Origin: Oceanicaulis sp. BBD 1991-10
Lineage (GTDB): Bacteria > Pseudomonadota > Alphaproteobacteria > Caulobacterales > Maricaulaceae
Direction: 5' to 3'
Length of the DNA stretch: 36,765 nt
Assembly (NCBI GenBank): GCA_001657295.1
Contig: LYSW01000026.1
Location: forward strand, 2,583 to 39,347
In this document: in pieces, positions 1 to 36,765 of the stretch
Layout: each line of letters begins with the position of its first letter
Position numbering within the stretch: position 1 is the stretch's first letter
The notes under the pieces: model-generated
Seen by the model: only the letters and a program-made list of their open reading frames with translations
Database searches by the model: none
What the model was told of the DNA's origin: nothing
Program-made: the position numbers and the translations under genes

Positions 1-1691
1 TGCTCAACGGCGCTGGCGGTCGAACCCGCTTCGGTGCGGATCGCCTCCAACCCGTCCAGCACCTGCGATGTGGCGGCGGCGACTGCGCGCGCCCGCTCAG
101 TGGCGTGGCCGATCTTCCCGGCGATTTCCTCATTCAGGCGCTGCGCCTGTTCGGCGAGATCCTTCACCTCGGCGGCGACCACCGCGAAGCCTTTTCCGGC
201 CTCCCCGGCGCGCGCCGCTTCGATCGTGGCGTTCAACGCCAGGAGATTGGTCTGCTCGGCGACCTGATTGATCGCGTCGACCACCTCGCTCATGGTCGCG
301 ACGCTGTCCTCCATTTCCGAAAGATCAGACTTCGCGAGCGCCGCGCGCTCGGCGGCGGCGGTCACCTGATCGGCGACTTTCATCGAGGCGCGGCGAATCT
401 CTTCAACCGATGTCGCCATTTCCTCTGAAGAGGACGCCACCGTCTCAACGCCTGCGCTGGCTTCTTCAGACGCTGAAGAGACCGTGGTGATCCGCCGTTC
501 GCTCTGCGTCGCAGCCCCGTGCAGCCCGTCCGCCGTCTCCCGCAAACCAGCCGCAATCTCGGCGACGTCGCCGACGGCCCGCGTGCTCTGAGCTTCGAAC
601 TCACTGATCAGGGTGCGCAGCCGTTCCGCCCGCTTCAGCTCGGTTTTCTGCGCTTCGGCCTGCGCGCGTTCGGCCTCCTGCGCGTCGCGCAATTGCACGC
701 GGAATCTGTCCAGCGCGCGCGCCAGATCGCCCATCTCATCGCGCCGCTCCAGGCCCGAGACGGAGGCGTCGTACGCGCCGTCTGACAGGCGGGCGGTGTC
801 GGCCAGCAGCTGATTGATCGGCCGGGTGAGAGAACGGGTGATCAAAAGCGCCATGCCGACCGATACGGCAAGACCGCCCAGAACAAGCCCGATCAAAGCG
901 ACCTCCGCGAAGTTGGAGGTGTCGCGTGTGGCCGCTTCCGCGCCATCGCCCTCGACCATGGCGGCGTCGCTCACCTCGTCGGCCAGCTCCGACATTTCCG
1001 GACCGATCTGGTCGACCAGCGTGGCGAACAAGGCGTTGCGGGCTTCGATCGCGGCGCGCGCCTCGCGGAAGGCCTCTGCGAAACTGCGCATGTCGCCGGC
1101 CAGACGCTGCGGCGGATCAAGCGCCGCCAGCCGGTTCAGCGCATCTTCGCCGTCCTGGGTGTAATTGCCCACCAGATAGCGTTCGGCGGACACGGCGGCC
1201 TGACCATAGGCCGCCAGGAAGCGAAGGGTCGCGGGGGCGCCGTCGCTTGGACCGGTCTCGATCCGCGCTTCCGCCGTGCGCATGCGGACGATCGCCTGCC
1301 GACTCGCGGCCTGGTGAGCCAGGGCCACGTCAAATCCGGCGGCGAATTCGTCCAGCCGCTCCGCAAGGCGGCGCATTTGCGGGCTTTCGCGCTGCTCCGC
1401 CGGGAGTGCGTCAAGCGAGGACCGGACCTCCCCGATCTTCTGCTCAACATCATTGGCGGCTTCAACGGAGCCGTCGGCGCGCCAGATGATCGCGGCGAGG
1501 CGCGCCTGGGACACGTCCTGCTGGATTTCTCCCAGCGCTTCGATGGCGGTTGTGTCTTCGGAATATTCCACAAACAGGGCCGAAATTCGCGTCAAACACC
1601 AAAAGGCGAACGCAGAAGTCAGCAATAGGATCACAAGCTGGCTTCCGAAACCGACGTTAAGTCTCAGAGGGATACGCGTGTTCTCGAGCAT
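1..1691 (-). CDS. methyl-accepting chemotaxis protein, C-terminus cut by window edge
   Basis: This is a transmembrane chemoreceptor that would signal through CheW/CheA to the flagellar motor. The reading frame stays open from an ATG at 1691 to base 1, giving 563 codons, and the stop lies outside the window. Residues about 14-36 form TM1, about 40-260 a mostly helical periplasmic sensor of unusual length (possibly HBM-like), and about 262-285 TM2. A HAMP linker follows at about 284-337 and then the long signalling coiled coil. The conserved hairpin tip begins at about residue 479 ([20 protein letters not shown]) and continues with [15 protein letters not shown]. The start is supported by GGAGG a few bases upstream. 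No other chemotaxis gene is visible beside it, so it may be a stand-alone receptor. The ligand cannot be told. Only the last part of the signalling domain is missing. Confidence 0.93.
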
Positions 1692-1760
1692 GGGGGCCTC
1701 CAATTTCATTGGAATAACCAAGCAGGGTATTTGGTTAACGCTTTGCGTGTGTTTCTAGAT

Positions 1761-1800
1761 ATTATACACGCATAAAGAGTATGGATTTGAACGTGTTCAA
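1761..1800 (-). promoter_or_regulatory. candidate promoter and palindromic operator upstream of the chemoreceptor
   Basis: This AT-rich island lies between the divergent chemoreceptor and exonuclease genes. Read on the minus strand it contains a perfect TATAAT (1761-1766), about 70 bases before the chemoreceptor ATG. About 20 bases further upstream is the palindrome TTGAACGTGTTCAA (1787-1800), with 6-base arms and a 2-base centre. A second inverted pair, GCGTGT (1745-1750) and ACACGC (1766-1771), brackets the -10. No good -35 is seen. The regulator is unknown. Confidence 0.3.
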
Positions 1801-1839
1801 TTTCTGGCGCGCGGGCTCGATCGCATTATCTTGGGACCC

Positions 1840-2859
1840 ATGATCCAGCCTGCAGACCTTCTTCGCGAAACCGAGCGCGGCTTATGGTGCGAGCCGGGCG
1901 GCTTCTTCATCGACCCGATGCAGCCCGCTGACCGCGCCGTCGTCACCCATGGCCATGCGGACCATGCAAGGGCCGGACATGACGCCGTGGCGGCGACGCC
2001 GGAGACGCTGGCGATCATGGCCGCCCGCTATGGCGAGGATTTCTGCCGGACCCGGCGGTCGTTTGGCTATGGCGAAGCGGTCAGGATCGGCGACGTTCAG
2101 GTCAGCCTTCATCCCGCCGGCCATGTCCTGGGCAGCGCGCAGGCGCGTCTGGAATGGAAAGGCCTCGTGATCACGGTGTCCGGCGATTTCAAGCGCCGAC
2201 ACGATCCGACCTGCGCCGCATTCGAAGTCGTGCCGAGCCATATCTTCGTCTCAGAAGCCACTTTCGGCCTGCCGGTTTTCCGCCATCCCGACAGCGCCGG
2301 TGAAATCGAGAAGCTCCTGGCCAGCGTGAGGCGCTTTCCGCATCGCACCCATCTCGTCGGCGCTTATGCGCTGGGCAAGGCGCAGCGCATCATCTGCCTT
2401 CTGCGCGAGGCGGGATATGACGCGCCGATCTACATCCACGGCGCCTTGAAGGCGCTATGCGCGCTGTATGAAGATCATGGGGTGACGCTGGGCGATTTGC
2501 GCGATGCGACCTTGAAGGACGGGGCGGGCGACAAGCGCGATTTCGCGGGCGAAATCGTCATCGGTCCGCCGTCGAGCTTCCACACCAGCTGGGCGCGCCG
2601 CTTCGCCGATCCGGTGACCGCCTTCGCCTCCGGCTGGATGCAGGTTCGCGCGCGGGCGCGCCAGCGCGGCGTGGAGCTGCCGCTCATCCTGTCCGATCAT
2701 GCGGACTGGGACGAGCTCACGCGCACGGCCAAGGAGTCCGCCCTTGAGGAGTTGTGGATCACCCATGGCCGCGATGATGCGCTGGCGCGCTGGGCGCAGC
2801 TGGAGGGGCTGAAAGCCCGGCCGCTCTCGCTCGCCGGATATGAGGAAGAGGACGATTAA
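1840..2859 (+). CDS. ligase-associated DNA exonuclease (metallo-beta-lactamase/beta-CASP fold, Lhr-Exo type)
   Basis: This is a cytoplasmic metal-dependent nuclease of the mRNA 3'-end-processing/SNM1-like family that usually travels with an Lhr-type helicase, an ATP-dependent DNA ligase and a phosphoesterase in a DNA-repair cluster. The metal motif HGHADH is at residues about 37-42, followed by PAGHVLGSAQ (about 93-102) and the SGDF aspartate (about 116). SDHADW near the C-terminus supplies the late metal-binding histidine. The length of 339 residues is typical. I start at ATG 1840, which has a weak GGGA upstream; a TTG at 1831 in the same frame would add three residues. None of the usual partner genes is adjacent: the neighbours are a chemoreceptor and an antiporter operon. 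The family call is firm; the exact substrate is not shown by the sequence. Confidence 0.86.
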   Translation: MIQPADLLRETERGLWCEPGGFFIDPMQPADRAVVTHGHADHARAGHDAVAATPETLAIMAARYGEDFCRTRRSFGYGEAVRIGDVQVSLHPAGHVLGSAQARLEWKGLVITVSGDFKRRHDPTCAAFEVVPSHIFVSEATFGLPVFRHPDSAGEIEKLLASVRRFPHRTHLVGAYALGKAQRIICLLREAGYDAPIYIHGALKALCALYEDHGVTLGDLRDATLKDGAGDKRDFAGEIVIGPPSSFHTSWARRFADPVTAFASGWMQVRARARQRGVELPLILSDHADWDELTRTAKESALEELWITHGRDDALARWAQLEGLKARPLSLAGYEEEDD

Positions 2860-2887
2860 GTCCGTACTCCGCGCCGGTGATATGTAA

Positions 2888-2914
2888 AAAACCGCCCCCC
2901 GCGCCGCCGGTTTT
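2888..2914 (+). terminator. weak hairpin with short T-run after the exonuclease gene
   Basis: AAAACCG (2888-2894) and CGGTTTT (2908-2914) form a 7-base-pair stem with a 13-base loop. The descending arm ends in four Ts. It lies between the exonuclease stop and the antiporter operon and could end the former transcript. The stem is short and the T-run is part of it. Confidence 0.25.
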
Positions 2915-3001
2915 GCTGGAAATGCGGGCCGGGGTTTTCTAAGACCGGCGACCAACGGTCGCACCGGGCCGTTCGTCCGGGCGTTTCTTCAGGAGAGCGA
3001 T

Positions 3002-3499
3002 GTGGGCCGAAGGCTCCTCTACGGCATCCTATTGACCTTTGTGCTGGCGGTTCTCTGGCTGCTGCTTTCGGGCATGTGGTGGCACGCGATCATCACCAGC
3101 TTCGGCGTCTTTTCGGTGATCGCCTCGGTGTACATGACGATTCGATTTGGCGTTCTGGACGGCGAAGCCGCGCCCTTCGCCAATCTCGTGCGCTTCGGGC
3201 GTTATTGGATCTGGCTGGGCGGCGAAATCTTCAAGGCCAATATCGCCGTGGTGAAGCTGTCGCTGGCGCCGGACCTCAACATCAAGCCGGTTCTCACGCG
3301 TGTCGCCGTGGACGGGGGGTCGGACCTGGCGCGCACGACCTTCGCCAACTCCATCACGCTGACGCCGGGCACGGTGACGGTCGAGGTGGAGGAGAACGGC
3401 TTTCTCGTCCATGGCCTGGATGAGAGCTTCGCGGACCAGGAAGGCTTCCGCGATATCGGCCGCCGCGCTCTGAAGGCCGCTGACGGGGAGCCGAGCTGA
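3002..3499 (+). CDS. mnhE: Na+/H+ antiporter subunit E (MnhE/MrpE; MbhA-like)
   Basis: This is a small membrane subunit of the multisubunit Mrp-type monovalent cation/proton antiporter. It has 165 residues, with two or three N-terminal membrane helices in about residues 5-55 and a cytoplasmic C-terminal domain. The family signature NSITLTPGTVTVEVEENGF lies in the C-terminal half and is followed by VHGLDE. The start is the GTG at 3002: the overlapping ATG at 3000 runs into a stop after eleven codons, and AGGAGA sits six bases before the GTG. It is the first gene of a ten-gene operon and its stop overlaps the start of subunit F by one base. Placing E first is typical of the Mrp module of archaeal Mbh hydrogenases; classical bacterial mrp operons start with MrpA. 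Confidence 0.93.
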   Translation: MGRRLLYGILLTFVLAVLWLLLSGMWWHAIITSFGVFSVIASVYMTIRFGVLDGEAAPFANLVRFGRYWIWLGGEIFKANIAVVKLSLAPDLNIKPVLTRVAVDGGSDLARTTFANSITLTPGTVTVEVEENGFLVHGLDESFADQEGFRDIGRRALKAADGEPS

Positions 3500-3822
3500 T
3501 GTGGATGACATTCGTCGACTTCGCCGTCGCCGGCATGGTCGCCGGCGGCATGGCGCTGATCCTGGCGCGGCTATTTGTCGGTCCGACGCTGTATGACCGC
3601 GTCCTGGCGGTCAACGCCTTCGGCACGAAGACCGTCCTTTTCCTGGTCGTCTTCGCGATGATGGTCGGCGAGCCGGCCGCGATCGACATCGCGATCCTAT
3701 ATGCGCTGATCAACTTCATCGCCACGATCGCGATCCTGAAATTCTTCCGCTACCGCTCGCTGGAGGTCGCCTTGTCCCAGATGGCCTTGCGCCGGGCGCT
3801 GGACCGGGAGGATGAGGAATGA
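3499..3822 (+). CDS. mnhF: Na+/H+ antiporter subunit F (MnhF/MrpF; MbhB-like)
   Basis: A 107-residue integral membrane subunit with three predicted helices (about 4-24, 35-55, 60-80). The central stretch contains the family features LARLFVGPTLYDRVLAVNAF and a membrane-embedded aspartate in AAIDIAILYALINF. It is an accessory subunit needed to assemble the Mrp complex in the inner membrane. Its ATG overlaps the mnhE stop by one base (TGATG), and its own stop overlaps the mnhG start by four bases (ATGA), so translation is probably coupled. The charged C-terminal tail (LDREDEE) is cytoplasmic. Confidence 0.93.
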   Translation: MWMTFVDFAVAGMVAGGMALILARLFVGPTLYDRVLAVNAFGTKTVLFLVVFAMMVGEPAAIDIAILYALINFIATIAILKFFRYRSLEVALSQMALRRALDREDEE

Positions 3823-4178
3823 GCGTCGCTTTTCTGATCGAGATCGGCCTGGATATCGCGTCCGCCGTCCTGATGCTGACCGGCGCGGTCTTCGTGCTGG
3901 CCGGGGCCCTTGGCATGCTTCGGCTGCCGGATTTCTACACCCGCCTGCACGCCGCAGGCGTCACCGACACGCTAGGCGCGGAGATGATCATTCTCGGCCT
4001 GATGCTGCAGTCGGGCTGGTCGCTGGTGACGGTGAAGCTGGCGCTTCTGGGCCTGTTCATCTTCCTCACCAGCCCCACCGCGACCCATGCGACCGCCAAC
4101 GCGGCGTACAAGGCGGGCCTGAAGCCGCTGCTGACGCGCTTCCGCCCGCGCGCGCCGGAAGATCAGGGAGGCGCCTGA
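3819..4178 (+). CDS. mnhG: Na+/H+ antiporter subunit G (MnhG/MrpG; MbhC-like)
   Basis: A 119-residue membrane subunit of the Mrp-type antiporter with three helices. The family signature LGMLRLPDFYTRLHAAGVTD is complete at about residues 31-50, and the following GAEMIILGLML helix and SPTATHATANAAY region are also typical. The ATGA overlap with mnhF fixes the start at 3819. An AGGGAGG near its 3' end serves as ribosome-binding site for the next gene, one base downstream. E-F-G in this tight order is one conserved block of Mrp/Mbh clusters. Confidence 0.93.
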   Translation: MSVAFLIEIGLDIASAVLMLTGAVFVLAGALGMLRLPDFYTRLHAAGVTDTLGAEMIILGLMLQSGWSLVTVKLALLGLFIFLTSPTATHATANAAYKAGLKPLLTRFRPRAPEDQGGA

Positions 4179-4179
4179 C

Positions 4180-4731
4180 ATGGATGTCACCCAGTATTTC
4201 GACTATGCGCTGATGGCGATGCTTCTGGCGGTGGGCGTGGCGATCATCCGGCTGCGCAATCTGTTCGCGATCGTCATGCTGACGGGCGTTTATTCGCTGC
4301 TATCAGCCGCCTGGTTCACGTCGCTGGACGCCCTGGACGTGGGCTTCACCGAAGCGGCGGTCGGCGCGGGCATCTCAACAGTGCTGCTGCTGGCGGCGAT
4401 GCTGCTGACCTCGCGCGAATGCGACAAGGTCAGCTCGGCGCGCCACTGGGCGGCCCTGGCGGTATGCCTGGCCGCGGGGGCGGCGCTGTTCTACGCGCTG
4501 CCGGACATGCCGGTCTACGGCGCCGCCGACAGCCCGGCCAATTCCGGGGTCGGCATGGATTATATGATGCGCACCGGCGAAGAGCTGTTCATCCCCAACG
4601 TGGTCACCGCCATTCTGGGCTCTTACCGGGGCTTCGACACCATGGGCGAGGTTTTCGTGGTGTTCGCGGCCGGCGTGGGCGTGGCTTTGCTCATGGGCCT
4701 GTCCGGCCGCCGGCGTGAGGAGGACGAATAA
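4180..4731 (+). CDS. MbhD/MbhE-like antiporter subunit (detached MrpA C-terminal region; DUF4040)
   Basis: 183 residues with about five or six membrane helices. Residues about 5-80 match the DUF4040/MbhD domain (LRNLFAIVMLTGVYSLLSAA, then GFTEAAVGAGISTVLLLAAM). Residues about 95-175 match MbhE, with the diagnostic NVVTAILGSYRGFDTMGEVF. In a classical Mrp antiporter both pieces are the C-terminal end of the large MrpA chain. In archaeal Mbh hydrogenase they are separate proteins, MbhD and MbhE. Here they are one polypeptide detached from any NuoL-like domain. The gene follows mnhG by one base and overlaps mnhB by one base, with AGGAGG near its 3' end for the next start. It is often annotated simply as a subunit B or DUF4040 protein. 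Confidence 0.85.
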   Translation: MDVTQYFDYALMAMLLAVGVAIIRLRNLFAIVMLTGVYSLLSAAWFTSLDALDVGFTEAAVGAGISTVLLLAAMLLTSRECDKVSSARHWAALAVCLAAGAALFYALPDMPVYGAADSPANSGVGMDYMMRTGEELFIPNVVTAILGSYRGFDTMGEVFVVFAAGVGVALLMGLSGRRREEDE

Positions 4732-5174
4732 TGGGTCCCCATCTCATTCTGCGGGTCGTCGCCAAGCTGCTGATCCCGCTGATCCTGGTCTTCGGCTTCT
4801 ATGTGCATTTCCATGCCAAATACGCCCCTGGCGGCGCCTTCCAAGCCGGCGTGATCCTGGCCTCGGCGCTGATCTTGTATGCGCTGATCTACGGCATGGA
4901 CGCGGCGCGCAAGGCGGTGCCGCCCTGGACGGCGCGCGTCACCCTGGCGCTGGGCGCCTTCATCTTCGCCGCGGTGGGCTTCGTCTCGCTGATCTTCGGC
5001 GAGAATTATCTCGACTATGACGTGCTGCATCCGGACCTGGAGAAGGCGCGCGGGCAATATCTCGGCATCGTGCTGGTGGAGATCGGAGTGCTGATGACGG
5101 TCACCGCGGTGATCATCGCGATCTTCTACGCATTCGCCGGGCGAACCCCTGAAATCACCGAAGAGGAGTGGTGA
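4731..5174 (+). CDS. mnhB: Na+/H+ antiporter subunit B (MnhB/MrpB; MbhF-like)
   Basis: 147 residues with four membrane helices. The MnhB-domain core is HFHAKYAPGGAFQAGVILAS (about residues 26-45), followed by a membrane segment and GENYLDYDVLHPD. The acidic tail EITEEEW is cytoplasmic. The start ATG overlaps the previous TAA by one base and is preceded by a good AGGAGG. It is a structural membrane subunit of the Mrp complex, placed after the MbhD/E-like subunit exactly as MbhF follows MbhE. Confidence 0.92.
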   Translation: MGPHLILRVVAKLLIPLILVFGFYVHFHAKYAPGGAFQAGVILASALILYALIYGMDAARKAVPPWTARVTLALGAFIFAAVGFVSLIFGENYLDYDVLHPDLEKARGQYLGIVLVEIGVLMTVTAVIIAIFYAFAGRTPEITEEEW

Positions 5175-5176
5175 GC

Positions 5177-5581
5177 ATGATTGAAATGCTCTCCGAACGC
5201 TTCACCTACGCGGTCATCATCATTTTGATGATGGTCGGTCTTTATGCGCTGATCGCGACCGGCAATCTGGTCAAGCGCATGGTGGGGCTGGCGATCTTCC
5301 AGACCTCGGTCTTCCTGCTCTACATCACGGTGGGCAAGGTGTTCGGCGGCAAGCCGCCCATCCTGGATTATTACGAGATCAATTACGGCGAGCTGGATCC
5401 CACCCAGCTCTACTCCAATCCGCTGCCGCAAGTGCTGATCCTCACCGCGATCGTCGTGGGCGTGGCGACGCTGGCCATGGGTCTGGCGCTGGTGGTGCGG
5501 ATCCGGGAAGCCTACGGAACGATCGAGGACGACACGATCTCCGAGGCGGATTATTCGCTCGAGCTTGAAAAGGGCGTGTAA
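5177..5581 (+). CDS. mnhC: Na+/H+ antiporter subunit C (MnhC/MrpC; MbhG/NuoK-like)
   Basis: A three-helix subunit of about 134 residues homologous to NuoK of complex I. Typical motifs are GNLVKRMVGLAIFQTSVFLL and, near the end of the membrane part, NPLPQVLILTAIVVGVATLA. I start at ATG 5177, nine bases after AGAGGAG. GTG codons at 5168 and 5171 are in frame, and the latter would overlap the mnhB stop, so the exact N-terminus is uncertain by up to three residues. The longer loop between helices two and three (KPPILDYYEINYGELDPTQL) is also seen in the Mbh/Mrp-group proteins. Three bases separate it from mnhD. Confidence 0.9.
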   Translation: MIEMLSERFTYAVIIILMMVGLYALIATGNLVKRMVGLAIFQTSVFLLYITVGKVFGGKPPILDYYEINYGELDPTQLYSNPLPQVLILTAIVVGVATLAMGLALVVRIREAYGTIEDDTISEADYSLELEKGV

Positions 5582-5584
5582 CCG

Positions 5585-7120
5585 GTGACGGACGGCATTC
5601 TTCTTCCCGCGGCGCTCGCCGCGCATGCGCCCGCGCTTCTGGTCGCGGTCCCGCTGATCCTGTCCACGGTCGCCGCCGCGATTCCCAGCGGCCGGACCGC
5701 CTGGGCTTTGGCGGTGATCAGCGCAGCGGTCGCTTTGGTTTGCGCGATCGAGCTCTTCTTCGCGACGCGCGCCGACCACGCCGTCGTCAGCTACGCCATG
5801 GGCGGCTGGGAGCCGCCCTTCGGCATTGAATTCCGCATTGACGGGCTGAACGCGGCGATCCTTCTCCTGTTGTCCTCAACCGGGCTGTTGGCGCTGCTTT
5901 TCGCCTTGCCCAGCGTGGCCGACGAGATCGCCGGCAATAAGCAATCGCTGTTCTATTCGGCCTTCCTTCTGGCCTTTTCCGGCCTGTCCGGCGTGGCGAT
6001 CACGGGCGATGCGTTCAACCTGTTCGTCTTCCTGGAGATCAGCTCGATCGGCACCTATGCGATCATCGCCATGGGCTGGAAGAATGACCGCCGCGCCCTG
6101 ACGGCCAGCTTCAATTATCTGGTCATGGGCACGATCGGCGCGACCTTCTTCGTGATCGGGATCGGCTTTCTTTATATGGCCACCGGCACGCTGAACATGG
6201 CTGACATGGCCCAGCGCATCGCCGAACTGCCCGGCGACCGGGTCGTGGAGGTCGGCTTCGCCTTCATCCTGGTCGGCATCGGTTTGAAATCGGCGCTCTT
6301 CCCGCTGCATCTCTGGCTGCCCAACGCCTATGCCTTCGCGCCCAATTTCGTGACCACCTTCCTGGCGGCCACCGCGACGAAAGTCGCCTTCTACGTGATC
6401 ATCCGCTTTTCCTTCGACGTCTTCTCGATCGAGAGCGCCTATGTGGTGAACGCGCTGACCTATGTGGTCACGCCGCTGGCGATCGCGGGCATGCTGGTGG
6501 GCTCGGCCCAGGCCTTGTTCCAGGCGGATGCACGCCGGCTTTTCGCCTACTCGTCGGTCGCCCAGGTCGGCTATATGCTTCTGGGTCTGGGCATGGCGAC
6601 GGCGCTGGGCGTCGCGGCGGGCACGCTGCATCTGCTCAATCACGCCATCATGAAGGGTGCGCTATTCATGGCGCTGGGCGCGTTCGCCTATAGCTATGGC
6701 GTGCGCCGGATCGATGACTTGAAGGGTCTGGGCCAGGCCATGCCGTTCACCGCCGCGGCCTTCACCATCGGCGCCTTGTCGCTGATCGGCGTGCCGTTCA
6801 CCGCCGGCTTCATCTCGAAATTCTACCTGGTTCAGGCGGCGCTGGACAAAGACTGGTGGTGGGCGGTGGCGGCGATCCTGATCGCGTCCGTGCTGGCGGT
6901 GTTTTACTGCTATCGCATGCTGGTCGCCCTGTGGGTCAACCCGGCGCCGACGGCGGACCGGGCGCTTAACGGCCATGTGCGCCGCGTGCCCTGGATGATC
7001 GTCATCCCGCTCTGGATCCTGGCCGCCGCAAACCTGTATTTCGGCACGAACGCCGGCTTCATGGTCGATATGGCGCAAACCGCCGCCCAGGCGGCGATCA
7101 ACGGAGGCGTGGGCTCATGA
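5585..7120 (+). CDS. mnhD: Na+/H+ antiporter subunit D, first copy (MnhD/MrpD; MbhH/NuoN-like)
   Basis: 511 residues with about 14 membrane helices and the proton-conducting transporter domain shared with NuoL/M/N. The key charged residues of a proton channel are present: Glu151 in FVFLEISSIGTYAI (helix 5), Lys235 in GIGLKSALFPLHLWLPNAY (helix 7) and Lys266 in ATATKVAFY (helix 8). The GTG start at 5585 lies three bases after mnhC, with a purine-rich AAAGGG upstream. It overlaps the next gene by four bases (ATGA). It is the first of three antiporter-like subunits in the operon and the one whose position equals MbhH. Confidence 0.92.
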   Translation: MTDGILLPAALAAHAPALLVAVPLILSTVAAAIPSGRTAWALAVISAAVALVCAIELFFATRADHAVVSYAMGGWEPPFGIEFRIDGLNAAILLLLSSTGLLALLFALPSVADEIAGNKQSLFYSAFLLAFSGLSGVAITGDAFNLFVFLEISSIGTYAIIAMGWKNDRRALTASFNYLVMGTIGATFFVIGIGFLYMATGTLNMADMAQRIAELPGDRVVEVGFAFILVGIGLKSALFPLHLWLPNAYAFAPNFVTTFLAATATKVAFYVIIRFSFDVFSIESAYVVNALTYVVTPLAIAGMLVGSAQALFQADARRLFAYSSVAQVGYMLLGLGMATALGVAAGTLHLLNHAIMKGALFMALGAFAYSYGVRRIDDLKGLGQAMPFTAAAFTIGALSLIGVPFTAGFISKFYLVQAALDKDWWWAVAAILIASVLAVFYCYRMLVALWVNPAPTADRALNGHVRRVPWMIVIPLWILAAANLYFGTNAGFMVDMAQTAAQAAINGGVGS

Positions 7121-8589
7121 GCTGGACGCCTGAACTTGCGCTCGCCCTGGCTTTGATCCTGCCGCTTCTCGGCGGGGTCGGAGTCCTGATCTTCGACAAG
7201 CAGCCCAATCTGCGCGAAGCGGCAACGCTGATCAGCGCCGTCGCGCTCGCCGTGGTGGTCGCCTATCTGGTCGAAACCTCCGGTCAGCGCCCGGAGATCA
7301 CCCTGATCGAGTTCGCGCCCGGCTTGACGCTCAGCTTCAAGCTGGAGCCCTTAGGCGCGGTCTTCGCCATGGTGGCGAGCGGTCTGTGGATCGTGAACTC
7401 GCTGTATTCCATCGCCTATATGCGCGGGAATAAGGAGAAGAATCAGACCCGCTTCTATGTCTGCTTCACCCTGTCCATCGCGGCGGCCATGGGCATCGCC
7501 CTGTCGGGCAATCTGCTCACGCTGTTCTTCTTCTATGAAGCGCTGACGCTGGCGACCGTGCCGCTGGTCGCGCACAAGGGCGACGCCAAGGCCAAGAAGG
7601 GCACGGCGATCTATCTGGGCATTCTTCTGGCCACCTCGATCGGCCTTTTGCTGCCGGCGATCTTCGCCACCTACGCCTTAACCGGCACGACCGATTTCAC
7701 CGCGGGCGGCATTCTCACCGGCGCCGCCGGTCCGGTGGCGGGCTCGATCCTGCTGGTGCTGTTCGCCTTCGGCATCGGCAAGGCGGCGCTCATGCCGGTT
7801 CATCCCTGGCTGCCCAACGCCATGGTCGCGCCCACCCCGGTCTCCGCGCTGCTGCACGCCGTCGCGGTCGTGAAGGCGGGCGTGTTCACCATGCTCAAAG
7901 TGGTGATCTACATCTTCGGCCCGGAATATATGCAGACCCTGCCGGCGGCGGACGTCCTGGCCTGGATCGCGGGTCTGTCGATCGTGATCGCCTCGGTGAT
8001 CGCCTTCACCAAGGACAATATCAAGGCCCGGCTCGCCTTCTCCACGGTCAGCCAGCTGTCCTACGTGACGCTGGGCGCCATGCTGGCGAGCCCGGCGGCG
8101 CTTCTGGGCGGGGCCTTGCAGATCGTCATGCACGCCTACGGCAAAATCACGCTCTTCATGACGGCGGGCGGCATTTATACCGGCGCCAAGAAGACCGAGG
8201 TGAGCCAGCTCGACGGGCTGGGCTGGCACATGCCGGTCACCTTCGCGGCCTTCGCCATCGGCGCCTTGTCGATCATCGGCGTGCCGCCCTTTGGCGGGGT
8301 GTGGCCGAAAATCTTCCTGATGGAAGGCTCCGCCGCGGCGGGTCAGCCCTGGCTGATCGCCATGCTGATCGGTTCGACGCTGTTGAATATCGGCTATCTC
8401 CTGCCCATCGTGATCCGCGGCTTCTTAAAGCCGAAACCGAAGGATAACCCGATGAAGCCGGGCCTGCCGCCGCCGCTGGCCTTCGTCGCGCCGGCGATCA
8501 CGGCGGCCGGCGCCGTGGTATTATTCTTCTTCGTCGGGCCGCTGATCGATTTTCTTCAGCCTGTCTTCACCACGGAGATGACGCCATGA
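7117..8589 (+). CDS. Mrp-type antiporter subunit, second NuoL/MrpD-family copy
   Basis: 490 residues of the proton-conducting membrane transporter family. Glu141 (FFFYEALTLATVPLVA), Lys222 (GIGKAALMPVHPWLPNAM) and a histidine-lysine pair, His247 and Lys253 (SALLHAVAVVKAGVF), are conserved. The PTPVSALLHA stretch is closer to NuoL/MrpA-type chains than to the first copy, which reads FAPNFVTTFLAATATK there. This protein may therefore supply the MrpA-like channel that this operon otherwise lacks. GGAGG lies nine bases before the ATG, and the start overlaps the previous stop (ATGA). The protein ends after a last membrane helix and carries no DUF4040/MbhD tail. Assignment to D or A type needs a tree. 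Confidence 0.88.
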   Translation: MSWTPELALALALILPLLGGVGVLIFDKQPNLREAATLISAVALAVVVAYLVETSGQRPEITLIEFAPGLTLSFKLEPLGAVFAMVASGLWIVNSLYSIAYMRGNKEKNQTRFYVCFTLSIAAAMGIALSGNLLTLFFFYEALTLATVPLVAHKGDAKAKKGTAIYLGILLATSIGLLLPAIFATYALTGTTDFTAGGILTGAAGPVAGSILLVLFAFGIGKAALMPVHPWLPNAMVAPTPVSALLHAVAVVKAGVFTMLKVVIYIFGPEYMQTLPAADVLAWIAGLSIVIASVIAFTKDNIKARLAFSTVSQLSYVTLGAMLASPAALLGGALQIVMHAYGKITLFMTAGGIYTGAKKTEVSQLDGLGWHMPVTFAAFAIGALSIIGVPPFGGVWPKIFLMEGSAAAGQPWLIAMLIGSTLLNIGYLLPIVIRGFLKPKPKDNPMKPGLPPPLAFVAPAITAAGAVVLFFFVGPLIDFLQPVFTTEMTP

Positions 8590-8921
8590 GCGCGCCGCGC
8601 CCCGGCGCGCCGGACGGGATACACCCGCTGGCGCAGCCCTTCCTCTTCGTCTTCAAGCCAGGCTTCGCGCGCCTTTTCGTGCTCGCGCTGGCCGTGCTCC
8701 TGCTGGTCAGCTTCGGCGTCGAATTCGCGATGACCGGCGGTGAGGGGCTGTCGAAATACCCCGAGGTCCTCGGCGGTTATGAAGTCCTGCCTGCCCTGGC
8801 CGCCGCCGCGGCGATCATCGCCGCCTGGCTTGTGCGCTGGGTGTTGGGGGTCGCGCCCGACTTTTACGAGCGCGAAGCGGGTGATCTGACCAAGACTGAA
8901 TCGGAGTCCGCCGATGGCTGA
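8586..8921 (+). CDS. small two-helix membrane protein inside the antiporter operon, function unknown
   Basis: A 111-residue protein with two predicted membrane helices (about 29-47 and 69-87). It has a proline-rich N-terminus and a charged C-terminal tail (YEREAGDLTKTESESADG). I do not recognise a named family. Its ATG overlaps the preceding antiporter gene by four bases and it overlaps the following one by eight bases, so it is certainly cotranscribed and probably translationally coupled. It is sandwiched between two NuoL-like subunits, so it is likely to be an extra complex subunit or assembly factor; that role is inferred from position only. Confidence 0.8.
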   Translation: MSAPRPGAPDGIHPLAQPFLFVFKPGFARLFVLALAVLLLVSFGVEFAMTGGEGLSKYPEVLGGYEVLPALAAAAAIIAAWLVRWVLGVAPDFYEREAGDLTKTESESADG

Positions 8922-10656
8922 CGCCTTTTCCTTCCTCGCCGGAGTCTCGCCGGCCTGGCCGCTCATTCTCGGCGGCCTGATCGCACTGGCGTTGCCCACC
9001 CATGCCGGGCGCAAGGCGGTGATGATCCTGGCGCCGGTCATCGGTCTGGCCGCCTGGTTCGCCACGCGGGAGCCCGGCGTCTACGGGGTGATCGAGCTGG
9101 GTCCGGTCGTCTTGGAGACCTTCCGCTTCGACTCCTTGAGCCGCGTTTGGGCGTTGGTCTTTTTGATCGCCGCCTTCATCAACGGCATCTACTCCATCCA
9201 TGACCGCTCACGCTGGTCGGACGCCGCTTCGCTGATTTATGCCGGTTCGGCCGTCGGCGCGGTGTTCGCGGGCGATTTGCTGACCCTCTTCTTTTTCTGG
9301 GAATTGACCGCCATCGCGTCCGCGCCGCTGATCTTCGCGGCCGGGGGACCGGTCGCGCGCCGCGCCGGCCTTCGCTATCTGGCGATCCAGGTGCTGTCCG
9401 GCGTCCTGCTTCTGGGCGGCGCCGCGCTTTGGGCGGGCGAGACCGGCAGCTGGAGCTTTGGCGGCCTTAACGCCGTCTCCGTCTTCGACCTGTCCGGACC
9501 GGCCGGCTGGATCATCCTTCTGGGCTTCGGCGTCAAGGCGGCCTTCCCGTTGATGCATATGTGGCTGCCGGACGCCTATCCCAAAGCCACCGGCTTCGGC
9601 GCCGTGGTGCTCTCCGCATTCACGACCAAGATGGCGATCTACGCGCTGGCGCGCGGATTTGCGGGTGAGGAGATCCTGATCACGCTGGGCCTGATCATGG
9701 CGGTCTTCCCGGTCTTCTTCGCGATCGTCACCAACGACTTGCGTCAGACGCTGGCCTACGCCCTGATCAACCAGCTGGGCTTCATGACCGTGGCCGTCGG
9801 CGTCGGCTCGGAGCTCGCGCTCAACGGCGCTGCGGCGAACGCCTTCGTCGGCGTGATTTACATGGCGCTTTTCTTCATGGTGATGGGCGCGGTGCTCGCA
9901 AGAACGGGAACGGTGAAGGCCACCGAGCTGGGCGGGCTGTTCAAGTCCATGCCCGCGACCGGACTGTTCGCCGTCATCGCCGGCGCGGCCGTGGTCGGCG
10001 TGCCGCTGTTTTCCGGCTTTGTCGCCAAGACCTTGATCCTGTCGGCGGTGCATTACGAGCATCTCACGCTCGCCTACATCATTCTGATCTTCGCTTCGGC
10101 CGGCGTTATGGAGCAGACGGCGCTGAAGGTGCCGTATTTCGCTTTCTTCGGCGAAGACCGGGGGCACCGGGTCAGCGAGGCGCCGGCAGGGCAGTTGATC
10201 GCCATGGGCATCGCCGCCTTCCTCTGCCTTCTGATCGGAACGCAGTATGAGGCGCTCTACGGCCTTCTGCCCTTCGCGATCGATTATCAGCCGTATGCAG
10301 CCGCCTCCGTGGTGGGTCAGCTGCAGATCCTGGGCGCCGGCGCGCTGGCGTTCTCCGCTCTGATCTGGCTGAAGCTCTATCCGCTCAAGTCCGATCGCAC
10401 GATCCTGGATGCGGACTGGCTCTATCGCTATGTGGGTGACGCGATCGCGCGCTGGGGCACGGCCATGGGCCGCATCCTCACCGGCTGGAGCGAGCAGGTG
10501 CTGGGCCAGAATTTCAAGAGTCTTGGCCGCAAGCTGTTCAATCTCTTCAGCCCGGCGGGCACGTTGTCGCGCGATTTCCCGTCCGGCTTGATGGCGCTTT
10601 GGACCGCGATCCTGCTGGCCGGCGTTCTGGTGGTCGCCTATTTCTCCACAGCCTGA
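8914..10656 (+). CDS. Mrp-type antiporter subunit, third NuoL/MrpD-family copy with long C-terminus
   Basis: 580 residues with about 14-16 membrane helices. The proton-pump residues Glu130 (FFFWELTAIASAPLIF), Lys208 (GFGVKAAFPLMHMWLPDAY) and Lys239 (SAFTTKMAIYALARGF) are all kept. A distinctive C-terminal extension runs from about residue 470: a helix (LAFSALIWLKLYPLKSD), an amphipathic cytoplasmic-side stretch (DADWLYRYVGDAIARWG and following) and a final membrane helix. Such an extension recalls the lateral helix of NuoL and of MrpD-type proteins in larger complexes, but the comparison is inferred. GGAG lies seven bases before the ATG. It is the last gene of the operon and a hairpin follows its stop. 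Confidence 0.88.
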   Translation: MADAFSFLAGVSPAWPLILGGLIALALPTHAGRKAVMILAPVIGLAAWFATREPGVYGVIELGPVVLETFRFDSLSRVWALVFLIAAFINGIYSIHDRSRWSDAASLIYAGSAVGAVFAGDLLTLFFFWELTAIASAPLIFAAGGPVARRAGLRYLAIQVLSGVLLLGGAALWAGETGSWSFGGLNAVSVFDLSGPAGWIILLGFGVKAAFPLMHMWLPDAYPKATGFGAVVLSAFTTKMAIYALARGFAGEEILITLGLIMAVFPVFFAIVTNDLRQTLAYALINQLGFMTVAVGVGSELALNGAAANAFVGVIYMALFFMVMGAVLARTGTVKATELGGLFKSMPATGLFAVIAGAAVVGVPLFSGFVAKTLILSAVHYEHLTLAYIILIFASAGVMEQTALKVPYFAFFGEDRGHRVSEAPAGQLIAMGIAAFLCLLIGTQYEALYGLLPFAIDYQPYAAASVVGQLQILGAGALAFSALIWLKLYPLKSDRTILDADWLYRYVGDAIARWGTAMGRILTGWSEQVLGQNFKSLGRKLFNLFSPAGTLSRDFPSGLMALWTAILLAGVLVVAYFSTA

Positions 10657-10658
10657 GC

Positions 10659-10677
10659 TTCTCCACCTGTGGGAGAA
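10659..10677 (+). terminator. hairpin just after the antiporter operon
   Basis: TTCTCCAC (10659-10666) and GTGGGAGAA (10669-10677) pair to form an eight-base stem with one bulged G and a 2-base loop, starting three bases after the last stop codon. There is no T-run, so it is a stabilising or weak terminator hairpin rather than a classical intrinsic terminator. Confidence 0.3.
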
Positions 10678-10711
10678 TATACGCTAGCGTTGCAATCTTA
10701 TGCGCGATTGA

Positions 10712-10747
10712 TAGGAAAGTTATCCTCATAATCGTGTTATCTTCCTA
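10712..10747 (+). promoter_or_regulatory. repeat cluster with a DnaA-box-like site upstream of the HdaB-like gene
   Basis: Within an AT-richer gap, TAGGAA (10712-10717) and TTCCTA (10742-10747) form an inverted repeat. Inside it are two direct GTTATC repeats (10719-10724 and 10736-10741). The first is part of TTATCCTCA (10720-10728), which differs from the DnaA box TTATCCACA at one base. The cluster ends about 40 bases before the start of a gene for a DnaA-domain-IV protein, so control by DnaA or self-control is possible. Confidence 0.3.
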
Positions 10748-10787
10748 GAATGTCGTCTCATCATTGAACGGCTCCAGGGAGATTGCC

Positions 10788-11129
10788 ATGACCGACCGAA
10801 ATCACAGCGCCGACCGCGCCCGGGCGCAGTTGGCGCTCCAGACCGTCGCCTACGCCTTCGGCGTGCCGGCGGACCAGATCGACTCCCCCACCCGTGGAAC
10901 ATCCCGCGCCGCCTTGGCGCGCCAGACGGCGATCTATCTCACCCACGTGGCGTTCGAGCTGAGCCTGGCCCGCACGGCGGCGGCGTTCGGGCGGGATCGG
11001 TCGACGGCGGCCTATGCCTGCCACCGGATCGAAGACCGGCGCGACGACGCCGCGTTCGACGCCAAGCTTGAAGATCTTGAAGCCTGCTTGCGTGCGGCGC
11101 CGTCGCCCAGCGCGCCGGCGGCGGCATGA
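10788..11129 (+). CDS. stand-alone DnaA domain IV-like helix-turn-helix protein (HdaB-like)
   Basis: A 113-residue protein that consists almost entirely of a Bac_DnaA_C-like domain. Residues about 42-85 carry ARQTAIYLTHVAFELSLART and FGRDRSTAAYACHRIEDRRD. They follow the DnaA domain IV signature (GRDHSTV..AC..I) that reads DnaA boxes. Domains I-III of DnaA, including the AAA+ ATPase, are absent. In Caulobacter, HdaB is a DnaA-domain-IV-like protein that acts with Hda in regulatory inactivation of DnaA, and this gene is a plausible ortholog. The assignment rests on domain architecture only. The start at ATG 10788 has AGGGAG seven bases upstream. The stop overlaps the next ATG (ATGA), coupling it to a DUF6456 protein. 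A DnaA-box-like site lies upstream. Confidence 0.82.
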   Translation: MTDRNHSADRARAQLALQTVAYAFGVPADQIDSPTRGTSRAALARQTAIYLTHVAFELSLARTAAAFGRDRSTAAYACHRIEDRRDDAAFDAKLEDLEACLRAAPSPSAPAAA

Positions 11130-11881
11130 GCGTTGCGGCCTGGATGCGGCGGCTGAACCGGTCCGGACGCCTGCTCGCCCCCTTGCCGGGCGGCCGGTCC
11201 GGATATGGCGTCTTCGCCGGCGCTGACCGTCGACGCCGGCCGATCGCCAAAGCGGCTGACGCAGAAGTTCGAGCCGCGCTCAGCGACGGCGCGCTCATCG
11301 AAACCGGCCGCGGGATTGTCCTGAGCGAAGAGGGCCGCAAACGGCTGCACCGCGCGGCGAGCGCCGGGGACCAACCCTTCGCCGCTCAGCATCAGCAGCC
11401 CGCCCGGCGCATCGTCATCGATGCGGACGGCGAGCGCAGCGTTTCAGCGAGCGCCGCGCCAGGGCCGCTCGCGCGCTATCTAAGGCCGTCCGGAGGGCGG
11501 CCGGCCCTGCTTGACGCCGTGCACGCGAGCGCGGCCGCGATATTCGTGCGCGATTATGAGCGCTCGGCCCTGTCGAGCCGCGTGACGGCGGACTGGAGCG
11601 CGGCGCCGGGCGGCAAGCGGCGCTCGGCGCCGACGGACCGGGCGGACATCCCGGCGACTCGTCTAGACGCCCAAAATCGGGTGCTCGCCGCCCTTGAAGA
11701 GGCGGGCCCCGGCTTTGATCGGTTGCTGTTCGCGATCCTGATCCGGGAGGTTGGCGTCGGCGCCGCGGAGCGCGAACTCGATTGGCCCGAGCGCGCCGGC
11801 GCGGCGATGTTGAAGATCGCCTTGGATCGCCTGGCTGTGCATTACCGGCTCAAGCCGCGGCCGAAAGCCTTCACCGGCTAG
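11126..11881 (+). CDS. DUF6456 domain protein
   Basis: 251 residues. The N-terminal 80 residues look like a winged-helix-type region (VRAALSDGALIETGRGIVLS), the middle is low-complexity, and the conserved C-terminal DUF6456 region spans about 185-245. It includes RLDAQNRVLAALEEAGPGFD and the continuation FAILIREVGVGAAERELDWP, ending in ALDRLAVHYRL. This C-terminal part resembles a helical DNA-binding domain of the phage-repressor kind. The four-base overlap with the DnaA-domain-IV gene suggests the two work together, perhaps in replication control; this is inferred. Its TAG is shared with the convergent sufE stop in a CTAG. Confidence 0.78.
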   Translation: MSVAAWMRRLNRSGRLLAPLPGGRSGYGVFAGADRRRRPIAKAADAEVRAALSDGALIETGRGIVLSEEGRKRLHRAASAGDQPFAAQHQQPARRIVIDADGERSVSASAAPGPLARYLRPSGGRPALLDAVHASAAAIFVRDYERSALSSRVTADWSAAPGGKRRSAPTDRADIPATRLDAQNRVLAALEEAGPGFDRLLFAILIREVGVGAAERELDWPERAGAAMLKIALDRLAVHYRLKPRPKAFTG

Positions 11882-12309
11882 GCGGCCAGTGATTCCGCCT
11901 CGGCGCGGATTCGCTTGATCATGCTGGCCAGGCCGTTGGAGCGCTGGGGCGATAAATGCTCGGCCAGGCCGATCCGGCCGAGTACGGCCTTGGGGTCGAT
12001 CGACAACGCCTCCGCGGGCGTCCGGCCCGTGTAGAGCCGGTCCATCAAGGCGACGAGACCTTTGACGATGTGGGCGTCGCTGTCGCCGCGCAGGTTCAGA
12101 CGGCCGTCCTGGTTGTCGACGACGACCCAGACCTGGCTGACGCAGCCTTTGACCTTGCGGTCTTCCGTACGCTCGGCGTCGGGAAAGGCCGGCAAAGCCT
12201 GGCCCAGCTCGATGAGGTAGCGATAGCGCTCCTCCCAGTCGCCGAGAAACTCGAACTCGTCGACCAATTCATCAATATCGGTTTGAAGATCGCCCATGGG
12301 CGGCGACAT
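11878..12309 (-). CDS. sufE: SufE family protein (cysteine desulfuration accessory)
   Basis: A 143-residue cytoplasmic sulfur acceptor for the SUF iron-sulfur cluster pathway. It takes persulfide sulfur from the desulfurase SufS. The active cysteine is Cys56 in RKVKGCVSQVWV, and the family pattern FEFLGDWEERYRYLIELGQ precedes it at about residues 19-37. LVALMDRLYTGRTPAEAL and IGLAEHLSPQRSNGLASM in the C-terminal half are also typical. I take the ATG at 12309; the in-frame ATG at 12297 is four codons later and equally possible, because neither has a clear ribosome-binding site. No other suf gene is nearby. The stop overlaps the stop of the convergent DUF6456 gene. Confidence 0.92.
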   Translation of the reverse strand: MSPPMGDLQTDIDELVDEFEFLGDWEERYRYLIELGQALPAFPDAERTEDRKVKGCVSQVWVVVDNQDGRLNLRGDSDAHIVKGLVALMDRLYTGRTPAEALSIDPKAVLGRIGLAEHLSPQRSNGLASMIKRIRAEAESLAA

Positions 12310-12362
12310 AAGACGGACCGCCGCAGCCTTCAAGCCCGGCGGTCTGTGACGCTCTGCGGCGC

Positions 12363-12710
12363 CTAGCGGGCCGGCTGGTCGCTGACCGCTTCGGCGAAAA
12401 GCTGGTCGATGGCCTCGGTCTCCGCGGCGTCGGCATGGCGTTCGGCGATCGCGTTGGCGCGGTCGGCGGCGAGCGACACCATGAAGCCGGCGATGTCGGC
12501 GGCCTCGCCCACCAACGCACAGGCCTGCTCGCGACCGGCGCACACATCGTTCGCGGCCGCCTGGAGGTCGCCGCTCGCCTCTCTGGCGTTGAACTGACCG
12601 GCGATGACGGCGGCTTCCTGTGCAAACGCGCCGTCGACCGGCGCGCTGAAGCCTGCGGGGACGAAGGCTGCGACCACGAGGGTCCAGAAAACCGCTTTGA
12701 CTGGAAACAT
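12363..12710 (-). CDS. small exported protein of unknown function
   Basis: 115 residues beginning with a clear Sec signal peptide (MFPVKAVFWTLVVAAFVPAG, cleavage probably after GAFA near residue 30). The mature part is helical and alanine-rich, with two cysteines eight residues apart (VCAGREQACALVG) that may form a disulfide in the periplasm. I do not recognise the family. The start at 12710 has GAGG about eight bases upstream; an upstream in-frame ATG at 12791 would bury the signal peptide. It lies 53 bases upstream of sufE on the same strand and may be cotranscribed with it. Confidence 0.7.
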   Translation of the reverse strand: MFPVKAVFWTLVVAAFVPAGFSAPVDGAFAQEAAVIAGQFNAREASGDLQAAANDVCAGREQACALVGEAADIAGFMVSLAADRANAIAERHADAAETEAIDQLFAEAVSDQPAR

Positions 12711-12864
12711 TGTTCTAGCCTCACTTTCTTCCGCTCTGGAAGCAAAGATGAGGCTAACGCGAAAGGCTCGGAAATCGCCAGCGATTCCCAAGCCTTGCGT
12801 AAATGACGCGTTAACGCTGAACGCGCACGGCTAACCAGAAGTGAACACGTCGCCGATTTGCGTA

Positions 12865-13878
12865 TCAGTTCGACACAGGACGCGTCGCTGTGAGGCAATC
12901 GGCGACATCGTTGAGGGCGTGCTCGGCGATGCAGAAGCTGTCCTCATACTTGAAATGCCCCGCGGCGACGCATTGCGCCATGGTCAGCCGCGCCCAGGTG
13001 ATGCAGCGCTCGACGCTGGGATCGCCCAGCAGCCGGTCCAGCGCGGTCATGTCTCCCGCTTCAATGGATTGCAGGGCGGCCACCGCCAGCATCTGCCCGA
13101 TCCGGCGTTCATCCGGCTCAAGCTGTTGTTCGCCCACGGTCACCTGAAGCTCAGGCAGGGGCGCGGCGGGAGCTGCGTCGCGTTCGGCGAAGAGCGACGA
13201 GGCGGACCGCAGGGGCGCTGCGGCCTGGACGCCCGGATTGGGATCGGCCAGGCGGAAATCCACCTCAAGGCGTTCGGACGCAGTCTCCAGAGCGGTCAGC
13301 CGGTCTTCCCGGTCGCGCGCCCGGCGCGCCGCCCAGGTTTCGTTCTGCAGCTCATAGGCGGCCTGGCGATAGCGAAGGCCGACGCTGCGAATGGAGGTCA
13401 CGTCTTCATTGATGGCGGTGAACACCGAATCCTGGGCGCGGTCCGCGCCCATGAAGCCGGTGACATAGACGGGGTCGTCAAGAAGCGCGGAGCGGGCGAC
13501 GCCGGATCCGTAATAATCCGCCACGGCGCGCACGGCGTCGATGAATTCGGGATGCTGGGCGGCGACGAGGGCGGCGTAGGCGATCTGGGCGTCCACCAGG
13601 CGGTCGCCGTCATAATACTGAGCCAGCGCATCCATGGTGGCGTCCAGATCCGCGCCCGAGCGCAGCTCGCGCCGGCCGGCCTCGCCCACATCGGCATGAT
13701 AGGCGGCGTAGGTCTCCGCGTTCTGAACCAGCGGATCGGCGGGCGCAGGCGGCGTCAGCGCGAGCGTCGGCGCCGCATCGGTTTCAGGAGCGGGAGAGGG
13801 CGTTTGGGCCGGCGGCGCGTCTTGTGACGCGGCGGCCAGAATTGCGGCGACGGCGGCGGTGACCCATGCTTCTGTCAT
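12865..13878 (-). CDS. exported protein of unknown function
   Basis: 337 residues with an N-terminal signal peptide (MTEAWVTAAVAAILAAASQ), then a proline/alanine-rich linker (about 20-50) and a largely helical mature domain. Four cysteines in the last 55 residues (ERCITWARL, MAQCVAAG, DSFCIAEH, VADCLTA) suggest two disulfides in the periplasm. No family is recognised. The start at 13878 is preceded by AGGAAGGA; an in-frame ATG at 13947 lacks this support. The gene is divergent from the DivJ-like kinase, with a possible CtrA site between them. Confidence 0.72.
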   Translation of the reverse strand: MTEAWVTAAVAAILAAASQDAPPAQTPSPAPETDAAPTLALTPPAPADPLVQNAETYAAYHADVGEAGRRELRSGADLDATMDALAQYYDGDRLVDAQIAYAALVAAQHPEFIDAVRAVADYYGSGVARSALLDDPVYVTGFMGADRAQDSVFTAINEDVTSIRSVGLRYRQAAYELQNETWAARRARDREDRLTALETASERLEVDFRLADPNPGVQAAAPLRSASSLFAERDAAPAAPLPELQVTVGEQQLEPDERRIGQMLAVAALQSIEAGDMTALDRLLGDPSVERCITWARLTMAQCVAAGHFKYEDSFCIAEHALNDVADCLTATRPVSN

Positions 13879-13962
13879 GGCGAGCCATTCCTTCCTGGAA
13901 CACATTGAGGGGCGGGCCGGGGGGCCGAGCGCTAGAGTGCCGCTCAATCATGACCTGAGCGT

Positions 13963-13977
13963 TTAACACAGATTCAA
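13963..13977. promoter_or_regulatory. near-consensus CtrA box overlapping a GANTC site
   Basis: TTAA (13963-13966), a 7-base spacer and TCAA (13974-13977) match the CtrA consensus TTAA-N7-TTAA with one mismatch. GATTC (13971-13975) inside it is a GANTC site, the target of the cell-cycle methylase CcrM in alphaproteobacteria. It lies about 60 bases upstream of the DivJ-like kinase start, in the gap shared with a divergent gene. Function is inferred from motif and position. Confidence 0.4.
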
Positions 13978-14039
13978 TAATTATTAACGCCGTGCGTCGA
14001 GCGTGAAATGGCAAAACCCTCGTGCAGGATGCGATTCGC

Positions 14040-15779
14040 ATGCAGGCGATCGAAAAGCTGTTCAACGTGCTGGCCGGCCGGGCGCTGCATGCGCTGTGGC
14101 TGGGCCTGTGCGCGTATGCGGCTGTGATCTCGCCGCCGCCCTTGAGCGCGGCGGCGATGATCGGCTTCCTCCTCGCCGCGATCCCCGGCGTGCTGGGTCT
14201 GTTTTTGGCGGGCGAGCGTCTTATTCGATCCGACGCCGCGCGTCTGGTGCTGGCGCTGTGCTGGACGCTGCCGGGCGTCGCCGCCGCGATCAGCTTCTCC
14301 ACCGCGATTTCGCCGGCCGCCCTGATCTTTCTTGCCGGACCTGCGACATTGGCCGCTGTCGCCGGCGTGAACCAGGCGCGGGTCGCGGCGCTGCTAAGCG
14401 CGGTCGCCTTCATCCTTGTGGTGCTTGCCGGGATTCCCGGTCCGCTCAGCACGACGCTGTCTGATGTCCTTAGCCGGCCGGAGGCGTGGGCGGCGTTCGC
14501 CGGCTATCTCGCCCTTGCCGGGATGATGGGACGGACGCGGCTTGAGCGCCGGCTTGCACGGCTCGAGCGAACTCTGAAGGACGCCACGCCCGCCGCCGAG
14601 GCCTTCGCCCGGGCCCCGTCTCCGTTGATGGCGCTGGACAAGTCCGGGACCATCAAAGCGTCTTCGCGCTCCTTGCGCCGGGTCATTCCCGGCGTCCCGA
14701 ACAGCCTGGTCGGCTTGAAGGCCGATGAGATCGGCATTGACGGCGCCGCCCAGGCGATGGTGCGCGCAGGCCTTCAGTCCGCGCGTGAGGGCGGACCCGC
14801 CGATGGCGGCTGCTTCACCTTTGCGGTGCGCGATGGCGAGGGCGCATCCGTGCCCGTCGACGCTCGTGCGGTCCATACGCCGGAAGGCTATGTGCTGAGC
14901 TTTGACCGCGCCGCCAACACTTCTGACCGGGCGGCGTCGCTTGATGACCGCGCGCATTTGATCGCGGAGCGCGACGCGGCCCTGGCGGCCAACCGCTCCA
15001 AATCCGAATTCCTCGCCGCGGTGAGCCATGAATTGCGCACGCCGCTCAATGCGATCATCGGTTTTTCCGACGTCATGAAGCAGCGCCTCTTCGGCCCGTT
15101 GCCGGCGCGTTATGCGGAGTATGGCGATCTTATCCATGAGAGCGGCGCGCATCTGCTGGAATTGATCGGCGACGTCCTGGACATGTCCAAGATCGAGGCG
15201 GACCGTTACGAGTTGGCCATTGAGACTTTCGACGCCCGCGATGTGGTTGAGATTTGCTCGAAGATGCTCCGCCTGCGCGCCGAGGAAAAAGGCGTGGCCC
15301 TGTTCACCGATACCGGGGATGCGCCGTTGACCGTGGAGGCGGACCGCAAGGCGCTGCGCCAGATCCTGCTGAATTTATTGTCCAACGCCGTGAAATTTAC
15401 GCCGGAAGGCGGCGCGATCGTGTCCATGGCGCGGGCTCAGGACGGCGCGCTGGTGCTGGCGGTCGGCGACAGCGGCGTCGGCATCGACCCGGACGAGCTT
15501 GATCAGATCGGCAAGGCCTGGACTCAGACCCGCTCGGCGCGCGAGACCACAGAGCGGGGCGCCGGGCTCGGCCTGTCGCTGGTCCGCGCCCTGGCCGAGC
15601 TGCATGGCGGCGACATGACCGTCCAGAGCGCGCCGGGCGAGGGCACGACGGTCACCGTCACCCTGCCCGTGCTGGCGAGCGCGGAGCTTGCCGAGGCGGC
15701 GCCTGATGAGGAATTGGAAGTGCATCAGCGCATCCGGGCCGCCCAGACCTTGAGCGACGAGCTGCAGACCAGCGCCTGA
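14040..15779 (+). CDS. membrane sensor histidine kinase, DivJ-like
   Basis: 579 residues. About 165 N-terminal residues form roughly six membrane helices with short loops, a degenerate PAS-like region follows at about 190-290, and then come HisKA and HATPase domains. The phospho-acceptor is His330 in FLAAVSHELRTPLNAIIGF. The N box is LRQILLNLLSNAVKFTP (Asn449), the G1 box GDSGVGIDPDE (about 476-486) and the G2 box GAGLGLSLVRAL (about 507-518). The stretch MKQRLFGPLPARYAEYGDLI is characteristic of the PleC/DivJ group, and the multi-helix N-terminus, length and histidine position fit Caulobacter DivJ (His338), the kinase of DivK. The DivJ identity is an inference. The start at ATG 14040 has AGGA nine bases upstream; a GTG at 14022 is possible. 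It stops three bases before the convergent neighbour. Confidence 0.9.
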   Translation: MQAIEKLFNVLAGRALHALWLGLCAYAAVISPPPLSAAAMIGFLLAAIPGVLGLFLAGERLIRSDAARLVLALCWTLPGVAAAISFSTAISPAALIFLAGPATLAAVAGVNQARVAALLSAVAFILVVLAGIPGPLSTTLSDVLSRPEAWAAFAGYLALAGMMGRTRLERRLARLERTLKDATPAAEAFARAPSPLMALDKSGTIKASSRSLRRVIPGVPNSLVGLKADEIGIDGAAQAMVRAGLQSAREGGPADGGCFTFAVRDGEGASVPVDARAVHTPEGYVLSFDRAANTSDRAASLDDRAHLIAERDAALAANRSKSEFLAAVSHELRTPLNAIIGFSDVMKQRLFGPLPARYAEYGDLIHESGAHLLELIGDVLDMSKIEADRYELAIETFDARDVVEICSKMLRLRAEEKGVALFTDTGDAPLTVEADRKALRQILLNLLSNAVKFTPEGGAIVSMARAQDGALVLAVGDSGVGIDPDELDQIGKAWTQTRSARETTERGAGLGLSLVRALAELHGGDMTVQSAPGEGTTVTVTLPVLASAELAEAAPDEELEVHQRIRAAQTLSDELQTSA

Positions 15780-15782
15780 TCC

Positions 15783-16676
15783 TTAAGGGCTGACGGAGCG
15801 CGCCTCGCTGGCGGCGGCCTGAGACAGCGGGACGGCTTGCATCGCCAGCGCCGCCCTTAGACCGCCGACCTCGAACCAGTAGCGTTCGGCGATGTCACCG
15901 CTACGATCGCGCAGCTCGACCGCCACGCCCTCGCGCGGCGTCAGCTGGGCCATGGCGCCCAGAGCGTCGTCGGTGAATACGAATCCACGCGCCGGATCGC
16001 CGGAGGCCGGCGCCAGCGTCGCGGCGATGTCGGGCGCCAACCGATCTGTGGCCAGATAGCGGCGCTCCTCGCTCGGCGGGGCGCCCCAGGCGCTCGCCGG
16101 ATCGCCCCCCGGCGCGGCCAGCAAGCCGCCGGCGGTGAAGTCGATCGGATAGGTCTGACGGGCGGGGTCGCGCATCACCAGCACAGCGCTGGCGAACGGC
16201 TCCGCGGCGTTGAAGGCGAGCACGAAGCTCGGCGCTCCGTCCAACCGGGCGACGCCGAAATTGGCGGCGGAAAGGGGCGTGGACTGCAAGACCTGCCAGG
16301 CCGGGCCTGCGCCGCGGCGCGGCGGGCGCCGGTCGACGATCCAGGCGCGATGAACGCCGGCGAAGCGGATTTCAGTGAAGCCGGCGAGCTCGTAAATGCG
16401 CGCGCGATGATCCGCGCTCAACACCGCCAGCCCGTCGTCGGCGCAGGGCAGGGCGGCGCGCTGCCCTTCAAGCGCATCCAGGCGTTCGGGGGCCGCGCCG
16501 GCTCTCACCGCATCGTCGCGCGAGCGTGCGATCGCCGCGTCCAGCAGGGCGCGCTCGGCCTGATTGAACAAGGCGCAGGCCTCGTCGCTGGCCCGCAAGG
16601 TGGCCAGCTGTTCAAGCTCGCTGGCGGCGGCCGGCGCTTGGGCGCCGAGGAGAAGGGCGGTCAGAGCGGGTATCAT
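15783..16676 (-). CDS. exported protein of unknown function, partner of the BcsB-like gene
   Basis: 297 residues with a short signal peptide (MIPALTALLLGAQAPAAAS). Two cysteines lie in the first third (DEACALFN, ALPCADDG), and beta-rich segments follow (ARIYELAGFTEIRFAGVHRA and later). I recognise no domain. It starts 12 bases after the stop of the upstream BcsB-like gene on the same strand, so the two almost certainly form an operon and may act together in the periplasm or outer membrane. That link is positional only. Confidence 0.72.
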   Translation of the reverse strand: MIPALTALLLGAQAPAAASELEQLATLRASDEACALFNQAERALLDAAIARSRDDAVRAGAAPERLDALEGQRAALPCADDGLAVLSADHRARIYELAGFTEIRFAGVHRAWIVDRRPPRRGAGPAWQVLQSTPLSAANFGVARLDGAPSFVLAFNAAEPFASAVLVMRDPARQTYPIDFTAGGLLAAPGGDPASAWGAPPSEERRYLATDRLAPDIAATLAPASGDPARGFVFTDDALGAMAQLTPREGVAVELRDRSGDIAERYWFEVGGLRAALAMQAVPLSQAAASEARSVSP

Positions 16677-16688
16677 GCCCGCTTAGGG

Positions 16689-18254
16689 TTACGCGCGCCG
16701 TCTTGACGTCCGGTTTACGCCCGCGCCGAGCAGGAGCAGCAAAACCGCGAGCGAAAAGGCGCCCAGAGCGAAATATTCGTCATGGGTGCGCACCATTTGC
16801 GACGCCCACTCGATCGAAAAGCGCGGCGCGGCGCTCGGGCCGAACGGCGTCACGGCGGAGGCGTCCCACAATACCGCGCGACCTTCCAGGCTCGCCCACA
16901 GCTCCGAACGCGCCAGGCGTTTGGCGGCGCGGGCGTAGTCGGCGCCTTCAGGCGATGTGAACAACGCCACGCGCCGGCCGTCGGCCTGCTCGAACAGCGC
17001 CGCCACGCCGGTGATGCGGGCGTTGCGCTCGGTATTGTCCGACGCGAAAGCCGTCGAGCCGAGATGGCGGCGGGGCGCGCGATTGGCCGCAGCCGAGGTC
17101 GCGGCGCGCACTTCGGCGGGCGCCGCCGCCATCAGGCGGGGATCCAATGCGCGCTGCGGACCGAGAACCATCAGGTCGTGATTGGCGGGCGCGGCGTCGA
17201 CATCTTCGCCATACCAAGCGTAAAGCCAGGCCGAACCGGACGCGAGCGCGGCGCGGGACACCAGCGCGAGCGAGGCGATTTGGTCGTCCGGATTGTCCGA
17301 CGGCGCCATGACGATCGCCGCGCGCCCGCCCTGGTCGTCGCCGAAGGGCGCGCCAAGCGCCGCCAGATTCTCCAGCCGCGAATCCAGAGCGATGTCCGGC
17401 CGCGGATGGGACAGGCGCGGCGCCTGAAGGGCGGCCGTCATGTCGAAGCGCAGCGCATGATCTTCCATCGACCGCGCGGCGAACAGGCGCGCCGCGGCGA
17501 TCAGCGAGCCGGTCTGGCCGGCGGAAAGGCGCATTTCAGACGGGCTGGTCAGATCGATCGCCGGGGCGCCGGCGCCCTCGCGCACCTCGGCGCGAACGAT
17601 CAGCTCGGCGACTGCCGGATCCTGGACCAGGATCGGGGCTTGATGCATGCGCAGGGCGAGACCTTGAGCGACGAGCGCGGAAACCGCCAGCTCGTCGCGG
17701 CCGGCCGCAGCCGCGTTGATATGCACGCGGCGCGGCGCCGCGAAGTCCGCACGCAGCGCATGCTCGATATCGTCAAGGGCGGCGTAGCCGTGGACCGGGG
17801 CCGCCGACACCCTAAGCCGGGACCGCATCATGTCCACGCTCCAGCCTTCGCGGACGGCGCCGGTCAGACGCAGCACCAATTCATTGTCGCCGACGCGCAA
17901 ATCGTCCGAATAGAGCGCAAAACGCGCCTCAAACGGCTCGGCGCGCGGCTGCAAGACCACTGCGCGCGCGCGATTGACGAAGGCTTCGATGCGGCCGTTG
18001 GACCTGTCGGATAACGGTGCGGCGTTCAACACCAGCTCCACTGCTTCCGGGCTGGCCCCGGCGGCGATGGTGAACGCAATCCGGATCTCGCGAACGCTGT
18101 CGTCCAGCGTCAACGCCGCGGGACCTTCCTCGAGACCGGCCAGCAGCTTTTCCTCGGACCGTGCAGGCCGGTGGTCGCCAAAGGCCTCAAACGAAATGAA
18201 AAATACGCACAACGCAGCTGTCGCCAGCCTTATCAGGCTTTGTTGTATCGACAT
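16689..18254 (-). CDS. BcsB-like periplasmic protein with C-terminal membrane anchor
   Basis: 521 residues: a signal peptide (about 1-26), a large periplasmic part made of alternating beta-sandwich and alpha/beta segments, and one C-terminal membrane helix (about 492-511) with a basic tail (NRTSRRRA). This topology, and stretches such as GDNELVLRLTGAVREGWSVD and a later AAIVMAPSDNPDDQIASLAL, resemble the BcsB regulatory subunit of cellulose synthase. No catalytic BcsA is visible in the window, so the protein may serve another polysaccharide or envelope system. The family call is tentative. AGGGGAG precedes the start at 18254. An exact CtrA box lies 17-31 bases upstream of this start, suggesting cell-cycle control. 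Confidence 0.5.
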   Translation of the reverse strand: MSIQQSLIRLATAALCVFFISFEAFGDHRPARSEEKLLAGLEEGPAALTLDDSVREIRIAFTIAAGASPEAVELVLNAAPLSDRSNGRIEAFVNRARAVVLQPRAEPFEARFALYSDDLRVGDNELVLRLTGAVREGWSVDMMRSRLRVSAAPVHGYAALDDIEHALRADFAAPRRVHINAAAAGRDELAVSALVAQGLALRMHQAPILVQDPAVAELIVRAEVREGAGAPAIDLTSPSEMRLSAGQTGSLIAAARLFAARSMEDHALRFDMTAALQAPRLSHPRPDIALDSRLENLAALGAPFGDDQGGRAAIVMAPSDNPDDQIASLALVSRAALASGSAWLYAWYGEDVDAAPANHDLMVLGPQRALDPRLMAAAPAEVRAATSAAANRAPRRHLGSTAFASDNTERNARITGVAALFEQADGRRVALFTSPEGADYARAAKRLARSELWASLEGRAVLWDASAVTPFGPSAAPRFSIEWASQMVRTHDEYFALGAFSLAVLLLLLGAGVNRTSRRRA

Positions 18255-18270
18255 GAAACGCTCCCCTCGC

Positions 18271-18285
18271 TTAAGACTTTATTAA
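18271..18285. promoter_or_regulatory. exact CtrA binding-site match in a divergent promoter
   Basis: TTAA (18271-18274), seven bases and TTAA (18282-18285) match the CtrA consensus perfectly. The flanking bases extend it to an inverted repeat GCTTAA-N7-TTAAGC (18269-18287). It lies between the BcsB-like gene (start 18254, minus) and the DUF1491 gene (start 18310, plus), near both start codons. A repressor or activator role of CtrA on either side cannot be read from sequence. Confidence 0.6.
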
Positions 18286-18309
18286 GCAATGGGCGGGCCA
18301 TCAAGCGCG

Positions 18310-18648
18310 ATGACTGAGCTAAAAGCGCGATTCTGGGTGGACGCCCTGCGGTGGCGGGCGGAAAGCGCCGGCGCGTCTGTCTACATCACACGGCGCGGCG
18401 ATCCGGACGCCGGCGTCGTGCTGGTGAAAATCGCGATGCCTCAACGGCTTGCACAGATCTTCGTTCCAGCCCGGGACATGGACGGCAATCGAGTGTGGAC
18501 CCGGCCTCTCGGGTCACAAGCGTCTCAAGAAGAAGACGTGACCGCCTATATCGACCGGCGCGTGGACCGTGATCCGGATCTCTGGGTCGTCGAAGTGGAC
18601 GATGTGAAGGGCCGCCATTTTCTCAATGAGCCTGTCGAGGAGGTCTAG
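18310..18648 (+). CDS. DUF1491 family protein
   Basis: A 112-residue cytoplasmic protein of a small family conserved in alphaproteobacteria. Typical stretches are LKARFWVDALRWRAESAGAS at the N-terminus, RRGDPDAGVVLVKI in the middle, and RDPDLWVVEVDDVKGRHFL at the C-terminus. The function of the family is not known to me. I use the ATG at 18310 because the family begins just before this LKARFW segment; an ATG at 18289 would add seven unrelated residues and begins four bases after the CtrA box. Confidence 0.85.
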   Translation: MTELKARFWVDALRWRAESAGASVYITRRGDPDAGVVLVKIAMPQRLAQIFVPARDMDGNRVWTRPLGSQASQEEDVTAYIDRRVDRDPDLWVVEVDDVKGRHFLNEPVEEV

Positions 18649-18674
18649 CGCGCGACGGCCTTTCTCGGCGCAGC

Positions 18675-19202
18675 CTATTCACGCGCGTCCATGATGACGG
18701 TGTGGGCGACCTTCCAGCCGCCGGACTCGCGCGTGAGCACAAGGTGGAAATGGGTGCGCCGCAAATCCTGGCCTTCAATGCCGGACGCTCCCCGGGGACT
18801 GTCCGTGAACAGGTGCAACACCGCAGCCTCCGTCCCGATGGCGCGCATGGAGATGAGATGCATGTTCTCGATCTCTCTTCTGGCGACGTCAGGGCCGAAC
18901 GCGGGAAACAGGCGCGTCTCAAGAAATCCGGCCAGCGCCGCTGAGTGCGTGAATATGCGCGCGTACGCGTTGATCCACTCGGTGTCCTGGACATGCAGAG
19001 CCATTAAGGCGTCTGTGTCCTCTGCGCCCCAGGCGTCGCGATAGGCGCGCAGAAAGGCCTCCAGCTCCATATCAACGGACGAGCCTGGGTCGACGCCGAT
19101 CTCGCGATACGCCGGAATTTCGCGCCGCTCCTGAGCCTGGATGGATGGGCTGACAAGAGGCAACGCGGCGGCCAGGGCGATGAGGGCGAGTGTGAAACGC
19201 AT
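18675..19202 (-). CDS. exported SnoaL/DUF4440-like (NTF2-fold) protein
   Basis: 175 residues with a Sec signal peptide (MRFTLALIALAAALPLVSPS). The mature domain has the NTF2-like pattern: FLRAYRDAWGAEDTDALMAL starting the first long helix, MHVQDTEWIN-type strand residues, and a C-terminal beta-sheet ending ESGGWKVAHTVIMD. Proteins of this type often carry the domain name SgcJ/EcaC oxidoreductase or DUF4440, but a catalytic role cannot be claimed. AAAGGA precedes the ATG at 19202. It is divergent from a LytTR regulator that might control it. Confidence 0.8.
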   Translation of the reverse strand: MRFTLALIALAAALPLVSPSIQAQERREIPAYREIGVDPGSSVDMELEAFLRAYRDAWGAEDTDALMALHVQDTEWINAYARIFTHSAALAGFLETRLFPAFGPDVARREIENMHLISMRAIGTEAAVLHLFTDSPRGASGIEGQDLRRTHFHLVLTRESGGWKVAHTVIMDARE

Positions 19203-19306
19203 GGTCGAATTCCTTTCAGGGGCTAGGATCAGCTTCGCCGCCGTCGCGGCGGTCGGCGGCCCTCATGCCCGGCCGGAACTGCTTGGAGCGAGGATGAAGT
19301 CGCGAA

Positions 19307-20089
19307 ATGTCGCCGCTTGACGCGAACGGTCCGTATCCCCGCGCAGATGCGTCTGGTCCCTGGCATCGCGACACCGGTCTGCTCGCCGGGGTCTGGCTGT
19401 TCATGGCCTCGACCTTTGTCGTCGGCGGGGCGTATGACACCGACGAGTTCGCGGCGCCGCACCGCATTGCGTTCTGGCTGCTTGTCGCCGCCTTGATGGT
19501 GTTTCAGCCGGTTCTGCTCGAGCGCGCCTTCGCGCGGTTCACGCCGCCAAGCATTGCGGGCGCCTGGCTGTCCGCCGCCGGCGCCGTCCTGGTGGCGATC
19601 CCGCTCGCCGCCGTTCAGATTCATCTGTTGAAATTCACGCCCCTTCTGCCGCGCGCGGTCGATCCGTGGATCGAATTCATTCCCTTTGTGGGCGCGCCCG
19701 TGGTGATTGTGGCGAGCTTTGTCTTATTCCTCCGCTTCGCCTGGGAGCGGCGCCACCTCGAGGTCCGCGCCGCGCGCGCTCAGGCTGCCGACAGCGCCGG
19801 TGCGAGCGGGCCTATCGGGGCCGAGACCCTGCATGTGCGATCGCAGGATCATTATCTGGAGATCACCACCGATCACGGCCGGCGCTTCATCCGCGGCCGG
19901 TTGGCGGATCTGAAAGCGGACGGCGACCCGTGGGGTTTCAGTCCGCATCGGTCCTGGTGGGTCGCCGACCGGTCGATCCAATCCTGCCGGCGCGCCGGGC
20001 GCGATCTGAAGCTTCATCTCAAGGACGGGACGGTGGTGCCTGTCAGCCGCGCCCGGCATGACGCTGTCCGCTCACGGGGCCTGCTCTGA
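19307..20089 (+). CDS. membrane-bound LytTR-type DNA-binding regulator
   Basis: 260 residues. Four membrane helices occupy about residues 25-145, followed by a charged linker (WERRHLEVRAARAQ) and a C-terminal LytTR DNA-binding domain (about 165-258). The LytTR features are HVRSQDHYLEITTDHGRRFI, then FSPHRSWWVADRSI and a final LKDGTVVPVSRARHDAVR. There is no response-regulator receiver domain, so the membrane part is the likely sensor and the protein probably binds DNA while anchored in the inner membrane. The start at ATG 19307 is preceded by AGGA at a rather long spacing (12 bases). The divergent exported NTF2-like gene is a possible target. Confidence 0.87.
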   Translation: MSPLDANGPYPRADASGPWHRDTGLLAGVWLFMASTFVVGGAYDTDEFAAPHRIAFWLLVAALMVFQPVLLERAFARFTPPSIAGAWLSAAGAVLVAIPLAAVQIHLLKFTPLLPRAVDPWIEFIPFVGAPVVIVASFVLFLRFAWERRHLEVRAARAQAADSAGASGPIGAETLHVRSQDHYLEITTDHGRRFIRGRLADLKADGDPWGFSPHRSWWVADRSIQSCRRAGRDLKLHLKDGTVVPVSRARHDAVRSRGLL

Positions 20090-20217
20090 TACGGCTGCGG
20101 GCCTGATCGGCGCCGGCATGGTCGAGACTTTCTTAATGCGCTGATAGAGAAGTTGTAACGCCTGCAAGGCTAAGCTCTGACCGTCGCTTGTCGCAGTCAC
20201 AATGCTTCGTGCCAGCC

Positions 20218-20631
20218 ATGCTCTTTCTGTTCAATGATGTCGTGTTTGATCTGGGCGATCCGCGCGAGACGGCCATAGAAGCCGGCTTGCCGCACGGCTT
20301 CACCGAGAAAAAACTCCTGTCCATGCGGATCGGCCGGGTGATCAAGCTGGTGCGCGAAGCCATGTTCGACGAGCACTATCTGCCGCGCACCAATCCGGAA
20401 GTCGCCGGCTTTCTCGCCGCCATGATCGCCTGGAAGACCGACGAGGCGAACGCGCTGCTGGCGGTTGCGCCGAAGGAGGCGGTCACCGCCGCCGAAGTCC
20501 AGCTGCGCCTGGCGTCGGTCTCGCTGGTTGCGATGACCCAGCTGGAAGAGCTCCAGCGCGCCGGCAAGCTGTCCAGCCATGTCGCCAATCTGTCGGTGTG
20601 GCGTCACGCGCCGCAACGCATGAAAGCCTAG
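20218..20631 (+). CDS. small protein of unknown function upstream of prfC
   Basis: 137 residues, no signal peptide, predicted mostly helical. It begins MLFLFNDVVFDLGDPRETAI and contains VAGFLAAMIAWKTDEANALL. I do not recognise a family. I use ATG 20218; no clear ribosome-binding site is visible, and GTG 20209 or TTG 20188 are in-frame alternatives. It lies 84 bases upstream of prfC on the same strand. A real gene is favoured over the long antisense frame here because prfC is clearly on the plus strand and this frame reads in the same direction. Confidence 0.65.
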   Translation: MLFLFNDVVFDLGDPRETAIEAGLPHGFTEKKLLSMRIGRVIKLVREAMFDEHYLPRTNPEVAGFLAAMIAWKTDEANALLAVAPKEAVTAAEVQLRLASVSLVAMTQLEELQRAGKLSSHVANLSVWRHAPQRMKA

Positions 20632-20715
20632 GGCGGGTCCGGGCCCCGCTTGCGCCTCGGGCCTGTCTCGGCTACCCCGCGGGCCACACGCGACAACAAG
20701 ACTGACAGGCCCTTC

Positions 20716-22305
20716 ATGAGCACCGCAGAGGCTGCGCCCTGGGCGCGCCGGCGCACCTACGCCATCATCTCCCATCCTGACGCCGGCAAGACCACGCTGA
20801 CGGAGAATATTCTGTTCACCGCCGGCGCGATCCGTCTGGCCGGGCAGGTGCGCGCGCGCGGCGAGAACCGCCGCACCCGGTCGGACTGGATGAAGATTGA
20901 GCGCGAGCGCGGGATTTCCGTCTCCGCCTCGGTGATGACCTATGAGCATGCGGGTCTGACGTTCAACCTGCTCGATACGCCCGGCCACGAGGACTTCTCT
21001 GAAGACACCTATCGCACGCTCACCGCCGCCGACAGCGCCATCATGGTGCTCGACGCGGCCAAGGGCGTCGAGCCGCGCACGCTGAAGTTGGTGGAGGTTT
21101 GCCGCCTGCGCGACATCCCGATTCTGACCTTCATCAACAAGCTGGACCGCGAAGCGCTGGACCCGTCCGAGCTGTTCGACGACATCCAGGACAAGCTGGC
21201 CCTGGACGTGGCGCCCATGCAGTGGCCGGTCGGATCGGGCAATCGCTTCAAGGGCGTGGCGGACTTGAAGGCCAATGATTTCATCGCCTATCGCCGCCCG
21301 GAGGGTGACGAGTTTCGCGAGAGCGAGCGCTTCGCCATGGACGGAAACTCGATCGCGTCCGAGCTGAGCGACGAGGAAATCACGGAGATGAGCGAGGGCG
21401 CGGAGATCGCGCGGGAGCTCATGCCGGCCTTCAATCCCCAAAGCTTCGCCGAGGGGCATATGACGCCGGTCTATTTCGGCTCGGCGCTGCGCAAATTCGG
21501 GGTGCGCGAACTGATCGACGCCCTGGCCGAGCACGCGCCAGGTCCGCAAACTCAAGCCGTTGCGGCGGGCCCGCGCGCAACGCTGGAGCCCAGCGACAAG
21601 GAGGTGGCCGGCTTCGTTTTCAAGATTCAGGCGAATATGGACCCCAATCACCGCGACCGCGTCGCCTTCGTGCGCCTCAGCTCGGGCGAGTTTAAACGCG
21701 GCATGAAGCTGAAGACCGATAAGGGCAAGGCGCTGACCGTGTCCGCGCCGGTGATGTTTTTCGCCGATGACCGGGAGATCGCCGACAACGCCTATGCCGG
21801 CGACGTGATCGGCGTGCCCAATCACGGCGTCTTGCGCGTCGGCGACACTTTGTCGGAAAGCGGCAAGTGGAAGGTCGCGGGCATTCCCAATTTCGCCCCG
21901 GAAATGCTGCGCCGGGCGCGATTGAAGGACCCGCTCAAAGCCAAGCATCTGAAAAAGGCGTTGGAATCGCTTGCTGAAGAAGGCGTCACCCAGCTTTTCC
22001 GCCTGCAGGTGGGCGGCGAGTTCGTCATCGGCGCGGTCGGCGCGCTGCAGATCGACGTCATGGCTCAGCGTGTGGCGGACGAGTACGGCATCGACGTCAC
22101 CTTCGAAGCCTGCCCGTTCGAGACCGCGCGCTGGCTGTCCGGACCGGAAGACAAGCTCCAGGATTTCATCGACCGGCATAAGACCGCGATGGCCGAGGAC
22201 ATTGATGGCGACCTGGTCTTTCTGGCCAAATCGCCCTGGGAAGTGTCTTATTCTGAAGAGAAATTTCCCGATCTGACCTTCTCGCGCACCAAGGAGCGCG
22301 CCTGA
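20716..22305 (+). CDS. prfC: peptide chain release factor 3 (RF3)
   Basis: A translational GTPase that recycles RF1 and RF2 from the ribosome after termination. At 529 residues it equals the length of Escherichia coli RF3. The G1 loop is SHPDAGKTTLTE (about 19-30). Switch regions include RGISVSASVM, the G3 motif DTPGHEDFSEDTYRTLTAAD and the G4 motif NKLDREA. The C-terminal RF3 domains follow, with VGALQIDVMAQRVADEYGID near the end. I start at ATG 20716; a longer TTG frame from 20650 adds 22 residues that are not part of the family. Two bases separate it from the MscS gene, so they are cotranscribed. Confidence 0.96.
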   Translation: MSTAEAAPWARRRTYAIISHPDAGKTTLTENILFTAGAIRLAGQVRARGENRRTRSDWMKIERERGISVSASVMTYEHAGLTFNLLDTPGHEDFSEDTYRTLTAADSAIMVLDAAKGVEPRTLKLVEVCRLRDIPILTFINKLDREALDPSELFDDIQDKLALDVAPMQWPVGSGNRFKGVADLKANDFIAYRRPEGDEFRESERFAMDGNSIASELSDEEITEMSEGAEIARELMPAFNPQSFAEGHMTPVYFGSALRKFGVRELIDALAEHAPGPQTQAVAAGPRATLEPSDKEVAGFVFKIQANMDPNHRDRVAFVRLSSGEFKRGMKLKTDKGKALTVSAPVMFFADDREIADNAYAGDVIGVPNHGVLRVGDTLSESGKWKVAGIPNFAPEMLRRARLKDPLKAKHLKKALESLAEEGVTQLFRLQVGGEFVIGAVGALQIDVMAQRVADEYGIDVTFEACPFETARWLSGPEDKLQDFIDRHKTAMAEDIDGDLVFLAKSPWEVSYSEEKFPDLTFSRTKERA

Positions 22306-22307
22306 TC

Positions 22308-23519
22308 ATGGAGACATTCCGCACCGAGCTGTCCGAATTGTGGGCCATCGTCGTCGACGTCTGGCAGACCAGCTTCTTCGGCTTCCCGGTCGGCGACGGC
22401 CTGGCGGCGGTGGGGATTTTCCTGTTCGCGCTTTTGGTGCGCGGCGTCTTCTCCAAGCTGCTGCTGCGCCGGCTCTTGGCGCAGGCGGAGAAGACCGAGA
22501 CAGAACTGGACGACGCGCTGCTTAAGGCGCTCGCCGGGCCGGTGAAGATGATCCCGGTGATCATCGGCGCCTATTTCGCCCTCTATTTCCTGGGTTTGAC
22601 CGGCGAAGAAGCGCCGGTTGACGGCACGCGCGTCATCGAGACTTTGGTGATCATCACCATTTTCTGGGCGCTGTTTAATGCGGTGGAGCCGGTCGCGAGG
22701 CTCTCGGCGCCGCTGCGGCGAGCGCTGAACCCGGTGATGATCGACTGGATGGCCAAAGCGCTGCGCATCCTGTTTCTGATCATCGGCGGCGCGGCGGTTC
22801 TGGAAGCGTGGGGCATTCCGGTCGCGCCGATCATCGGCGGCCTGGGTCTGCTGGGCGTCGCGGTCGGCCTGGGCGCGCAGGACCTGTTCCGCAATCTCAT
22901 CGCCGGCATTTTGATCCTGACCGAAAAGCGCTTCGTGCCGGGCGAATGGGTCAAGGTGGACGGCGTGGTCGAAGGCACGGTCGAGCAGATCAATTTCCGC
23001 TCCACCCTGGTGCGGCGCTTTGATAAGGGCCCGGTCTTCGTGCCGAATTCGAAGCTGGCGGATAACGCGGTGACGAATTTCTCGCGCATGACGCATCGGC
23101 GCATCCGCTGGATGATTGGAGTGGAATACAGCGCGACGACCGACCAGCTGAAATATATCCGCGACGGCGTGCTGGATTATGTCCTTAACCATCCTGAGTT
23201 CGCTAAACCGCCGGAGGTGTCGACCTTCATGCGGGTGGACAGTTTCAACGCCAGCTCGATCGATTTTTTCCTCTACTGCTTCACCCGCACCACCAATTGG
23301 GGCGAGTGGCTGCGGATCAAGGAAGAATTGGCGTTCGAGATCAAGCGCATCGTTAAAGAGGCCGGGACCGATTTCGCCTATCCGTCCACCACGGTCTATC
23401 TGGCTGACGGCGCGGAGAAATTCATCCCGCCGGACGTGCGCGAGCATTCCACCGACCCGGCCCTGGAGGCCCGCCAGGATCGCGCCATCGCCCGCGGCGA
23501 AAGCGGGGAGGGCGAGTAG
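22308..23519 (+). CDS. MscS-family small-conductance mechanosensitive channel
   Basis: 403 residues. Four or five N-terminal membrane helices precede the pore helix TM3, which reads GGLGLLGVAVGLGAQDLFRN at about residues 178-197. The MscS beta domain follows with GILILTEKRFVPGEWVKVDG and VPNSKLADNAVTNFSR, then a C-terminal alpha/beta vestibule. The channel opens under membrane tension to release solutes on osmotic downshock. The loop between TM helices and the acidic C-terminal tail (ARGESGEGE) are not conserved features. AGGAG lies 11 bases before the ATG. It shares a transcript with prfC. Confidence 0.94.
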   Translation: METFRTELSELWAIVVDVWQTSFFGFPVGDGLAAVGIFLFALLVRGVFSKLLLRRLLAQAEKTETELDDALLKALAGPVKMIPVIIGAYFALYFLGLTGEEAPVDGTRVIETLVIITIFWALFNAVEPVARLSAPLRRALNPVMIDWMAKALRILFLIIGGAAVLEAWGIPVAPIIGGLGLLGVAVGLGAQDLFRNLIAGILILTEKRFVPGEWVKVDGVVEGTVEQINFRSTLVRRFDKGPVFVPNSKLADNAVTNFSRMTHRRIRWMIGVEYSATTDQLKYIRDGVLDYVLNHPEFAKPPEVSTFMRVDSFNASSIDFFLYCFTRTTNWGEWLRIKEELAFEIKRIVKEAGTDFAYPSTTVYLADGAEKFIPPDVREHSTDPALEARQDRAIARGESGEGE

Positions 23520-23703
23520 CGCCCTGCGCCGTCTTCACGGCTTTGACCGCGCCTGACCGCCTGCAAGGGCTTCCCGGCGGTCGTTCGGATCGGAATCTGA
23601 GCGGGTCGCGATCTCTGCGGCGATCGGTCGGAAGGCCGGATCGGTCAATTCCCTTTATGATCAATGTCTGCAATGCGGACTTTGATGGCTGAGGGAGACC
23701 GGG

Positions 23704-25275
23704 ATGGCGACGTCGCAGTCGGAGGAAAGCCCTAGACCGGGTCCCGAATGGGACGCCATCATCATCGGCTCCGGCATGGGCGGGATGGCCGCCGGCTCCG
23801 CGCTGGCTCAGGTCGGCCACAAGGTGCTCCTGCTTGAGCGACACCAGACCCTGGGCGGTCTGACGCACAGCTTCACGCGCAACGGCTTCACCTGGGATGT
23901 CGGCGTTCATTATCTCAGCTCCATGGCGCCGGGCGACCGGATGCGCGACCTGCTCGATTTCATCTGCGATACGCCGATGGAGTTCGCGTCCCTGGGCTCG
24001 GTCTACGACACCCTTCATATCGGACAGGAGCCGCCGCTATCGCTCTCGCGCCCTTATGAAGCCTATGAGCGCGACCTGAAGGACCGATTTCCCGATCAGG
24101 CCGAGGCCGTTACGGCCTGGACCCAGGCCCTGCGCGAGGGCCGGGCGGCGATGTACAAGGTCTTCCCGACCCGCGCGATGCCGGCGATCGCCGGCGATGT
24201 GATGGACTGGCTCAACCGGCGGACCCTCGAAAAATACTGCGCGCGCACCACGCAGGAGGTGATCGACGAACTGACCGATGATCCCGTGCTGGCGGCGGCG
24301 ATGGCGGCTCAATGGGGCGATCATGGCGGTCGGCCCAGCAAGGCCAGCTTCGCCATGCACGCCACGATCGCGGCGAGTTATCTGATCTCCGGCTCCTGGT
24401 ATCCGGTCGGCGGCGCCGGCGCCTATGCCGCGCATATCCTGCCCTCGATCACCAGGAATGGCGGCGAAGCGCGCGGCGGGGCCGGCGTAGACGCCATCCT
24501 TCTCGAAGACGGGCGCGCGGTCGGGGTGCGGACCAGCGACGGCGAGGAGATTCGGGCGAAGGTCGTGATCTCCGATATCGGCGCGCGGGAGACGATCGAT
24601 ACGCTTCTGCCCTCTGAGGCCGGCCATGAGACCTGGCGCGACGAGATCCGCGCGTTGCCCTCCAGCATCGCCCATTTCAACATCTTCCTCGGCTTTGAGG
24701 GCGATATCGAAGCCGCCGGCGCCACGACGGCGAACCACTGGATCTTTCCGAGCGGTCAGGCCGACGTCGTCTGGACCAATGCGCCCGATGAAGCGCCGCC
24801 CCAAATGACCGTCGCCTTCGGATCGCTGAAGAATCCGGCCCATGACCCCGGCCCGACGCGCAAGCATACCGGTCAGATCATCGTCTGGGCGGACTGGTCC
24901 ACGGTCGCGAAATGGGCTGATCTGCCGCCCGGCGATCGCGGTGACGCGTATGCGGACTTCAAGCGCCGCGCCGAAGACACGCTGATGGCGATGTTTGAGC
25001 GACACTTCCCCGAACTCGCCAAGCTTGTCGTGTATCGCGAGCTCGCCACGCCTTTGTCCACGGTCTCCTTCACCGGACACCGGCAAGGCGCCTTCTATGG
25101 ACTGGACGTGACCCCGGCGCGGGTGATGAGCGACGCGCTTCGGGCGCAGACGCCGGTTCCCGGTCTCTTTCTCACGGGTCAGGACGTGGTGTGCCCCGGC
25201 ATTCCCGGCGCGCTGATGGGCGGGCTGCTGTCGGCGGCCAGCGTTGATCGCAAAGTCTTCATGCATATGCGGTGA
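23704..25275 (+). CDS. FAD-dependent oxidoreductase, retinol saturase/phytoene desaturase (CrtI)-like
   Basis: 523 residues. A Rossmann FAD-binding motif GSGMGGMAAGSALAQVGHKV lies near residue 23, followed by LLERHQTLGGLTHSF and WDVGVHYL, as in the CrtI/retinol saturase group. The C-terminal FAD signature is LFLTGQDVVCPGIPGALMGG, close to that of all-trans-retinol 13,14-reductase-like proteins. It probably reduces or desaturates a carotenoid-like or other polyene lipid. No other carotenoid gene is nearby, so the substrate is open. GGGAGA precedes the ATG at 23704. It is convergent with a TetR regulator, a usual arrangement for lipid-responsive control, but the two do not share a promoter. Confidence 0.87.
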   Translation: MATSQSEESPRPGPEWDAIIIGSGMGGMAAGSALAQVGHKVLLLERHQTLGGLTHSFTRNGFTWDVGVHYLSSMAPGDRMRDLLDFICDTPMEFASLGSVYDTLHIGQEPPLSLSRPYEAYERDLKDRFPDQAEAVTAWTQALREGRAAMYKVFPTRAMPAIAGDVMDWLNRRTLEKYCARTTQEVIDELTDDPVLAAAMAAQWGDHGGRPSKASFAMHATIAASYLISGSWYPVGGAGAYAAHILPSITRNGGEARGGAGVDAILLEDGRAVGVRTSDGEEIRAKVVISDIGARETIDTLLPSEAGHETWRDEIRALPSSIAHFNIFLGFEGDIEAAGATTANHWIFPSGQADVVWTNAPDEAPPQMTVAFGSLKNPAHDPGPTRKHTGQIIVWADWSTVAKWADLPPGDRGDAYADFKRRAEDTLMAMFERHFPELAKLVVYRELATPLSTVSFTGHRQGAFYGLDVTPARVMSDALRAQTPVPGLFLTGQDVVCPGIPGALMGGLLSAASVDRKVFMHMR

Positions 25276-25278
25276 GGG

Positions 25279-25299
25279 GCAGGGCGGCTCGCCTCCTGC
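25279..25299. terminator. hairpin between convergent genes
   Basis: GCAGGG (25279-25284) and the complementary part of CCTCCTGC (25292-25299) form an imperfect hairpin with a CTCG loop and one bulge. It fills the 23-base space between the stop codons of the oxidoreductase and TetR genes. There is no T-run. A bidirectional transcription block is possible. Confidence 0.25.
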
Positions 25300-25937
25300 T
25301 AAGGCGCCGCGCGGCCCTCCACCCCGAACCGCCGGAAGGCGCTGAGATGGTCGATCAGCATGTCGCGGTCCATCTTGGCCGGGTCGTCCAGCCACCAGTC
25401 GAGCAGATGGAACACTGCGCCCACCTCACAACGCGCCGCGCTCTCCAGATCAAGGTCGGCCCGCGCCCATCCGTCCTTAAGACCTTGCTCCAACTCCTCC
25501 ACCCGCAAGGCGACGATGGCGTCGACCACCTCGCGCTGAAGCGGATTGTCGGTCGCGCCGCGGCTGAGCAGCAGGCGGAATAGCGCGCCGTACGTCTCTG
25601 CAAAGGTCACCACGCCGTCCATCGCCGCCCGGTCGACCGCTTCGCGCCCGCCATCGACCTGGCGCGAGGCGGCCAGGCCGGAGAGGACCATCGCCTGGCC
25701 GGCGCGCATCACTTCGGCGAACAGCGCGTCCTTGTCGGGATAATGTGTGTAGAGCGTGCCCATGGCGACGCCGGCTTCCTTGGCGATGTCGGCGATGCGC
25801 GCGCCGGCGAGGCCCTGGCGGGCAAACACCGCCGCGCCGGCCGCGACGAGCTTGAGCCGGGTCTCTTCGGTCTGATTTTTCCGGCGTCTGGGCGCCATGT
25901 GCGGCATCTCCGGCTCAGCCATTTCCGGCCCCGTCAT
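25299..25937 (-). CDS. TetR/AcrR family transcriptional regulator
   Basis: 212 residues. The N-terminal helix-turn-helix domain covers about residues 22-68, with LVAAGAAVFARQGLAGARIA followed by DIAKEAGVAMGTLYTHYPDK. The C-terminal helical ligand-binding domain is not assigned to a ligand. The ATG at 25937 is preceded by GGTGAGG; a methionine at residue 14 (MAPRRRK) is a later alternative. A nested palindrome starts 16 bases upstream of this start and lies between this gene and the divergent envelope genes, so the protein probably represses itself and may control them. The oxidoreductase on its other side is convergent. Confidence 0.9.
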   Translation of the reverse strand: MTGPEMAEPEMPHMAPRRRKNQTEETRLKLVAAGAAVFARQGLAGARIADIAKEAGVAMGTLYTHYPDKDALFAEVMRAGQAMVLSGLAASRQVDGGREAVDRAAMDGVVTFAETYGALFRLLLSRGATDNPLQREVVDAIVALRVEELEQGLKDGWARADLDLESAARCEVGAVFHLLDWWLDDPAKMDRDMLIDHLSAFRRFGVEGRAAP

Positions 25938-25952
25938 CGCAGCCTCACCTTA

Positions 25953-25985
25953 ATTGAATATTATTTCATTGAAAAAATATTCAAT
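25953..25985. promoter_or_regulatory. nested palindromic operator candidate for the TetR regulator
   Basis: ATTGAATATT (25953-25962) and AATATTCAAT (25976-25985) are perfect 10-base inverted arms separated by 13 bases. Inside the spacer TTTCA-T-TGAAA (25964-25974) is a second, smaller palindrome. The site sits just upstream of the TetR-family start (25937, minus) and 44 bases before the divergent gene at 26029, and is strikingly AT-rich in GC-rich surroundings. It is the best operator candidate in the window. Confidence 0.55.
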
Positions 25986-26028
25986 ATGTGGAGTCCTGTC
26001 CTCGAGCCGCCTGAAGGGGACGCCGGAG

Positions 26029-26364
26029 ATGATCGCAACGCTTCTTACCGCGGCGCTGGCCGTCGCCGCGACGCCCGGCCCGCAGCCCATGCCCGCGCAG
26101 TATTGTCAGCCCGCAGCCGACGGCCCGCCCAGGGCCATCGGCGTGGTCACCGGATACGGCCTGGTGCTCGGAGAGCGCTATCGCGCGGGCGAGATGAGCC
26201 AGAGCGCGTTGATGACCGCTATCCAGCGCATTCAGGCCGTCGTGCGCGCATCTGCTGAAGGCCGGCCGGATGAGGCCTGCGCGCTGATCCTGCCCCTTGA
26301 GACGGACTATAATCTCGAACGCCCCGACATGGAGGCGCTGCCGGCCGCGCCCCTTGCGCCCTAA
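26029..26364 (+). CDS. small exported protein of unknown function
   Basis: 111 residues with a signal peptide (MIATLLTAALAVAATPGPQP, cleavage near residues 14-20). The mature part is short with two cysteines (AQYCQPAAD and DEACALILP) that may pair. No family is recognised. AAGGGGA lies about nine bases before ATG 26029; an in-frame start at 25954 would begin inside the palindromic operator and is unlikely. It lies 33 bases upstream of an OmpA-family gene and is probably cotranscribed with it. Confidence 0.7.
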   Translation: MIATLLTAALAVAATPGPQPMPAQYCQPAADGPPRAIGVVTGYGLVLGERYRAGEMSQSALMTAIQRIQAVVRASAEGRPDEACALILPLETDYNLERPDMEALPAAPLAP

Positions 26365-26397
26365 GGCGCGGGAGCGTCGCGAAATGGGGAGACTGAC

Positions 26398-27303
26398 ATG
26401 ATCAAGAAAATGCTGCTCGCGCTCGCCGCCGCCCTGCTGATCTCCGCCGCTCAGGGCCAGGTCACCGTTCCGGTCCACCCCCTGATCGAGCCCTATGAGG
26501 GTTCGCGCCTGGGCTCCAGCGAAGCGCGCGCCTTTGACGAATACCGCCTGATCAACGGCTTTGACTTCGAGGCGCGCGAAGCCGTGTCTATGACCGTGCA
26601 AGGCCGGGTGACGCGGATGTATTTCACCAATCCGGACGGCCGTTCAGAGCTGGAGATCTTCGCCAATTACCGCGACGCCCTGGATGCAGCGGGCCTGGAG
26701 GAGATCTGGTCTTGCGCCGGCGACGGCGACTGCACCACGGGGTCCACCCGAAACGCGTTCAGCCGCCATAACGGGATCAGCGCCATCAACGGGCCGAACT
26801 CCCGCTACGTCGCGGGGCGTTTAAGCTATCAAGGCCGCACCGCCTACATCGCGCTGGCCGTCGGCCGGCGCGGAACCTCCATCGATATCGTCGAAACCGA
26901 CGAGATGGAGCAGGGGCTGGCGGCCATCAGCCTGGAAGGCCTGCTTGGAGGACTGGAAACGGACGGTCATGTCCGCGTGGACGGGTTGCGCTTCGCCCAT
27001 GACAGCGACGAACTCCTCGCCGAGTCCGCGCACGCGCTGGGCGTGCTGGCGGCGCTGCTCGAGGCCCGGCCCAACCTGTCGCTCTATGTCGTCGGTCACA
27101 GCGACATGACCGGTTCGCTGGCTCATAATCTCGACTTGTCGGAACGCCGGGCGGCGTCGGTCATCGCGGCGCTGGTGGAGGATTACGCCATCCCCGCCGG
27201 CCGTCTGGAGGCAAGAGGCGTCGGACCGCTCGCGCCGGAAACGACCAACGCGACACAGGACGGCCGCGCGCTCAATCGCCGGGTGGAAGTCGTCGCGCGC
27301 TAG
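26398..27303 (+). CDS. OmpA-family protein with DUF4892-like N-terminal domain
   Basis: 301 residues: a signal peptide (MIKKMLLALAAALLISAAQG), an N-terminal domain resembling DUF4892 (about 25-185, including GRVTRMYFTNPDGRSELEIF and the cysteine pair WSCAGDGDCTTG), and a C-terminal OmpA/MotB peptidoglycan-binding domain (about 195-300). The OmpA part shows LRFAHDSDELLAESAHALGV, VVGHSDMTGSLAHNLDLSER and the final GRALNRRVEV, so the aspartate and arginine that hold diaminopimelate are present. It is probably a periplasmic or outer-membrane-linked, cell-wall-bound protein. It may be in the same transcript as the small exported gene upstream and under the TetR operator. Confidence 0.85.
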   Translation: MIKKMLLALAAALLISAAQGQVTVPVHPLIEPYEGSRLGSSEARAFDEYRLINGFDFEAREAVSMTVQGRVTRMYFTNPDGRSELEIFANYRDALDAAGLEEIWSCAGDGDCTTGSTRNAFSRHNGISAINGPNSRYVAGRLSYQGRTAYIALAVGRRGTSIDIVETDEMEQGLAAISLEGLLGGLETDGHVRVDGLRFAHDSDELLAESAHALGVLAALLEARPNLSLYVVGHSDMTGSLAHNLDLSERRAASVIAALVEDYAIPAGRLEARGVGPLAPETTNATQDGRALNRRVEVVAR

Positions 27304-27373
27304 CCAGTCTCGTCGTCACCTCGGACAAGGCGGGCCATGACAGGATGGCTGCGGCTCAGGCGGCGCGTCAGCG

Positions 27374-27826
27374 TCAACCGCCCGCCACCAGGCTCAGCCA
27401 TTGGGCGGACAGGGCCGGCGCGCCGGCGCCGTCAATCTCCACCGTGCAGTCCTGCTTGAGCTGGATCTGGCCTGGTTTGCGTTCGCTGACGCCGGCCAGG
27501 GTGAAGACCCCGCGCACCCGCGATCCCACACGGACCGGGGACAGGAATCTCACCTTGTCGAAGCCGTAATTGATGCCGATCGCGCCCTCGGGGAAGGGCG
27601 GCAGGCACTGACCGGCGAGATGGCTGAGCATGGACAGCGTCAGGAAGCCATGGGCGATCGGCCCGCCGAACGGCGTTTCCTTCGCCGCGCGCTCTGGATC
27701 GACATGGATGAATTGATGATCCAGCGTCACGTCGGCGAAGGCGTTCACGCGAGACTGATCGATCTCAAACCAGTCGGAAACGTGCGTTTCGCCGATGCGG
27801 GCGGAATAGGTGTCGAGCAAGGTCAT
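27374..27826 (-). CDS. MaoC family dehydratase (NodN-like)
   Basis: A 150-residue hot-dog-fold protein. The hydratase motif is FADVTLDHQFIHVDPE, with catalytic Asp36 and His41, followed by FGGPIAHGFLTLSM. These are the signatures of (R)-specific enoyl-CoA hydratases and NodN-like proteins. It probably hydrates a 2-enoyl-CoA; chain length is not evident. It is the third gene of a minus-strand set after tenA and a small membrane protein, 31 bases downstream of the latter. There is no obvious metabolic tie between them. Confidence 0.9.
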   Translation of the reverse strand: MTLLDTYSARIGETHVSDWFEIDQSRVNAFADVTLDHQFIHVDPERAAKETPFGGPIAHGFLTLSMLSHLAGQCLPPFPEGAIGINYGFDKVRFLSPVRVGSRVRGVFTLAGVSERKPGQIQLKQDCTVEIDGAGAPALSAQWLSLVAGG

Positions 27827-27857
27827 GGGCGGACCCTGTCCGGCGTTGCGTTACGGG

Positions 27858-28142
27858 TCAAGCGTCCCCGCGCCGCCAGCGCCGCCAGGCGAGCTTGGAC
27901 AGTCCGAACAGCGAGATCGCCAGCCAGCAGATTTCGATCACGAAACTGGCCAGATTGAAGGTCACCATCAACGAGATGAGCAGCAGGATCGCGCCGATCA
28001 GGTTCAGCATCAGATACCAGAACCCGTCTCCTTGCACCTTTTCCAGCTGGAGCAGGAAAAAGGCGGCGAGGATGCACAAAACTCCGGTCAAGCCGACATA
28101 GTCTGACCACAACATGGCTTCGATCCCGCTCGGCCCGCTCAT
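27858..28142 (-). CDS. small membrane protein, CBU_0592 family-like
   Basis: 94 residues with three membrane helices (about 13-32, 40-60, 65-83) and a short basic C-terminus (KLAWRRWRRGDA). The stretch VGLTGVLCILAAFFLLQLEK and YLMLNLIGAILLLISL fit the small CBU_0592-type membrane family, whose function I do not know. Its ATG overlaps the tenA stop by four bases (ATGA), so translation is coupled to tenA. An internal ATG at 28115 could be an alternative start. Confidence 0.8.
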   Translation of the reverse strand: MSGPSGIEAMLWSDYVGLTGVLCILAAFFLLQLEKVQGDGFWYLMLNLIGAILLLISLMVTFNLASFVIEICWLAISLFGLSKLAWRRWRRGDA

Positions 28143-28810
28143 GGCGTCACCGGCCAGCTTTCACGCCGCCAGGCGGCGTCCCAGAACATCCACTCAAACT
28201 GCGTGCAGCGCAGAAAAGCGGTGTGCATGCGCGCAACCGTGTCCGGATCGGCCTTGGCGGCGGCCACATCCGTGATCGCGATGACGTCGCGCGTGGCGGC
28301 TTCAAATCCCTCATCGGCATAGGTCTCGATCCAGGCGCGATAGGGATTGTCCGCGCCGGCGGCGGCGTGGATGCGCGTTCCGACATCCTGATAGACCCAG
28401 AAGCAGGGCAGGATGGCTGCGGCCAGCTCGGCGAAGCCCTGGGTCTGGGCCACGGACAGGAGATAGCTGGTATAGGCCAGACAGGTCGGCGAGGGCTCGG
28501 CGTTCGCCGCCGTCGCCTGTTCGATCCCGAACTGGCCCAGATAGTCGGCGTGAAGCGCGCGCTCGACCTGCACCGCCTCGGTGGCGCCGCCGGCGAACAC
28601 CATCAGGGCGTGGCCGTCCGGGGCCTTGGCGGCGGCCAGCGCCAGCGCTTTGGCGTATTCGGCCAGATACAGGCTGTCCTGGACGATATAATGGGCGAAC
28701 ACGTCCTTGCTCAGCGTGCCGTCGGCCAGCGCGGTGTTGAACGGCATTGCGTAGATCGCCTCGCGGACCTTGGCGACCTTGGTCCAGGCGTCGTCACTGA
28801 ATCGGGACAT
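28139..28810 (-). CDS. tenA: TenA family protein (thiaminase II / aminopyrimidine aminohydrolase)
   Basis: A 223-residue cytoplasmic enzyme that salvages the pyrimidine half of degraded thiamine by hydrolysing aminomethyl-pyrimidine. The catalytic cysteine is Cys136 in ILPCFWVYQDVG, and Asp45 in YIVQDSLYL and the C-terminal QFEWMFWDAAW glutamate complete the usual site. AAGGAG precedes the ATG at 28810. I looked for a TPP riboswitch in the upstream gap (28811-28948) and saw no CTGAGA-type core. It is followed by the overlapping CBU_0592-like gene. Confidence 0.93.
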   Translation of the reverse strand: MSRFSDDAWTKVAKVREAIYAMPFNTALADGTLSKDVFAHYIVQDSLYLAEYAKALALAAAKAPDGHALMVFAGGATEAVQVERALHADYLGQFGIEQATAANAEPSPTCLAYTSYLLSVAQTQGFAELAAAILPCFWVYQDVGTRIHAAAGADNPYRAWIETYADEGFEAATRDVIAITDVAAAKADPDTVARMHTAFLRCTQFEWMFWDAAWRRESWPVTP

Positions 28811-28948
28811 GACAGCTCCTTGGCGGGGAAGGGAGGGGCGGCTTAGCCGCGTGTGCGGCGCCCGGCAAGTATGAAGCGGTGTTCAGTTGCCGCTCGCGAG
28901 CCGGCATGGCAGCTTCTCGGCGAACTGTTTTCCGGATAGGGGCTTGCG

Positions 28949-31900
28949 ATGAAACGGGCGGTTTTGGGGGCCTTGGGCGCCCTGGCGATGGCGGCGGCGG
29001 CCTCGGGTCAGGAGGCGGAACACTGGCTGCGCCAGCCTGCGGTTTCGCCGGACGGGCGGAGCATCATCTTTACGGCCTGGGGCGATTTATGGCGCGTGGA
29101 CGCGGCGGGCGGCACGGCCATTCCGCTCACCGTCGACGACGCCTGGGACGGTCATCCCGTCTGGTCGCGCGACGGGTCACAGATCGCCTTCGCCTCGGAC
29201 CGATTCGGCGATCTCGACGTTTTCGTCATGGCGGCGGACGGATCGGATCTGCGCCGGCTGACCTACCATTCCGCCAGCGATTATCCGTCCGACTTCACGC
29301 CCGACGGCGCGGCCGTGCTGTTCTCTTCGGCGCGCGGGGATTCGGCCAGCTCCAGCTATTTTCCCACCGGCGCCTTGCCGGAGCTCTATCAGATCGGCGT
29401 CGACGGCGGGGCGCCGCGGATGGTGATGACCAATCCGGCGGTCGAGGCGCGCTTCAGTCCGGACGGGACGCGCATCGCCTATCGCGAGGAAAAGGCGTAC
29501 GAAAACGATCTGCGCCAGCGCGACGTCTCCAGCTTTGCGCGCGATATCTGGATTTATGACATCGCCAGCGGCGCCCACGAGCAGGTGACCGACAACGCCG
29601 GGGGGGACCACGCCCCGGCCTGGGACGGTGACGACGCGCTGTTCCTGTTGTCCGAAGTCGACGGCGACAGCTTCAACGCCTGGCGGCTCAACCTCGCCGA
29701 CGGCGAGCGCGAGCGCCTGTCCAGCCACACGCCTCACGCCGCCCGCGAGCTGAGCGCCAGCGCCGACGGCCTTCTGGCCTATTCCTATCATGGCGATCTT
29801 TACACGGTGCGCCGCGGCGAAGAGCCCGTGCGCGTGGACGTGACATTCCCCGCCAGCCTGTTGCGCAATGCGCCGACGCCCTTCCCGGTCGCCGGCCGGG
29901 TCAGTGAATTTGCGATCTCGCCGGACGGCCAGGAGATCGCCTTCATCGCGCGCGGCGAGGTTTTCGTCACCGCGGTGGATTTCTCCGCCACTGTGCGCAT
30001 CACCGACACGCCCGAACAGGAGCGCTCGGTCAGTTTTGCGCCCGACGGGCGGTCGCTGATCTATGCCGGCAATCGCGGCGGCGCCTGGACGCTTTTTGAA
30101 ACCACGCTGGAGGACGCCAGCGAGCCGCGCTTTTCCGCCGCCACCCAGTGGCGCGAGCGCGAGGTGTTCCGGCCGGAAGCCGGCGGTGAAGCCTTCCAGC
30201 CGCTGTATTCCCCGGATGGAGCCAGCATCGCCTTTGTCGAAAATCGCGACCTGATCAGCGTGATCGACGCCGACGGCGCCAATAAGCGCACGATCTTCAC
30301 CGCCGAGCAGAACTACTCCTACGCCGACGGCGATATCAGCTTCGACTGGTCGCCGGATTCAAATTGGATCACAGCCACCTACATCACCGGCAGCCTGTTC
30401 TACACCGATATCGGGGTCGCACCGGCGGACGGGTCGGCGGCCGCACGCAATATCTCCATCACCGGCTATGGCGATAACGGCCCGATCTGGCACCCCTCAG
30501 GCGATGTCATCTACTGGTTTTCCGACCGCTACGGCGAGCGCACCCATGGCAGCTGGGGCTCCGAGTTCGACGTTGTCGCGGCGTTTCTGACCCAGCCGGG
30601 CTGGGACCGCTTCAACCTGACCGAACAGGAGCGCGCCCTGCTTGAAGAGATGGGCGAGCAAGAGCCTGAAGAGGGCGAAGAGCGTCCCTCCGGCGGCCTT
30701 CTGGATTTCTTCAACTGGGTCGACGACATGATGGAGGAGGGCGAAGAGGAAAGCCCGCAACAGCTGGATTTCGACGCCGCCGAAGACCGCTTCACGCGCC
30801 TGACGATCCATTCTTCCCGCTTGAGCGACGCCGTGTGGAGCGAGGATTTGTCCAAACTCTACTATTTGGCGGCGTTTGAGGGCGGGTTCGACCTGTGGGT
30901 CCACGATCTGCACGAGCGCGAAACCCGGCGGCTCGCGGCGCTGAACGCGCGCGGCGGCGTGGATATCGAATTGATCGATGACAGCAGCGCCGTCATTCTC
31001 GCCAACGGTTCGCTTCGCAAGATCAATCTGTCGAACGGATCGCCGGAAGGCATTGCGATCTCAGGGGAGATGACCCTGCGCGCCGATGCGGAACGGGGCT
31101 ATTTCTTCGACCATGTCTGGCGCCAGGTGGCGGACAAATTCTACGATCCAGACTTCCACGGCGTCGACTGGGACGCCATGCGCGCCGCCTATGAGCCGAA
31201 GGTCGCCGCGGTCTCCAACAATCGCGATTTCGCCACCTTGATGTCCGAACTCCTCGGCCAGCTCAACGCCAGCCATACCGGCATGTATTATAATCCGCGC
31301 CCTGAAGGCACGGATGACAGCACCGCCGCGCTGGGCGCGATCTTTGATCTGACATCCGACGCCTCGGGCTTGGTGATCGCTGAAGTCCTGCCCGGCGGCC
31401 CGCTGGACCGCGACGGTTTGGACGTCGAGCCGGGCTCCCGCATCACGGCGATCTCCGGCGTCGCGCTGGATGGAGCGGTCAATCCGTTCTCGCTGCTCAA
31501 CCGGGTCGCGGGCGACCGGATCCGCATCACCCTGGCCGCCCCGGACGGCGGGCGGGAAGAGGATGTGATCATCCGCACCTATTCGCGCGGCGCGGAGAAC
31601 CAGGCGCTCTATGAGCGGTGGATCGACCGTCGCCGCGCCATCGTCGATGAGGCGTCCGACGGCCGGATCGGCTATGTGCATATCCGCTCCATGTCCGATA
31701 GCGGCTATCGCCAGATCTATGGCGAGCTGATGGGGCGCAATTTTCACAAGGAGGCCGTGGTCGTGGACACCCGCTTTAACGGCGGCGGCTGGCTTCATGA
31801 CGAGCTTCTGGTGCTGCTCACCGGCGAGTCGTATTTCAATCTGCGCGTCCGCGGCCGCATCATTTCCGGCGCGCCGGAAGAGCGCTGGACCAAGCCCAGC

Positions 31901-32218
31901 GCGGTCGTGATGAATGAGGGTAATTATTCCAACGCTCACATGTTCCCCTGGGCGTTCGATCATTTTGATGTCGGCCCGCTCGTCGGCATGCCGGTCCCGG
32001 GCACCGGAACGGCGGTCTGGTGGGAAGGTCTGATGAGCGGCGATTTGCGCTTCGGCATCCCGCAATTGCCCGTCCTGGACGAGAATGATCAACCGGTGGA
32101 GAACCAGACGCTGCAGCCCGATTATCTGGTGGACAACCCGCCGGCCGAAGCGGCGGCGGGCGAAGACTTGCCTCTTCTGCGCGCGGTCGAGGTCTTGCTG
32201 GAGGATCTGGATGGGTAG
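28949..32218 (+). CDS. periplasmic tricorn-type S41 peptidase
   Basis: 1089 residues with a signal peptide (MKRAVLGALGALAMAAAASG). Two PD40/WD40-like beta-propellers (about 25-330 and 330-570) begin with LRQPAVSPDGRSIIFTAWGD and act as substrate filters. A strongly acidic insert at about 565-605 (EEMGEQEPEEGEE, then DDMMEEGEEES) follows. The C-terminal half has a core domain, a PDZ domain (about 790-880) and the S41 catalytic domain. The tricorn tetrad is intact: Ser775-His776 (LNASHTGMYY), Ser994 (NEGNYSNAHMFPWAF) and Glu1051 (VENQTLQPDYLV). It probably degrades peptides or misfolded proteins in the periplasm. AGGGG precedes the ATG. FkbM gene follows after eight bases. Confidence 0.93.
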   Translation: MKRAVLGALGALAMAAAASGQEAEHWLRQPAVSPDGRSIIFTAWGDLWRVDAAGGTAIPLTVDDAWDGHPVWSRDGSQIAFASDRFGDLDVFVMAADGSDLRRLTYHSASDYPSDFTPDGAAVLFSSARGDSASSSYFPTGALPELYQIGVDGGAPRMVMTNPAVEARFSPDGTRIAYREEKAYENDLRQRDVSSFARDIWIYDIASGAHEQVTDNAGGDHAPAWDGDDALFLLSEVDGDSFNAWRLNLADGERERLSSHTPHAARELSASADGLLAYSYHGDLYTVRRGEEPVRVDVTFPASLLRNAPTPFPVAGRVSEFAISPDGQEIAFIARGEVFVTAVDFSATVRITDTPEQERSVSFAPDGRSLIYAGNRGGAWTLFETTLEDASEPRFSAATQWREREVFRPEAGGEAFQPLYSPDGASIAFVENRDLISVIDADGANKRTIFTAEQNYSYADGDISFDWSPDSNWITATYITGSLFYTDIGVAPADGSAAARNISITGYGDNGPIWHPSGDVIYWFSDRYGERTHGSWGSEFDVVAAFLTQPGWDRFNLTEQERALLEEMGEQEPEEGEERPSGGLLDFFNWVDDMMEEGEEESPQQLDFDAAEDRFTRLTIHSSRLSDAVWSEDLSKLYYLAAFEGGFDLWVHDLHERETRRLAALNARGGVDIELIDDSSAVILANGSLRKINLSNGSPEGIAISGEMTLRADAERGYFFDHVWRQVADKFYDPDFHGVDWDAMRAAYEPKVAAVSNNRDFATLMSELLGQLNASHTGMYYNPRPEGTDDSTAALGAIFDLTSDASGLVIAEVLPGGPLDRDGLDVEPGSRITAISGVALDGAVNPFSLLNRVAGDRIRITLAAPDGGREEDVIIRTYSRGAENQALYERWIDRRRAIVDEASDGRIGYVHIRSMSDSGYRQIYGELMGRNFHKEAVVVDTRFNGGGWLHDELLVLLTGESYFNLRVRGRIISGAPEERWTKPSAVVMNEGNYSNAHMFPWAFDHFDVGPLVGMPVPGTGTAVWWEGLMSGDLRFGIPQLPVLDENDQPVENQTLQPDYLVDNPPAEAAAGEDLPLLRAVEVLLEDLDG

Positions 32219-32226
32219 GCGCGCCG

Positions 32227-32976
32227 GTGCGATTTCCCTCCAAGGGTGATTGCCTCGCCTTCCTGAAGGCTCAGGGGCTTGCTCCGGCGACGGTGATCGA
32301 TGTCGGCGTGCACGCAGCCACGCCGGAACTGATCACCGCCTTCCCGGCGGCGCGTCATCTTCTGATCGAACCTGAACCTGCGCATGCGCCGGCGATCGCC
32401 CGGGCGTACGCCGGCGTCGATCACACGCTGCTGCAGTGCGCGGCGTCCGATCAAGACGGCCAGATCCAGATCAGGTCGGTCGCGAAGGGACAGGGCGCGG
32501 CGATCACGCACTCCTATGTCGGCGGATCAAAGGATGTCCCCGAGGCCGGCGGGCGTCAGGTCCGGCAGGCGCGGCTGGATACGCTGATCGCCGAAACCGG
32601 CGCCGTCCCGCCCTATCTGGTCAAGATCGACACCGACGGTCATGAAAAGCAGGTGCTGGCGGGTGCGCCCGATACGCTGGCGCAAAGCGCGTGCGTGATC
32701 GTTGAGGCGACGACCGACACCTTGAGCGACCGGCTGCGCGCCTTGGAGCGGGCGGGCCTTCGCCTCTTCGACATCATTGATCTGGCCTATTATTTCGACA
32801 CCCTGTCCCAGGTCGATCTGGTGTGCGTCAATCCGGCGGTGTTCGACCCGCCAGGCCTGTCGCCCTGGCGGCGCCAGACCTTCGAGCCGCGGCAGTGGCG
32901 TGAATTTGAGCCGCTCAGCGCCCGCGCGGGCCACTATTGGCGGCGTCTGGCCGGGCGGCTGCTGGGGCGGTCATAG
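32227..32976 (+). CDS. FkbM family methyltransferase
   Basis: 249 residues, a SAM-dependent methyltransferase fold. The motif I region is TVIDVGVHAATPELITAFPA, motif II LLIEPEPAHAPAIARAY, and the FkbM middle signature TLIAETGAVPPYLVKIDTDG followed by HEKQVLAGAPDTL. FkbM proteins methylate sugars or other small molecules, often for polysaccharides; the substrate here is unknown. GTG 32227 is the start, with weak upstream signal, eight bases after the tricorn-type protease stop. The C-terminus ends in a basic helix (YWRRLAGRLLGRS). Confidence 0.87.
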   Translation: MRFPSKGDCLAFLKAQGLAPATVIDVGVHAATPELITAFPAARHLLIEPEPAHAPAIARAYAGVDHTLLQCAASDQDGQIQIRSVAKGQGAAITHSYVGGSKDVPEAGGRQVRQARLDTLIAETGAVPPYLVKIDTDGHEKQVLAGAPDTLAQSACVIVEATTDTLSDRLRALERAGLRLFDIIDLAYYFDTLSQVDLVCVNPAVFDPPGLSPWRRQTFEPRQWREFEPLSARAGHYWRRLAGRLLGRS

Positions 32977-33063
32977 GCGGCAACGCCGGCGCTTAACCCT
33001 GTTTGGTCGTGTCATCTTAAGGTGTTTGGGGTAAAGGCTGCGGAAGCCAAGGAGACTTCAGGC

Positions 33064-33372
33064 ATGTCCGCGCCCGTGCTCGATCGTGACCATCTCGCCC
33101 GCTATACGGCTGGAGACGCCGCGCTGGAAGCGGAGTTGTTCGGCCTGTTGTCGAGCCAGATCGACGCCTGCATCGCCCGGCTGAAGACGGCCACGGCGGA
33201 GGCGGGGTGGCGAGACGCCGCCCACACGCTCAAAGGCGCGGCGCGCGGGGTCGGCGCGATGGCGCTGGGCGAAGCCTGCGCCCAAGCCGAAATTCAGCCG
33301 TTGAACGACAATGCGCTTGCGGCCGTTGAAGCGGAAGCCGCGCGCGCCCAGGCCGCCATGAACGCCGCCTAG
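33064..33372 (+). CDS. HPt domain phosphotransfer protein
   Basis: A 102-residue single-domain histidine phosphotransferase. The phospho-accepting residue is His54 in DAAHTLKGAARGVGAMALGE, followed by the helix-rich ACAQAEIQPLND. Such proteins shuttle phosphate between hybrid kinases and response regulators. No kinase or regulator is adjacent, so the partner is unknown. I use ATG 33064, with AAGGAG ten bases upstream; a longer GTG frame from 33022 is not needed. Its stop shares CTAG with the convergent chorismate mutase. Confidence 0.92.
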   Translation: MSAPVLDRDHLARYTAGDAALEAELFGLLSSQIDACIARLKTATAEAGWRDAAHTLKGAARGVGAMALGEACAQAEIQPLNDNALAAVEAEAARAQAAMNAA

Positions 33373-33710
33373 CGGGTCTTGTCCCAGACCTCGAATTCAT
33401 AAGCGATCGAGCGCTCGACCAGTTCGCGCCAGACCGGCTCGGCGATCGCGTCGGTCAATCCGGCGGCCGCGGCGGCGGCCTTGACCTTGGCGACCACGTC
33501 TTCGATCCGCGCCTCGTCCCGCACGACGTCGCGGCTGGGCTTGATGCGGGCGGCCGCCTCCATATAGCCCGCGCGTTCCTTGATCAGCGCCACCAAGGCG
33601 CGGTCGAGCCGGTCCACGCCGTCGCGCACGTCCGCCATGGTCCGGCAGGCGTCAGGCGCGGTGCGGGCGGAAAGATCTTCGAGATCAAAACGGGGGGGCA
33701 AGGCGGTCAT
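33369..33710 (-). CDS. chorismate mutase (AroQ class)
   Basis: A 113-residue all-helical AroQ-type enzyme converting chorismate to prephenate, for phenylalanine and tyrosine synthesis. The usual active-site residues are seen: Arg29 (MADVRDGVDRLDRALVALIK), Lys58 (AARIKPSRDVV) and the C-terminal EPVWRELVERSIAYEF helix. The stretch also resembles isochorismate pyruvate-lyases (PchB), which share this fold, so the reaction is not fully certain. I use the ATG at 33710; a longer frame to 33953 runs into the azoR promoter. The stop overlaps that of the HPt gene. Confidence 0.88.
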   Translation of the reverse strand: MTALPPRFDLEDLSARTAPDACRTMADVRDGVDRLDRALVALIKERAGYMEAAARIKPSRDVVRDEARIEDVVAKVKAAAAAAGLTDAIAEPVWRELVERSIAYEFEVWDKTR

Positions 33711-33919
33711 GACCGGCCTTATAGACGCGCCCGCCGGTCCGCTCAAAGTTTTCAGGCTGCGGCATGCAGCCCGTATCGCCGGGGCTGTCCGATGCTCCGC
33801 ATTAAATTCCCAACGGGAAATAATAAGTGTCCGGAAAGCGGGATTAAGCTTCGCGGGGCCTCGGTGCATACGTTCGCTCGAAAGCGCCGAGGGGCGCGCA
33901 AGCAATTGAGGAGAGGGAC

Positions 33920-34528
33920 ATGGTCCGCATTCTTCGTATCGACGCCAGCGCACGCAGCGAAGGCTCGGTGTCGCGTGATCTGAGCGACCGGCTGGTCAGC
34001 CGGCTGGCCGGCGTTGACGGTGAAGTCACCGTACGCGATCTCGCCGAAAACTCGCCCGGCTTCGTCGACGCCGACTGGGTGGGCGCGAACTTCACCGCTC
34101 CAGACGCGCGCACCGACGCCCAGCGCGACCGGCTCGCGGACTCTGAAGTGCTGGTTCGGGAGTTGGAGACCGCCGATCACATCGTGATCGGGGCGCCGAT
34201 CTATAATTTCTCAGTGCCGGCTGCGCTGAAGGCCTGGATCGACCAGGTCGCGCGGGCGCGCCGCACCTTCATCTACACGGAACAAGGGCCCAAGGGCTTG
34301 CTGGACGGCAAGACCGCCTGGCTGGTCGTCGCCTCCGGCGGCACGCCGGTGGACAGCGAGATCGATTTCGCGACCCCGTATCTGCGCCATGTTCTCGGCT
34401 TTTTGGGAATCAGCGATGTCCGCGTGATCGACGCCGGGCGCTGGGGCTTCCTGTCGGACGCGGAGAAGGCGGCCGTGATCGCTGCGGCGGAAGGCGCGGA
34501 GAAGGCGGCGGCTTTACACGCCGCCTAG
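33920..34528 (+). CDS. azoR: FMN-dependent NADH:quinone oxidoreductase/azoreductase
   Basis: A 202-residue flavodoxin-fold enzyme that uses NADH to reduce quinones and azo compounds by two electrons, limiting oxidative stress. The FMN-phosphate loop is RIDASARSEGSVSRDLSDRL near the N-terminus. GAPIYNFSVPAALKAWIDQV and LVVASGGTP hold the isoalloxazine, as in AzoR. GAGGAGAGG lies just before ATG 33920. A long gap of about 210 bases separates it from the divergent chorismate mutase, with no regulator visible. Confidence 0.94.
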   Translation: MVRILRIDASARSEGSVSRDLSDRLVSRLAGVDGEVTVRDLAENSPGFVDADWVGANFTAPDARTDAQRDRLADSEVLVRELETADHIVIGAPIYNFSVPAALKAWIDQVARARRTFIYTEQGPKGLLDGKTAWLVVASGGTPVDSEIDFATPYLRHVLGFLGISDVRVIDAGRWGFLSDAEKAAVIAAAEGAEKAAALHAA

Positions 34529-34552
34529 CCTCAAGCCGCGACCGGTTCCGGC

Positions 34553-34582
34553 CCGGCCCTTGGCCGGCCGGACCAGGGCCGG
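34553..34582. terminator. strong GC-rich hairpin between convergent genes
   Basis: CCGGCCCTTGG (34553-34563) and CCAGGGCCGG (34573-34582) form a ten-base-pair stem with one bulged T and a 9-base loop that itself contains CCGG. It lies directly between azoR and the stop of the minus-strand gene. No T-run follows on either strand. It probably blocks transcription in both directions. Confidence 0.45.
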
Positions 34583-35371
34583 CTAAAGCGTCAGCCAGCG
34601 ATCGCGCATGCCGAGCTGGCGAAACACCTCCTCCCAATAGCCGCGCAGCACGGTCGCCTGGTCCTGCTCCCAGCCTCGGCGGGGAATGATGTAGACGTCG
34701 ACCGTGACGCCGAGCAGAGCATCGCCATACTCGCGCTCGATCGCCTCTGCGACCTGGCGCGGATCGGGCAGGCGCCCGGCGAGATCGCCGCGCGCACGGC
34801 CATAGACGCTGAAGAGCTGGGAATTCTGCAGCATGTCGGAGACCAGGACGACCTGTCGGCGCGGCGTGTCGATATCGAAATCCGCGGTCACCGCCAGGCG
34901 CGCCAGGGATTCCAGGATCGGGCTGGCCGGGCTTTCCTTAGGCTCGACAAGGTCGGCGAGCGCGGCCTGCAGCGGGCCTTCGAACAGCGCCTGGTAGCGC
35001 GTCTCGACCCGTTGCGGGTTGCGGTAGAGCGGATTGATCTGGTCGCCCCGGCCCGGATTGCACAACGAGAAGCCGTTGGTGTTCACCAGCTCGCCCCGGG
35101 CGTCGAGCTCGAACAGGGTCAGGCGCTCGCCGATCTCCAGGCGGTCGCGGGTCTCCAGCACCAGCTCTTCGATCGCATCGGCCTGCTCAGGCGAATAAAG
35201 ATCGGTCTTGTCGATGACCAGCCCGATATGGGGCGGCGTTTCCCCCGCAAGACACAGCGTGTCGGGATCGAACTCGGCCGGGCGCAGCACCAGGGCGGCG
35301 TAGCTGATCCCCGCAAGAATCGCGAGCACGATCAAGATGTTGAAAACGCCGAGGATATCCTTGCCGCGCAT
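34583..35371 (-). CDS. membrane-anchored VWA-like periplasmic protein, uncharacterised
   Basis: 262 residues. A single N-terminal membrane anchor (about 9-28) is followed by a soluble domain. Its fold pattern suggests a von Willebrand A-like domain with a degenerate metal site: HIGLVIDKTDLYSPEQADAI at about residue 48 where DxSxS would be, ESPASPI at about 146, and RRQVVLVSDMLQNS at about 171. Two cysteines (DTLCLAGE and FSLCNPG) may form a disulfide. I do not recognise a named family. AAAGGGG precedes the ATG at 35371. It lies 69 bases after the membrane-protein gene on the same strand and is likely its partner. Confidence 0.72.
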   Translation of the reverse strand: MRGKDILGVFNILIVLAILAGISYAALVLRPAEFDPDTLCLAGETPPHIGLVIDKTDLYSPEQADAIEELVLETRDRLEIGERLTLFELDARGELVNTNGFSLCNPGRGDQINPLYRNPQRVETRYQALFEGPLQAALADLVEPKESPASPILESLARLAVTADFDIDTPRRQVVLVSDMLQNSQLFSVYGRARGDLAGRLPDPRQVAEAIEREYGDALLGVTVDVYIIPRRGWEQDQATVLRGYWEEVFRQLGMRDRWLTL

Positions 35372-35440
35372 GACCGGTCTGCCCCTTTCTCACGAGCCTG
35401 ACGCGCTCGCTTCACCCCATACGGCCGCGCCGCTGGCCGC

Positions 35441-36481
35441 TTAGGCCCTCGGCGGCGGCTCGGAGGAGTAGACGTCGGATTGCGTGTCGGTTTCAACCGC
35501 GCGCTGGCGGCGGCGGGCCCGGCTGGCCTCCAGCGCCTCTTCGACTTCTTCGGCGAAGACCTCGTCGATTTCGTGCTTAAGGGCGATGGCGCGCTCGCGG
35601 GTCGTGGCGTGATCGCCCGGCGCGATGGCGGTCAGGGCTTCATCCTCGTCGTCAAAGCGCTCGGATGCGCGGGAGGAGGGCAGTTGCTTCAACACCGCGG
35701 CCAGATGGGACGAGGCCGCCACCAGGCGGCGGTGCGCCGCGCCGTAGCCGACCAGGCGGTCATCAAAGGTCGCGCCCTTAAACGCCGCGATCACCGCGAA
35801 CGTCATGCCCAGGATGAAGAGCAGCAGCGCTTCAAGCGTTTCAAACGGCGCCAAGGTGAGCGCGCGGGTCACGGGCGTGAGAATCTCGCCCGTCTGCTCG
35901 ATCCCGCCCTGCGCCAGGATGGCGGCGTTGATGTCGAGCAGATCGCGATAGTGCGCGGCGGAGAAATTCAGGAACAGGATCAGCAGCACCGCCAGCGGCG
36001 TGAATATGCAGGCGGCCGCGAAGGAGAAGGGGCGGTGCGGGTTCTGCAGCATGCGCAGACCCAGAAAGCCGATGATGAAGAAGGAGGCGATGACATTGGT
36101 GAAGGCCACGGTGATCGCCTGAATCCAGCCGCCCAGAAGGCCCAGATCTGAGCCTTTGGAGAAGAAGTAGGCGTTGGCCAGGCCTTCAAACAGCACCAGA
36201 CCGGCCAGGATGGAGAAGGTCATGATGTGGCTGTCGGGATAGGCCGGCGCGCGCATGATCGGCGCCACGCCCTGGGCTTCGCCGAAGCGGCTGCCCCGGG
36301 TGTCCTTGAAATTGATGTAGGCGGTGAACGCAGCCGCCGCGCGCTGATAGGCGTAGGTCAGCCTGTCAGACATCTTCTGCGTGGCTTGATCGAGACGCTC
36401 ATTCACGTCGGCGGCCCCCCGTTGAAGCAGATCCTTGTTAAACTGCGGCCGGCGAATACGCGACTGAAGGGTGTCTGACAT
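35441..36481 (-). CDS. four-helix membrane protein, uncharacterised
   Basis: 346 residues. A cytoplasmic N-terminal region (about 1-85, helical, including NERLDQATQKMSDRLTYAYQ) leads to four membrane helices (about 86-107, 117-141, 152-172, 212-234). A long charged cytoplasmic C-terminal region follows, with a coiled coil-like ALKHEIDEVFAEEVEEALEA at about 300-320. The third helix pair encloses a periplasmic loop of about 40 residues. No family is recognised. I start at ATG 36481 with AAGGGG seven bases upstream; a longer frame from 36574 has no such support. The downstream VWA-like gene shares the strand and probably the transcript. Confidence 0.74.
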   Translation of the reverse strand: MSDTLQSRIRRPQFNKDLLQRGAADVNERLDQATQKMSDRLTYAYQRAAAAFTAYINFKDTRGSRFGEAQGVAPIMRAPAYPDSHIMTFSILAGLVLFEGLANAYFFSKGSDLGLLGGWIQAITVAFTNVIASFFIIGFLGLRMLQNPHRPFSFAAACIFTPLAVLLILFLNFSAAHYRDLLDINAAILAQGGIEQTGEILTPVTRALTLAPFETLEALLLFILGMTFAVIAAFKGATFDDRLVGYGAAHRRLVAASSHLAAVLKQLPSSRASERFDDEDEALTAIAPGDHATTRERAIALKHEIDEVFAEEVEEALEASRARRRQRAVETDTQSDVYSSEPPPRA

Positions 36482-36689
36482 GACGGAGCCCCTTTTGTTA
36501 AATCTCACAACCCCGCTGTTAACTAGGCGCTCAATTGGAGCCGAAATTAGGGCGGCAATTATGGCGGCGATCAAACATTGCCGGCGCCCAATTCCGGCTT
36601 AGACTTTCCTGGCGTTAACCATAGGCGCGGCTTAGGGAATCGAGGCCTTGTCCGCGCCCGGCCGACATCTGAATTCGGGGAAATAAGGC

Positions 36690-36765
36690 ATGTCTGACAC
36701 ATTTTCGCCCACTGGCGCGACGCGGCGTGGAGCCTTGGGATTGCTGGCCGCCGCGGGGGCGGGCG
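36690..36765 (+). CDS. start of a probable Tat-exported protein, cut by window edge
   Basis: ATG 36690 is preceded by GGGGAAATAAGG and opens a frame to the last base. The 25 visible codons read MSDTFSPTGATRRGALGLLA followed by AAGAG. The twin-arginine motif TRRGALGLLAA and a following hydrophobic alanine/glycine run look like a Tat signal peptide. Nothing can be said about the product. It is divergent from the membrane-protein gene across about 208 bases. Confidence 0.5.
   Translation, partial: MSDTFSPTGATRRGALGLLAAAGAG

Follow-up and report, generated by a model that had tools for sequence, protein, structure and literature searches.

A putative stand-alone group 3 Mrp operon with three antiporter chains in Oceanicaulis sp. 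BBD 1991-10

The window analyzed here is a 36,765-nt stretch of Oceanicaulis sp. BBD 1991-10 (assembly GCA_001657295.1, contig LYSW01000026.1, positions 2,583 to 39,347, forward strand). Ten tightly packed open reading frames (ORFs) occupy its positions 3002–10656, all on the plus strand and in the order E-F-G-DE-B-C-D1-D2-X-D3 (Table 1), neighbors overlapping by 1–8 bases or being separated by gaps of 1–3 bases. An earlier note on this DNA had described these genes and likened their order to that of MbhA–H, and both points are borne out by Pfam searches, which returned MNHE, MrpF_PhaF, PhaG_MnhG_YufB, MbhD, MnhB, Oxidored_q2 and, three times, Proton_antipo_M. E values of the named subunits range from 1.7e-13 to 7.4e-68 and are beyond chance, with the exception of the MbhE half of DE (2.7e-5), which scores slightly below the Pfam cut-off of 27 bits. 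The correspondence between Pyrococcus MbhA–H and the Mrp subunits drawn in the earlier note agrees with the table of Haja et al. (2021).

Table 1. Genes of the operon and the altered D3 residues, in window coordinates
Feature	Position	Strand	Evidence
MrpE / MnhE (MbhA-like), 165 aa, GTG start	3002..3499	+	PF01899 E 5.1e-27
MrpF / MnhF (MbhB-like), 107 aa	3499..3822	+	PF04066 E 1.5e-16
MrpG / MnhG (MbhC-like), 119 aa	3819..4178	+	PF03334 E 5.2e-27
DE, fused MbhD/MbhE, 183 aa	4180..4731	+	PF13244 E 1.7e-13; PF20501 24.6 bits
MrpB / MnhB (MbhF-like), 147 aa	4731..5174	+	PF04039 E 1.6e-29
MrpC / MnhC (MbhG, NuoK-like), 137 aa	5168..5581	+	PF00420 E 2.6e-21
D1, MrpD-like antiporter chain, 511 aa	5585..7120	+	PF00361 E 7.4e-68
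D2, antiporter chain, 490 aa	7117..8589	+	PF00361 E 9.2e-51
X, 111 aa	8586..8921	+	matches no Pfam family
D3, antiporter chain, 580 aa	8914..10656	+	NF009310 581.8 bits (cut-off 564)
D3 TM11 residues 309, 313, 317 = Asn, Gly, Met	9838..9864	+	alignment counts

The host genome (98.95% complete, 89 contigs) contains six Proton_antipo_M (PF00361) genes, namely D1, D2, D3 and three others clustering with NuoL, NuoM and NuoN, and a single MbhD domain, which is that of the operon. MrpA was not found in this genome by PF00361 and MbhD profile searches; a full MrpA elsewhere, which the earlier note had set against its own reading, is rejected for the 89 contigs searched, which would not reveal a gene lying in an assembly gap. 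Classical Mrp of groups 1 and 2 (7qru, 6z16, 7d3u) has homologous E, F, G, B, C and D subunits but a long MrpA, whereas DE forms a separate gene here. DE aligns to positions 604–764 of 7d3u_A and also to MbsD, MbsE and MbhE, and on these alignments is the equivalent of the MrpA C-terminal part. Of its listed residues (Glu58, Asp153 and Glu157), Glu58 can be equated with MrpA E706 by way of MbhD E69, with a Gln opposite in the direct alignment to Dietzia MrpA.

D1, D2 and D3 each carry the Glu-TM5, Lys-TM7, Lys-TM8 and Lys-TM12 set expected of an antiporter-like proton channel (Lys or Glu at TM12), and this set is kept in all three chains throughout this Mrp family. The channel residues are E151, K235, K266, H353, K357 and K412 in D1 and E141, K222, H247, K253, H339, K343 and K398 in D2. 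As had been supposed, the chains are not recent duplicates of one another, a possibility rejected by a tree in which they form three separate old clades. The best PDB matches of D1 are MbsH, MbhH and MrpD, with MbsH nearest by score, and D3 is sister to MbsH' (95; 94 in a smaller tree). Judged from sequence, D2 and D3 are orthologues of the first and second MrpD-like chains, respectively, of the rhizobial green complex I, sharing 46% (D2) and 45% (D3) identity with the chains encoded on Sinorhizobium meliloti pSymA, where the D2-X-D3 cassette takes the place of NuoL in a nuo operon. Such a NuoL replacement has been described for the rhizobial green complex I (PMC9040806); there the cassette lies inside a full nuo operon, whereas here it closes an mrp operon.

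The claim that MrpA is split in this operon finds no support in that form. DE represents the C-terminal part, but no chain could be identified as the N-terminal part: the MrpA/NuoL TM8 His lies in D2, MrpA/NuoL-like C-terminal helices are modeled with low confidence in D3, and the acidic residue that follows Lys-TM12 is absent from D1, D2 and D3 in the rows compared. A rearranged classical Mrp, with D2 or D3 as the N-terminal half of MrpA, DE as its C-terminal part and one extra MrpD, would fit the TM8 His, found in 113 of 114 D2 rows and in no other of the three chains, and the best PDB matches of D2, which are NuoL/NdhF chains. It would also fit the long helix and last helix that end D3, which resemble those of MrpA/NuoL in a low-confidence model of D3 alone (pLDDT 43–70 for the C-terminal helix), and the best solved fold of D3 in Foldseek, which is MrpA (rmsd 12.2). 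Trees that place D2 or D3 together with NuoL/MrpA survive AU tests (p 0.25 and 0.119), so alternative deep placements stand. The free tree, however, joins NuoL, MrpA and HyfD (99) with D2 and D3 outside, and the MrpA features are shared out over two chains, none of which combines the TM8 His, the acid after Lys-TM12 and the lateral helix. We therefore consider a split classical MrpA rather unlikely.

The cation side of the module departs from classical Mrp at several sites. Aligned to four solved MrpF chains, all of which have Asp35, MrpF of the window has Asn39 at this site, and Asn is found there in all 50 outside rows and all 13 rows from the window's genus (aligned rows, two group 2 operons excepted; a motif scan for MrpF was noisy). 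MrpF Asp35 has been described as invariably conserved and important for activity (PMC7419157). MrpC has Gln45-Thr46-x-x-Phe49 opposite the Ser-His-x-x-His of Bacillus-type MrpC in the alignment to solved chains. Both cation-coordinating histidines, present in the two group 1 chains examined (7qru, 6z16), are thus replaced in the window (Thr46, Phe49), and the His37/His40 sites are mostly Thr/Phe family-wide. Residue counts are limited to rows whose alignment spans 70% of the protein (50 outside rows for MrpF), and outside rows are loci, so that some genomes enter twice. MrpE Pro122 and His137 and MrpG His44 might, as a guess, represent the A. flavithermus Mrp residues P114e, H131e and H42g. 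With such unusual residues across the family, Na+ cannot be taken for granted as the ion transported.

Protein X lies between D2 and D3, a place it also holds in most relatives, and is predicted to have two long helices by a model whose confidence is modest (mean pLDDT 73.7). Its loop His is a partial signal, missing from 13 of 96 outside rows, a count that leaves out four loci with no believable X frame (L066, L084, L087 and L096) and five taken for repeats or partial.

D3 is modified in the window's genus, where positions 309, 313 and 317 in TM11 are Asn-Gly-Met in 15/15 genomes, replacing the His, His/Asp and Lys kept in 92, 97 and 101, respectively, of 104 outside rows; the picture is unchanged after collapsing these rows at 97% identity (98 left). 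Judging from the missing TM11 set, D3 in this genus probably contributes less, or in a different way, to proton transfer, but E. coli NuoM and NuoN likewise lack the TM11 lysine and the loss therefore does not prove a dead channel. The three channels proposed in the earlier note hold as three chains with the Glu-TM5, Lys-TM7, Lys-TM8 and Lys-TM12 set, and are weakened in this genus by the TM11 replacements. That D3 is here a decaying, nonfunctional subunit is improbable and not favored. Mean identity within the genus is indeed lowest for D3 (0.727, vs. 0.768 for D1 and 0.838 for D2), and, in proportion to the other two chains, D3 evolves faster in the genus than it does among six other family genomes (D1 0.660, D2 0.714, D3 0.710), as a comparison of identity means without a significance test. 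Against decay, D3 is present in all 15 genomes and Asn-Gly-Met is uniform although pairs drop to 64% identity, its dN/dS of 0.30 is near that of D1 (0.28), and Glu-TM5, Lys-TM7, Lys-TM8 and Lys-TM12 are kept in 15/15.

The absence of a redox partner, also stated in the earlier note, was upheld: the operon has no redox subunit beside its membrane module, and no hydrogenase or Nuo-type subunit was seen among 10 further window ORFs scanned, three of them without a family match. One of the ORFs scanned outside the operon encodes a flavin amine-oxidase-like protein. Two PF01058 genes were found in the host genome, both on other contigs beside other genes; one, of 188 aa, is taken to be NuoB, and the other encodes the small subunit of a [NiFe] hydrogenase of the uptake type, which has a b-type cytochrome of its own. 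It is thus very improbable that the operon encodes the membrane arm of an Mbh/Mbs-like redox pump with its soluble part elsewhere in the genome, as the MbhA–H-like order, the affinities of D1 to MbsH and of D3 to MbsH' and the use of the D2-X-D3 cassette in a complex I operon might suggest, and flank ORFs scanned at nine other loci (10 ORFs) likewise held no recurrent gene.

The gene order is kept in 13 of 18 relative loci opened (one of the 13 cut by a contig end), the remaining five carrying other operon types, and the exact order was present in 53 of 80 loci in a wider scan. It was also found on other Pseudomonadota, Planctomycetota and Nitrospira contigs; L090, titled Ca. Sulfopaludibacter, was not counted for its phylum, as it nests with an alphaproteobacterial relative and may be misbinned. 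At least one locus, L046, lacks D1 and D2. The operon type looks known but little studied and common to many other bacteria.

Group 3 Mrp has been defined as lacking mrpA and having mrpD in one or several copies (PMC8415708), which is what the operon shows, although Ito et al. (2017) describe group 3 otherwise, with each subunit present in irregular order. The stand-alone group 3 cluster of 'Ca. Nitrospira alkalitolerans' has mrpD followed by two NuoM/NuoL-like chains, which its authors take for mrpA- or mrpD-like genes (PMC7784846); it is likened to the operon by description only, as the available text of that paper gives seven genes mrpA-G without treating residues or gene X, and the Nitrospira contig that we compared by sequence (L110) is a different one. 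Pyrococcus furiosus mrpEFGBB'CD is likewise stand-alone, in the order E-F-G-[MbhD/E fusion]-B-C-D with neither MrpA nor a redox module, but has one antiporter chain rather than three, and X is not mentioned in the text available (PMC8415708). Archaeal MBS (6u8y) and MBH (6cfw) share the subunit set and order, but possess a redox module and one or two antiporter chains. To speak of something unusual, as the earlier note did of a possible antiporter stoichiometry, was an overstatement: group 3 Mrp already has a name as a class, the layout occurs widely among relatives and further afield, and an example with three consecutive D chains is published. We found no description of the cation-site change, the D3 TM11 loss or the link of this Mrp with green complex I in the open-access literature available to us.

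We infer, with a probability of about 0.7, that the ten genes specify a single stand-alone group 3 Mrp, a cation/proton exchanger driven by the proton motive force; its proton arm would consist of three chains, the last of which is modified in this genus. This reading is favored by the presence of all Mrp/Mbh module subunits without a detectable MrpA, the kept gene order, the old D1–D3 clades with their conserved channel residues, the substitution of D2-X-D3 for NuoL in S. meliloti, the fold match of D3 to MrpA, and the Na+ exchange that a review reports for a cyanobacterial group 3 Mrp in E. coli. Counted against it are the replaced MrpF Asp35 and MrpC His pair, the lost D3 TM11 set, the alternative deep placements allowed for D2 and D3, and the low pLDDT and high rmsd of the D3 comparison. 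By homology, MrpE, F, G and B would form the cation module and DE and C the coupling site, while D1, D2 and D3 in a row would make up a complex I-like proton arm, with the D3 C-terminal helix running back along it and X near the D2-D3 joint. Protons would enter through the arm down the proton motive force and a cation would leave via the DE/F/C side, serving pH and ion homeostasis.

More speculatively, these operons may represent a large bacterial Mrp-like family in which an arm of complex I length and a rebuilt cation site give a different ion or H+/ion ratio, and in one genus of the Maricaulaceae the last chain, D3, once proton-conducting, might together with its neighbor X have become a cap that gates the arm or does not conduct, by which the stoichiometry of an antiporter arm would have changed naturally; we regard this as a doubtful possibility. 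For both Mrp and complex I, it has been left open whether every antiporter chain moves a proton of its own or the chains of the arm share protons (PMC7419157). The family would constitute a redox-free complex with three antiporter chains, of which D2 and D3 have orthologues in a four-chain complex I, and the window's genus a natural case of a chain deprived of part of its proton wire, so that chain number and stoichiometry would become testable without electron transfer.

The operon holds ten genes, all on the same strand, and Pfam assigns a family to nine of them. The exception is X, the 111-aa protein between D2 and D3, 42 homologues of which were scanned singly and gave isolated stray matches only. 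D3 scores over the cut-off of NCBIfam family NF009310 (“Na(+)/H(+) antiporter subunit D”). The genome itself (98.95% complete) contains six antiporter-chain genes. Three are in the operon; the remaining three are spread over two further contigs and cluster with NuoL, NuoM and NuoN in a tree. Its one MbhD domain lies inside the operon. With all six chains and the sole MbhD domain thus accounted for, a search of antiporter-chain genes and MbhD domains found no MrpA in this genome.

Positions of the operon genes, other window features and loci on other contigs
Sequence	Feature	Start	End
Window	whole operon	3002	10656
Window	E	3002	
Window	F	3499	
Window	G	3819	
Window	DE (fused MbhD/MbhE)	4180	
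Window	B	4731	
Window	C	5168	
Window	D1	5585	
Window	D2	7117	
Window	X	8586	
Window	D3	8914	
Window	small protein with DnaA C-terminal domain, immediately downstream of operon	10764	11126
Window	MscS-type channel	22308	23516
Window	flavin amine-oxidase-like protein	23704	25272
Window	tricorn-like S41 protease	28949	32215
L198 (own genome, separate contig C43)	uptake-type [NiFe] hydrogenase small and large subunits, b-type cytochrome	4078	7752
L147 (S. meliloti pSymA)	green complex I D3	11926	13686
L034 (G008)	second Mrp-type operon	6292	12602
L035 (G005)	second Mrp-type operon	5901	12105

The D3 family was above cut-off in 48 of 61 genomes (this genome and the relatives searched), comprising 15/15 in the genus and 21/22 elsewhere in the family, while two additional families scored 6/6 each and another two 0/6 each; Oceanicaulis and Alkalicaulis are both placed under Maricaulaceae in the NCBI taxonomy. 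The single exception within the family is G027, whose 806-aa frame falls with MrpA in the tree. At E <= 1e-100 the family was present in 97/385 genomes of a class sample and 21/398 of a phylum sample, counts that also take in green complex I chains, and one phylum genome (G508) carries, on three separate contigs, three genes of the D3 family that pass the cut-off. Fourteen loci chosen from the class list comprised 12 of Mrp type, including a truncated one in which D1-D3 alone are visible, and two nuo operons (G412, G240). NF009310 scores highest on the green complex I chains of these two, and therefore lumps two different complexes.

A scan of genome contigs confirmed at least 584 relatives. 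The titles of the 80 examined include Alpha-, Beta- and Gammaproteobacteria, Planctomycetota (Rhodopirellula and others), Nitrospira and Desulfocapsaceae. Crude ORF scanning of these 80 loci gave the exact order E-F-G-DE-B-C-D1-D2-(X)-D3 in 53 and the identical order without a B match in six more; the other 21 are truncated at contig ends or show differences that probably come from start calls of overlapping frames. A heuristic pick placed X between D2 and D3 in 119 loci, four of which are not believable. The three chains of L090, on a contig titled Ca. Sulfopaludibacter, nest with the alphaproteobacterial relative L021, and the contig is possibly mis-binned.

In a 90-row tree, D1 rows formed one group (support 99), as did D2 rows (91) and D3 rows together with green complex I rows (100). 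D2 joined green complex I D2 at 97, each of the two joint groups including one long L032 row, and these in turn joined the D2-like chain of a second operon type at 99. D3 was sister to archaeal MbsH' with support of 95, and 94 in a smaller tree; AU tests did not reject D3 with NuoL/MrpA (p 0.119), D2 with NuoL/MrpA (p 0.25) or D2 with D3 (p 0.193). The S. meliloti pSymA operon reads nuoJ-K-D2-X-D3-M-N-A-B-C-D-E-F-G, with no nuoL in the stretch seen. Passages of PMC9040806 name this operon type green complex I, in which two MrpD-like chains replace NuoL, and describe a lateral helix in the second. Our D3 model places two low-confidence helices beyond the bundle, at residues 501-545 and 557-578 (pLDDT 43-70 per ten-residue block), and its best solved fold match is MrpA (7qru_A; TMq 0.79, rmsd 12.2).

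The second, distinct Mrp-type operon also has three antiporter chains (L034, L035). The middle one is related to D2 (44-46% identity) and the third has Ala for Glu-TM5 in L034; MrpF matches of this operon's weak type were found in G013 and G028 too.

The channel residues Glu-TM5, Lys-TM7, Lys-TM8 and Lys-TM12 are present in D1, D2 and D3 of the window and kept in the Mrp-row counterparts of the family, one D3 row being unreadable at Glu130. In the alignment, green complex I D3 of S. meliloti has Asn where other chains have Lys-TM7. The TM11 His and Lys are kept in D1 and D2 within and outside the genus with one exception, at D1 H353. Outside D3 rows have Lys317 in 101/104, His309 in 92/104 and His or Asp at 313 in 97/104, versus Asn, Gly and Met at 309, 313 and 317 in 15/15 genus rows. 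At sites conserved in >=85% of outside rows, genus-fixed changes number nine in D3, three in D2, one in X and none in the other seven subunits; a His in the X inter-helix loop occurs in 83/96 outside rows versus 1/14 genus rows. The relevant section of PMC7419157 places H369 and K377 of A. flavithermus MrpA within a cluster between Lys-TM8 and Lys-TM12, and we take these as the likely equivalents of the TM11 residues via alignment to Dietzia MrpA. The three D3 positions align with Q-H-A in NuoM and Y-Y-S in NuoN of E. coli, and the group 2 MrpD row L031 is likewise without the TM11 Lys, which counts against a simple “dead channel” in genus D3.

Cation-path positions of MrpF and MrpC were equated by aligning them with chains of solved structure; section 8 of PMC7419157 describes what the corresponding residues do. 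The MrpF Asp35, an Asp in 4/4 solved MrpF-type chains, is replaced by Asn39 in 50/50 outside and 13/13 genus rows. G038 and G058 retain it in their operons of group 2 type, and it is Gln in the second operon type (L035, L192). MrpC Ser36-His37-x-x-His40 becomes Gln45-Thr46-x-x-Phe49 in the window, and the 82 outside rows have Thr (68), Val (9) or Ala (5) at 46 and Phe (63), Tyr (11), Ile (5) or Cys (3) at 49. MrpF Asp33 and Asp63, DE Glu58, Asp153 and Glu157, MrpG His44 and MrpE Pro122 and His137 are invariant in the rows counted. MrpC His88 (window 5429-5431) is kept in 79/82 outside and 12/14 genus rows and is Gln in the window and L125. Archaeal MBS also lacks both MrpC His (Thr, Asn), whereas the MBH residues there are Ser and His; both complexes retain the MrpF Asp. 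Taken alone, the MrpC change is therefore not unique, and it is compatible with a Na+-pumping role.

Haja et al. (PMC8415708) define group 3 Mrp by the absence of mrpA, with mrpD single or multiple, and Ito et al. describe the group by irregular gene order. Other accounts report a Nitrospira cluster in which mrpD precedes genes resembling NuoM and NuoL, regarded there as mrpA- or mrpD-like (PMC7784846), and Na+ exchange by a cyanobacterial cluster of group 3 that contains two copies of mrpD. As far as our searches of the open-access literature go, the cation-site signature, the sharing of X among relatives, the tie of the Mrp D2-X-D3 to green complex I and the genus-specific D3 change are new. 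That the operon encodes the membrane arm of a redox pump whose soluble part lies elsewhere is unlikely, as one of the two PF01058 genes in the genome is taken as NuoB and the other belongs to a hydrogenase of uptake type that has a cytochrome b of its own, and the flanks of nine other loci (10 ORFs scanned) showed nothing recurrent. Judged from its class, the operon product is most likely a predicted pmf-driven cation/proton exchanger.
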